The notes beneath the pieces were generated by a model, which was given only the letters and a program-made list of their open reading frames with translations, ran no database searches and was not told the DNA's origin. A stretch of 64,000 nucleotides of DNA, taken from positions 435,635,260-435,699,259 of the forward strand of contig NC_085140.1 in assembly GCF_024139115.2 (NCBI RefSeq), given 5' to 3'. Shown here one piece after another: positions 1 to 64,000 of the stretch. This DNA is from Armigeres subalbatus. Taxonomy: Eukaryota; Arthropoda; Insecta; Diptera; Culicidae. The position numbers were made by a program, and so were the translations under genes. Position 1 is the first letter of the stretch. Each line of letters starts with the position of its first letter.

Positions 1-6
1 CTAATA

Positions 7-2222
7 GGGTATCTGTTCCTATATCAATAACAATAAGGCTATGCGCATATGAAATGCATTGATTTGTCACCCAATAATCAAGAAACATGAGAATAATTAT
101 GCTCGGCTAACGTAATTTTCAATTGAAAACAATTTGGTAACTTCAAAAATGAAATTATTATCACATTATAGAAGTATTTAGCTAAAAAACATCATCACCG
201 TCATGTACCTATTTCAATAACATTCAAAAACAGTTAATCCTATGCTTGTACCTATATCAATAATACTGTTTCCAACATAAAATACGCACACTATTACTTG
301 TGTGTATATGTAACTATATGATTGCAGTGATGCCGAATTCTTCAATGTTTTGTATTTGAGTTGAAATATAATTACAAAATTGCAGTTTTTGTTGTAGTTT
401 TTCAACTTATCAGTTTAATTTTATGTTTGTCATAGATTGTCTTTTCGATACACCTTATTTTACAAACATAAAAGTTGAATTTCACAGTGAAAGTTCATTC
501 AAGCATTTTTGAAATAAAAATCTAGGTCGGCAACCCTGGAGAGTACTGCAAGCCATGTAAACAGTTTGGAATACGAACAAGGATAATTTAGACGTTGTTC
601 GAAATAAACCTATATAAAACTATAGGAAATCGCGTTGGTTTTCAAATATAATTATGTTTATGAGTAATTCTCGCTGAAACCGGGCCACTATTTGCACGAG
701 GTTCTTAAAAATGCCTAAATTTATATTCTTTGGAAAGCTTTCGGCGAGTATATTAAGGTTTCGAGTAAAATTCTTCAGAAAGATGAACCGCTCGTTAGTT
801 ATACACGAAATCATTTTAATGGACCCCTCGATTTTTGTCAATTCTTGACTCACCAAAACTATCATAACTCCAACATTCCTCAACCGATCATAGAGATCAG
901 CATATCGTTGGAAAGAAGAAGAGTGTATCCTCAATTTGCAATAATAAAAATATAAGCAGCCATATTGAATTTGGCCGCCATCTTGGATTTCTTTTTGGAA
1001 ACTATTTTTCCGCCAGGTTTGCAACCACCAATTTTTAATATTAATACATCGATGAAAAGCTTAGCTTATATTGTTTATTGTGTCCAAAAATCTCAGGTGT
1101 ATGTTTTTTCTATCAAAAGTTATGTACGATTTACCAAATTATATTTTGAAGGGCCATCTGACCAACGAACATAATTTTTATGGTTAACATGGTACTACGA
1201 CGTCAGTTCCTTGATTTCATATACTATTCTAAGCCAAATATGTTTCAAAAATGAAAAGCATATCTACAACAGTATTTCATTTTAAGGGCTCAAAAATTTT
1301 GAGCATAACGGAGTCGTATTCAAGTTGTTGTATTAAATAATTCAAGAATTTTGGTATTGGTGAATCGTACATAACTTTTGTTAGAAAAAACATACACCTG
1401 AGATTTTTGGACACAATACACAATATAAGCTAAGCTTTTCATCGATGTATTAATATTCAAAATTGGTGGTTGCAAACCTGGCGGAAAAATAGTTTTCAAA
1501 AAGAAATCCAAGATGGCGGCCAAATTCAATACGGCTGCTTATATTTTTATTATTGCAAATTGAGGATATACTCTTCCTCTTTCCAACGATATGCTGATTT
1601 CTATGATCGGTTGAAAAATGTTGGAGTTATGACAGTTTTGGTGAGTCAAGAATTGACAAAAATCGAGGGGTCCAATAAAATGATTTTGTATATTACTAAC
1701 GAGGGGTTCATCTTTCTGAAGAATTCAACTCGGATCCTTAATATACTCGCCGCTTTAGCTTTCGAAAAAATATAAATTTAGGCATTTTTAAGGACCTCGT
1801 GCAAATAGTGGCCCGGTTTCAGCGAGAATTACTCTTATAGTGAAAATGTGATGTGCTTTATGTGTTGTAAAGTGAATTTTTAAAGGATACATTTGTGTTA
1901 GCCTGAAATTGAGTGGAAAACAACGGCGTGAAAACAGATGAATCTGCTAGTAGCAATCGAGCAGTGCATAAAACCAACAGTTCAGAGGTAGGAAAATGAA
2001 AATAAAAGTGCTTTATAATTTTATCTTTTAATAATTTGATTCTTGTGCATCAACACATTACTTAAACAAAATCTTGAATAATATTCCAAACATTCAAGAA
2101 TGTGTTCCATCCATTATTATGTACATACGATGTGAGAAATTGTAATTAAATTGATTTTTTATTCGGTTTATCGACGGTTGGGATTAATATACGGGCTGTT
2201 ATTAATATGGGAACAGATACCC
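7..2222. mobile_element. 2.2-kb terminal-inverted-repeat element with long internal hairpin
   Basis: The ends are inverted copies: gggtatctgttcc at the left and its complement at 2208-2222, each bordered by TA (5-6 and 2223-2224), as expected for a TA-target element. Inside, about 662-1136 and 1355-1841 are inverted copies of each other (arms of roughly 480 bp) around a ~220-bp spacer. Open frames in the two arms mirror one another and resemble no known protein. The left 300 bp also contains several short copies of a 'gtaccta-t-tcaataa' subrepeat. No transposase is visible, so this is a non-autonomous foldback-type element. The left flank is cut by the window edge, so the target-site duplication cannot be fully checked. 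Confidence 0.6.
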
Positions 2223-2279
2223 TATGTCGTTTCACCAAACAAACCATTTTACTAAAGCACATCTGTTCTAAAATTATTT

Positions 2280-4330
2280 TGCCGAAAATGTCATTTGGTC
2301 GAACAATTCCTTTGGCAAAAAAAAAAGTTGGCCGAACAGCTCAATTGGCCGAAAGGGTTCTTTGGCCGAAATGAGCATTCGGCTGGAAGTGACGTTCGAC
2401 TGAATTGATCATTTTGCCAAAAAAAATCGTTTAGCTATATAGGTCAGTTAGGGTGTCGACTACCTGAAAAAACCTGGAAAACCTGTAATTATCAGGGAAT
2501 TATTGTCAACCTGGAAAAATCGGGGAATTATCAGGGAATTCGTGAACGAATCAGGGAAATCAGCAAGAGACGATGTGTACATGTTTTCTTCATATCACCT
2601 CATAGCTCAAGAGAAGCATTCCATACACACTTCAATTCCATACTTTTACGATTGCCGAGCAGCAGTGATCTCGGTAATGATTTCTACGAATCTCGGTTAA
2701 AATTCACCGGAAATTCGAAATTTGAAAATTTATTCCAAAATTTCTACGACCTTAATTCCTTCGAAAATTTATTTAGATTTTTTTCAAAAATTGTTCCTCA
2801 AGGAATCATTAAATTTTAGTACCTGTCATAAGACAGTTGAAATCGAATCGAAACGAATCCGCGTCGTTTTTTTTTTGCAAATCTATGTACTTGCTGGCAG
2901 TAGCGCTGTTTTTACTTCAATCTCCCCCTTCTTTTCTTAATTTACTATTAGTAACCCTTAAAAGGTAACTAACATATTCGTTTAACTTAATCAAAGACGG
3001 TGTAGTCGTTTTCACTAAATTTAAAAAAAAACAATCGCATCACAATTGGAAATATTTTCAAAAACCTTAAGGAAATGTTGGATAGAATTTCTAAAGGAAT
3101 TCTTAATACCATCTACGCAGAAAACTTGAGAAAGTTAACAATGCTAGAAATTTCAGAATTCAGATTTTTTTCTGAAATTCCTTTCGGAGTTTATTCAGAC
3201 ATTCTATAGTAATTTATTTGGAAATTTCTAGAATTTCGTCATAAAATTTTAGGAAGAATTTTTGGAGAAAATTTCGAATAAATTACTCAAGAATTTTCGA
3301 AGAAATGAAATTTTCAAGGGAAAGAATTTTGCTGCGCAGAAGGAATTTCTTGAAGAACATTTAAAGGAATTTTCGGAGCAATTCCAAAAATAATTTCCAG
3401 AAATTCAAAAAGAAATCCTTAAAATAAAAATTTCAAAGATTTTCCATATGTTTTTTGAAATTTCTAAATGAATTTTCCGGAAGAATTCCATAAGAGAAGG
3501 TTAAGGTTTAATGTTTTGAGGTCTAATGATTTTTCCAAATTAATTTTCGAACGAATTTCCGGAGAAGTGAATTCATGAAGGTATTAATAAATTTCTAGAA
3601 GAATTTCTAATGGAATTCCTGAAGAAATTTTTGAAAAAGTTTCTGATAGAATCCATGAAAGAATTTCTGAAAGAAATTAACGATAGAATTCCTTGAAGTA
3701 TTTACAAAAAACAGTCGGGAGGATTTCCGTTGAAATTTCTGGAAAGATTTCTAAGATAACACCTTAATGAATTTTTCAAGAAATTTCTGAAGAAACTCTT
3801 TCCACAATTTCCAGACGACAAATTGCAATAAAAAATCGTAGAGTTTGAAACTGCTCAAAGTAAGCCAAGAAAGTATTTTAGCATTTATTATTACAATTTT
3901 TTCGGTCAAATTACCAATTCGATCGAATGAGCCTTTCAGCTGTTTGTAGCTTCCGTCAAATGTCATTTTCCGTTTGGCCAAAAAGTTGTTTGGCCGAAAG
4001 ACCATTTGACCGAACATGTTATTAGGTCAAAAGGATGGGTATTTTTGACCATATTATTCATTCAGTAATCAAAATTTGGCTGTTGGACCAAATTACATTT
4101 TAATCTATTCGACCAAGTGATGTATTACGGAAGTGTGCTTTTCGGCTAAATTATCAATTCGGTCGTATGTCACTTTGGCCACATTTTTTTTATGATCGAA
4201 CTGTTTTCCGGTTTGCCCAAACGTTTATTTCAGTCAAATACAATTTGGCGTGATGATTTTCGACTTAATGTATCATTCGGCCAAATGGCTTTCCGCCAAA
4301 TGACTTTCAGTCAAACAATCATACCTCTTT
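2280..4330. repeat. degenerate simple-repeat tract (ttggccgaa and gaatttc types)
   Basis: Two blocks (about 2280-2440 and 3900-4330) are built of degenerate 'tttggccgaa'/'ttcggtcaaa' words. The DNA between them (about 3040-3780) is degenerate 'gaatttctgaag' sequence in imperfect 12-24 bp steps. The same gaatttc class continues at 4330-4880. I see no gene. A short frame at 2503-2700 and the reverse frame 3751-4017 are products of the simple repeats. Confidence 0.5.
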
Positions 4331-4903
4331 TTGGACAATCCAAAGAAATTCCTTAAAAAATCCGTTTTTTTTTTCGTTGAAAACCAAACAGTTCTCCGTA
4401 AAAATTTTAAAAAAATCACGTTTTCAAATCAAATTTTGGTAAAAAATTCGAAAAATTTACCGTAGAAATTCCGAACAATTTTTATAGAAAATTAAAAAAA
4501 TCTCGTGCAAATTCCAATGAATTTCCTATGAAAGTTTCAAACAATTTGCCGTTGAAATCCATTTTTTTTGTTAATGTCCATATTTAGAATAATCTCCCGG
4601 GAAAAATCTGAAGAATTTTCTATATAAATTTCGAAGAATACTAAACAGAAATTTTCCGAACATTTCCCTGTAGAAACTTGAAACAGTTTCACTTGGAAAT
4701 TCCAAAGTGCTTTCTTGGAAACTCCAAATAATTCTCAAAACTTCCAAGTAGTTGCAATGGAAAATTTGAAAATAATTATCAAATGAATATTTTGTAGAAG
4801 CTCAGACAATTTTTGGGAGAAGTTCATCAGTTTTTTTTTTTTCGATGATATTCAAATAATTTTGCCGTTGATGTTTGAAAATAAAATAAAACTTGAGAAC
4901 CAT

Positions 4904-5458
4904 CCCGATCAAGAATGCATAACAAAATTATAACAAGGGGAGTTATTTATTTCAGAAAAATAATGTAACAAAATGTGTTATAAAATTGGCTGGCTAGTTG
5001 TTAAAATAACAAAAATTATATCAAAATTCCCTCTAGCCGTAACATAATTATATCAGAGGTTGTTACCTTCATTTCAACATTATAACAACCGTTGATATGA
5101 TTGTGAGGTACACAAATCTACTTTCATGGTAATTGCCTACATCACGTTTAAAAATGTGGTACGCTACAACGCCGGATTTCCATCCATAATGTAGGCAATT
5201 AACTTTGTACTAGCTATTAACATCGAACATTGATTCAAGTTATACTGGAGGTGATTACCTCAGCTTTTTTCCAATATCAAAAATTGTAGGCAATTATTTT
5301 GTGTAAATATACATAACTAATGTTGTTATAATTTTGATATGAAATAAAACTGGCCGAAGACACATTTTTATCGAATTATCTAATTATAACACACGTTGTT
5401 TTAAATAACAACAAATGATAGAATTGAGTTATAATTTTGTTATGTATTCTTGATCGGG
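4904..5458. mobile_element. MITE with ~31-bp TIRs
   Basis: The left end reads cccgatcaagaatgcataac and continues into an aaaattataac run. The right end, read in reverse complement, is the same with one difference in the first 31 bases. The element is ~555 bp, AT-rich and has no coding potential, which fits a miniature inverted-repeat element. 'at' borders both ends, but a clear target-site duplication is not obvious. It was probably mobilised by an unrelated autonomous transposon. Confidence 0.65.
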
Positions 5459-5508
5459 ATATATCCATTCAAATAAAACTTACCATAAAACTCTGCATCA
5501 TTGTATAT

Positions 5509-6208
5509 TAGGGTGGCTCAAATTAGTATGGGAAAAACTTTTTTCATTTTTTTTTATGGGCCGCCCTCTTATTCGGTTCTATTTGATGCCCTAATGCTTT
5601 GGACAAAATTTCAGCCAAATCGGTTAACGTTTGGGCGGTGCTAAACTCGTTGAAAGTTTAAATAGAAAAATGTATGCAGAAACATCCAAAAACAGTGAAT
5701 TGCAGTTGGACGGCACAACTTACGATGAAGAATTATGATACTCATTCAGATCTTGAAGAATTTAATACAGAATGTTATGCAGAAAACCGCGAGAAGATTA
5801 GAGTTTGGCCGGCGAAGTTATCAGCATTTCTCTGAAGTGGGGTTTGAGCAAATTTCGTTTCTTTTACCTTTGAAAAGAAATAAATTCACCCCTACAACAC
5901 TCCAGCAAAATGCTAATATCTTTGCCTAATAAACTCTAATTTTCTCGCGATTTTCAGCATAACCTTCTGTATTTAATTCTACAAGAACTGAATGAGTATC
6001 ATGGTTCTTGATCGTAAATTGTGCCGTCTAACTGCAAATCACTGTTTTTGGATGTTTCTGCATACAGTTTTCCATATAAACTTCCAACGAGTTTAGCACC
6101 GCCCAAATGTTGACCGATTTGGTTGAAATTTTGTCCAGAGCATCAAATATGACCGAATAAGAGGGCGGCTCATCAAAAAATTGAAAAAGTGTTTTTTGAG
6201 CCACCCTA
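5509..6208. mobile_element. 700-bp MITE with ~200-bp inverted arms and 8-bp TSD
   Basis: The termini are tagggtggctcaaa and its complement. The inverted similarity extends inward for about 200 bp on each side and includes the 'gggcggtgcta' and 'tgtttttggatgt' words. The element is flanked by a perfect 8-bp direct repeat, ttgtatat, at 5501-5508 and 6209-6216. An 8-bp duplication is typical of hAT-like transposition. The centre carries no transposase, and the short frames at 5735-5929 and 6028-6243 are not recognisable proteins. A TA duplication (5509-5510/6207-6208) is the alternative reading of the ends. Confidence 0.7.
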
Positions 6209-6214
6209 TTGTAT

Positions 6215-7740
6215 ATGTTAGCACACGACCTGCGCATCAACATAAGAAAAGTACCAACAATATTATCTGCACTCTTTGTTATGCAATCATGGACAGAGCT
6301 CGTGCATCAGAAAAGTATCATGAATGGATTTTGCACATCATAACATACATTTTCTAACACTTTACGCAAAGCAATTGCCGATCTTTATCATGCAATCATA
6401 GATAGAGCTTATCAGAAAATATCTTTATCACATCTTAACTTACATTTTCTAAAACTTCACGCAAAGCAACAGCTGATCTTCAATTTTACATCAAAATCAG
6501 AAAAAATTTGAAAAATAGTCTACTACTGGATTTCTAATTAACTCGACGCTCTTGAGTCCGACTCCCACTCGCCGGGACGTATCAGCTTTTTAACTGGATT
6601 CTCTACTCAACACGATCCTCTCGAGTTCGATGCACATTCGCCTGGAAGAACCAGCAGGACTTTTTTAGTCAACTGGGCCCTCTCGAATTCGACGCCCTGA
6701 CTCGATCGAATATTTTAATGTACTTCAACCCATATTTTATTTTTTTTTATTTCAATAGGTATATATTTTTTCTTTATAATTTTAAATTATGGGACCTACT
6801 TCCCCTTTTAGTTCAATAATGATTATTAATTTTAATTCGGCTTCGACTTGACCACTCCACAAACGCGCATCTGTCATCTGATCTGTTGCTCCTCTTTATC
6901 ACCTAAGAAAAACATACCTCTAGAAAAAAGCTACTTTGATATTTTTGAAAGTTGGTGCATTGTGGCGATGAATGTTTTTTTTAGCATGTGCTATTTGTAC
7001 TGTGGATATTTTTTTACATCTATGAGAAGTTTGAAAAATTATCACGAAAGTTCTCATTTTGTTGCAAGGTACAATATAACATTCACCTTGAAAACGTTGA
7101 AAAAAAAAATAATTACCGTTCGTATGTTTTCTTTTCCATACTTGTGTTTTGCAAACTTTTTTTTAATTGGCTTTTGGTTTTGTAACAAATTAAAATGCCA
7201 TTCGTTAAGTTTAATTTCATAGCAATACATATTTCGTTCATTTTACATTCAACATCAAAACAAAATTCCTATCAAAATTTCGATGATCTCATACATGTAC
7301 GTACACTAATTTTAAATCGATTCAAAAGTAATCCGTGCTGTGCCCTGTGCAGTATCATTGGCAAAGAAAAAAAAATAGTCGCGCCTTTATGCTAAAATAA
7401 AAATATTCAACAGCCCTGTGCTGAACGAGTGGTACATACATATATTACACAGCCCTGTTTTGTTGTCATTGCCGCTGAACGTTCTATTGCCTCTTGACGG
7501 AAAGTCACATCATTTCCTCAACTCTACAACTGAAAAACTACTTCTCGACAGCATCTCATAGTGAACTCTATTTATGAATCAGCTACTTAAGGGAAGATCC
7601 ATCAATTACGTAAGGCAAAAATGGACATTTTGAACCCCCCTCCCCCCTATGTCACACTTTTTGTATGAAACATCTAAAAATTTTGTATGGATGGTCACAC
7701 TTCGTCACTGTCACTGTCAAGGTCACTGTCGTATTTTATC
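6215..7740. other. AT-rich stretch without recognisable gene; two small tandem repeats
   Basis: About 6240-6480 holds two imperfect copies of a ~110-bp unit (with 'ttatgcaatcat' and 'ttacgcaaagcaa'). About 6530-6715 holds two to three imperfect copies of a ~75-bp unit with 'actcga' words. The rest is AT-rich. Open frames such as 6848-7222 have no recognisable domain and biased Phe/Lys composition, so I do not call them genes. The stretch around 7590-7700 ('acgtaaggcaaaaatgg', then 'tttttgtatgaaacat') recurs in similar form near 31850, so it belongs to a dispersed repeat. Confidence 0.4.
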
Positions 7741-7769
7741 AGCCTACTGATGTCTTCATTTTTGTACAC

Positions 7770-8012
7770 TTAGTTCAATTTGTGATTCATGCGTCTGCGC
7801 CATTTACCATTTTCCATCACTCCGCTTTTCCGCTCAAGCACTCCGATAATTCGATAGTCTGCATCTCTTAATGTCCATGCTTCATGGCTATACAGGGCGA
7901 CTGGACGAATCAACTGTACAGAACTAGTTTTGTCCGTGTCTGTAGGCTGATGCGAGACTTTAGTTATCACAAGACGAGCCAGCCTTGGACTGAAAGTCCT
8001 AGTTGCCACCAT
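7770..8012 (-). pseudogene. LINE 3' coding fragment (reverse-transcriptase C-terminal region)
   Basis: Read on the - strand, this 80-codon piece contains the words RPVALYSHEAWTL, GVLERK and KWRRRMNHKLN. These match in order the C-terminal segment found in the RTE-like LINEs of this window (RPVVLYGHETWTML ... VFERK ... WRRRMNHEL). It is clearly more diverged than the other LINE copies here, so it is an older relic. It has no start, no upstream reverse-transcriptase core and no visible target-site duplication, and it cannot function alone. Confidence 0.65.
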
Positions 8013-8089
8013 TTACTATATGATAAAGAGTAACTTAAAGGCGATGCTCATACATTCAATTTTCTATCTCATAATCTAAAAACGCTATT

Positions 8090-8330
8090 ACAGAAATTCA
8101 TCCGGAATTTCATGCAATGAATTTGGTTATGCATCTTCAGAATTTACTGAAAATGTTCCGGTATTTATTGCGAAAACTCCAAAAGAATTTCTGTGGAAAC
8201 TCCTCCGTATTTTTTACGTTAACTCAGACAGGCAATTCTGTGGTAAGTTCCTACAAGAATTCCTTATGAAATTTCTACTTGAATTCCATCAAATATCCTA
8301 CAAGAATTCGTACTGATTTTTCACCCTGAA
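8090..8330. repeat. degenerate aattcc-type repeat
   Basis: A short tract of degenerate 'gaattc-tga-aattt' words, the same class as the long tracts at 3040-3780, 12330-12950 and 16930-19215. No gene is seen. Confidence 0.45.
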
Positions 8331-8529
8331 TCTCGTTGGGGAAATTATGGTGAAATTGTTCATCTTATATAGCGGCTCCTAAAACGTTCTTGTTTTGTTT
8401 TTATCCTGACCAGATGTTTTTTCTTGGATTAGTTTTTAAGAGTCATCTGCAGAAATTCGTTCTGAGTCCGTTGGAGTTTCAGGAGACAGGTTTTAGCTTT
8501 TAGCGCAGCTCTCTAAGACCGACATGCCG

Positions 8530-9060
8530 TATTCGATTTGCTTTTAGACAATAAGCTTGCTGTCTAGGGTCAAGCCAAGGTAATCAGCCTCATTGGCTAA
8601 TTGCAGGGTGATTTTACAATCTTCAGGCGTACCATGTTTGGGGCATTCGGAGAGGGGAATGATGATGGCCTGGATCTTCACCACGATCTTCCAGTTGGTG
8701 AGGCACTCAGTCAGGACAGTAAGATTTCTTTGGAGTTTTGCCACTACCTATCCGATCACTCTACCTTGGTAGACAAGAGAGGTGTCATCTGCGAACAGAG
8801 ACAGAATGCCGCCTTCTAAAAGTTCTGGCATGTCGGGGGTGACCACGTTGAACAGCAGAATCCCGAGATTGTAGCTTTGTAGTTTATACACCAGACCATC
8901 ATGCCAAGCATTGTTGAATGCCTTTTAGACATCGAGTAGGGCCACGACGGAGGTTTTTGATACAAACTTGTTCCGAGGACGTTGGTAGCTCGGGTCAGTT
9001 GGACGGTCACGTCGGAACCAAACTGTTCTTTGACTTTGACTCACGTAGTCGGCTGTAAAA
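8530..9060 (-). pseudogene. Jockey-clade-like LINE reverse-transcriptase fragment
   Basis: The - strand, read from 9060 downward, gives in order: a motif-A-like segment (VALLDV, an in-frame stop, then KAFNNAWHDGLVYKL), the catalytic box SLFADDTSLVYQGR at about 8760-8810, and a thumb-like segment with KLQRNL and YLGLTLDSKL. This order and wording are typical of Jockey-clade non-LTR reverse transcriptases. Frame changes and stops separate the pieces, and the part between motif A and the FADD box is shortened. Endonuclease and 3' tail are missing. It is a decayed internal fragment. Confidence 0.7.
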
Positions 9061-9452
9061 GGCCTTTTCGAAAAGCTTGGATAACCCTGGAGAGAAGGCT
9101 GATGAAACGATCACTTTTGGGTGAACGATGGGACGTAGCTGGGACGGAGACACTGATTAAAGATCAGTGAAAAGTGCTCGAAAAAAGTAGTACTCATGTG
9201 TTTTAGTTCGAGGTTCATGTTGCATGGAGTAGGTATTCATGTTTTTCGATGTTTTGATATAGGCCGTCAATTAATCAGCTTAGATTTCCAACTCCCCCGA
9301 GAAATCGTTGGGAGCCAGATAGATGTAGTTCGCATTCTTGTTAATAGCTGCTTCATAAGGATTGACGAAGACCTGTCCAAGATAGTGCAGGCTGATAAAG
9401 TGGCGACCTATTTTGGCAACCTTCACTGCAGAAGTTGTCAAGCGATCCTTAG

Positions 9453-9560
9453 GCCCATTATGGGCCAAACACAATGGGTACGTTTGCGTGCGTTTTGACA
9501 GTTTTTCCATGGGAAAACTGTCAAAACGCACGCAAACGTATCAATTGTGTTTGACCTATT
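9453..9560. repeat. near-perfect short-loop palindrome
   Basis: The sequence gtttgcgtgcgttttgacag (about 9482-9501) is repeated in inverted form at about 9518-9538 around a core near 'ccatggg'. The symmetry continues outward through 'aaacacaat' / 'attgtgttt', giving arms of roughly 45 bp with a few mismatches. The loop is too small for a typical miRNA precursor. It may be the junction of two inverted repeat copies. Confidence 0.6.
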
Positions 9561-10382
9561 ATTGTCCAACGGGATAGAAGGTGGAATTGGCCGAGGCTTG
9601 GATTTATTTATATGGACTCTATTTTAATAAAAAAAAAGCTCAAGATCAAGCAGTGGCCTTCCTCAATATCGATGTTCCAGATTGCGCCGCCGTTACTATT
9701 GCCGCAACTATTGCATTAGGCATGATGTTCGGCATTCAGGTCGCTGGCAATGATGTTGTTGGGAACTGTTAACCTTTTCGTAACCTTCGATAATTATCGT
9801 TCAACCACCCAACACTTGATGTTAAAGCCAATCGGGAAAAAGAATGGTCGGATATTTCACTTCGTTTATTAATGTGGGACGGATCTTCTTCGGGAGTGTT
9901 CTGGCGCAAGCCTTCCTCCGGATTTCCAGAAATTCCGCTCGCTTTGGTAGCCCTTGGAGGTGGCCCAATATTTTTCGCCACACTGGACGTACTTTGGCTA
10001 CTTCTTCTTGTTTACTTGTTAATTCAATCTTTTCTCCCTGATCGATTAGGTGAGGTTCACAGCACTTGTTGCATCGGGTGCCAATCTGCCTTTCACAAAC
10101 ACTTGCAGACACTTCTTCTTTCGCTCAGCATAGAAAAAAATAATGAAAAAATAAAGACGTAGAAAATTACAGTGTTCTGAGCATACATGGATCTTTTCCA
10201 ACAAATTCGTCCTAAATGTATGCAATTTCTATAGCATTATGACACTAAATCGTGAGAGTGACATAATGCAATACAAATTGCATACATCCAGGTGATAATA
10301 TCGTTAAATTTACGCTCTATTTGGAAATCCCTTTATGTGCATTACTTTCGTATAAATTTCAACAACGTTTTCTATCTGTATG
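9561..10382. other. no recognisable gene; weak frames only
   Basis: A 96-codon frame on the - strand (9822-10112) and a 100-codon frame upstream on the + strand (9196-9498) overlap frames on the opposite strand and show no recognisable domain. The base composition is slightly more GC-rich than the surroundings, so a decayed mobile-element ORF is possible. I see no TIR or tail that would delimit one. Confidence 0.3.
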
Positions 10383-10390
10383 GTTGAAAC

Positions 10391-10572
10391 CAAGATTTTT
10401 TTATGTACAGGTTATCCGACTTCGTCAGTAGATGGGAATAACCAGCGCGGGGGGGAAACATACATTTTCAGTGCAAAACTTAAACAAACGAGCATAAATT
10501 CCATACAAAAATCCAAGATGGCTGAGTTGGGGATATTGAAAAGTCGGATAACCTGTACATAAAAAAATCTTG
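10391..10572. mobile_element. 182-bp MITE with 8-bp TSD
   Basis: The ends are inverted copies of about 32 bp that start caagattttttta and continue with tgtacaggttatccgact. A perfect 8-bp direct repeat, gttgaaac, flanks them at 10383-10390 and 10573-10580. The interior has no coding capacity. The 8-bp duplication points to mobilisation by a hAT-like transposase. The element interrupts sequence that otherwise reads straight through (a ggttgaaac-tgctacattctcc junction), so the empty site can be inferred. Confidence 0.8.
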
Positions 10573-10598
10573 GTTGAAACTGCTACATTCTCCGTTTT

Positions 10599-10823
10599 AT
10601 GTTCGGTGGGTTGCCGGCGTCATTGACTGGCTTCGGCAAAAAAATGTTGCTCGAAAGAAGCTGTTTGGAGAGATTGCATGCAGTTCCAACTGCAGAGCGC
10701 TACGGCACCTTATTTGCGACCGATTTGGTCACCGTGTCCCCCATGCTGAGATCAGACGGACGGAACGCCATCGTCAAGCGGGAACGAACGAGAAAACAAG
10801 AAGAAACTTATCAGACATGCTGA
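10599..10823 (+). other. unassigned open frame of 74 codons
   Basis: The frame starts MFGGLPASLTGFGKK and ends in a basic tail with KRERTRKQEE. A second frame (10574-10846) overlaps it on the same strand. The stretch is more GC-rich than its flanks, which gives it some coding look, but I recognise no domain and see no splice context or promoter. It could be an exon remnant, a retrocopy fragment or chance. The 182-bp MITE lies 27 bp upstream. Confidence 0.2.
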
Positions 10824-10950
10824 GAAATAAGATAATGCTTTTTTAAATATTGTAGCAAAACAAAATACACAATTAATCTTTAACCTTTCCGTCTCTAACG
10901 TTTGTTTCTAAGGGGCTTTCAAATTGAATTTCTTTCAGTTTCAAATTAAT

Positions 10951-12100
10951 AATTAAAACTGCTGTAAAACCACAGTTCTTGACCGATTCCTTCGCAACAA
11001 ATTGCATTACATCTGGTTGAATCCAAATATTCGAATAATTTTGGATTTGGGTAAATCCTCAGTACGGTTCCAAAATTATTCCTGAATTCGTAGAGGTCAG
11101 TTGTCCCCGGAAAAAGTGGCCAGTGACAGCTCAAACTTCATGATTTCACAAAGCAATAAGTGTGGCACAGGATCTCTGAAAATATTATTTCCATTAAATA
11201 GGAATGATATTTTTAGGGTTGCTGTGCCACACGGGTTCAATTAGGCCACATCCTAAATCGAGTCTAAATAGGTCGTGTGACACCTCAAACTTGGACGATG
11301 TGGCCGGATTGAACCCGAATGGCCCAGGACCCTGAAAATACCATTCCCATAATTGATTTGAGAAATCATGAAGTTTGAGGTGTCACACGACGTGCTTTGA
11401 CTTAATTTAGGAAATGACCATTCCACAGTTCTTTCGGTTGCCAAAGAGACCTACGAATGTAATTTCCAACATTTGTTTTCAAATCATGTAGTTTGAGGTG
11501 TCATACGACATATTTTGACTCAATTGGGAAAATGTCCATTCCATAGGTCCTCCGGATTGTGGTCGATGCGACCGGATTGGATCCAAAAGGCCCAGGAGCC
11601 CTTGCCATTTTTTTTTTATTATGTCATGAAGTTTGAGTTACACACACGACATATTTTGATTTATTTTTAAAACTGGCCATTTTTGTGTTCCATGAGGTGT
11701 AAAGATATCATTTCCAGCATTGCTTTTTATAATCATGAAGTTTGGGGTGCCAGACGACCTATTTTGACACAATTTAGGGAATGGCCATTCCAGCGGTCCT
11801 CCGGAATAGTCGATGCGGCTGGATTAAACCCGAATGGCCCAGGAACCCTGCAAATATCATTCCCATCATTATTTTGTGAAATCGTGAAGTTTGAGGTGTC
11901 ACACGACCTGCTTTGACTTAAATTTGTAATTGGCCACTTTTTCCGGGGACAACCGACCCCAACGGATTCCAGAATTCTGGAACCGTATTGAGCATGAACC
12001 TGAAATCAATATGAATTGGAAATTGGGATCCATCCAGATGGAATGCAAGTTGTTGCAAAGGAATCGGTAGAGATATCTGGTTTTCACAGCAGTTTTAATT
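10951..12100. mobile_element. 1.15-kb TIR element with internal ~100-150-bp repeats
   Basis: The left end aattaaaactgctgt and the right end (its complement, 12086-12100) begin inverted arms of about 170-190 bp that share 'ccgattcctt', 'gcattacatctgg' and 'tccccggaaaaagtggcca' with moderate divergence. Between the arms the unit 'aagtttgaggtgtcacacgac' followed by 'atggccattcca...ggtcc' recurs: one inverted copy near 11272 and direct copies near 11380, 11488, 11628, 11737 and 11890, at irregular spacing. No transposase is visible. It fits a non-autonomous DNA element with amplified subterminal repeats. No clear target-site duplication was found. Confidence 0.6.
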
Positions 12101-12329
12101 TTTGAATGTCCTTAAAAACAGACGTCAGTGACAGAATAGTCAATATCAACTATGTTCTAAGTGCAGCATCTCCTTCCAAATAATCTCCTGCAAATAATCA
12201 GAACGTTTTTTTTTTCGTATTTAACTTGTAGTCCATTGGTATCGTGTAAACTGAATTGTTCGATTCTCTCATTCCTTGCATTCATCTGAGGCGAAAAAAT
12301 AAACGTACATCAAATCAAATGGTTAAACA

Positions 12330-12950
12330 TTCTCTGGCAATTCTTTCAAAATTTCACACAAAACCTTTTCGAACCAAAAAATCCTCGGTAGATTTTTCTG
12401 AATTTTCTCATGAAATTCTTCCAAATTCATCGAGACATACTTACGAAATTCGTCGATAAGATCTTTTAAATTTTGGAATTTCTACGGATAATCCTTACGA
12501 TTTTTTTTTTTTCAAACTTTCCACGACGAATTCTTTCAAATTTTCTCAAAAAATTCTTTCGGATTTACATAAGACATCCCACCGAGTTTTAATTGGAAAT
12601 TCTTTCGGTAAATGTTTTTCCAGGAAAATGCGGGAAACGTCAAATACTTTCCACGTTAAATTCTTCAGAATTTCCACTCGAGGTTGTTACGATTTTCTAC
12701 GGGAGATTCTTTCAAATTTTCGTGAAAAATTCTTCAAATAAGTTGATGTTCTTCCGCATTTCCACGGAAAACTTTTCCAAACACCCATCGAAAATTCTTT
12801 CGAAGTTTCATGAGAATTTTTTTCCGAATATTTTATGGAAATCCTTCATCCTTCCTTTTTATCAGTGGAATTTTTCCGACTTCCCGCCGGATTCTTTTTT
12901 CCGAATTTCAACGAAAAATTCTTTCGTTGTTTTTTGACGCCTTTTCTCGT
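12330..12950. repeat. degenerate aattcttt-type repeat tract
   Basis: Roughly 25-35-bp imperfect steps around 'aaattctttc-gaattt' words. The 114-codon frame at 12593-12937 is generated by this repeat and is not considered a gene. Confidence 0.5.
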
Positions 12951-12972
12951 CGCAAAATAGTGAAGGTAATTA

Positions 12973-13151
12973 CAGTCAAACCTCCATGAGTCGATATTGA
13001 AGGGACCATCGACTCAAGGAAATATCGATATGTGGGATATGAAATCCTTGGAAAGGTGTTTCAAGGTACCATCACAGTAACCCAGAAAATATTTTTTAAC
13101 GTGGCATAATTTGCCTCCATGATTCGATATCGAGTCATGGAGGTTTGACTG
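12973..13151. mobile_element. 179-bp pogo-type MITE with TA duplication
   Basis: The termini cagtcaaacctccatgag and the inverted copy ending ggtttgactg are continuous with 'tcgatat' on the inner side, giving TIRs of about 25 bp. TA dinucleotides flank the element at 12971-12972 and 13152-13153. CAGT-starting TIRs with TA target duplication are typical of the pogo/Tigger branch of Tc1/mariner elements. No coding sequence lies inside. The decayed pogo-like transposase at 37551-38669 is a possible relative of the enzyme that moved it, but their TIRs cannot be compared here. Confidence 0.8.
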
Positions 13152-13153
13152 TA

Positions 13154-15201
13154 ATTGGGGTTTTCGAGGATTGTGTGTTAGTGTTGCGCGTCGCATATTA
13201 CTTTTTAATATTTCTGATACACATTACAAATTGTAAACAACTAATTTCAATTTTGTAAGATAAGCCAACTCTCATCCGTAAGTGGATACCTCAAAATCTC
13301 ACTCATCTCCGCGCTTGTCTCGAAGCCAGACTAGGTTCTACCCACTGGGGCAAACCACCGTCCCCAGCCGGCCTGTGCAAGACAACCTGCCCTGCCCTGC
13401 TCTCCTTAGCTGCGCTATGCCCGTACGGGGGTAACACGCGATGCAATTAAGAGATAATAAAGTGATTCTTTTCTCTCTCGCATCTCCGTTTTTGGGCTTT
13501 CCCATGATTGTCTCGTTTTATTTTTCCTCTAACTCGCGGCTGCTCTGCTACCCTCGCCCCACGGTCGTCGTCGTCGTTGGTTGTCTCGCCGTGGGGCACA
13601 CGGAGAGCATCGTTGATTGATGGTGGATCTGTGGAATTAGAGTTGTGGTGATTGCTGCGAAGTAGCAGTCGGTTGAAGGAATGGTAGGACCATCACGGGA
13701 AGGGAAGGAGCAGATAACCGCTTGGTTAATGTTTCAAGGTCGATGCAAGCTGCTCTTGAGCTGCAGCAGAAGTCTGTACCGTTAGATTGGAGGAAACGAT
13801 GCAATGAGTGATATTTTGATTGGTTTTTCTGTATGTAGGAAGCTTGATGCAGAATCATAGCTTGATGCAGTTGAGGTTAAACGATACTCGTTAGAAGCAA
13901 TCTTCTAAATGGGAGTTTGACCCAAACTATAAATATCTACAAAAAAATAGAATTTGAAGAATCAACTAAATGAAACTAAATTTTAGATACATCGAATATG
14001 ATGATAAATCTAATAATAAAATTACCATTTTTTTTTCATCTGTGTCGTTAGTTAGCAAAGATCAGTTCAGTTGAATAACTGCAACCAATAACAATTGCCT
14101 AATAACTCTATCAGTCACCTCGCATTAGCTAATGAGTGTAGTTTGTCCACTAAATATAGTTGGCAATAGCTCGCGCCTTCCGGTTTTGGTCATTACTTAC
14201 AGTGGACGTGGAATGAACAAATCCTAAGCAAAGCGACTCATCAGCAAACAACAAACTACCTACCTATGTTAACTACCCGGCGAGGTGCTGGCATTTGCGC
14301 GGAAAAAGTCAACCTTTGCGACGTCTCGCGCGTATTTGCTTGTTTGTAGCCCGTAAGCAAATGGTTAGCGGCGGCAAAACAATCTCCTGTTATTCAACTT
14401 ATTAGATAGATACCAAGCATGTTTTAGACCGGCTGCCGCCGGGATTGATATCCCCGTCTAATGAGCATGCATCTGTCAATGTGGAGGCTTCCTTCCTACG
14501 CCTGACAGCCTCACTGCGCGCGTTGCGTTGCGACGGATATTGTTTTCCTTGGTAGCAACAACGGAAACCAATCAATTTGCAACCGTGGATCAAGTCAATG
14601 GGCAGTTTGCATCTCTGATAAGATGCTTTCGTCTCGGAGATATTGTGGTTTGGGATTTGTTGTGCATGAACAGTGAGGTATGGCGGTTGATGGACAAGTG
14701 ATTGATATCCCGGAAATGGAACATAAGTAAAAGCATTACTGTTCCAATATGCTCGATTTAGTGTTCATCAATGTTGTACAATATGTATTGTGATTTATTT
14801 CCAATAGAATTTTGTACTTTTCACTTTTCGCTTTTCACATCCTACTTCCTGATATGCAATACTTATTCTGTACGTCAATCAATGGTTTTTCTCTCGTATT
14901 TTTCATCCCATGTTGCTTTTACGTCTAATTATAGCAGAATTTTATAAATGTTTTGTGCAATTGATATCACGGAAAATTCTTAAATACTGATTCACCAAGG
15001 ATAATTACTATTTTTAGATCGGTTCTGATTTCTTGCTTGTGTACTCTAAGGATTACGGAACATTACGGAAATCCGATTTCTAATTGATACTGAATTTTAG
15101 CTCATTATCTCTCAGGTTTATTGGCGGCGCCAGATAATTGTAGGACACCAGCATTTTGGTGTAATTGGTTCATTTACAATTTGGCGTCAGTAGTAAAAGC
15201 T
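13154..15201. other. low-repeat, locally GC-rich non-coding stretch
   Basis: No convincing ORF, TIR or tandem array was found. About 13280-13780 and 14270-14620 are more GC-rich than the window average. They contain short (gtc)n runs (13566-13577) and gcgcg words. The frames at 13637-13858 and 14402-14593 lack recognisable domains. The character is that of unique intergenic or intronic DNA and may include regulatory sequence, but I cannot name a site. Confidence 0.35.
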
Positions 15202-15223
15202 GTAATTGGAGGCGTTAATCAGT

Positions 15224-15840
15224 TGAGCTTGAGCTTGAGCTTGATTGACTGCTCGTAGTTGCTACTCCATTATGACCAGATCAGCTGTTCTTGCACAGGG
15301 AACCAACAGATGTTTGCTTGGGACTAAGCTCACATCTTCAATGTACAGGTACTGGTGATCTCATTTGTTAGGTCATACTGGTGCCTGCCACGTCAGAATG
15401 CAAGTCAATGTAGGGAAGGGGGAGGAAATGATGATGCAATCACTCGCCCACTGCAAGCCGAATATTCCTCTGCACTAGCCACGAGTTCATGCGGAATTTG
15501 TTGGAATTTCTGGGTTAGGTTGGAGAGGCAGAAGTCCGTCTTGGTTAACGAGCTGCCAATGTGATAGATAGGATAAGGTAACTTATGGAATTTCTAATTG
15601 GATGTAGGAAACGAGCTCTATAGTTCATTTCCAATTCTAGTAGATTACTGTTAGAATACTCATGTTGAAGGTATAGGAATAGTAATGGAAACGGTATGGA
15701 AGTCCATTTCCAGTTCTAGCGATTGCTAGAACATGAGAAATAAAGAGAAAGATACAAAGTAGGAGAGTGGAACGGACCTGGGATTGAACCCACGACCTCC
15801 TGCGTATGAGGCAGTAGCCATATGACTACCAAACCCGCTC
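15224..15840 (-). mobile_element. 617-bp tRNA-headed SINE with 22-bp target-site duplication
   Basis: Read on the - strand, the element begins at 15840 with a tRNA-like head. This contains GAGCGGGTTTGGTAGTCATA (box-A region) and GGGTTCAATCCC (box B), which is a polymerase III type 2 internal promoter. A long unrelated body follows, and the element ends at 15224 in a short-repeat tail of tcaagc units. A perfect 22-bp direct repeat starting taattggaggcgttaatcag flanks it at 15202-15223 and 15841-15862. The long body and hexamer tail suggest that the 3' part derives from a LINE that supplies the reverse transcriptase. The identity of that LINE is inference (a LOA-type partner is my guess from memory). 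Confidence 0.85.
15768..15840 (-). promoter_or_regulatory. internal pol III promoter (tRNA-like head of the SINE)
   Basis: The tRNA-related part of the SINE: an A-box-like TGGTAGTCATATGG and a B-box GGTTCAATCCC about 40 nt apart on the - strand. The anticodon and acceptor arms do not fold into a proper tRNA, so this is not a functional tRNA gene. Confidence 0.7.
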
Positions 15841-16079
15841 TAATTGGAGGCGTTAATCAGTTAAGCGATAAATCAATTGAAAAATAAAACAGTGTAACGA
15901 AATTTTAGTGCACTTTTTCGTCTGTAATTGAAAAAGTCACTAGGATTTTTTTGGAGCATTTTTTCAAAAAATTCCAATTTCTGTATGATAAAGGACTGTA
16001 ATTACGAAAGTTTGGGGGGTTTTCTAGCATGCAATCCCAGAATCAAAACCAGGTTTTACTACTGACCAGAATTCTTTGC

Positions 16080-16917
16080 TCCGATCGAATAGAGTTCGCC
16101 GCCGTACCAAACTGACAATCTTCTTCTTCTTCTTCTTATTGGCATTACATCCCCACACTGGGACAGAGCCGCCTCGCAGCTTAGTGTTCATTAAGCACTT
16201 CCACAGTTATTAACTGCGAGGTTTCTAAGCCAAGTTACCATTTTTGCATTCGTATATCATGAGGCTAACACGATGATACTTTTATGCCCAGGGAAGTCGA
16301 GACAATTTCCAATCCGAAAATTGCCTAGACCGGCACCGGGAATCGAACCCAGCCACCCTCAGCATGGTCTTGCTTTATAGCCGCGCGTCTTACCGCACGG
16401 CTAAGGAGGCCCCTGAATCTGACAATCTGACAATCTGACAATCTACAAAACGCTAATTAGGCCGGTAGTCCTCTACGGACACGAGACCTGGACGATGCTC
16501 GTGGAGGACCAACGCGCACTTGGAGTTTTCGAAAGGAAAGTGCTGCGTACCATCTATGGTGGGGTGCAGATGGCGGACGGTACGTGGAGGAGGCGAATGA
16601 ACCACGAATTGCATCAGCTGTTGGGAGAACCATCCATCGTTCACACCGCGAAAATCGGACGACTGCGATGGGCCGGGCACGTAGCCAGAATGTCGGACAG
16701 TAACCCGGTGAAAATGGTTCTCGACAACGATCCGACGGGCACAAGAAGGCGAGGTGCGCAGCGGGCAAGGTGGATCGATCAGGTGGAAGATGACTTGCGG
16801 ACCCTCCGTAGACTGCGTGGTTGGCGACGTGTAGCCATGGACCGAGCCGAATGGAGAAGACTCTTATATACCGCACAGGCCACTTCGGCCTTAGTCTGAA
16901 TAAAAAAAAAAAAAAAA
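16080..16917 (+). mobile_element. 5'-truncated RTE-like LINE (family A), interrupted by a SINE
   Basis: After removal of the SINE at 16121-16413 the fragment reads through from 16080-16118 to 16440-16899 and encodes the intact C-terminal part of the LINE protein. Motifs are RPVVLYGHETWTML, VFERKVLRTIYGGV, RRRMNHELHQL, LRWAGHVARMSD and RRGAQRARWIDQVEDDL, with a stop at 16897-16899. An A-rich tail (about 16900-16917) follows. A perfect 12-bp duplication, agaattctttgc, lies at 16068-16079 and 16918-16929, which shows target-primed insertion with 5' truncation. Similarity to the near-full-length copies at 41448 and 53523 places it in the same RTE-like group but in a separate family. Confidence 0.85.
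16121..16413 (-). mobile_element. Feilai-type tRNA-derived SINE inserted in the LINE
   Basis: On the - strand the element begins at 16413 with ggggcctccttagccgtgcg, includes a B-box-like GGTTCGATTCCC, and ends at 16121 in a (gaa)n tail. Two other copies occur at about 33320-33556 (+) and 50948-51243 (-). The sequence fits the tRNA-derived Feilai SINE of Aedes as I remember it. The word ctgacaatct stands on the left side and is repeated several times on the right (16419-16443), which gives the duplication of the target inside the LINE plus local slippage. Confidence 0.8.
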
Positions 16918-16929
16918 AGAATTCTTTGC

Positions 16930-19215
16930 ATGTTCTCAAGAATACCTGAGGAACTTCGGCCATTTTTTCGGAAATATTTGAAATAATTCTTTAGGAAAAA
17001 ACTCCAGGATTTTTCCAAAAAGATTCAAAATATTTCCAGAACTCTTTCGAAAATTATTTCACGAATTTCTTCGGATACCATCGAAAATTTCTCCAATAAT
17101 TCCTCCGGAATTTCCAGCAAGAATCCCTAACGGAATTTCCATAGGAATTCCTTAATACATTTCCGACATTTTAAAATTTCTCTAAGAATTTCTTTATACA
17201 TTCCACGGAATTTTCACTGTTGATTTTTCCAGAATTTTCACCGAAAATAACTTCAGGGATATATCCAGAAATTTCTTAGGAAACTCAAAGAAAATTTCGA
17301 AAATTTCTTCGGAAAAACCTCTACGAAATCTTTTAAGATTTTCTTCAGAAATTCTTTCAGATATTCCTTTGGAAATTTCTTCAAGAATTCCTTTAATATT
17401 CCTTGAAAAGAAATCCTTCAGATGTTTCATTAGCAATTTCTTTGGAAATTTCTTTAGTAACTAGTTCTAAAATTGATTTAGAAATATCTTCTCCTCCAGG
17501 AATAAATTCCAAGAATAGTTAAGAAAATTACGCCAGGAATTCCTTTTAATATGCGTCCAGGAATTCCTTCTAAAAATTCTCTGGAAAAGCCTTTTAGTAA
17601 AGCCACACGGTCTTTAGTAAAGCCACATGGAATTTCTTTCGAAAATTTTGTTGGGAGAATGTATCAGAAAATTTTTCAAAGAATGAAATAGGAAATACTA
17701 AAGGAATTTTCGGATAGTTTCTGAGATCTGCGAAAGAACTTTTATAGTAATTTCCGAATGATTTTCAAAAGAATTTCTAAATGAATTTCTGAAGTGATTC
17801 CCGAAAATGATTCAAAGAAATATCCGAAAGTTTGAGACTAATTAAATTTCCGGAAGAATTTCCGAATTGTTTTCTAAATTTTTTTAAAAGAATTCCTCGA
17901 TAATCTTCTGAAAAAAAATCCGAAAGGATTTCTTAAGGAATTACTGGAAAAAAATCTTTAAGAAATTCCTGAAACAGAAAGTAATTGCTGAAGGCATTTC
18001 CTAAAAAGTTCGAAGGAATTCCTAAACCAATTTCCGCAGGAATTTCTAGAGCAATTTCCAAAAGAAATTCCTGAAGGAATTCTCCAAAGGGAATTTTGGA
18101 AGGTTTCCCTGATGCAATTTCCATAGGTAATGACGAAGAATTTCCCGTAGGAATTCCGATCAAGAAATTCTTTAAATAATTCGTTAAGGATATTTCGAAG
18201 AAGTTCTCAAGACGCAAGTTTTCAGCAAAGTTTTTTAGGAACTTTTGAAGGAATATCTTAATGCATTTTCAAAAGAATATCTGGATCTATTTTCTAAGTA
18301 ATTTCCTGAGAATTTGCCGAAGAATCCTTGGAGGAAACTCCGATAGAATTCTTGGAGAAATGTACAGAAAAATCATGAACTTCGGATATTCCTTCAGGAG
18401 TTCCTTCGGAAATTCTTTCAGGAGTTGCTTCGAAAATTCCTATAAAGGATTTCTGAATTTCTGAAAATTTGCTATAAAAAATCCTGAAGAAAATCCCGAA
18501 GGTTTTGCCAAAAAAAATTTTTGGACAATTTTTATGAAATTTTTTTGAAATAATTCCATGATGAATTTCTGGAGGTATTACTGGATAGATCTTCGGAAGA
18601 TATTTGATGAATTTCCTTAAGGAATTTAGTAATTAATCACTTGAGGATTTTACGACTTAGAGAAATTTATGATGGAATTTCTAGAGGAATTTTTACCGAT
18701 ATTTTAGTTTTTTTTCTTTTTGGCATGAAGTCTTAATTCCAGATTCAAAACAGTGTTTTGTTTTATTACTGTCCGGATTTTCAAAGGAATTCTTGGATAA
18801 ATTCATAGAAGAATTCCGGAAAGGATTCTTTCAGATATTCTTGAAGGAATTCTTGCAGGAGTTTCTGAAGCTATTTCCAAGTGAGGTCATGTAGAAATTT
18901 AAAAATTTATATAAAAATTCTAATAGGTATTTGCTTGAAAATTCCATTTGATTTTTTTTCCTGGTTTTGTTTTAATAATTTAAATACTCCTCCAGGGATT
19001 ATTTCGTAAAACCTCCCAAAAGACGTCCAGAATTTTTTGGGGAGCTTCTAACGAAAATTTGAAGGATTTTCTGAATAAAAATCGTGAGAAAATTCTGAAG
19101 ATTTATTGAAGGAATTCTCAAAATGATTTCCAAATTAAATTTCCGGAAGATTACTGAAAGAATTTTTGAAAGGTTTTCTGAAGGGATTTCCGAAAGAATT
19201 ATCAAAGGGAGTTCC
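16930..19215. repeat. 2.3-kb degenerate aattcc repeat tract
   Basis: A continuous field of imperfect 'gaaatttcttaaggaattcc' type words with no fixed period, mixing both orientations. Frames inside (17194-17436, 17933-18217, 18999-19277 on -, 18261-18464 on +) have Ile/Phe/Lys/Glu/Ser-only composition and are produced by the repeat. No gene is called. The hAT-like element at 19228 is inserted at its right end and the tract resumes briefly after 24530. Confidence 0.6.
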
Positions 19216-20395
19216 GAAGGTCTAAAGTAGCGGTTCTCAATCTTTTTCTTGAGTGGTACCCCTTTAGACCTTTGCATAGCTTGAGGTACTCCCTAGTTTT
19301 TGTGTTCTACCTTTCTCTACAATCCAACATTGAAAAATAATCGCTCTTCGCTTGGCATACAATCAATTAATCCAGGGCTTATATGTTTTTGACTTAGCTA
19401 GCTCCTTAAATTTAAATATTGATTTTCAATAAATCCAATTCAAGCAAGAAATAAAGATGTTTGATGTTTTTGAAAAATAAAATAGTTCCTAAAACATTTA
19501 GTCTTCCAATGCGTGGTGAAGGAGGCAAGGCCCGATTAACCGGTTAACAAAATTGTCACGACTTTTCGGGGCATAAGAATTTAATTAAGAAAGTAACGCA
19601 AAATAATAACTTGGTTTTGAAGCATCGTAGTCAATAATCGTAGAAGTTCTTAATGAATACTGAACACTAAGATTTTTTTACCTCGGCAAAATCGAGCACC
19701 GCCGTAAATATCAAAACAGAATTTCGACCATCAATACTGGGGTGGCATTGCGCATCTCGACTCGAAACGAGCAAACCTTGCAAACTGTAATACGAAATAT
19801 CTATCAAAATGAGATACGCTATGAGGCACCTAATTTTCACTACGTTTGCTGAGATCCTGGCAAAATCATGTTTGGTGAAACTCGGCGATGCATATCACGG
19901 GAAAATAAAGAAAAAATACTGAGAAAAATAAAAATTTAATAAATATGATAGAAGAGTTCAGTTTGCGTTGGATCTTTTGAGAATCGAGGATCTTGTAATA
20001 CACAGAAACAGACGTCTTACTCAACATATGTTCCATTGTTCACCTTTTCAACTGTAGATTAAAATTGTTTGTAGGTGGTCGATCGTTTACCGATGGCGCA
20101 TCCATCGGCTTTGTTTGTGTTTGACGTTTACATGCTAACGCCATCTGGTTGTCGAACGTCCGCTCACAGTGCATTTAGCATTGAGCGATAATGTTTGCGT
20201 GACGATGGTGTTGATAGCATTTTGTTCTAAGTGAGACGTTTTTTCCCTAAGCTGGCAACTATGGACCGAGTAAATTGTTATTTATGTCATTTTGTCAGTT
20301 GACCTTTCCCGATTGATTTATTGTCTCAGCGGACTCTTTGTCTTATTTAAGTCCAACTTTCCCAAAGAACTCATGTTATTCGAAGCGTCTAACTA

Positions 20396-23286
20396 GGGTA
20401 AAGTGCCCAATAGTGGACCCCCAACCAATAGTGGACGCTCCAGCCATTTTTGCATTATTACAGCACAATGTAAACATTTTGCTATGAAATTCCATCGGGA
20501 GAACCTACCTTACACTCCTATGATTTGACAACATGCATTGGAGATGCCACGGTGAAACGGTCCTTCGTTGAAGAACTGGAGTCGCGTGCTGCAGATATTC
20601 CGGAAGGTGGCAGCGTGGAAGACCAATGGACCGCCATCAAGAATGCCTTCATCGCCACCAGCGAGAACAATCTGGGCGAACTACGCACCCAGAGAAAACA
20701 ATGGATCACCGATGAGACCTGGAGGAAGATAGAGGAGCGAAGAGAAGCCAAAGCCGCGATAGAGCGATCAAAAACCAGAGGAGCCAAAGTTCTAGCCCGC
20801 CAACGATACGCGGCTCTTGAGAAGGAAGTAAAACGCTCATGTCGACGGGACAAGCGAGCGTGGGCAGACTCTCTGGCCGACGAAGGAGAGAGCCGCCGCA
20901 ACCGGGGACATTCGCCTTCTCTACGATATCTCACGACGCTTAAGCGGGACGAAGATGAATGCAACGATGCCTGTGAAAGACGCGAATGATCAGTTATTGA
21001 CCGACCCAACTGACCAGCTGAAACGCTGGTTTGAGCACTTCGAACAACTTTTTCAAGTGCCAGCCAGGCCATCACCACCTCGGCATGATCTGCCTAGGAT
21101 CCGACGTATAACACGCGTCAATACCGAAGCTCCATCACTGCTAGAGATTCAAACAGCCATCCAAAGCATGAAATCGAATAAAGCCCCAGGGGTCGACCGC
21201 ATATCAGCCGAGATGCTCATAGCTGACCCCATGACATCCTCTCAACTACTGCATCGTTTATTTCATAATATCTGGGACACCGCAACTTTCCCGGTCGACT
21301 GGATGCAAGGTATCTTAGTAAAGGTGCCCAAAAAGGGTGACCTGACTGTATGCGATAACTGGCGAGGCATTATGTTGCTGTGTACCGTTCTCAAAGTTCT
21401 GTGCAAAATTATCCTAGCCCGGATTCAGGAGAAGATCGATGCGACTCTCCGGCGGCAGCAAGCCGGATTCCGTGCCGGAAGATCCTGTGTGGACCATATT
21501 GTCACGCTCCGCATCATTCTGGAGCAGGTCAACGAATTCCAAGAGTCCCTTTACTTGGTATTCATTGACTACGAAAAAGCTTTCGACCGTCTCAATCACG
21601 AGAATATGTGGGGCGCCCTGAGACGCAAGGGAGTTCCTGAGAAAATCATCGGCCTCATCGAAGCACAGTACGAGGCATTTTCGTGTGTAGAGTGCTGCAC
21701 AATGGGGTCTTGTCCGACCCTATCCGGGTCGTAGCTGGTGTGAGGCAAGGATGTATTCTATCACCGTTACTGTTCCTCATCGTAATCGATGAGATTCTGG
21801 TAGGTGCGATTGACCGTGAACCAAACCGCGGGCTGTTATGGCAGCCTATAACCATGGAGCATCTAAACGACTTCGAATTGGCTGATGACGTTGCACTTCT
21901 CGCGCAACGGCGCTCTGATATGCAGAGTAAGCTCAACGACCTTGCCGAGCGCTCCTCTTCGGCAGGTTTAGTCATCAATGTCAACAAAACCAAATCGTTG
22001 GATGTAAACACGGCGACTCCTTCCAGTTTCACAGTAGCCGGGCAACCAGTGGAGAATGTTGAAAGCTTCCAATATCTTGGTAGCCAAATGGCGTCGGACG
22101 GCGGTACCAAGATCGACATAGGCGCACGGATCAAGAAAGCAAGGGCTGCCTTTGCGAGTTTAAGAAAAATCTGGAAAAACAGGCAGATAAGTGAACGCAC
22201 CAAAATACGAATTTTCAACTCTAACGTGAAATCTGTGCTTTTATACGCTAGCGAAACATGGTGTGTATCAGTGGAGAACACTCAACGGCTGCAGATGTTC
22301 ATTAACAGATGCCTGCGGTATATAATTCGGGCCTGGTGGCCTTACAACTGGATCTCAAACAACGAGCTCCATCGTCATTGTCACCAGATAGCAACAGAAA
22401 TTCTGTATCGGAAGTCGGGTTGCGTCGGCCACACTCTACGTAGGGGGCGTAAACGAAATCTGTAAACAAGCATTAGACTGGAACCCAGCGGGACATCGCA
22501 GCAGAGGCAGACTGAGAGGCTCATGGCAGCAAAGCCTCAATAATGAAATAAAAGAAGTCGACCGAAATCTAACCTGGCAACAGGTTAAAGCGATAGCCGG
22601 GCAACGCTCAGGATGGAGATCTTTCAAGTCGGCCCTTTGCACCACCGGAGGTGTACAGGATCCGTAAGTAAGTAAGTAAATTGGAAATGCTATGGAAAGT
22701 AAAACTAGATGATGTTTTACAATTCTATAAAAAATAAACACGAGAATGTCCATTATAGGAATATTTTGGGGTGTCCATAATAGGAAAGAAGAACGTCCCG
22801 AAACGGAACATAAAAATCAAATGAAGTGTTGACTATAGGGAAGCAATTTCCTATTATGGACCCCCAGGGGGTCTACTACAGGGCGAATTCAGTCAGACTT
22901 TAAAATGTTAATTTCAACGAATAACGTCGAGTATTTGAGTGTTTTATGTATGTACACTGGATTTTGTTTTTACGCGATTTACATTTTCTCAATTTTCCAC
23001 TCATCCTAAATGTTTAACGTATCTTAATTATCATGTGATTTTTCTTTGATTTATTCTGGATTTTTTGAAACATGTTGCGAAGAGTTTGGTGGCAAATTGA
23101 AGTCACACGATCAAAAATACGAGCGAAAAAAAATCGTGTAAAAACAAAATCCTGTGTATTGTAAAGAGGAGATGCAGAGCTTGATATTAGATATCACGCA
23201 AAATTAATATTTTGAAAATTTCCACTCCTTATGCCAGGAAGAGCAAAATTTCGCTACTAGGGGGTCCACTAGTGGGCATTTTACCC
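20396..23286. mobile_element. TIR element with TA duplication (gggtaaagtgccc family) carrying a LINE
   Basis: The left terminus gggtaaagtgcccaatagtg and the inverted right terminus (ending cattttaccc at 23286) match over about 28 bp with some mismatches and are flanked by TA at 20394-20395 and 23287-23288. A further internal 'ggaccccc' motif is repeated near 22850. About 2.2 kb of its 2.9 kb is the LINE pseudogene. Without it the element would be a MITE of roughly 0.7 kb. Similar termini occur at 31395, 36680, 38752 and 49290. Confidence 0.7.
20507..22680 (+). pseudogene. LINE reverse-transcriptase ORF with three frameshifts
   Basis: The frame enters without a start (5' truncated, endonuclease missing). 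A linker region precedes the RT domain: NKAPGVDRISAEML (about 21178-21220), RQQAGFRAGRSCVDH, catalytic motif A VFIDYEKAFDRLN (about 21561-21599), GVRQGCILSPLLF (about 21739-21777), LADDVALLAQ (about 21881-21910), then FQYLGS and LLYASETW. The reading frame changes near 20955-20970, near 21678 and near 22440. After the last change it runs to a stop at 22665-22667 and is followed by a (gtaa)n tail. The four-base tail and RT wording suggest the RTE/SR2-like group, but I am not certain of the clade. The element is inactive. Confidence 0.8.
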
Positions 23287-23402
23287 TATGTTTAAAATTG
23301 AAAACAAGAACTGAAAAACTGCTGTATTTGTAAACCGGTCTGAAGAATTTGCTTGATGTTGGTTCAAAATCAGGCAAAAGTTAGGCCAACAGATCTTTTT
23401 TT

Positions 23403-24135
23403 GCCTTTCTCGTACAACTAAGTTGTACCGAAAGGCTATCATTTCACTCCAAAATCGAACTTTTGATAGAAGTCCCGGAGACCCATCGTGTTATATACCA
23501 TTCGACTAAGCTCGATGAGCTGAACAAATGTCTGTCTGTCCGTGTGTGCGTGTGTGTGTGTGTATGTGTGTGCGTGTGTGTGTGCACAAAATGCCATAAA
23601 AAACATTAGCCAAATTTTCACATAAAAACTCTTAATCGATTTTCTTGCAACAAGTTGCATCCAACAGAGACTAAAACGCTGTTGATCACTATTGAATTTC
23701 ATAATAATTGCAAATTGCTAAAAATAGATAATATTAAAATAGTGATGAGACATAGTCACATAGAACAATAATGTGTTATGAAAAATGCCTTGCATCTATG
23801 AATATTTTATCCATGGCTTCCCATTAAGAGTTTCATCGTACTATAAAGATGCTCGTGTTGCACGCATTTAGGCGTAAGTATGCTCTTCGTTCAGTTTCAT
23901 AGTACTATGTACATAGTACTAAATTGTCCGAAAGTCAAAATTCGATCATAGGAAATTCGAAAAACTTTTGACAGCGCCATCTGTCGTCTACTAGTGTAAA
24001 TTTTCTATCATAACATTAGACGGTGTAACTGTTTTGCCTTGTACATCATCGAGGTGTAAGCGTAATGGCTACATTTATTACCTTTTTACGCGAGAAAGGC
24101 GCCATCACCGCTAGGTGGATTAATCTGGGTTTTTT
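23403..24135. repeat. dispersed repeat with gcctttctcgtac ... gcgagaaaggc ends
   Basis: The left side starts gcctttctcgtacaactaag followed by its own small inverted repeat (ttgtac-cgaaaggc). The right side ends with cgcgagaaaggcgccat, the complement of the left start over about 10 bp. This arrangement resembles a repeat I remember as common in Aedes, but I cannot name its class. It contains a TG microsatellite. No coding sequence is evident. Confidence 0.45.
23541..23584. repeat. (TG)n microsatellite
   Basis: An interrupted run of tg/cg/at dinucleotides about 44 bp long, likely to be length-variable between individuals. On the opposite strand it creates a His/Thr/Ala stretch in an artefactual frame. 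Confidence 0.8.
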
Positions 24136-24529
24136 GTTTTAAATTTTAAAAATAGAGTTATCAAAGTATGGGTTCTTCGGGAAAGTTGACTTTGAATAAA
24201 TTTAAAAAATCGACTAAGCTGTAAATAGCTGTGTTCAGTTTGGAAATCACTTTTCATAATATCAATTTCTATGGATTTTTTCAAATGGGAGTAATACAAA
24301 TGTGCTCAACAGAAAAAAAACAAAGTTCCGTTCTATCTGGTAGTTAAGTTGTAAAAGTTCTATAAGGTAGTAAAAGTCAAGCGAACGAAATATTAATTGT
24401 ATTTGAAAATAGTTCCGAAAATGAATATTTTTTAAAATTTTAAAACAATATCCGCCATTACAACTTTTTGACTCAGATACCCCCTGAGACCAGTGAAGGT
24501 ACCATAGGTTGAGAACCACTGGTCTAAAG

Positions 24530-25301
24530 GCATTCCTGGAAAAGTTGCTTAACCGATTCATTACGGATGGGTCATATATGACCCTAAATGAAAATCAGCA
24601 GTCAAAAATCAATTTTAAGAGATAGAGCCTTTACCATACTTTACCATAGTCTGATTAAATAATAGAAATTAAATTGCGTTATAATAAAATTGTCCAACGG
24701 TTTAACTTTTTTTTTTCAATATCTACGATACACCAAACACTATTTTTATGAGTTGGACTAGCTTCACTGGACACTACCGCCAAAAAATGTGTATGGCGAA
24801 GGACATGGGGGGTAGATCTATAAAGTACGTCATGCAAAACAATTACCATTTTCAACACCCCTTCCCCTACGTCTCATTTCTTGTAATGAACCTTTAGTAT
24901 TTTTTTTATTAATCGTCGCGCTGCTCACGGGGGGTTCCAGTAGGGATGTGACGTGCTTTGTGAATGGCCACCTTACATAATTTTCATCTAAAATAAGAGC
25001 ATTTCTCCAATAAACAATCATCAGTTATTAGTACGTCTACTGAATATGTTTTCGATGAGGACGATTATATTGAGAAACTTAACTATTGATACCTTGTGGT
25101 ACACTGCTTCCAAAAAGTTTACTTCTAGTGTGCTGCATGTTTTCAGCAGTGCACCAGAGCTTAACGTGTCGATTCTAATTTGATTGTTTTTGATTTCACA
25201 ACTAAAATGAACGTTTTTTTTTTTTAAGCGCCTTCTATTGACGATCTCGCACAACCATATGAAATGGCTGCAGAGAGCTGAGAGGTAGATTTTTTTAAGG
25301 A
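24530..25301. other. non-coding, AT-rich; short dispersed fragments only
   Basis: About 24815-24890 resembles the 'acgtaa-gcaaaa ... cccc-ccc' dispersed word also seen near 7600 and 31850. Otherwise I see no TIR, array or gene. Confidence 0.3.
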
Positions 25302-25321
25302 TAAGTATGGTGAAAAGCGTT

Positions 25322-25400
25322 TGATGCTACTCTCATACAATAGTCTTGGCTTGTAACACCTACGCATTTGTGCGAATTGCTTAATGCTAATGCTAATGCT
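25322..25400 (+). mobile_element. 79-bp retroposon tail with 19-bp target-site duplication
   Basis: A 79-bp insert ending in three copies of a taatgc/aatgct unit is bounded by the perfect 19-bp direct repeat aagtatggtgaaaagcgtt at 25303-25321 and 25401-25419. The long duplication and short-repeat tail show target-primed reverse transcription. Only the last 79 bp of a LINE or SINE were copied, so the parent cannot be identified. Confidence 0.8.
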
Positions 25401-25419
25401 AAGTATGGTGAAAAGCGTT

Positions 25420-28400
25420 AGAAGTGAAATTTTATGAAATTATTCATACGTAAATTACTTTACTCTTGCATATAAATTAACCGTTTGTTTGAGAAACTGC
25501 ATATGTAACATTTTTGGCCAAAATGAGATTTTTATATATTCTGAATCCTCTTCCAAAAATACGTATTCTGGCAAAAAAAAACGAAAAAAAAATTTTTGTT
25601 CAGGAATGTATGAAATTTTTTCCGTTTGTTCCAGAAATTCCAATTGGATTTTGCTAAGAAATTCCTAGAATTTCTTCTAATATTCTCATGAAAATAACTT
25701 CAATAACTCCGTCGGAAGTTTCTGCAGGATTATTCAAAATTTTAAGAAAATTAGTTGTTGTTGTCTCAGGTCAATTTTGGAGCATATAATTAAATTTCAG
25801 AGAAATATTCGATTTTGTGGGTCAGCTTAACTACTGGCGGAGGGATTCGTGATTGTATCGATCTGTGTAAATTGCGAAATGTTTGTTTCTTCAAATGTAC
25901 GTAGGTATGTGTTCCATGGTACGCGTTCGTAAAGTATTTTGGTTTTATTACCTTTTTTTATTAGATCATAAAGATGCAGATAAAGTTTATATGATCTCTG
26001 AGTATGATAAGCATATTATTAACTAGAGTTTTCTTTCTCTTTCGTTACAGGTATTTTTTCACGACGAAATTCACAGAATGAAGGTAACAGTATTTGCAAT
26101 CTAGATATATATTGTTCAAACAGATTTATTTTCAAAAGCTTTGGCTTGATGAAACGTTCTACGCGGTTTATTGCAATTTCATAGGTCATGAAAATTTGTT
26201 TCTTTTTGTGTCTTGGATACTCAACATGTAGAAAAAAAAACCGGTTCCATACTAATTCATAATATGTTATCGATTCGAGTTTATGACACATCTTTCCACT
26301 GATATGAATTGGACCGATTTCGCGCTTTGATTAAGGTTGTTAGATTTATTATTATCAAAGCAGCTGAATTCAGCGGAAATCAATTTCCTGATCAATAAAA
26401 CTGGAAATCGTGGTTTAACATTCTTGAGATTTTTTTTAGAAACAACAGACCTCAACCAAACGGTCAGCCAAAAACCATCGCCAAGATCTTTCTGAGGGCA
26501 CTTCACGTGCAAACGAATCAAATTCACTAACCCAGCTATTTTAAAATTGCAAATAATTTTTGATTTCTTCAACGACGACCAGATGGTGTTCGATTTACTT
26601 GGATCCTTCTGTATGATTTATTCATATGAAAACTTAATCTTTTCAATCGAATACCACCTCATCCATTGGAAATAGAAAGTGAATTAAAACAACTGACGGA
26701 ACGTCATCCCGTGTTAAACTGATTTCGCACACCTTTCAGTTCCTCAAACCTACCACACAGTCGTCACGTAGTTCAAACCGCGAAAAATAAAGTTGTTAAG
26801 CATCGGTTTGGTGCGATATGGCAGCCACCACCGGTCGAGGAGGCACCTCACAACAATTCAATAAACCCCCCTTCGAATGGAAGACAGAAGACGACGAACC
26901 ACTTTCCCAACGACGACGACGACCGTTGCGTTGTTGGTTGGAGATTAATCGATGTGCGGTTTCGCTCGTTAGTTCGATGGAGGTCCAATGCAATGCTAAA
27001 ACTTGCGGAACCAGCCGCCCAGCGCCAAAGCGATTGCAACGCGTGCCAAACGTAAAGACGGCCTAATCCGGTCGATCATAATTTAATTAATTCAACGAAA
27101 GTGCTATTTTCCACGGGCTTCCTTTCGGTGGTGATGGTGCGGCGTCGCGCCGAGCAGCTTACCGCCGATTTACTCAAATTGAGCGGTTTTGAGAAGCGTT
27201 GTTTGTTTGCTTCGAGCGTAATGTTTTCCTAATGTCATTACGACAACTAAATATCTGATCGAGAATAAAGGTGTAAGCTTCCAGGGAGTTAATATTTACC
27301 TGATGTTAATCACTGATGGGTTAAATTTTGTTTTTTCGTTGTTTCTTCTAATTATTTTCTAATAATATGATGTCCAGTTAAATATACCCGGATTTATTTA
27401 CTGAGTTTTATGGCTCAAAAGTCACATGTTTAACTGGTCCCAGCGCCACACAATAAGGAGCCCGCAGACACTGTAAGTGCCTGCAAATTGTGGTGTGACA
27501 AACCTCTGCAAAGGAATGAAACTTATAAAACTTATCAGTGAACTGTTAAATCCCACCGTGGCGTCGCGTTGACTCTGGCTTACCGCTAAATCAATTTCCG
27601 CGCGACTGATTTAATTAACTTTCTTTCGATTTTTTCTCAAGTATGCACTCTACAGGGCATGAGAGAAATTGTCCAAAACAAACGGCGTACAAAACGAGTT
27701 CATTTTTTTCTTATTTATAACGATTTATATGTGAACACGAAGAAAATTCCCATTGCATTATGAAGTCTGCACTTTTTAGCCATCTCGTTAGCCTTTGAAG
27801 TCAAGGTGCGAGCATCTTCTATTACTTGTTATCCATTCGTGGAAGGCGCTTCACACCGTGAGAAATCACGTTCCTTACTCGACAGCGCGTAAGGGAAAAA
27901 ATCCGACCAACACACATTTTTGTCAAGGTTAACGACAATAATGATTTTGGTTGGTTGCTCTCTTGTGTTTTGCATGCATTTTTTTTTGTTTGCCTTTATT
28001 CGGCTCAGAAATTATTTGTTTGCGAATTTGAAGCCGCTTTCGAGTAGTGGCATGATTTGCTGGACACTCTCGACATAAGGTCGCGCATTGCTTTCCCGGT
28101 AATTGCTGGCTGGCTGACGATCTTCGATTTGCTATTTGGGAAATCAATTTTACAATCGAAGATTGTGGTTGAAAATTGATTCTTTCAGATTTTGGACTCT
28201 TAGATTACTCACAAGTCTAGTTTATTTTTTGGCAAGTCACATTTGATTAGATTATAATGAAAAACACTCATGGGAACATCTATAATATCAGATTGTTGAA
28301 TTAACATGATAATATAACTATTGTAACTTATATTGAAATATGCAAGTAACTTCAACGTATACACAAGTGAAAACCCTCAGTTATTTTGTAGCCTAATAAT

Positions 28401-29455
28401 TTTGGATTTTTTTTATTATTCATTTCAACGTTCTTCATTCACGTTAACGTTTATTTTCTGAAAAATCAACGCAACACCGTTGATGTTACATATTTGAGAA
28501 GCTAACGAGACGTTGCTATAAGTGATGACATCCCGAGCAGAAAAAAACACGATAATAAAGTATTAAAAAAAAGTGAAACGCTGCTGGTTAATTAAAGTTA
28601 ACAACCCTGGTTCGGTGTGTTTTGGTCATAATGTAAAACTATTCAGTGATTATTTCTGTTCTGTCTACAGGTTTCAGAATATTTTGTACTCGCAATCTAC
28701 TCATGATATATTGGATATTGAAACTTTTGCAACTCATGTTGGTAAAATTTTCTGCATTGCAATGCATTGGGAAAGGGTGAAAATTGACATCATTCTTTAT
28801 TGCTTTCTTTATTCGTTGTAGATAATTTCCAACCAAATCATCAATTGGGCAGAACATTTTTTGTCAAGTTTTAAAAATACGACTTCTTTGAAATTCGAAA
28901 AATTGCCTAGGTCAATAAAACAAGTTTTTTTTTCGACGCGAAAATTCAATCAAACAAATTGTATGCACTTGCATAATGAAACTAAGAAAACAAAAATCAT
29001 CGAGAAGTTTTGAAATTTTAAGTTTAGCGGCATTTTGCAAATCTAATAATGAAGAATATTTGTTTGTCTTTTTTATCTGTTTTGTTGACATGACATCCCC
29101 CTTGTAAAATTGCTGCCTGATATATTTGTGTTCAATAAGCACTTTGCCAATTATTACCTTTATTATTATAAACCTAATGCTTGCCTTTCTTCCATTTGTA
29201 CATCATGTATCGATATTATATCGTTAATTTGTTGATATTTTTCGGTGAAATCTAAACTAAACCCTACCATGTATCAATATGTTCACCAATTAACCTTGTT
29301 CAAACCGCGGGCTCGTACTATTTCTCAATCCTGTCCCTTAAACATAAGAATTAAGAATTTGTATAAACAAAAATTCAATAGCACGGCTTCGGCTATGGAT
29401 AATATAACCCTTCAAAACAAGGGCAAATATAAAAAAAATAAAGAAATTCAATAAG
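25420..29455. other. 4-kb low-repeat non-coding stretch
   Basis: About 26600-28150 is more GC-rich and complex than the rest. It includes (cga)n words near 26905 and a homeodomain-like taatttaattaatt run at 27080-27093. I see no gene with support. A short frame at 26818-27063 is listed separately. The remainder (25420-26600, 28150-29455) is AT-rich without recognised repeats. It may be intron or intergenic sequence of the gene that includes the exon at 61904. Confidence 0.35.
26818..27063 (+). other. unassigned ATG-started frame of 81 codons
   Basis: It begins at an ATG (MAATTGRGGTSQQFNKPPFE), has a run of arginines in the middle and ends at a TAA. It lies in the GC-richer island but has no recognised domain and no promoter or splice evidence. 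Frames overlap it on the opposite strand. It could be an untranslated first exon of a neighbouring gene or chance. Confidence 0.2.
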
Positions 29456-29460
29456 GTAGT

Positions 29461-29636
29461 TGTGGGGCTCCAAATGGCTGCAGCGAAATGCGATGACAGC
29501 AGCTCTCTGTCGGTGCGTGTGCACGCCACCGAGATCGGACGAGAAGAGGCCGAGTCATGGCTTGCTGCTCACCGATTGACACGCTGAGGTGGTAATATAT
29601 AATCACACGCTGATGGTAACTTACTCAAACCCCACA
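29461..29636 (-). repeat. LTR (3' LTR in element orientation)
   Basis: A 176-bp copy with TG...CA ends, indistinguishable by eye from the copy at 31157-31332. The adjoining polypurine tract lies at 29637-29654 (read on the - strand). Confidence 0.9.
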
Positions 29637-30316
29637 TTCCCCTTCTTCTCTCACAAAAAAGGAACAAAAAAATCCTTTAGCAAAGTCCTTTTCGTAAGAC
29701 GAAGTTGAACGTTGAACCTGTTTCATTTGAAAACTGAACTCCAAAATAAACTTGACTTAACCACGATTTTAAATTGCAGAAAACGTTGGTATCTAGTTGT
29801 TATGATATTGATCTCTCAAGACACGTTATAGATCGCAGCAATAATCTAAATAACTTATTCTGCCCAATTAGTCCAACAATCAGCCTCGTGTATAGTAACA
29901 CCATCAAGCTGACCTCCAACATGTCGATGTTAAACTAGCGATACCCCATTTTTAGATTTTTTTTGGTAACTAGTACTATTATCCAACAACTCCAAACTAA
30001 TAGCTTTGTGAAAGTGTTTTAACTTCATGAATTTTGGATATCTGATTCAACGGGAAATTCTGCTATGACTACTAAGTCAGTAAATCCCAAAATAAACTTT
30101 AAGATATGTAATCTATTTCGCTTTCCAAACATCTTTGTCGCATATGATAGTTCTGCATATCTCTCAGATTTCGTTAGAATAAGCAAAACTTGTGGTCTTA
30201 TGTACACTGTCAATTGTATAAATTTATGTTAACCAAAATCCATACTTCCCGGACTCACCCTGGGATTTTCTAGATTGTCAACCCTTTTTTCGGCAGTTTC
30301 TCAGGCAGTTCCTTTA

Positions 30317-31030
30317 CGGTTTTCCAAGCCACAATCCATTTTCCAGCGGTCTTCCCGACGCGCTTAGTGATTTTCCAAACCACAATCCATTTTCCAGCGG
30401 TCTCCCAGACGCGCTTTGTGATTTTCCAAACCACAATCCATTTTCCAGCGGTCATCCCGACGCGCTCTGTGATTTTCCAAACCACAATCCATTTTCCAGC
30501 GGTCTCCCAGACGCGCTTTGTGATTTTCCAAACCACAATCCATTTTCCAGCGGTCATCCCGACGCGCTCTGTGATTTTCCAAACCACAATCCATTTTCCA
30601 GCGGTCTCCCAGACGCGCTTTGTGATTTTCCAAACCACAATCCATTTTCCAGCGGTCATCCCGACGCGCTCTGTGATTTTCCAAACCACAATCCATTTTC
30701 CAGCGGTCTCCCAGACGCGTTTTGTGATTTTCCAAACCACAATCCATTTTCCAGCGGTCATCCCGACGCGATTTGTGATTTTCCAAACCACAATTCATTT
30801 TCCAGCGGTCTCCCAGACGCGTTTTGTGATTTTCCAAACCACAATCCATTTTCCAGCGGTCATCCCGACGCGCTTTGTGATTTTACAAACCACAATCCAT
30901 TTTCCAGCGGTCTCCCAGACGCGCTTTGTGATTTTCCAAACCACAATCCATTTTTCAGCGGTCATCCCGACGCGCTTTGTGATTTTACAAACCACAATCC
31001 ATTTTCCAGCGGCCTCCCAGACGCGCTTTG
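30317..31030. repeat. 51-bp minisatellite, 14 copies in a dimeric (102-bp) arrangement
   Basis: Fourteen head-to-tail 51-bp units with the core caaaccacaatccattttcc. Units alternate regularly between the type 'ggtctcccagacgcg' and the type 'ggtcatcccgacgcg', so the real period is 102 bp. Because 51 is divisible by three, frames stay open through the array on both strands and encode 17-residue repeats (for example IVVWKITKRVWETAGKW on -). This openness follows from the repeat and is not evidence of a protein. The outer units are the most diverged. Confidence 0.9.
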
Positions 31031-31156
31031 TTGAAATGGTTGTGATTCCTTTCCGTATTGGAAATTAAATACTGTATCTTTTCGCATATTAACCACTTGA
31101 GTTCAACTCACCTTTTGAAATCAGCGTCAGGATACAACCTGGTAGGATCGCCAAAA

Positions 31157-31332
31157 TGTGGGGCTCCAAATGGCTGCAGCGAAATGCGATGACAGCAGCT
31201 CTCTGTCGGTGCGTGTGCACGCCACCGAGATCGGACGAGAAGAGGCCGAGTCATGGCTTGCTGCTCACCGATTGACACGCTGAGGTGGTAATATATAATC
31301 ACACGCTGATGGTAACTTACTCAAACCCCACA
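31157..31332 (-). repeat. LTR (5' LTR in element orientation)
   Basis: A 176-bp copy. Read on the - strand, a TATA-like gattatatatt (31290-31300 on +) lies about 30-45 nt from the LTR start, which would suit the U3 promoter of the element. The candidate primer-binding site lies three bases beyond its inner end. Confidence 0.9.
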
Positions 31333-31394
31333 GTAGTTTTCCACCCCGAGAGGCGAATCAGTCTCCGGCTGAAAACCTCTTTAATAAAGCTTTA

Positions 31395-32674
31395 GGGGGA
31401 CAAGGGGCAATATGGACACCCTAAGGTTTTAATCAATTTTAGGTGATTTAAATTGAATATAATTCGGATTTCTAGCAATTACATGATACTATTACTCGTT
31501 AACTATCAGTTCTGTTTTGAATCGTATTGAAAATAAGGCAATTTCAATCAAATAGGACGATTTTGTAATAGTTAATTTTTCACTACTCTCGGGAAGGTAG
31601 CGGGGCAGATTGGACACCCTTATAAAATATGAAGAAAATTATCTTACTTGTGATTATATGCCATTGTAACCTATTTTATGGATCATCCAACATAAATATT
31701 ACCCAATTGTTCATCTTCCTGTCATGATTTTGTATGAGACACCTAAAACTGTGTTTGGATCATCAACATCCGAAAATCTATTTCCCTCTTCTTAAGCGAG
31801 GTCATATATGGCCGTTTTCTATATTAATCCATGACGAATAGAAGAAGATTGATTACGTAACGCAAAAATATGCCACTTTCAGCCGGCCTCATACATGTAT
31901 GTCGAACTTTTTGTATGAAGCATATGATTGTTTTTTTATGGATCCGCACACTTATTGCAAGACCCCTTATCAATCGTCTCTACTCGAAGCATTGCATAAT
32001 CTATGCATATACTCTTATTCACTCTACTGGCATCGCCAATCCTTCCAATGGGTTGTACCGATCAACTTGCCAAATCTATACAAAACACTTCCTTTTTTGT
32101 CGCACTTTCAGCGACTTTTATGGTATATATATGCTTCTATGGTATATATGTCATGTACTGGAACTTTTATAGCGATTTATAATTCCGCACCATAATAACA
32201 CGAAAATAACACGATATGAAAGCCAAGTTCGATGAGTTTGAGGTTATGTTTTTAATTTTTAAGGTGTCAGTTCTACCCAGTTGCCCCAGTTTGCCCCAAC
32301 AGGTGAACAAATTTAAAAACTTTTGGAAATTTCGTAAAAATCAACGAAACTTGTCACAAATGCATGCCAGATCACTGTAAATAACAGAGTTTTGCTATGA
32401 GATGATCAATAATTGAGAAATCATCTTCTGTGGTATAGTTAAGCTTATTTTATGGGAGGTGAAACTTATAATTTTTAACCATTTGGAAGACATTCTAACA
32501 TTTTTGTCAAATTTATGCGCTAAGAAAATAAAACAATGGCTTCTACGCTATAATTTAGTTGTTTATGAAAGGATTATAGAGTTCGCTGCATTGAAAGTAG
32601 AAAAATGATTGAATTAGCAAGAATATTGGGAGTGTCCAATCTGCCCCGAGTGTTCATAATGCCCCCTGGTCCTC
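31395..32674. mobile_element. 1.28-kb TIR element (gggggacaaggggca type)
   Basis: The left end gggggacaaggggcaatatg and the right end, which in reverse complement includes 'accagggggcattatgaaca', are imperfect inverted copies over about 45 bp, bordered by TA at 31393-31394 and 32675-32676. A second internal 'gcagattggacaccc' motif lies near 31610. Two overlapping + frames (31870-32195) show no known domain. A dispersed 'acgtaacgcaaaaat' repeat fragment is nested near 31855. It is probably a non-autonomous TA-target DNA element. Confidence 0.55.
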
Positions 32675-32676
32675 TA

Positions 32677-33319
32677 ACAATAATAATTTACCACCCTGAG
32701 TAGAGGTATGAGCCGGTCCGAAAATCGTCGATTGCAGCCAGGGAATCAATGTTCGAGGAATGCTTAACAATATAACCTTTGTCATCAACAGAGTTTGTTA
32801 CTGACAAACGCACCTCGCAACAAGCCTTTATCAGATACACAATAGGACAAGAATCATTGTCCTTGCATGCTCTGATATTTCCGAGAATACGATACTATTT
32901 TGCAATTAGAGTTAGATTCTCGAATATTTCCATAACAGCAGAAACTACGACAGCATGAAATCGTAATTTGCTGTAGAGATACATCCGATTCATTTTTTTT
33001 ACACTGGGATGCGTTCCGTGAAAAAAAAGTTTTCAGTTTTCTCAAAAAAAATTGTGTGGAATTTTTTATACGCCCGTGTAAAAAAGATCCGTGAAGAAAC
33101 AGAACCGGGTGTACTGCAAAATAACGGGATGAAAAGCTAGCATCAAAATGATTTTCTTTTTTGTTGCTGATATAAATTTTCGGATCTTCGTCATTAGACC
33201 GAAACAAATATTGAAAAACAAATATATATAAATTGAAAAGAATAATATTCCTGGAATCACTTGTCACTTCATGATTTTGATGATTTTAAATTCATGATTA
33301 TGAATGTACATATGTTCCC
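32677..33319. other. no recognisable gene
   Basis: AT-rich DNA. The 137-codon - frame at 32854-33267 has no recognised domain and a composition that follows the local AT bias. A chance frame is the simplest explanation. Confidence 0.3.
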
Positions 33320-33556
33320 GTGCATGCTAAGTATGACTGGGTGCGATTCCCGGCGCCGGTCTATGCCATTTTCGGATTGGAAATTGTCTAGACTTCCCAG
33401 GGCAAACAAGTATCATCGTGTTAGCCTCATGATATTCGATTTCAAAAATGATAACTTGCCTTAGAAACCTCGGAGTTAATAACTGGGCTTAATGAACACA
33501 AGGATGCGAGGTGGCAGTGTCTCAGTTGGGGATGTAATGCCAATAATAAGAAGAAG
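33320..33556 (+). mobile_element. diverged Feilai-type SINE
   Basis: A + strand copy of the SINE at 16121-16413 with the B-box-like 'ggtgcgattcccgg', the body words 'cggattggaaattgtctaga' and 'tatcatcgtgttagcctcat', and an aataagaagaaga tail. The head is degraded and the body is several percent more diverged than the other two copies, so it is an older insertion. No target-site duplication is visible. Confidence 0.75.
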
Positions 33557-33944
33557 ATTTTGAGGGGCTACAAACAAAATTCGGATGATTTTGAGGAATT
33601 TCAAAACATTCTTTAACAAATCCGAGGAGATTTCTGATTTTTCATTTTTTTTTATCCCCCTTGAGTTTTCGAAGACCAGTAGAACATAATTTCAATTAAA
33701 TATTTGTAACGGCTTTATTATCTCCGACAAAAGCAAAGGATTGTCGCTTGTTCTCTTTTGTCGCTTATTTCGCATTCGCATCTATGAAAAAATGATTCCC
33801 AGGTTGCAGCATTTGTTGTAATTTGACGGTCGGCGACATTTTTGGCGTCATGCTGACAGTAATTAAGGTCGGTGGCGACGGATTCGTTAACTGACATGGT
33901 GTAGTACACGTATTTCTTAGGGATATTTATCCGGCTTTTAAAGG

Positions 33945-35330
33945 GAAATTCATGAAATACTCATCTGAATTTCTAAAACAATTTCATCCTACGGAAAATC
34001 ATCTAAATTTTCAACATAATTCGAATTTCCAAAAAGAATCCAAATTTCCTACGGAAATTCATCCGAATTTTCAACGGAAATTCAACTGGAATCTGGAGAG
34101 GAATTTTCAACGTAAATTTATCCAAATTTCCAACGAAAATTCATTCAAATTTAATCCGGCTGCATTCGATTTTCTAACGGAAACTCATTCGAATTTCCAA
34201 CGGAAAGTTGTCCGAATTTGGGACGTATTGGATCCGTATTTTCAGAAGAAATTCATTCGAAATTCCAGAGAGATTCATCCAAATTTACAACAAAGTCCAT
34301 TCAAATTAGCAACGGAAAATCATCAAATCCACAATGAAATTTGTTTTGGAAGTTCCAAGGGTATTTCGCTCCACACGAATAGAGTTCCCCGCCGTACCAA
34401 ACTGACTATTTACAAAACGCTCATTAGACCGGTAGTCTTCTACGTCCAGGTCTCGGGGCGATGCACATGAAGGACCAACGCGCACTTGAAGTTTTCGAAA
34501 GGAAAGTTCTGCGTACCATCAATGGTGGGATGCAGATGGTGGACGGTACGTTGAGGAGGCGAACCACAAGTTGTATCAGCTGCTGGTAGAACCTTCCATC
34601 TTTCCCACCGCGAAAATCGGACGACTGGGATGGGACGGGCACGTAGCCAGAATGTCGGACAGTAATCCGATGAAAATGGCTCTCGGCAATGATCCGACGG
34701 AAACAAGAAAGTGCGTTGCGCACTGAGCAAGGTGGATCTATCAGGTGGAAGATGATTTGCGGACCCTCCGCAGCCATGGACCGAGCGGAATGAAGAAGAT
34801 TTTTATGCACTGCACAGGCCACTCCGACCTTAGTCTGAGAAAATAAATAAATAATCATTCAAATATCTATGGGGAATTTACCCCTCTTTTTAAAGAAAAT
34901 TCTTCCAATTTTTTATCGGAAATTAATTAGAATTTCCTACATAAGTTTACCCTAATTTGCAACTTAAATTCATCGGAATTCTCAACGAAATTCTAATGGA
35001 AATCCTTCCGAATTTCCAACAGGAATTCATTCGAATTTCCAACGGAAAATTATTCGTATTTCCAAGCAAAATGCATTCAAATTTCCAAGGGAAATTCATT
35101 TGAATTTCAATGATAAATTCATTCGATTTTCCAACGGAAGTTCATTCCAATTACCAGTGGACAGAAATCTCAACTGAAATTCATCCCTTTTTCCAACGGA
35201 AATTCATTCAAATTTGGAAGTCCCAACGGAAACTCATCATAGTTTCTAACGCAAATTAATCCGAGCTTCTAATGAAAATTTATTTCCAACGTATATTTTT
35301 TGTATGTTGCCTCGTTTTTAGAGCAAAATA
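33945..35330. repeat. degenerate aaattcattcgaatttcc repeat tract
   Basis: Imperfect ~20-24-bp units around 'ttccaacggaaattcattcg' occupy 33945-34365 and 34850-35330. A truncated LINE (34370-34850) is inserted between the two halves. The 172-codon frame at 33952-34470 is mostly this repeat read through into the LINE and is not a gene. Confidence 0.6.
34370..34850 (+). pseudogene. 3' fragment of RTE-like LINE family A
   Basis: It matches 16080-16917 from 'cgaatagagttc-ccgccgtac' through the tail 'cttagtctgagaaaataaat'. The translated words LTIYKTLIRPVV and VFERK are present, but several small indels and a deletion break the frame, and part of the end (RRGAQRARW region) is scrambled. It is older than the copies at 16080 and 60293. 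No duplication of the target is seen in the surrounding repeat DNA. Confidence 0.7.
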
Positions 35331-35396
35331 GACAAATCTAGCATTTAAAATAATTAGATGAGTAAGTGAGTTTATTCAAGTTTGATAAATAAGACC

Positions 35397-36062
35397 TTGT
35401 GGGCGGAACCGAGCGCGACAGAGCCCGCCTGGGAAGATGATAGACGGGGATACCTTCGGGGTGGTCGAGGAATTCGTCTACCTCGGATCCTTGCTAACGG
35501 CTGAAGACAATGTTAGTCGTGAAATACGGAGGCGCATCATCTGTGGAAGTCGGGCCTAATACGGGCTCCAGAAGAACTGTGGTCAAAAAAGATTTGTCAC
35601 CGCACCAAATGTGTCATGTACAAGACGCTAATAAGATCGGTTGTCCTCTACGGACAATGCTCGAGGAGGACTTGCAAACTCTCGGAGTATTCGAGAGACG
35701 GGAGCTTAGGACCATCTTTGGCGGTGTGCAAGAAGACGGTGTGTGGGGGCGAAGAATGAACCACGAGATCGCCCAACTCTACGGTGAACCCAGTATCCAG
35801 AAGGCATCTAAAGCCGGAGGGTACGATGGGGAGGGCATATCGCAAGAATGCCGAGCAGCAACCCTGCAAAGATGGTGTTCGCTTCCGATCTGGCAGGTTG
35901 AGACGACGTAGAGCGCAGCGAGCGATATGGGCAGACCAGATGCAAAACGACTTGGCGAGCGTGGGGCGTATTCGAGGATGGCCTCGATGCGGCCTCGAAC
36001 CGTGTATTGTGGCGTCAAATTGTTGATTCAGTTTAGACGTAGACTAAATAAATAAAAAAATG
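35397..36062 (+). pseudogene. 3' fragment of RTE-like LINE family B
   Basis: It begins in the middle of the RT region ('cttgtgggcggaaccgagcg', equal to 44214 and following in the near-full copy) and runs to a 'aaataaataaaaaaatgaa' tail. A short part (the 'gcagtgttacg' segment) is missing near 35440 and several indels break the frame, so the C-terminal words (LEEDLQTLGVFERR, VQEDGVWGRRMNHE) appear in different frames. At 35585-35590 it keeps a longer A run than both near-full copies. Confidence 0.75.
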
Positions 36063-36229
36063 AAATGAAATACGACCAGCGGTTTAAGATTAATTCGATG
36101 AATTAACAATTGGATACAGTAAACTTCAATGGAATGGTTTTCGAACATTTTGCATGGAATTTTAAAACTTTGACCATCTTTATATAAAACAAAGTTGGCA
36201 TTTGTGTGACCACGCATCACTCAAGCATA

Positions 36230-36411
36230 GAGCACTGCACGGAAACATCTCTTTCTCTTTCGTTCCTCATAAATTTTGACTTTTACTGGCCTTGTTGTTT
36301 TCTAATTTTTTTTGCAGCGAGAAAGAAACAAATAAATTAGAAAACAATAAGGCCAGTAAACGTCAAATTTCATGGAGAACGAAAGAGAAAAGATTCGTCC
36401 GTGCAGTGCCC
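36230..36411. mobile_element. 182-bp hairpin MITE with TA duplication
   Basis: The ends gagcactgcacgga and tccgtgcagtgccc are inverted copies, and pairing continues through 'ctctttctctttcgtt', 'ttgac...tttactggcc' and 'ttgttttctaat' to a short A/T-rich centre. The whole element therefore folds as one imperfect hairpin with arms of ~85 bp. TA flanks both ends (36228-36229, 36412-36413). There is no coding capacity. Confidence 0.7.
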
Positions 36412-36679
36412 TATATAGCCTATAGACAGCCAAATTTTTGCTAATTCTATTCCTTTTCTTCTTTTATTTACGCGAAAAAATGGAATATTTTCAAAATCAA
36501 AACTCAATTTTTTTGATGAAACTGTATCAGAATATTGATCAATTTTTGGTGAGACAAAGTTCACCGGGCCAGGTAGTACGTCGGGCGGGGCTTTTTTTAC
36601 ATTTCTTTCGGAATCTTCAACTTTGAGAGACTGTAACAGCTATAAGAGTTAAAGTTTTTTTTATTAATTTTTATATATA

Positions 36680-37167
36680 GGCTGGATGTACCAGTTGTGG
36701 CTATAGCACCAGTTGTCGCACTAGTGCTTCATATGCCAAATGAGCAATCAAATCACCGCAAACCAAGTTCACATCGATAAAGCATATTAATATGATACGA
36801 TAAAACATTTGATCTCCTCCAAAACAAGCAAAGCATAATTGTAAAAATTGATTTTGCTTAATTTTTGACGTCCTTTGCACCAGTTGTCGCACTAGTGGTC
36901 CCTATTTGGCCAGTCCCATAAGAAAACAATGGGATTTGCCAAATAAGGAACCAAAATTAAGAATAGTGCCACAACTGGTGCATGCGTTCCTATTATGGAT
37001 TAATCAATTTTGATGATTATAACTAATTTTATTGTGGTTTTCACAGCTGTTCTAAGGAGCAGGAAGTAAAACCTTTCGCTTGATATATAAAGTCCACCCA
37101 CATGCCTTTTACTTATGTTTCAAAAAATAGTTGTTCTTATGTATGGCGACAATTGGTACACCCACCC
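36680..37167. mobile_element. 488-bp MITE, copy 1 of a twin pair
   Basis: The left terminus ggctggatgtaccagttgtg and the right terminus (cgacaattggtacacccaccc) are imperfect inverted copies, flanked by TA at 36678-36679 and 37168-37169. The interior repeats 'caccagttgtcgcactagtg' twice. The copy at 49290-49777 has the same length and differs at only a small number of positions. No coding sequence. Confidence 0.8.
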
Positions 37168-37550
37168 TATATTCAATATGGATATGTAAGAAAAAATTAT
37201 ACAAAAAGTTACCGTTATTGAATGGGAAATACAATATTTTCCATATCTCGAGTGAAAATAAGTTGAACGACTTTTTGGGCCTACTTTTTACACACTACCT
37301 ATAGTTATATTTTTATTTAGACTTTCAACGAATTCCTTTGGCAAAGTTTGTATTTTATTCACATAATTCCCAATTCTGGGCGCTTGTATAGATAATAAAG
37401 TGAAAGGAAATAGAGGTTCAAAACAAAAAAAAACATTATTTCACACACTTTGACGAAACTTCAAACAATTGTTCTTCACAACTTTATCATTTCCGGCTTC
37501 CTCCCTCGTTTAGGACCGTTTGAGGTGGATCCCCTTCTTGTTGAGATGTA

Positions 37551-38669
37551 TCATAGGTTGACACATTTTTGGGATTCCTTCCCCGTTTCACGGGATGGAT
37601 AATTTTTTTGAGAAATGTCGTCGGGTGAAATACTTTTTCCAGGAGATACTTTCAGCTTCTTTTTCGGCTGAGACCCAGCTGGAGATCCGATAACATCATT
37701 GCGGTGCTGTTTCAAGAATTTTAAATCGATATTCGCAATCTTTCTAGGCAGCTGACTAATAAGTTCAAGAGGGTTCCATGGTCCGATTCCACACTTCCTG
37801 AAGCCTGACATAAGAATGCGTTTTGTTTTCGGGCAATTGGCTTCATCAGTTCATTGATAAGGCATCCGAGTCTGCTTTTAGGAATTGTTGCATTCTTAGA
37901 ACCTTCACGGGAAGTCCTCCAGCGACCCAGAATTTTTCGCCACTCTCGTTTCATTGGCCCGAAGTACGCGACGCCCTATGGTTGTGTTCGGTGGCAAGCA
38001 GATTAATCTTATGCTGTTTTGAAAGCAGATTTCGACAACTTTTCGACTTGAATGTGAGGAAAGATTGTCTCCGATCAGCACTATTGGTCCATTCAAATGT
38101 CTCGTTGCTGGCAGAAAAAGCGACTTACTGAAATTCCTCACGTTTTCAAAATATTTGAAACCACGCTTGCATATTGCAAGCTTCTTCCCCGGGATCATCC
38201 GACAGATTCATTTCGTCGTAGTTAAATATGTTACCTTCATGTTTTCCATATATTTTCTTGATTGTTTCGTGTGTTATTCCTGCCCGACTCAACTTGATGT
38301 TTTACGCAAACCGTTTGCTTAGCTCCTTATACACCCAAATTCTTGTTTACGTACGAACGTGCTTTCGAATGAAAGTTGAAGTGCATTCTCGTTTACGCCA
38401 GTAAAATCAAATGGAGAAACGGTTCGAACGAATCTCATTCGTTCGAAAGTATCGTTCGTCCGTAAACAAGAATAAGGGTGATAATCACGAAGGAATCGAG
38501 CCACCCAGTTTCGAGACGGTTTGTTGCCAGTGAAAGCTGGGACGTTTCGACCCCCCTTCTTTAAATAGATCCGAACTATTTCCCGAAGATCATCCGTTCC
38601 AACGGGAAAGCCACACACGACAAAGATGCTTCTTCGGCTTCTGAAAAAAATCAGAGGGGTTGTGTACAA
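37551..38669 (-). pseudogene. decayed pogo/Tigger (CENP-B/jerky-like) transposase
   Basis: Read on the - strand, four frame-broken pieces follow family order. About 38319-38640: the helix-turn-helix/CENPB-like part with FPVGTDDLREIV, NVPAFTGNKPSRNWVARFL. About 37990-38110: the DDE endonuclease core with GPIVLIGDNLSSHSSRKVV (which holds a catalytic Asp) and LICLPPNTT. About 37840-37954: KREWRKILGRWRTSREG. About 37740-37811: SGFRKCGIGPWNPLEL. Stops and frame changes interrupt it several times. The first catalytic Asp region is not clear to me. No TIRs could be assigned to it. It is a dead relic of an autonomous TA-target transposon. Confidence 0.75.
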
Positions 38670-38974
38670 GACACGACTGCCCGACGTAAACTACGAAAAA
38701 TCTTATGGTGCAATAATAATTGCAACGTCATGTAAATATTAGGTTGTTATAGGGTAATTGATCCGATAGTCGTGGGTGTTCCTATAGTTGCGGTAGTGTA
38801 GTTTTTATCAAATACTAGTCGACCCGGCAGACGTTGTCCTGCATAGTAGGCGAAAATGCGCCTGAACTGCGAAATATCTATACGATTCTTAATTTTAGTT
38901 CTTCACGATTTACTCAACCTTACTCGTGATTTTCGCATGGGAAAATATCATATAAACCCCACCTATCATATAAA

Positions 38975-39020
38975 GACACTGAAGACGGCCTTACTGTTGA
39001 GGTCGAAATACGTATCTGTC
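38975..39020 (+). ncRNA. hammerhead-like motif in the one-armed copy
   Basis: GACA (stem I, 5' side), CTGAAGA, a GGCC/GGTC helix, GAAA, a very short TACGTA hairpin, TC and TGTC (stem I, 3' side) occur in the order of a hammerhead ribozyme. The expected cut would fall between 39016 and 39017. One extra C lies between the CTGAAGA core and helix II compared with the canonical fold, so activity is uncertain. Confidence 0.5.
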
Positions 39021-39114
39021 AAGATACAATTAAGTGGTGGAATTCAATGGGATTGTATAAACTCGTCTTATGACAGGTGAAAACATTCCACTTAAAAGTT
39101 CAAAATAATTTTCT
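38975..39114 (+). mobile_element. one-armed copy of the hairpin retroelement family
   Basis: It carries only the right arm and tail of the element at 40762-41035 (gacactgaagacggcc ... ataattttct). It is flanked by the 11-bp duplication tatcatataaa at 38964-38974 and 39115-39125, so it is a complete insertion event in its own right and not a later deletion. It starts exactly at the first base of the hammerhead-like motif. Truncation of one side with an intact tail is the expected result of target-primed reverse transcription. Confidence 0.75.
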
Positions 39115-39929
39115 TATCATATAAACCCGTCGGAAACGATAACTAACGTATCTGCTGAAGGAATGAAGAAAATCCACCCAGCCGTTTTCGAGTTATGCGG
39201 ATACGAACACAGACCATTTTATTTTTATTATATAGACTAGTCGACCCGGCAGACGTTGTCCTGCATAGTAGGCGAAAATGTCCGTTTTGAACTGCCCATA
39301 CGAATCTTAATTTTAGTGTTTCGCGATTTACTCAACCTTACTCATAATTTTTGCATGAGGAAATATCATATAAACCCGTCGGAAATGATAATGAACGTTT
39401 CCACTGAACGAATGAAGAAAATCCATCCAGCCGTTTTTGAGTTATGCGGATACGAACACAGACCATTTCATTTTTATTATATAGAAGATACGCAAAGAAC
39501 GCAGCAACCACCATTGTCTATCAATTAGTTGACCTGTCATTACGTGAAAGAGATGAAAACTGTTTTGGATTTTCTAAAAAATCGGTAAAATATCACTGAA
39601 ATACTGTAATTTATTCTCTGCCTTGTACCAATAGTTGCGGTAGTGTTCCCATAGTTTTGAGTCTCGTATGAAAACAATGGGATTCGCAACTATAGGAACA
39701 CGAATTAGAAAATATCGCAACTATTGGAACATTGCACCAATAATTGGAGGATTCATTTTAGGTAATAATGACAGGAGCTGCTGCCTTCGGAATACTTTCT
39801 ACTCAAAATATAAAAGAGGAGCTTTCGAATGCACAATTTAGGTAAGCGAAATAAACTATAGCTTCTGTGCATGCGAACAAACAGTGGTGGAACGTGCTTA
39901 GTTCCTCCACTATTGGGTCATTTACCCTA

Positions 39930-40750
39930 CGCAACAGGCACCATCCATACGAATACATTTATGACGACAGAGTCCGACACACGCTCATGATTCCGCTACT
40001 GTACTTTTGTACTTAGAAGACAATTCGTCTCCTGTTACAAACAAATTATTTTCAATAATACGCATTTTCAATCACTAATAGCAACCCGCCCTAACAGTGA
40101 ATGAGGAAACGCATAGTCAACAAAGGGGCAGGGCTTATGATGCTACTTCATTAGATACCAGAAAGCTGCTATTCCGCGTTATTTTGTACAAGATTTCGCG
40201 GAGAGTTTTTCCATTGGTGTGGCGATGGCTCGGGTAGCGCGCTGGCAGTCGTGCCGTTTAGTTGTAAACTTTCGAGAAGTCGGCCAGCAGCAGCAGCATG
40301 GCGTGGGTATCGGCATCAGTGGCGGTCATCGATGGTGGAGCGGCAAATCATCGGTGGTCGAGCCCTGTCGAGCCGGAAACAGCGCACTCGTGAAATTTTT
40401 CGCATCGATGGCGTTTGAAGAACTAGCTAGTCGGGAAGCAGCACTCAAGATTCGAACTATCGAGCTGGAAATGTTTTTGAAAATAAATCTGTTTTTGTCA
40501 AGACCACCATTATATTCAAAAGAAAGTAAAAGGCTGTACTGTGACTGTAGCCAATTCATGGCTTATGAAATATTCTCATTCTCGCTATGTTCTGAGTTTG
40601 ATTATGTGCTGTTGTGAAATCAAATGCGTATTATTGAGACTAGTCACAAGAAAGTTGATTCGAAATAAACTTTTGTTCCGATCGGAATCGGTCGGCGGGT
40701 GGTTACTGCAGAAATTTATTGGCGTCATCATCGATTTGGCTGCTGTTATC
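39930..40750. other. unassigned stretch with one open frame
   Basis: A + frame of about 130 codons opens from an ATG at 40225 (MARVARW..., a QQQQH stretch, then a SMAFEELASREAALK segment) to 40617. The Gln run and GC-richer composition might mark a degenerate exon, but no domain, splice sites or promoter are recognised and a - frame overlaps it. No repeats are delimited here. Confidence 0.2.
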
Positions 40751-40818
40751 ATAAATTACCACTTGTCATAAGACGAGTTTGTACAATCCCATTGAATTCC
40801 ACCACTTAATTGAATCTT

Positions 40819-40864
40819 GACAGATACGTATTTCGACCTCAACAGTAAGGCCGTCTTCAGTGTC
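40819..40864 (-). ncRNA. hammerhead-like motif, left arm
   Basis: Mirror copy of the motif at 40894-40939, read on the - strand, with the same core, helix II and stem I. The predicted cleavage lies between 40823 and 40822. Confidence 0.5.
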
Positions 40865-40893
40865 TCGTACTTGACTCGACTCGACGAGTACGA

Positions 40894-40939
40894 GACACTG
40901 AAGACGGCCTTACTGTTGAGGTCGAAATACGTATCTGTC
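40894..40939 (+). ncRNA. hammerhead-like motif, right arm
   Basis: GACA-CTGAAGA-C-GGCC...GGTC-GAAA-TACGTA-TC-TGTC. Stem I is GACA/TGTC, helix II GGCC/GGTC, helix III minimal. The predicted cleavage lies between 40935 and 40936. The extra C before helix II is non-canonical. Confidence 0.5.
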
Positions 40940-41447
40940 AAGATACAATTAAGTGGTGGAATTCAATGGGATTGTACAAACTCGTCTTATGACAAGTGAA
41001 GACATTCCACTAAAAAGCTCAACATAATTTTCTTAATAAATTACCATTTTTTTCACAAGATTCAGACCATGTTGTTATTAATGATTTCGAATGCGCAGTT
41101 TGTCGGAGAGAGACGCTGCAATAATTTTTTTGCAGACAACGGCTGAAAATGTCTCCACTATGGTGACGTCTTCGTCAGTTTGGCTGTTGACGCCATCAAA
41201 TTTTCAGTCATGTCAGTCATTTCAAACGCTACATTAGTGTATAAAATTCTACAGCAACCACCGATGCTCGGACCGACACTGACGGAATGATTCCGCTACC
41301 GACGCCAAACGCTTTGTTCTATCAGAAAAGATTGTCTAAAATCAAATTTCTCTTGTTAATTTTCAGTACTCATTTGGAATCACAGAGAATTTTACAGTTC
41401 CTAGCGGTTGCACATTGGAAAAATTATCTCAACTTAACCTTCTTTCC

Positions 41448-44400
41448 GGCACGGCAAATGCTGGGTAAAGCGTACCATTGGTACTTCGCGTACCTGAAGG
41501 AATAAAATAGACCCCATCTCGCGGTCCTTAGCCTCTTACCCAGCAACTCCTATCCCTACCTCCCCGCGGTGCTGGCCGGGATACGAGCAACCTAAGGGAA
41601 GATCGGGTAACCATCCCCGGTGGGAACTATGGTCGTATGCTGACAGGGAAGGGGGGGTTTGCTCCTCTCCGGAGGTGCAAATCTTATTGAGCGTCTGTTC
41701 TCCATGTCAGGATCGGCTCACAACAGCGTCTGTTCTCCATGTTAGGGGCGGCTGATCATCGTCCGAGTGCCAGCGAGGGACTCTAAGTGAAACTGTGCAC
41801 CATGGTCCACCGGAAATAAGGAGGAATGGTCCTCCGGAAATTTAGGGGGTTTGGTGTCAGGCCCTGCAAGCCAGCCTTTAAAAATCATAAGCAACGAACA
41901 ATCAACAAGAGAGTACGGACCGGAACCATCGGTGAAGACCACTGCGACGAAAAGGGACTAGCGATTGGAAACTCGGTTCGTGGAACTGCAAATCTCTCAA
42001 CTTCATCGGGAGCACACGCATACTCGCCGATGTGCTCAAGGACCGTGGATTCGGCATCGTAGCGCTACAGGAGGTTTGTTGGAAGGGATCAATGGTGCGA
42101 ACGTTTAGAGGTAATCATACCATCTACCAGAGCTGCGGCAACATACACGAGCTGGGAACAGCTTTCATAGTGATGGGCGATATGCAAAGGCGCGTGATCG
42201 GGTGGTGGCCGATCAATGAAAGAATGTGCAAGTTGAGGATCAAAGGCCGGTTCTTCAACTTCAGCATAATCAACGTCCATAGCCCACACTCCGGAAGCAC
42301 TGATGATGATAAGGACGCATTCTACGCGCAGCTAGAACGTGAGTACGACAGCTGCCCAAGACACGACGTCAAAATCATCATAGGAGATTTGAACGCTCAG
42401 GTTGGCCAAGAGGAGGAGTTTAGACCGACCATTGGAAAGTTCAGCGCTCACCGGCTGACGAACGAAAACGGCCCACGACTAATTGATTTCGCCGCCTCCA
42501 AGAATATGGCCATTCGTAGCACCTACTTCCAACACAGCCTCCCGTATCGGTACACCTGGAGATCACCACTGCAGACAGAATCACAAATCGACCACGTTCT
42601 GATTGATGGACGGCACTTCTCCGACATTATCAACGTCAGAACATATCGTGGCGCTAACATCGACTCTGACCACTATCTGGTGATGGTTAAACTGCGCCCA
42701 AAACTATCCGTCATCAACAATGTTCGGTACCGACGACCGCCGCGGTATGACCTAGAGCGACTGAAGCAACCTGATGTCGCCACTGCATACGCGCAGCATC
42801 TCGAGGCAGCGTTGCCGGAAGAGGGTGAGCTCGATGGGGCCCCTCTTGAGGACTGCTGGAGTACAGTTAAAGCAGCCATTAACGACGCAGCGGAGAACAA
42901 CGTCGGGTATATGGGTCGAAGTCGACGGAACGATTGGTTCGACGAAGAGTGCAGACAGATTCTGGAGGAGAAGGACGCAGCGCGGGCGGTTGCGCTGCAG
43001 CAAGGTACCCGGCAGAACGTGGAACGTTATAGACGGAAGCGGAGACAGCAGACCCGCCTTTTTCAGGAGAAGAAACGCCGCCTGGAAGAAGCGGAGTGCG
43101 AGGAGATGGAACAGCTGTGCCGTTCTCAAGATACACGCAAGTTCTATCAGAAGCTCAACGCATCCCGCAAAGGCTTCGTGCCGCGAGCCGAAATGTGCCG
43201 GGATAAGGATGGGAGCATCTTGACGGACGAACGTGTGGTGATCGAAAGGTGGAAGCAGCACTACGAGGAACATCTGAATGGCGCTGAGAGTACAGGCAGT
43301 GAAAGTCAAGGCAGCGGAGGAGATGACTACGTCAGTTCAGCGGACGATGGAAGCCAACCAGCCCCCACCTTGAGGGAAGTTAAGGATGCCATTCAACAGC
43401 TAAAGACCAATAAAGCAGCTGGTAAGGATGGTATCGGAGCTGAGCTCATCAAGATGGGCCCGGAAAAGCTGGCCACTTGCCTGCACAAACTGATAGTCAG
43501 AATCTGGGAAACCGAACAGCTACCGGAGGAGTGGAAGGAAGGGGTTATATGCCCCATCTACAAGAAAGGCGACAAACTGGAGTGTGAGAACTTTCGAGCG
43601 ATCACCATCCTTAATGCCGCCTACAAAATGATATCCCAGATCATCTTCCGTCGTCTGTCACCATTAGTGAACGAGTTCGTGGGAAGTTATCAAGCCGGCT
43701 TCGTTGACGGCCGCTCGACAACGGACCAGATCTTTACTGTACGGCAAATCCTTCAAAAATGCCGTGAATACCAGGTCCCAACGCACCATCTGTTCGTTGA
43801 TTTCAAGGCGGCATACGACAGTATAGACCGCGTAGAGCTATGGAAAATTATGGACGAGAACAGCTTCCTGGGAAGCTTACCAGACTGATCAAAGCAACGG
43901 TGGATGGTGTGCAAAACTGTGTGAAGATTTCGGGCGAACACTCCAGTTCGTTCGAATCGCGCCGGGGACTAAGACAAGGTGATGGACTTTCGTGCCTGTT
44001 GTTCAACATTGCGCTAGAAGGTGTCATGCGGAGAGCCGGGTGTAACAGCCGGGGTACGATTTTCAACAGATCCAGTCAATTTATTTGCTTCGCGGATGAC
44101 ATGGACATTGTCGGCCGAACATTTGCAAAGGTGGCAGAACTGTACACCCGCCTGAAACGTAAAGCAACAAAAGTTGGACTGGTGGTGAATGCGTCAAAGA
44201 CAAAGTACATGCTTGTGGGCGGAACCGAGCGCGACAGGGCCCGCCTGGGAAGCAGTGTTACGATAGACGGGGATACCTTCGAGGTGGTCGAGGAATTCGT
44301 CTACCTCGGATCCTTGCTAACGGCTGACAACAACGTTAGTCGTGAAATACGAAGGCGCATCATCTGTGGAAGTCGGGCCTACTACGGGCTCCAGAAGAAA

Positions 44401-44914
44401 CTGCGGTCGAAAAGATTCGCCACCGCACCAAATGTGTCATGTACAAGACGTTAATAAGACCGGTAGTCCTCTACGGACATGAAACATGGACAATGCTCGA
44501 GGAGGACTTGCAAGCACTCGTATTCGAGAGACGGGTGCTTAGGACCATCTTTGGCGGTGTGCAAGAAGACGGTGTGTGGCGGCGAAGAATGAACCATGAG
44601 CTCGCCCAACTCTACGGCGAACCCAGTATCCAGAAGGTAGCTAAAGCCGGAAGGGTACGATGGGCAGGACATGTTGCAAGAATGCCGGACGGCAACCCTG
44701 CAAAGATGGTGTTCGCTTCCGATCCGGCAGGTACGAGACGGCGTGGAGCGCAGCGAGCGAGATGGGCAGACCAGGTGCAGAACGACTTGGCGAGCGTGGG
44801 GCGTATCCGAGGATGGAGAGATGCGGCCTCGAACCGTGCATTGTGGCGTCAAATTGTTGATTCAGCGTTATCTGTTTAGATGTTAACTAAATAAATGAAA
44901 TAAATGAATGAATG
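41448..44914 (+). mobile_element. near-full-length RTE-like LINE (family B, copy 1) with 12-bp TSD
   Basis: It starts ggcacggcaaatgctgggta, has a ~0.4-0.5-kb leader, one long ORF and a 3' tail of taaatgaa units. The perfect 12-bp duplication aaccttctttcc at 41436-41447 and 44915-44926 fixes both ends, giving 3467 bp. The same start in the copy at 53523 suggests this is the true 5' end. A single-ORF plan with APE endonuclease plus RT and a short-repeat tail fits the RTE clade (JAM1-like elements are known from Aedes), though the clade call is from memory. Frameshifts make it inactive. Confidence 0.85.
42032..44879 (+). pseudogene. LINE ORF: APE endonuclease and reverse transcriptase (copy 1)
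   Basis: The first frame (42032-43888) carries the endonuclease motifs ALQEVCW (about residue 11), IIGDLNAQVG (about 112), QIDHVLIDG (about 181) and DSDHYLVM (about 205). A coiled, charged linker follows, then RT motifs NKAAGKDGIGAELI, FRAITILNAAYKM, YQAGFVDGRSTTDQ and motif A FVDFKAAYDSID. A one-base loss near 43870 shifts the frame. The next frame has RGLRQGDGLSCLLFN and FADDMDIVG (the catalytic Asp pair). A second one-base loss in an A run (44410-44413) shifts it again to the C-terminal region ending at 44877-44879. The endonuclease N-terminus (WNCKSLN) lies in another frame upstream because of a small indel near 41880. Confidence 0.85.
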
Positions 44915-44926
44915 AACCTTCTTTCC

Positions 44927-47900
44927 ACTTTTAATGGTGGTCCTGAAAAGAGCTGATTTATTTCCACTTATATGCCTCACTAACCGCAACCACTCAACCA
45001 TGCAACCGCCATCCGATGATTTGGCGCTACCGACGATGCTGATTGGTACACGGATTAAATGATGCCATGTTGCTGGCACGACCACCACCACCGTAGCGAA
45101 AAATGTTCTGCTGCACCACCATCACCACCTGATTTTGTTTTTGAGGGATATTAACCGCTTTCAAGCGAAGTACGGTTCTTTTTATACACCGGGTAAACAA
45201 AGTAGTGGACCAAAAGGACCGTACCTTACATCAATCTGATGTCCGTGCTGAGGATGTTTGAACGGGATTTAAATTTTAAATAGTTTAACGTTGATAATCA
45301 ATAGGTTTGATGGATTTGGAAAATTTCTGGAGAGTTTTCAAAAATATCGAAAAATAAAGACGCTATTAGCGTTTGAAATCTATCCTGATTTCATGACGGT
45401 CTCGAATATAGAGATTTCCGTTTTACACCCTGTATACGAGCCTTCCCCTCAGACGTAGTTAACGTCAAAAAAAGTTGTACAATGTACATTTGTGGATTGC
45501 GAAACCCTTCCCAGAAACTTCGCTTCAATGCCTAATCTTTTAGATCTTGCGCTTTTGGTGTATTGATCGAATAGACTTAATCGTTAATATTTTGCAAAAC
45601 GTGGCCAAAAATCAATCAAAAAATCGCGACCATCAATCAAACTCACATGCAACAGCGAACATTGATCCATCATACCGAACAAATGTGTCGATCTCATCCG
45701 ATCACGATCCGATCGATCATCCGATCGCTTGTCTCTTCAAATAAAACCCCAGTTAATCACTCCGTGCATCGGTGGCCGTCGTACGATCGCTCCGGGGCAC
45801 GTTCCTGCTCGGACGCAATTCAGAAGCCCACGAACGAACGATGGCAGATCGGTGCGATTGCGAACATCTTCCCTCCCGCACTCGCGCCATTGCAGCTATC
45901 GCATCCGATCGTAAACGATCGATCGCGTGGCCGACCGTCCCACCGCGCGCGCTCCCACCATCCTTCGTTGCATTCGTAGAACATGGGGGCTACGATGGGT
46001 CTCCATTAGACGGTGCACATTTTGACATATTAGATACGCTAATAAAACTCTTCACGGCACGGCACGGATCGGCGGAAAACCGGTCCCAATTGGTATCACT
46101 ACCGGCATTCGTTGGCCGCCATCGCCGTCATGTCTAATCCATCCATCATTGGGAAAACATGGAAGAGCATGTACCATCACCCGGGATTGCATGCGCCGGT
46201 AGCACACTCACCGGCTGAAGGGAAATTTGTTGGCACAATCGTTTGGAACAAATCCATCACCGAGCCTAACCGGTGAGTGGGCGCTCCGGGATCCGAGGAA
46301 AGTTGCAATCGAGTTCACGGGGCCTTGGAAATCGTGTCGGTTAGTCGGTCGGCCGATCGATCGGTAATGGCCCCAATAGTAGCGCCTATCGGATACCGTC
46401 GAACCGGTTCGTGATCGATAGATCAAACCAAGAAGTAGCTTGATGCAAACTGATTGACAGATTGGAACGTGTGAGCGGGTTCTGTCGTCGACGCTGCAAC
46501 GACACGTGGTCCCCGACCAAGTTCGTAGTTGGTGCATATTTTTAATCACTGTGATTATTTAATTATGAAAAGGTGACTCGTTCATGTCCCTTCGTACGGG
46601 GGGGTTGATTGCTTAGCACGATGTGCCTCGGTTCATGCTGAATAGCATCTACCGCAGTCATAATGGATGGAATGTTCAAGGTCTGATTGGTGGGGAAAAT
46701 TATGATTGTTGTCAACATGAACTGCATGCCAAGGTGAGAGCGAAGGGTGTAAGAAATAGACTAACAAAAGCAACCGTCAAGGTCGAGACAGGTATTACAG
46801 AGAATGATAATTGATTTACCGTTAAATTGTTGTTCTGAATCTGAAGTTATGCTTCAGGGGTAAATAAAACAGACCATTCCTAATTTTGTCTATTTTAGCA
46901 TTTTCCTTAGCACTGTAATTAGGCAGATGGTTAGTTTTTAATTTTATTATAAGAATATTTTAAAAATCATTCAGCTTCCACCGCCCTGATTTCAATGATG
47001 GTCTATGAAAATCTTCAGTAATTCGTTTTCCTGAGGGGAACTTCTTCAAACAATTTCGTTATTTTATCAATTGGTTAAATTTATTTATATTCAATTTTTA
47101 CATCTATTTCTTGAAAGATATTGAGGTAATAACGAGAGAGTTCTTTATTTAAACTGTTCCTATAACCCTTTCACTTATAGTTTATGAATTCTTATTAAAT
47201 GTCTTGGCTGTGCATATGCATCTAATTATGTATTAATTATTGCTTCTTTATTTTCATTTCTATTGCAGTGGTTTAATTGTATGAGTGTTTCCTTTTGTTT
47301 TAAACGTCTGAATATTTTTCAATCGTTTCACTACATTTCGATCATTACCGAAGATTTATTTGAGCAACTATTCGCGAGTACTTCACCATAAATATTTTGT
47401 CACTCAGTGGATCATCGGCATCGTCACGTCTCGTAACAACACCAACATTGCATTCATAAGGCTTCCTCGTCACGACGTGCCATTTTCGCAACCGCCTCGA
47501 CCATTAACTGGCGTTATTTTATATGGACCTGTTCTCTCCTGCTGATTGCAATCCGAACTCCAGAGGTGCACCAAACCCACCGTGGCCGTAGCAAATGGTT
47601 GTGCCTCCGTAAAAGCAAATGAAACGCATTCCCAATAATTTAGTCCGGGCGAGAGTGAGTTAATTCACTGTCGTGTAACCCGGAGTTAATTTAGGCACCG
47701 AGCAGTAGAAGGATTATCGCATTTCATCCCAGTGTAGCCGTGTTGCAGTCGACCGCCGCTATGGGGAAGCGATTATCCTGCTGTAGTTGGAAGGTTTCAC
47801 TTTCAACCGGACGACGAAGTATAAATTGACTTACTGACTGACAGATATAGCTTTTCAGCCGGGTGCGCTGCGCCGGACCAACCTTTCGTCGCCGCTGCAC

Positions 47901-49287
47901 GGAAGAACAAACAGCGGTTGATAAACTTTACTCATAGTGCGATGGAATTTATATTGCACAAATAAAACTTTAGTTCGTTTGCCCGCGCAGCCGCACCGGG
48001 GTAGACCACAGAGTGGCATGCACCCGATCCGACCGCATGTTTGCTTTATCAACAGCCCTGAAGCGGTGATGGGCGGAGGACCTTGGATTTGGTTATGACC
48101 CCATCGCGCGTGTTCCTGATCTCGGATGAACGATTCAATTCAATCGGTTCTGATTGCTTCGCAGCTAACCGACCAGCCTACCACTTCTAGCAGGAACCTT
48201 AACCTTTTCAACTGGTCTGCTCGGAGGGAGGTAATCAAATCGCTCAACAACTTAGCGCCAATTGACTTAGACGGTGTTGGTCAGTCGGATGCAGTTGCAG
48301 CTGCCCGAACTCTAACTAGAATCGAAAAGCAATCGCCTTTTTGCCACCATTCAGTTTCATTATCTGGGCTGGCACGATTCCTGATTAACGGACGCAGTGA
48401 CGGGAACGAGCGTGTGGATGAGGAACAAAGCTTCGGCTAGGACCTGGTATTTAATGTGTATGGGTCGATTGCGCATTTAAACGAGACGATTTAACTCCTA
48501 CTTATCTACCACGCGAAGTTGGTACAACGACGACGCTGCGCTGTTCCGCCATCACAGTGGGGAAGCCACCGAGCCTTCGTGTTAAGGTAGGACATGTCTC
48601 CGGCGTGTGGACTTCAACTAAAGGTCGGTGCAATCAAGGTGTTCCCCTGGTGAGAAGCGTGTAAAAATACTATAATTCACTCTTGGTCCAGTGAAATTAA
48701 ATCTGCCTTTGTTGAAAGGCTGACATCGTTGTGGGCTGTTGGCAAGGATGCAGCAACTATACCACGCTGTTTCTTGGTCTTCATGAGTAGAGAGTGACTT
48801 GATTTTGGTATTCTATATAGGTTATACAGACCGTTCGATTGATTATTGCAGTTATAACAAGAGCTTTAAATATTCGATTATTTTTGTCACTTCACTTCTG
48901 AACATATTCATATTCGGCTTCGGAATGAATATGGATCAGTGCGTACTGCGAATTTATTTGAATATCACAAATTATTAAATAATCATAAAACTGAACACAT
49001 GTTTGATGATTCAAATAAATACACGCAAAGATCTAATCCCGACGTTCAATTGAGGGGCATTGTCGCCAAATGTCAGTATATTCAAGGCTAATTACCAATG
49101 TTTTCTTTGCGCGTAGTAAACATACTCAGTGAATGAATTTGTGATTGAATGAATTTGTGAAGAAGTAAACTGAGTAAGTCTTTCTATGTTTTGAATAATC
49201 AAAATACGATTGTCAAAACTCGGAGCGAATGTGCTTCACGAAAGTGAATATTTTATGCTCTGGTTATAACAGCTGCACAAACATTTA
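44927..49287. other. 4.3-kb low-repeat, partly GC-rich non-coding island
   Basis: About 45600-46500 is rich in cgatc/gatcg words, and about 47400-48650 is also GC-richer than the window. Frames such as 45647-45979, 45772-46137, 46208-46549 and 48126-48440 overlap on both strands and show no domain. No TIR, SINE or LINE was recognised, which is unusual here. The island is the best candidate in the window for conserved intronic or intergenic regulatory DNA, but no specific factor site is claimed. Confidence 0.35.
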
Positions 49288-49289
49288 TA

Positions 49290-49777
49290 GGCTAGATATA
49301 CCAGTTGTGGCTATAGCACCAGTTGTCGCACTAGTGCTTTATATGCCAAATTACCAATCAAATCACCGCAAACCAAGTTCACATCGATAAAGCATATTCA
49401 TATGATACGATAACACCTTTGATTTCCTCCAAAACAAGCAAAGCATAATTGTAAAAATAAATTTTGCTTAATTTTTTACGTCCTTTGCACCAGTTGTCGC
49501 ACTAGTGGTCCCTAATTGGCCAGTCCCATAAGAAAACAATAGGATTTGCCAAATAAGGAACCAAAATTAAGAATAGTGCCACAACTGGTGCATGCGTTCC
49601 TATTATGGATTAATTAATTTTGAGGCTAATAACAAATTTTATTGTGGTTTTCACAGCTGTTCTAAGGAGCAGGAAGTAAAACCTTTCGCTTGATATATAA
49701 AGTCCACCCACATGCCTTTTACTTATTTTTAAATAAATAGTTGTCCTTAAGTATGGCGACAATTGGTACACCCACCC
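49290..49777. mobile_element. 488-bp MITE, copy 2 of the twin pair
   Basis: Same length and ends as 36680-37167 (ggctagatataccagttgtg at the left, complement-like 'tggtacacccaccc' at the right), flanked by TA at 49288-49289 and 49778-49779. By eye only about 15-20 substitutions separate the copies, all scattered, so both came from a recent common source. Confidence 0.8.
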
Positions 49778-49944
49778 TATTGGAAGCCAAATTAAGGATT
49801 TTTGAGAAAAATTATTTTAACTTTTTCAAGATGACTTTTTTTGCATGGATTTAACGTACAGATTTGGGTTTTTCCGCTCGATCCTACCAAAACTAGCATA
49901 GAAAGAACTAAAAAGGTGTTGAAATATTTTTTTGAATTATCGTA

Positions 49945-50946
49945 ACCTATTTCAGAGTCTCCAAAACGGTCTGGAGTTCAGAACATATGATCTACCCGAT
50001 CAACCAAGTCGTGAAAAATGTATCCGTGCATTGCTAAACATCCCAACAGACCCATTGAACCGATAGATTTTCACTCATTATGTATACTAGCTACTGCAGA
50101 CCTTTTAGATTCTCCAAAACGCCCGAGAGTCCCAAGTATGCGATTTACCCGATCAACCAAGTCCAACGATGTATCCGTACATTGCTAAAATTCTCAGAAA
50201 GTCCATTGATAGGATTTCACTCATAACTTTTAGAAACTATTACAGGCCTTTCTTGTTCTCCAAAACGTCCGGGAGTTCAAAACATGCGATCTACCCCCGA
50301 AAAACCAAGTCCTGAACGATGTATCCGTGCATCACTAAACATTCCAGCAGGTCCATTGAGCCGATAGAATTTCACTCATTATGTTCACTAGATGCTACAG
50401 ACCTTTTAGGTTCTCCAAAACGCTCGTGAGTTCAAAACAGGTCAGTCAGCAGGCCCATTGAGCCGTTAGAATTTGACTCATTATAGTTACTAGCTTCCGT
50501 CATCTGGGGTAACAATGGGTCAAATGGGGGTGAGAATGGGTCACTGTATCAACTACTTAGAATGCTTGTAGAATAGATTGAATGTATTTGAGGACAATAA
50601 GCCCAAAATATAAGAGACCTTTTTGAACGATTTGGCTGTACGACCTCTAGACTGCCGGTGAGAGCGATGACCCATTCTCACCCCCAGACCTATTGTCATC
50701 CCCGATGGAGGTACTACAGATGCAAACTTTAGATCAACCAATTCCAGAAATACGACCCGATCAACCAAGTCGCGAAAGATGTATACGTGCGTAGCTAAAC
50801 ATCCCAGTAGGTCCATTGATCCGATAAAATTTCACTCAACACTTTGACAAGGTACTACAGGCCTTTATGGTTCTTCGAACCGGCCTGGTGCTCAGAACGT
50901 GCGATCTACCAGATCAACAAAGTCTTGAACGATGTATAGCTTTAGC
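49945..50946. repeat. ~150-bp satellite array (tctccaaaacg type), interrupted
   Basis: Units start with tctccaaaacg at 49958, 50111, 50257 and 50412 (steps of 153, 146 and 155 bp) and share 'gatctacccgatcaaccaag', 'gatgtatccgtgcat' and 'gatagaatttcactcat'. A truncated unit, a small TIR insert (about 50499-50709) and about one and a half further units follow. The array is then broken by a SINE (50948-51243), a ~60-bp remnant unit (51247-51306) and a LINE (51316-52396), and ends with one more unit at about 52406-52560. Units differ by 15-30 percent, so the array is old. Confidence 0.75.
50499..50709. mobile_element. small TIR element inside the satellite
   Basis: The left end 'catctggggtaacaatgggt' and the right end (inverted: 'catcggggatgacaataggt') pair over about 45 bp, including the inner 'gggggtgagaatgggtca'. 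The insert replaces part of a satellite unit and holds no gene. Ends are approximate and no target duplication was fixed. Confidence 0.55.
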
Positions 50947-50947
50947 G

Positions 50948-51243
50948 CTTCTTCTTATTGGCATTACATCCCCACACTGGGACAGAGCCACCTCGCAGCT
51001 TAGTGTTCATTGAGCACTTCCACAGTTATTAACTGCGAGGTTTCTAAGCCAGGTTACCATTTTTGCTTTCGTATATCATGAGGCTAGCACGATGATACTT
51101 TTATGCCCTGGGAAGTCGAGACAATTTCCAATCCGAAAATTACTTAGACCTAGCTAGACTAGCACCGGGAATCGAACTCAGCCACCCTCAGCATGGTCTT
51201 GCTTTGTAGCCACGCGTCTTACCACACAGCTAAGGAGGGCCCC
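50948..51243 (-). mobile_element. Feilai-type SINE
   Basis: A third copy of the SINE seen at 16121-16413, with the same head (ggggccctccttagctgtg on -), a B-box-like GAGTTCGATTCCC and a (gaa)n tail at 50948. It carries a small duplication ('gacctagctagac') in the body. It is inserted in the ~150-bp satellite, and no clear target duplication is visible. Confidence 0.8.
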
Positions 51244-51315
51244 ATCGACTGTATTATAGACTCTTTTTGAAGCTCGGATCGTGTGATCTATCCTATGAAC
51301 CAACTCATGAATGGT

Positions 51316-52396
51316 TATTATAATTTATTCAGACTAAGGCTCAAGTGGCCTGTACGGTATACGGTATACGGTATAAGAGTCTTCTCCATTCGGCTCGGTC
51401 CATGGCTACACGTCGCCAACCACGCAGTCTTCGAAGGGTCCGCAAGTCATCTTCCACCTGATCGATCCACCTTGCCCGCTGCGCACCTCGCCTTCTTGTG
51501 CCCGTTGGATCGTTGTTGAGAACCATTTTCACCGGATTACTATCCGACATTCTGGCTACGTGCCCGGCCCACCGCAGTCTTCCGATTTTCGTGGTGTGAA
51601 CGATGGATGGTTCTCCCAATAGCTGATGCAACTCGTGGTTCATTCCCTCCTTCACGTACCGTCGGCCATCTGCACCCTACCATAAATGGTACGCAGCACT
51701 TTCCTTTCGAATACTCCAAGTGTGCGTTGGTCCTCCACGAGCATCGTCCAGGTCTCGTGTCCTTAGAGGACTACCGGTCTAATGCGCGTTTTGTAGATAG
51801 TCAATTTGATACGACGGCGAACTCTATTCGATCGGAGCGTCTTGCGGAGTCCAAAAAATTCTTCTATCACCTCGATTTCGTCACCACCGATGCAAACTCG
51901 AGGTGGGTGGCTCACATTGTTTTCCCTTGAACCCCTTCCTATCATGTACTTCGTCTTCGACGTGTTGATGACTAGTCCAATCCGCTTAGCTTCCCTCTTC
52001 AGTCTGATGTAGGCTTCCTCCATCTTCTCAAAGTTTCGTGTCATAATATCTATGTCGTCGGCGAAGCCAAATAGCTGGACGGACTTATTGAAAATTGTAC
52101 CACTCGTGTTAATCCCTGCTCTTCGTATAACCCTTTCCAAAGCGATGTTGAATAGCAGACACGAAAGACCATCACCTTGCCGTAACCCTCTACTGCCATA
52201 GCTGGTCCCGATCGATTGTATCATATGCGGCTTTGAAGTCGATGAATGGATGATGTGTGGGCACGTTGTATTCGCGGCATTTCTGCAGTACTTGGCGAAT
52301 AACGAACACTTGGTCCGTGGTGGAGCGTTGACCCATAAAACCTGCTTGGTACTGCCCCACGAACTCCCTCGCAATTGGTGCTAGGTGTATGATGTA
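51316..52396 (-). pseudogene. 5'-truncated RTE-like LINE family A
   Basis: The - strand codes in order: REFVGQYQAGF, RSTTDQVFVIRQVL, motif A FIDFKAAYDTIDRD (about 52195-52235), RGLRQGDGLSCLLFN (about 52140-52180), FADDIDIM (about 52050), IEVIEEF, TIYKTRIRPVV and the C-terminal LRWAGHVARMSD and RRGAQRARWIDQ. A deletion between motif A and RGLRQGDG and several frame changes make it inactive. Near 'LRSNRVRRRIKL' the family A frame runs through without the shift seen in family B. A 9-bp repeat, atgaatggt, at 51307-51315 and 52397-52405 is a plausible target duplication within the satellite. Confidence 0.8.
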
Positions 52397-52614
52397 ATGA
52401 ATGGTGTATGATATAATATACCAGTAGGTCCAATGAGTTGATGTGACTTCAATCATAATTCATACAAGCTACTTCAGACCTGTTAGGTTCACCAAAACGT
52501 CCTGGAAATTGTAGCGATTGAACTACTTGATCATCCAAGTCCTTGAACGCAGTTCTTCTAAGCCCAGACAAAAGAATAAATCGCAAGTTAACCAGGTCGT
52601 TGTGCATCTTGATT

Positions 52615-53130
52615 CAAAATGATTTTGGAGCACCTTGGACATTGGATCTCATGCTCATGGAAATTAGGGTCACATGCTTATTACACCGGATTGGGTAAAC
52701 ACTGATGGTGAGGATATTGAGAAATTCTTGATTGATCTGGTAGATACTATGAACTATACTCAATGATATTTTGGAGTGCCATGAAGATCCCGTATTCACG
52801 AAAATTAGGTATGCATGATGCGTATAAGATTATTGAACCAGATTGGGTGTATACCGACGATGATGACATTGCAGAAGCCTTGATTGATCTGACAGATACC
52901 GTGGGCAAAACTCCAGAACTTTTTGGAGTACCTTGAGCATCTCGTATTCAAGAAAAAATGGGGCTTGCATAATGCTTATATGTCTACAGATCCGGATTGG
53001 GTATTAACCGGCGATGAGAACATTGCAAAAGCCTTGATTGATCTGACAGATACCGTGGGAAGAACTCGAGAACGTTTTGGAGTACTTTGAGCATCTCGTA
53101 TTCCTGAAAATTATTCACAGGCATAACGAT
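52615..53130. repeat. second ~151-bp tandem array (ttttggag type)
   Basis: The unit beginning ttttggagyacctt recurs at 52622, 52771, 52922 and 53074 (steps of 149, 151 and 152 bp). Shared words are 'gattgggt', 'gatgatgacattgcagaagc' and 'cttgattgatctgacagata'. Similarity between neighbouring units rises to the right. The spacing is close to that of the array at 49945-52560, and a short 'gaacgttttggag' word is the complement of its 'ctccaaaacg' core, so the two arrays could be distant inverted relatives. Confidence 0.7.
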
Positions 53131-53419
53131 CAGGATGGCTCAACTTGTCTGAGTATTCAGAACAATAAAACAATATGAAATTCCCAAAGTTTGCGAAATT
53201 TTCCCAAGGGTTTGCATATCTGGGTCTGCAGGGTATAGTCAAACTTGACCCCCGATATTTTTCCTGGAAAGTCAACATCCTGGCGAACAGTTTTGTTGAA
53301 GAAAGTGGGGACCTATCTCTCTTCTGTGATTTTTTTTTTCACAGCCAATCTAAAACGCTGGGCATGTATGACCCATCCGTCCTGAAAGGATTAAGGAAGG
53401 GACCATCTGTCCTCTTCAT

Positions 53420-53522
53420 CTTCTACAGGGAAAATGTGTTCATTTGAAGAAGGCATTATCTCCTCCCTTCGATTTTTACAGGACAAACGCAATCATTTAA
53501 AGAAGGCATTATCTCCTCACTT
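53420..53522. repeat. two imperfect ~50-bp direct repeats
   Basis: The word 'gaagaaggcattatctcctc' and its surroundings occur twice (about 53455 and 53505). The second copy abuts the start of the LINE at 53523. Confidence 0.5.
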
Positions 53523-56500
53523 GGCACGGCAAATGCTGGGTAGAGCGTACCATCGGAACTTCGCGTACCTGAAGGAATAAAATAGACCCCATCTCGTGGT
53601 CCTTAGCCTCTTACCCAGCAACTCCTATACCTACCTCCTCGTGGTGCTGGCCGGGATACGAGCAACCTTAGGGAAGATCGGGTAACCAACCCCGGTGGTA
53701 AGTATGGTGATATGCTGACAGGGAAGGGGGGAGGGGTAGGCTCCTCTCCAGAGGTACAAATCTTACTGAGCGTCTGTTTTCCATGTCAGGATCGGCTCCC
53801 AATAGCGTCTGTTCACCATGTTAGAGGCGGCTGATCATCGTCCAATTGCCAGCGAGGGACTCTAAGTGAAACTGTGCACCATGCTCCACCGGGAATAAGG
53901 AGGAATGGTCCTCAGAAAATTTAGGGGGTTTGGTGTCATGCCCTGTAAGCCAGCTTATAAAAAAAGATACGCAACGAACAATCAACAAGAGAGTACGGAC
54001 CGGAACCTTCGGCGAAGACCACTGCAACGAAAAGGGACTAGCGATTGGAAACTCGGTTCGTGGAACTGCAAATCTCTCAACTTCATCGGGAGCACACGCA
54101 TACTCGCCGATGTGCTCAAGGACCGTGGATTCGGAATCGTAGCGCTGCAGGAGGTTTGTTGGAAGGGATCAATGGTGCGAACGTTTAGAGGTAATCATAC
54201 CATCTACCAGAGCTGCGGCAACACACACGAGCTGGGAACAGCTTTCATAGTGATGGGCGATATGCAAAGGCGCGTGATCGGGTGGTGACCGATCAACGAG
54301 AGAATGTGCAGGTTGAGGATCAAAGGCCAGTTCTTCAACTTCAGCATAATCAACGTTCATAGCCCACACTCCGGAAGCACTGATGATGATAAGGACGCAT
54401 TCTACGCGCAGCTGGATCGTGAGTACGATAGCTGCTCGAGCCACGACGTCAAAATCATCATAGGAGATTTGAACGCTCAGGTTGGCCAAGAGGAGGAGTT
54501 TAGACCGACTATTGGGAAGTTCAGCGCACACCGGCTGACGAACGAAAACGGCCTACGACTAATTGATTTCGCTGCCTCCAAGAATATGGCCATTCGCAGC
54601 ACCTACTTCCAACACAGCCTTCCGTATCGGTACACCTGGAGATCACCACTGCAGACAGAATCACAAATCGACCACGTTCTGATTGATGGACGGCACTTCT
54701 CCGACATTATCGACGTCAGAACATATCGTGGCGCTAACATCGACTCTGACCACTATCTGGTGATGGTTAAACTGCGCCCAAAACTATCCGTCATCAACAA
54801 TGTTCGGTACCGACGACCGCCGCGGTATGACCTAGAGCGACTGAAGCAACCTGATGTCGCCACTGCATACGCGCAGCATCTCGAGGCAGCGTTGCCGGAA
54901 GAGGGTGAGCTCGATGGGGCCCCTCTTGAGGACTGCTGGAATACAGTCAAAGCAGCCATTAACGACGCCGCGGAGAACAACGTCGGGTATATGGGTCGAA
55001 GTCGACGGAACGATTGGTTCGACGAAGAGTGCAGACAGATTCTGGAGGAGAAGGACGCAGCGTGGGCGGTTGTGCTGCAGTAAGGTACCCGGCAGAACGT
55101 GGAACGTTATAGACGGAAGCGGAGACATCAGACCCGCCTTTTTCAGGAGAAGAAACGCCGCCTGGAAGAAGCGGAGTGCGAGGAGATGGAACAGCTGTGC
55201 CGTTCTCAAGAAACACGCAAGTTCTACCAGAAGCTCAACGTATCTTGTAAAGGCTTCGTTCCGCGAGCCGAAATGTGCCGGGATAAGGATGGGAGCATCT
55301 TGACGGACAAACGTGTGGTGATCGAAAGGTGGAAGCAGCACTACGAGGAACATCTGAATAGCGCTGAGAGTACAGGCAGTGTAAGTCAAGGTAGCGGAGG
55401 AGTTGACTACGTCATTTCAGCGGACCATAGAAGCCAACCAGCCCCCACCCATCCAACAGCTAAAGACCAATAAAGCAGCTGGTAAGGATGGGATTGGAGC
55501 TGAGCTCATCAAGATGGGCCCGGAAAAGCTAGCCACTTGCCTGCACAAACTGATAGTCAGAATCTGGAACACTGAACAGCTACCGGATGAGTGGAAGGTA
55601 GGGGTTATATGTATGCCCCATCTACAAGAAAGGCGACAAGCTGGAGTGTGAGAACTTTCAAGCGATCACCATCCTTAATGCCGCCTACAAAGTGATATCC
55701 CAGATCATCTTCCGACGTCTGTCACCATTAGTGAATGAGTTCGAGAGAATTTATCAAGCCCGCTTCGTTGACAGCCGCTCGACAACGGATCAGATCTTTA
55801 CTGTACGGCAAATCCTTCAAAAATGTCGTGAGTACCAGGTCCCAACGCACCATCTGTTCATTGATTTCAAGGCTGCATACGACAGAATAAACTGTGTAGA
55901 GCTTTGGAAAATTATGGACGAGAACAGCTTCCCTGGGAAGCTTACCAGACTGATCAAAGCAATGGTGGATGGTGTGAAAAAAATTGTTTGAAGATTTCGG
56001 GCGAACACTCCAATTCTTTCGAATCGCGCCGGGGACTAAGACAAGGTGATGGACTTTCGTGCCTGTTGTTTAACATTGCGCTAGAAGGTGCCATGCGGAG
56101 AGCCGGGTGTAACAGCTGAGTACGATATACAACAGATCCAGTCAATTTATTTGTCTCGCGGATGACATGGACATTGTTGGTCAAACATTTGCAAAGGTGA
56201 CAGAACTGTATACCCGCCTGAAACGTGAAGCAACAAAAGTTGGACTGGTGGTGAATGCATCGAAGACAAACTACATGCTTGTGGGTGGAACCGAGCGCTA
56301 CATGGTCCGCCTGGGAATCAGTGTTATGATAGACGGGGATACCTTCGAGGTGGTCGAGGAATTCGTCTACCTCGGATCCATGCTAACGGCTGACAACAAC
56401 GTTAGTCGTGAAATACGAAAGCGCATCATCTGTGGAAGTCGGGCCTTCTACGGGCTCCAGAAGAAACTGCGGTCGAAAAGATTCGCCACCGCACCAAATG

Positions 56501-56940
56501 TGTCATTTACAAGACGCTTATAAGACCAGTTGTCCTCTACGGACATGAAACATGGACCATGCTCGAGGAGGACTTGCAAGCACTCGGAGTATTCGAGAGA
56601 CGGGTGCTTAGGACCATCTTTGGCGGTGTGCAAGAAGACGGTGTGTGGCGGCGAAGAATGAACCGTGAGCTCGCCCAGCTCTACGGCGAACCCAGTATCC
56701 AGAAGGTAGCTAAAGCCGGAAGGGTACGATGGGCAGAGCATGTTGCAAGAATGCCGGACAGCAACCTTGCAAAGATGGTGTTCGCTTCCGATCCGGCAGG
56801 TACGAGACGGCGTGGAGCGCAGCGAGCGAGATGGGAAGACCAGGTGCAAAACGACTTGGCGAGCGTGGGGCGTATCCAAGGATGGAATTGTTGATTCAGT
56901 GTTATCTGCTTAGATGTAAACTAAATAAATGAATGAAATG
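53523..56940 (+). mobile_element. near-full-length RTE-like LINE (family B, copy 2)
   Basis: Starts with the same ggcacggcaaatgctgggta as copy 1 and ends in a aaataaatgaatgaaatg tail, giving about 3.4 kb. Copies 1 and 2 are highly similar over the whole length. No exact target duplication was found. 'tatctcctcactt' before the element and 'tatctaatcactt' about 14 bp after its tail are similar, but this may be chance. A ~35-bp deletion near the C-terminus and the small indels listed under its ORF distinguish it from copy 1. Confidence 0.8.
53905..56894 (+). pseudogene. LINE ORF: APE endonuclease and reverse transcriptase (copy 2)
   Basis: This copy keeps the N-terminus in frame: LGSWNCKSLN (about residue 50), the usual beginning of an APE endonuclease, then LQEVCW. 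A TGG-to-TGA change stops it at 54286-54288. The next frame (54304-55083) has IIGDLNAQVG and QIDHVLIDG and is stopped by CAA-to-TAA at 55081-55083. About 20 bases are lost near 55449, and four bases are gained near 55611. RT motifs RSTTDQIF, FIDFKAAYDRIN, RGLRQGDGLSCLLFN and DDMDIVG survive in pieces. The A-run deletion at 56476-56479 is shared with copy 1. The last frame ends at 56894 after the C-terminal deletion. Inactive. Confidence 0.8.
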
Positions 56941-57432
56941 GGAAACAAACGTGGTATCTAATCACTTCTATGCTATTCCAGTGTACACATTGAACAAAAA
57001 TTTAAAAGTATAGATCTCTCGCGGGAGCCTGCATCTGATTATTTTCGAAAGGCGTATTTCCATTATAAACCTTTCAACAGACTGATGTACGCGCCGTAAC
57101 AGCAACAGCTCCAGCAAAAGGTAGGAAATCCTTGTTTCGTATTTCTCATTAAAATATTCATTATTACAGCAAATATGAGTGAAAATGCAATAAACATTGA
57201 CTCAATATGAAAGATAGAGTAAAATCTACCTATTCACACAAATTTCGCTAATTTCCTATGCTTTTGAAAAAATTGCGTAAGAACCATGTTTGGTGAATAT
57301 AACCAGGATGGAAATCCGCCATTTTTCAAGTATCTCAAAATAACTTTTACTGACAGAAAATAATTTTTTTTTTCATTACTATGGGCTAGTTTGCACCATA
57401 TTCTATGCATTCAAATGAAAAACTGCAATGTT
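56941..57432. other. no recognisable gene or repeat
   Basis: AT-rich unique-looking DNA between the LINE and an inverted-repeat cluster. No supported frames. Confidence 0.3.
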
Positions 57433-58433
57433 TACATTTTGGCTGTTCCGCCCTTTTCAAATGTTGGTCTAGAAACATCTCTGTACAGCTGGCCGTGATC
57501 ATGTCATGCTCCGCTATGATCGCTGCCTTAGACCAGATTTTGGCACGCAATTACTGTTGGAATGTTGTCTAACACAGACATTTTGCCGTTACAAACAATT
57601 GCTGTTCGATAATTATGATCGCCGTCTCTAGAAACCGTTCAGGGTTTACCAACCCTCCTCTGTCTCCTCTTGCCTGGGCTTTAAATAAACACAGGGGTCA
57701 AGTAAATAATAACAATAATTTTCTAATAATAAATCAACAATTTTAAATGTAAAAGTTGCAATTTTTTCCATAAAATAGCCAAAATTTTCCCTCGAAAAAA
57801 AAAAATGAAATTTTCATAAATAAATCGAAATTAACAAATAGGAAGATTAAATTGTCTGCCATTACATGAATTAGAATCCCGTGTGGTGTACTGAATAAAT
57901 TCTAGATCAACATTTGAAAAGGGCGTAACCGCCAAAAAGTATTCCTTTTGATTCTTCGTCCACATATATAGCTACAGTCGACTCTCTACATCTCGATGTT
58001 CTATATCTCGATATCTCTCCCTATGTCGATGGTTTCCTTAGTCCCTTCAATCTAAATACATTTGGGCTTTCTACATCTCGATAACCTCCCTATCTCGATA
58101 TCTCCCTATCTCGATGGGTTCTGATCATATTTTGTTCAGGAATCACTCTCCTTATGTCGATATGTTCAAATTTTTAGGCTACTAGACCATCTTCGGACAA
58201 TAACAAATACATCAACAACAGGAAATGACATTTGTTTTGTTGTCGTTTTTCATAGTAACGAGCTTTTTTGGATCTAGTACCCATTTCAATTTTCCTTCCA
58301 TTCCTTGATCTCTCCCTATCTCGATGGTCCCTTCAATATCGAGATGTGGAGAGGCGACTGTATACATGTAGACAAAGAATCAGAAGGAATAAATTTTGGC
58401 TGTTACGCCCTTTTCAAAAGATGGTCTAGAATT
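57433..58433. repeat. three alternating copies of a ttttggctgt...cccttttcaaa sequence
   Basis: The ~40-65-bp sequence 'ttttggctgttccgcccttttcaaa-gttggtctaga' occurs in + orientation at about 57433-57475, inverted at about 57902-57972, and in + orientation again at about 58363-58433. The first pair encloses ~430 bp and the second pair encloses the pogo-type MITE at 57975-58360. This fits ends of one TIR family in adjacent or duplicated copies. No coding sequence. Confidence 0.6.
57975..58360. mobile_element. 386-bp pogo-type MITE with TA duplication
   Basis: The termini cagtcgactctctacatctc and the inverted right end (gagatgtggagaggcgactg) pair over ~25 bp and are flanked by TA at 57973-57974 and 58361-58362. 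The interior repeats 'ccctatctcgat' several times. It resembles the element at 12973-13151 (CAGTC start, TA target, 'tcgatat' inner motif) and belongs to the same pogo/Tigger-like class. Confidence 0.8.
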
Positions 58434-58439
58434 ATACAA

Positions 58440-60281
58440 TGCATACTATGTTCAAGTTATCGATGATATTTCTCAACTGAAGATCATAAAATTACAAATA
58501 TTTTCCATCAATTTGCTTCCATTTTCGTATCCTCATAAAAGCAAGCAGTTTTCAAGTAAGAAACGGAAAACTTATCTGTTAATACATTAAATTTTATATA
58601 GTGGAAGTATCTAGTGTACGAGTCAAAACTAGTATCGAACTCTCATAATTCAACCGAAGATGAATTTTCTTTGAATCTTTTCCAATATACCAATAAAGCT
58701 GAGGTGTCAAATGGTAATTACTAAGCTGCTTCGACCGAAGCTCGTGTAATGAATTATAGGTTCACCAGCTGCAGAGGCATTTTACAAGTTTCTTGGTAGC
58801 TCCTAAATTGCGAATAGCGATTCGATTGACATGCATTAGTTTCAAATCAGCTTGAACACACACTGGTCTTTAGCTTAGTGCTGCCACCACCGGTATAACA
58901 ACCCTGCACAAAAGCGTAAGTGAAAGTAGCTAATTCTCGGAACTGTACCTTGCGTGACAACCGTCATTATGATACGCATGTGGTACGACGAATGCCGTCA
59001 TCATTTGAAGGTTTATCTCCGTCAAGGGTTCCCACGTTCAACCTTCGTTCGTCGTCACCATCATTAGAATAAGTGGCCTTGTAATGTGACCTATTGAGAC
59101 CTCAACACCCGACTGTTGGACGCCACACCATGCCGTCATTTGTAGTCAAACATGACTCCTGTGACCATCGGCATCGCCCTATAGAACCCTTGGGACTTAG
59201 TTTTTCAAAGCAAAGACAAAGAACTCTGTTGGGATACACACCGAATCGGATACCGATCGATCGAAAAAAGTAGCGAAAAATTATAATTGCTAATAGCAGA
59301 CACCACTGCAGTACACTGCTTCACGTCTGACCTGACTGTGGGACGACCGATGCGATGTCGCCGTCGCCCGATCCGGGATGGAAATTAATTAACCATCACG
59401 GCGATAATGGAAACAGCACCCGGGCACGCGAGATCAACGACGACAGCCAAGGCAGCAGCATTTCGCATCAGACACGGAAGGTCCTTCTTTTATTCCGTGA
59501 TCCCAGCGATCAAAACAGCAGCAGCCAGCAACGGCCATCAGGACCATAGATCCGCCTCCGCAGAGGTACAAATTTTCGCCTTGTCTTGTCGTCGTCGTCG
59601 TTGGTCGTCCTCGTGTTACACTTCGGACCCTTGCCTTGGAGAGACCCAGAAAAATTTATGAAACAGTTAACAAACTCACGATAATTTATGGATATTATTC
59701 CCGAATACCTTGCTCTCTGGTGTGTCGTGGCGCTCCATACCACCAAACCGGGGAATGGTGCAAGAGCTGGGCCTACTCAACGGCTGTTAACGGCCAATAA
59801 CGTCACCACCATGCAAGTAATATAATCATACTGGAGGAAGGAAGCGAGGATTTTCACTTCAGGCGTTTAATTTGAAATTGTACTCTATTTGTAAATTATT
59901 CAAATTACTGCCGAAAACTTAACCGATAAAGAAATTGTTCGCATGAAAATAAAGAAAAAAATCTCCGAAAACACGTCTTTGCATCAGTAAGAAGATGGGA
60001 CTTATAATAGAAAGTATTTTTTTGTTAATGCACGAAGCTCTGTTGACTGGTTCATTGGCAAGTGTTGCGATCGTGCCATGAATTAATTTTACTCATAAAT
60101 GAATCAGTGCTCAGAACGCTTCTAAATTCATTCTTATGAAACTCTGGTTTTCCAAAAACACAAAACAAAATCTGTCAAAGCGGTCCCAATTCCCAATTTA
60201 CAATTGATGGTGAAAATTGAAAATTTCAGCTCCATTTTCATATGTGTCGAAAACAAACATTGATTTAGTATTTATCTCATC
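58440..60281. other. low-repeat stretch; GC-richer at 58850-59830
   Basis: No TIR or array was recognised. A + frame at 59355-59549 starts at an ATG (MSPSPDPGWKLINHHGDN) and is Ser/Gln/Asp-rich. It might be an exon or untranslated leader of a neighbouring gene, but no splice donor or domain supports it. A (gtc)n run lies near 59588-59602. Function unknown. Confidence 0.3.
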
Positions 60282-60292
60282 TGAAAAAATAT

Positions 60293-60752
60293 TATTTATT
60301 TATCATCAGACTAAGGCCGGAGTGGCCTGTGCTGCACAGGCCATGGCTGCACCATGGCTGCACTTCGCCAACCACGCAGTCTGCGGAGGGTCCGCAAGTC
60401 GTCCTCCACCTGATCGATCCACCTTGCCCGCTGTGCACCTCGCCTTCTTGTTCCCGTCGGATCGTTGTCGAGAACCATTTTCACCGGATTACTGTCCGAC
60501 ATTCTGGCTACGTGCCCGGCCCACCGCAGTCTTCCGATTTTCGCGGTGTGAACGATGGATGGTTCTCCCAACAGCTGATGCAACTCGTGGTTCATTCGCC
60601 TCCTCCACGTACCGTCCGCCATCTGCACCCCACCATAGATGGTACGCAACACTTTCCTTTCGAAAACTCCCAGTGCGCGTTGGTCCTCCACGAGCATCGT
60701 CCAGGTCTCGTGTCCGTAGAGAACTACCGGTCTAATAAGCGTTTTGTAGATA
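60293..60752 (-). mobile_element. 5'-truncated RTE-like LINE family A with 11-bp TSD
   Basis: The - strand reads from RPVVLYGHETWTML-type sequence near 60752 through VFERKVLRTIYGGV, RRRMNHELHQL, LRWAGHVARMSD and RRGAQRARWIDQ to the tail at 60293. Frame is intact until the last ~60 bp, where a 'ccatggctgca' duplication and a deletion alter the C-terminus. The 11-bp direct repeat tgaaaaaatat at 60282-60292 and 60753-60763 marks the insertion. It is the 3' 460 bp of the family represented at 16080 and 51316. Confidence 0.85.
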
Positions 60753-60975
60753 TGAAAAAATATAAAATTGTTAAATGATGGCTTGTTTTCACTTATTATA
60801 AGACTTGACTCCGAAAGTTTATTTTAGTACTTTGTTTGAGGAATTCTCCTTGTCCGCTCTGAAAGGTGAGGTTCTGACTTTATGAGAATATGTTAAATAA
60901 TATTAACATAATGAACCGTCTAAGACGAATTAAGTACTGTCCATTTAATTCCACCAGTCAATTTTCGTTATCTTT

Positions 60976-61018
60976 GCAGATACGTATTTCGACCACAACT
61001 GTGTGGTCGTCTTCAGTG
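60976..61018 (-). ncRNA. hammerhead-like motif, left arm
   Basis: Mirror copy on the - strand of the motif at 61064-61106, with identical core and helix II. The predicted cut is between 60979 and 60978. Confidence 0.5.
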
Positions 61019-61063
61019 TTTTGTACTTGACTCGACTGAAGACTGAAGAAACGACTGAAGAAA

Positions 61064-61106
61064 CACTGAAGACGACCACACAGTTGTGGTCGAAATACGT
61101 ATCTGC
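61064..61106 (+). ncRNA. hammerhead-like motif, right arm (8-bp helix II)
   Basis: CA-CTGAAGA followed by CGACCACA-CAGT-TGTGGTCG, AAA, TACGTA, TC, TGC. Helix II is longer and has changed on both sides relative to the copies at 38975 and 40894 while staying paired. Stem I is short (CA/TG). The predicted cut is between 61103 and 61104. Confidence 0.5.
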
Positions 61107-61206
61107 AAAGATAACGAAAATTAACTGGTGGAATTAAATGGACAGTACTTAATTCGTCTTAGACGGTTTAATACATTCCACTAAACGAGCTTAATATATT
61201 TTTCTG

Positions 61207-61903
61207 ATTAACATAATGGTTTATTTGTGAAACGAATTTCTTTAAAAATAAAATTGTTATGTTACGAAATTTAGTGAGTCGAGTATTGCGACACGTCTTT
61301 ATTGTTAGTGTTATTAGTGGAAGATAAGATTGCAACACTTTCAAATATCATTAGCTGCATTTTCCTATCGCTTAGATCACTACGTAACAATCATTAGGCA
61401 GTTTAACTAAATGCGCTTCTGTTGTTGCTGTTAACTACGAGTGATAAATAACAGTAGGGTCAGCGCAATTTGCTACTTGTACATCAACAAATGGTAATTG
61501 AATCCAATAAAAAATCATACCATCCAATTAGTTCATCATTACTTCGCATCGCATATAATTTTCCATAGTAAACTTCTCTTGCTGCTGCATCAAATTTGCA
61601 GACGGCACCCGCGAACAAATTAGAACCGTTGAATAATTGGCGCTGCTAAGTGGCCAAGAAATTAATTTCTCAATTACAGCGAGCCCCCCTGCTCCGCCTC
61701 ACTCCATGTCCGTGCCTAAGCTAATGAGTTGCTCCGCACATGGATCATCAATTCCAGCTGCGACTGGGCGCAAAAAATCGCTCATCATTTCTCCCAACGT
61801 GTGCTCACGCCCAGCACCTAGGCAAATACACTCATTGATCACCATTCACCGCCCCGTTTATTGAAAGCTCAACTCAACCTCTCCCATCGATTCTCATCCA
61901 CAG
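61207..61903 (+). other. probable intron end upstream of the exon
   Basis: Non-coding sequence that ends in a pyrimidine-rich run and a cag acceptor (61901-61903) in front of the exon. No repeats were recognised. It presumably belongs to a long intron that includes some of the elements to the left, but the position of the previous exon is unknown. Confidence 0.5.
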
Positions 61904-62169
61904 GACGAACAGCATCCGGGGTCGAACGGCAGCGGCAGCACCCATGGCCCCTCGGGTCCCACGGCGAACCACAACACACCGGGACTGCCGGGGATGCTGC
62001 CCAACAACAGCAACCTGACTCAAGCGGGCCTGGAGGAGTACAGCCGCTCGTACTACGAGCAAACCGTCCAGATGTACCACCACCAGAAGCAGTCCTCCTA
62101 TGCCCAATCCGAGGGCTACCACAGCTACGTGTCCAGTTCGGATTCCAGCTCGACGCCGTTCCTCGATCG
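61904..62169 (+). CDS. internal coding exon of an unidentified host gene
   Basis: The segment is open in one frame from the cag acceptor to a strong gtgagt donor at 62170. It has 88 full codons plus two bases, so the next exon joins in phase 2. The translation begins DEQHPGSNGSGSTHG, continues LPGMLPNNSNLTQAGLEEYS and a Tyr/His/Gln-rich part (YYEQTVQMYHHQKQS), and ends SSSDSSSTPFLDR. The reading frame closes at a TGA that overlaps the donor, so splicing is required. Codon use is GC-rich at third positions, unlike the whole neighbourhood, which supports real coding. The low-complexity Gly/Asn/Ser/Tyr composition suggests a disordered linker in a regulatory or scaffold protein. I do not recognise the gene. 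It is exon-only evidence; start and end of the gene lie outside the window. Confidence 0.75.
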
Positions 62170-64000
62170 GTGAGTTTCCTTTGCCATTATTATTTTTTTT
62201 TTCATTCGTTCCACCTCCGGCTGTCAATCTCGGGCGAGGTGGAACTTGTTTCATCTTCACGCGTGCTTGTTTGCGGGGATCGTGCGTTTCAATTAACTGC
62301 GCGCAGCGTAAGAACTGCACTGATATGGGGCACATTCTTGCCAATCGGACGTGATTCTTTGTGGCTAGCGAGCCATAGAACACCTGAAGCGAATGGTCAC
62401 GCAGTCGTCGTCGTCGTCGGGGCGATAAAGGCAAAACATGATCATAAATCTGTGTTCAGATGAAGGTTGGTTGGGCGGCGACCGGCTATGGCTAAGCGAA
62501 CTAATTTGCATACCGAGACAACAACGATGTGAGTGCTTCTTATTCGGAATGGGTGAGCGAATTTTGCTGGGAAGGGAAATATATGTACGGGCGATGTGCG
62601 ATAAAATGGGTGAGTGGTTTCCGACGAATCAAATGGGTCTGCGGTAACGAGAATAGATCGATCCTCGAGATAAGTGCGACTGTGGTTGGCTATTCGGGGA
62701 AGGGTAAGGAATGTAACTGTTACCGTTTTTCTTGTATTTAGCGCTATTCTGAACGGTAATGATACAATGTTGATTCTCTGACAATTCGCTGGCCAATGTT
62801 GTGCGAGATCAGATAAGGGATTTAGAATGTATGACTCCGTTCGTTGCGCTGTTTTATTTGGATAGGATTATCAAATTCAAATGGAGTGGAATTCACTTGT
62901 TGCGTTCTGATATATAGTTTTGATCATTAAGTTGTACAACTGTCATGTATAAACTGACATTTTGAAATTTGTACCGATATGAATATCAGACAGAATGTTG
63001 CCATCTAACCTTTTGATAGTGCAGTAATTCAAATGTGTCTATTTGAGTACTTTTTTCTAATCAAGAGCTACGAGAGCCTTGGTCCGAGCCATTTCTTCCA
63101 AATCCATGAAGATGTAGTGAAATGAAATTGGTGATTATTTGGCTACTGTGCCTGGAAATTGGGAAGCATACGCTTTAATGGGGTCATTGTTCAACTCTGA
63201 CTGACGGAATGCTTGGCTGCCTGCTCATTATGAACACCAACACTTCGTGGCCGTGCGGATAGGGAGGTCAATCGTGTAAACGCATATACTCTCACCCCGG
63301 TAAGGAGAAAACTTTTTGTGATACGAAAAATTATCCACTGGTCCACTGGGTATCCTGTTTGTTGTTTCATGCTAGGTTCGACCTCTGATAGAAGACGGTG
63401 ATTCTGTATTTAACACCAAGACCGTATATAAGACAAAGTGGTGCATAACAGGACTGTCTCGCTTCCTGAATACATTAATTTTACTCGAATGCATCCTAGA
63501 ACTGTGGAGTTTAATCCGACTGTAGGCAAGCGGGAGCCACTTTGGGCACCTTATGCCATTTGATGGTTCACTGCATGTCTGTCGAAATATAGCCCGATTG
63601 CTTTGATTATTAATAATGCGACCATCGGTTGTGGTTCACATTGGGCCTACTTTGATGGTTTAGAAGCATTTGAATATTTGCTTTGTATAGTAAACGGCAA
63701 GTGCTGTTTCACTGCCACACAAGAACTATAAATTATCACTTTACCAATAAGATTTGTTTTTCCTTGTTGGGTATTTTAATCACTGCGACCATTTGTTAGA
63801 TCTTAGCCAAGATATCAACAACAACCAATGAGATACTAGCATGTTTGAAGTGCTTATTCCAGGGTTTGAAAATGAATGAAAACGCTCTTGATAGAACGAA
63901 CAACGATAAAAGAGAGGCAAAAACCTCTTCGAATCATAACAAGCCATGAAAACAAAACTATCGCACTTGTATACAAGTTGAAAAAAAAAACTGATTCGGA
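62170..64000 (+). other. intron downstream of the exon
   Basis: Begins gtgagt and runs to the window end without a further recognisable exon. Frames here (for example 61861-62463 and 62438-62741) are shifted relative to the exon and are chance. No transposable element was recognised in these 1.8 kb, which is low for this window. Confidence 0.5.

Follow-up and report, generated by a model that had tools for sequence, protein, structure and literature searches.

Short hairpin inserts of Penelope-like anatomy with a hammerhead-like motif in the mosquito Armigeres subalbatus

The 64-kb window of the Armigeres subalbatus genome considered here, that is, the whole stretch of DNA that was analyzed, contains three short inserts of one family, designated A, B, and C. 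Each insert consists of one or two arms and a tail between target-site duplications (TSDs). Where two arms are present, they stand head-to-head and are nearly identical; the inner and outer ends of the arms coincide between copies, and a ribozyme motif lies uncut in all five arms. By this anatomy, and not by sequence, the inserts are taken as non-autonomous derivatives of the kind known for Penelope-like elements (PLEs). We consider it an even chance that these non-autonomous insertions were moved in trans and that the hairpins were formed by priming from both target strands at two fixed starts. More tentatively, the hairpins could be frozen products of two-strand target-primed reverse transcription, in which case head-to-head cDNAs would constitute a PLE-dependent, ORF-less class that reads out the start sites.

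The first hairpin, copy B, is a 274-bp insert at 40762-41035. Its head-to-head arms (40760-40871 and 40887-40998) are 112 nt long, 99% complementary, and spaced by 15 nt. The tail is present on the right side only (40997-41035, plus strand) and has a length of 39 nt, or 37 nt if two bases fitting both the arm and the TSD are assigned to the arm. The 11-bp TSD, ATAAATTACCA, is found at 40751-40761 and 41036-41046. The preliminary description of this locus, made from the sequence alone, had reported inverted arms of ~110 bp, a one-sided tail of ~37 nt, and an 11-bp direct repeat at both borders, and all three are confirmed. Counted from the TSD, the left arm (40762-40871) is inverted and has no tail, with the motif on the minus strand, while the right arm, on the plus strand, runs from 40887 to its inner end (40996, or up to 40998). 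In the unpaired stretch between the arms (40872-40886), the first part, to ~40881, corresponds by homology to the copy C left arm. Folded as RNA, copy B has a predicted energy of -206.7 kcal/mol, compared with a mean of -59.05 for shuffled sequences, and 0 of 200 shuffles were as good.

A BLAST search of the copy B insert against the window yielded two further family members. Copy C (60914-61206, 293 bp) is a second hairpin, ~75% identical to copy B. Its arms are 113 nt long, 97% complementary, and spaced by 39 nt; its tail is 38 nt (61169-61206, plus strand), and its 12-bp TSD, ATTAACATAATG, occupies 60902-60913 and 61207-61218. Again, the left arm (60914-61021) is inverted, lacks a tail, and has the motif on the minus strand, and the right arm (61061-61168) has it on the plus strand, with the predicted cleavage at 61103/61104. 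The inter-arm stretch (61022-61060) shows homology to the copy B left arm as far as ~61037 and continues with a duplicated GACTGAAGAAAC. At this junction (61041-61064), the copies of GACTGAAGAAAC are in tandem, which resembles slippage on CACTGAAGA, a stretch within the ribozyme motif.

Copy A (38975-39115, plus strand, 141 bp) is ~96% identical to copy B and comprises a single arm and a tail, without an inverted arm. It is flanked by the 10-bp repeat ATCATATAAA (38965-38974 and 39116-39125). The insert starts exactly at stem I of the ribozyme motif, which we take as a truncation (n = 1). Copy A interrupts the first of two adjacent copies of a host repeat that begins with ACTAGTCGACCCGGCAGACGTTGTCCTGC (38814-39488), and the neighboring paralogue without the insert represents an empty paralogous site (39222-39495, plus strand). 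The left junction of copy A (38940-38974) contains 19 extra bp, in which the target word recurs 18 bp upstream of the TSD. The extra bases are either an older local duplication or filler from the insertion.

Hence, inverted arms are present in two of the three copies, and the tail in all three. When A, B, and C are aligned, column 109 (up to 111) marks the start of the tail-less arm in copy B, and column 110 marks it in copy C; the range given for copy B is due to the two bases common to the arm and the TSD. The outer end falls at column 148 in A and C and at column 149 in B. The distance from the predicted cut to the outer end is 99, 100, and 103 nt in the three copies, and that to the inner start is 61-65 nt. 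The 3' ends of the family are thus of two kinds, inner and outer. On the other side, both left arms (in B and C) extend to the same upstream sequence, AGTCGAGTCAAGTAC, before the homology stops, and the 5' end of the family is perhaps fixed as well. Around the inner end, GGUGGAAU and AUUCCACU form a stem of 8 bp in all three copies, with a ninth pair in two copies that is broken in copy A. As the eight pairs are invariant, they are uninformative with respect to covariation. The TSDs of A, B, and C are 10, 11, and 12 bp long, respectively. Their AT contents, given in ascending order, are 82, 83, and 90%, compared with 59% in the window (n = 3).

The two arms of each hairpin agree closely, with one mismatch in 100 positions in copy B and three in 107 in copy C, two of the latter being past the inner end. 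In the arm body, 23 of the 25 variable columns distinguish B from C, with the two arms of each copy in agreement; the total number of variable columns is 32, and the seven located beyond the inner boundary, where the TSD is aligned against the tail, are excluded from this count. This means that the arms were made together and not inherited apart. Such agreement would fit either formation of the arms at insertion or conversion between them.

No ORFs were found in the inserts, in line with the original statement that they carry no protein. Since they have no ORF and are too short for a reverse transcriptase, they can be at most a non-autonomous derivative. We also considered a coding reading of the right arm with the tail and ruled it out, as none of the three frames is open throughout in A, B, or C. 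In the window, no GIY-YIG domain was found among the three ORFs, out of 37, that were scanned with Pfam; RVT_1 was present in three of them and Exo_endo_phos in one.

The anatomy of the inserts has parallels among characterized PLEs. A typical insertion of an Adineta PLE has an inverted pseudo-LTR (pLTR), an optional 31-bp tail on one side, and a 9-bp TSD (PMC3846280). Head-to-head pLTRs and a one-sided tail of ~31-40 bp are common to our hairpins, to Pen2a of Adineta vaga (PMC3846280), and to PAc of Anolis (PMC11167929). The Anolis PLE enzyme initiates reverse transcription (RT) at internal sites, and the genomic tail is equated by the authors with the interval separating two such starts (PMC11167929). 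Moreover, this enzyme acts on both target strands, cutting and extending each with the same start site, has unprocessed RNA as its dominant substrate, and uses AT-rich targets (PMC11167929). The PLE hammerhead is situated upstream of the RT starts; in PAc, the starts are 111-118 bp into the ORF and the cut is 26 bp in (PMC11167929), which places the starts 85-92 nt past the cut, compared with 61-65 and 99-103 nt in the inserts described here, a discrepancy in spacing that weighs against the match. Variable TSDs, AT-rich targets, and a hammerhead-like motif lying upstream of the proposed internal RT starts are features shared with PLEs of the Penelope/Poseidon type. Unlike such elements, our inserts have no ORF, no direct (tandem) pLTR, and a length of only 141-293 bp; in particular, the PAc ORF start, which overlaps the hammerhead, has no counterpart open frame in them. 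The Penelope-like reading of the preliminary description is thus upheld in anatomy, that is, by the head-to-head arms, the tail, the TSDs of 10-12 bp, the AT-rich targets, and the tailed solo arm.

These features could be produced as follows. An unseen PLE reverse transcriptase/endonuclease would move the family in trans, with a short uncleaved RNA of ~160 nt as the template. From a 5' end close to AGTCGAGTC, this RNA would contain the hammerhead motif, the conserved stem, and two fixed RT starts 37-39 nt apart, in that order. Copy A would result from ordinary target priming at the outer site, and it suggests that a single arm serves as a template. In the hairpins, both strands of a target with staggered nicks would prime cDNA, so that priming at the outer site would give an arm with the tail, and priming at the inner site on the opposite strand would give an arm without it. 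The two cDNA 3' ends would then join head-to-head, perhaps via a palindromic TCGA stretch, and filling of the stagger would create the duplication of 10-12 bp. The PLE enzyme, dual priming, the joining step, and the 5' end of the RNA are all parts of this scheme that we infer. The inner and outer ends coincide as two fixed internal RT starts would cause them to, with the coincidence of the inner start resting on two hairpins. The scheme leaves some bases unexplained, as a plain join at TCGA fails to account for all those at the junctions, and the 19 extra bp at the left junction of copy A are also outside it. Dual priming should, in addition, yield hairpins with two tails or none, and neither kind is seen among the two hairpins, B and C.

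The same kinship with PLEs is compatible with another origin of the inverted arm, namely self-priming, where the cDNA or an antisense transcript folds back and is copied to form a head-to-head palindrome. We regard this as possible but less likely than dual priming. Self-priming has been proposed as the origin of inverted PLE pLTRs, and fold-back was suggested for the head-to-head PLE repeats of Adineta vaga given palindromes at their junctions (PMC3846280). In our copies, the arms are near-identical within a copy and the junction of copy B is rich in palindromes, as fold-back would have it. Near-identical arms fit one shared template equally well and so are compatible with fold-back, and gene conversion between the arms could be a further source of the identity. 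However, fold-back alone does not predict that copies as diverged as B (columns 109-111) and C (column 110) share a fixed inner start. The origin of the inverted pLTRs of PLEs and of their optional tail becomes countable over the genome copies of such minimal inserts, as a pile-up at two sites would point to priming from both strands, and scatter would point to fold-back. In the in vitro work of 2024, the steps after the first cDNA synthesis were still to be validated (PMC11167929).

Two explanations outside PLEs have to be weighed as well. The type I-like arrangement of the motif within a short non-coding repeat is reminiscent of animal retrozymes, retroelements with a type I hammerhead that spread via circular RNA made by the ribozyme. 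Metazoan retrozymes are likewise short and non-autonomous; similar repeats are known from insects among others, with TSDs, when present, longer than 4 bp (PMC7229834). However, retrozymes as described there are tandem repeats with circular RNA, whereas the arms here are solo or inverted and span the predicted cut. No tandem ribozyme units occur in the three copies, all five arms are continuous across the predicted cleavage site, and the fixed 3' ends are 99-103 nt past it. Therefore, we do not retain the retrozyme-like alternative of the preliminary description and consider a retrozyme origin quite unlikely. Even less probable is a foldback or MITE-type DNA transposon, whose arms would be terminal inverted repeats moved by a transposase. 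The long inverted arms, the absence of a protein, and the presence of a TSD agree with such an element, but the tail is outside one arm and yet inside the TSD, the length of the TSD is not fixed (10, 11, 12 bp), and the one-arm copy A also has the tail and the TSD.

As the arms run across the predicted cut of the hammerhead-like motif, the copied RNA was uncut there, which means that templates of this family were copied across the ribozyme site without cleavage. The cut was also considered as the 5' border of the inserts and ruled out, since the arms begin upstream of it. In copy B, the order GACA-CTGAAGA-helix-GAAA-ATACGTAT-C-TGTC is observed in both arms. The right-arm motif is at 40894-40939 on the plus strand, with the predicted cleavage at 40935/40936 and no accepted Rfam match, and the left-arm motif is at 40864-40819 on the minus strand, with the predicted cleavage between 40823 and 40822. 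The preliminary description was correct about this order in each arm but overlooked an additional C, which separates CTGAAGA from stem II in each of the five family arms. The canonical hammerhead core has no extra base in this position.

A descriptor tolerating the extra base has five matches in the 64 kb, all of them in the five arms, while 200 first-order Markov simulations gave a mean of 0.09 matches and a maximum of two. This descriptor was composed after the motif had been seen; it permits the extra base and a 2-nt loop on stem III, and its minimum for stem I was lowered from 3 bp to 2 to accommodate copy C, in which this stem has 2. All five arms share the 14 nt GAAATACGTATCTG without a difference. 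In stem II, there are five substitutions between B and C, including one double change, and all seven pairs are kept; random placement of five substitutions over 18 positions keeps all seven pairs in 1.8% of cases, a null that ignores relatedness and concerns only two distinct sequences. On the other hand, stem I weakens to 2 bp in copy C.

Predicted folds are divided on the motif. The strict hammerhead fold has -4.1 kcal/mol in B and -3.2 in C, compared with -9.9 and -12.4 for the best folds. The extra C is paired with the G of GAAA in the folds predicted. The 50-nt motif of B has no advantage over shuffled sequences, 38 of 200 of which were as good (z -0.88), compared with 6 of 200 for C. The consensus fold of the three copies retains stem II but lacks hammerhead stems I and III; here, as well as in the fold of copy A, the bases surrounding the cut are paired with the downstream AAGATAC instead. 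For two B-type strands, a double hammerhead in trans is predicted, at -28.1 kcal/mol versus -9.9 for one strand. The C-type dimer, at -32.7 versus -12.4 kcal/mol, keeps stem III but not stem I. The evidence on the hammerhead assignment is mixed: the covariation of stem II and the double hammerhead as the best two-strand fold of B speak for it, and the extra C and the weaker strict fold speak against it.

The covariance-model check envisaged in the preliminary description did not bear the assignment out, as no hammerhead reached the Rfam cut-off anywhere in the window. Copy A, the 50-nt motif of which is identical to that of copy B, had the only hammerhead match reported, one to Hammerhead_1 that is in another register and scores 14.8 bits (cut-off 34, E 0.28). 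No hammerhead was reported for C, nor for B in a longer stretch; with E up to 10, the matches of B and C were mainly of miRNA type, which we attribute to the long perfect hairpin. Enforcing the right-arm hammerhead in the hairpin transcript changes its predicted energy from -206.7 to -118.9 kcal/mol, and so the ribozyme motif would be buried there. On these grounds, and because copy A suggests a single-arm template, we doubt the earlier proposal that ribozyme-bearing hairpins are the form in which the family survives. There are precedents for conditional activity: an Aedes hammerhead was assayed with no cleavage, and a dimer was suggested (PMC3088659), and the ribozyme of an Anolis PLE required its protein (PMC11167929). 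We interpret the motif as a hammerhead of the PLE type, possibly dependent on a dimer or a protein, or else degenerate.

Hammerheads were reportedly linked to PLEs by Cervera and de la Pena in 2014 and by Luense and others in 2017. PLE hammerheads, inverted pLTRs, and tails are already in print; a minimal hairpin that lacks an ORF and whose inner starts coincide may be new. Hammerhead repeats of Aedes have also been published (PMC3088659). The interspersed repeats of Aedes aegypti described there are, like our inserts, multicopy mosquito repeats with a hammerhead motif and share with them a palindromic stem III that permits a dimer. The words Penelope and inverted occur zero times in the main text of that paper. 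A literature search that covered few subscription journals found no description of such a minimal hairpin with coincident inner starts, no work linking hammerhead, Aedes aegypti, and Penelope together, and only PMC11167929 on inverted PLE products of target priming from both strands. Pattern scans of viral and genome contigs and a distant BLAST of phages also found nothing.

The window contains several other repeats. A retrotransposon is present in two copies (41448-44906 and 53523-56940), which are 93% identical, and the former contains RVT_1 and Exo_endo_phos domains. Near the 5' end of each copy, there is an HDV-like drz-agam-1 ribozyme above the Rfam cut-off (41537-41652 and 53612-53727). 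The reverse transcriptase ORF at 42032-43888 matches named proteins of Aedes albopictus at up to 86-87% over 72-92% of the length (best 120 of 325 matches). Among the matches listed, other mosquitoes are lower than Aedes albopictus, and there are closer matches at 98% and at 91%, the latter a fragment filed under Drosophila willistoni. Comparison of the window with itself also revealed a tandem array with offsets of ~51 and 102 bp (30312-31031). Finally, an inverted pair of ~480 bp with 94% identity is located at 659-1137 and 1357-1837.
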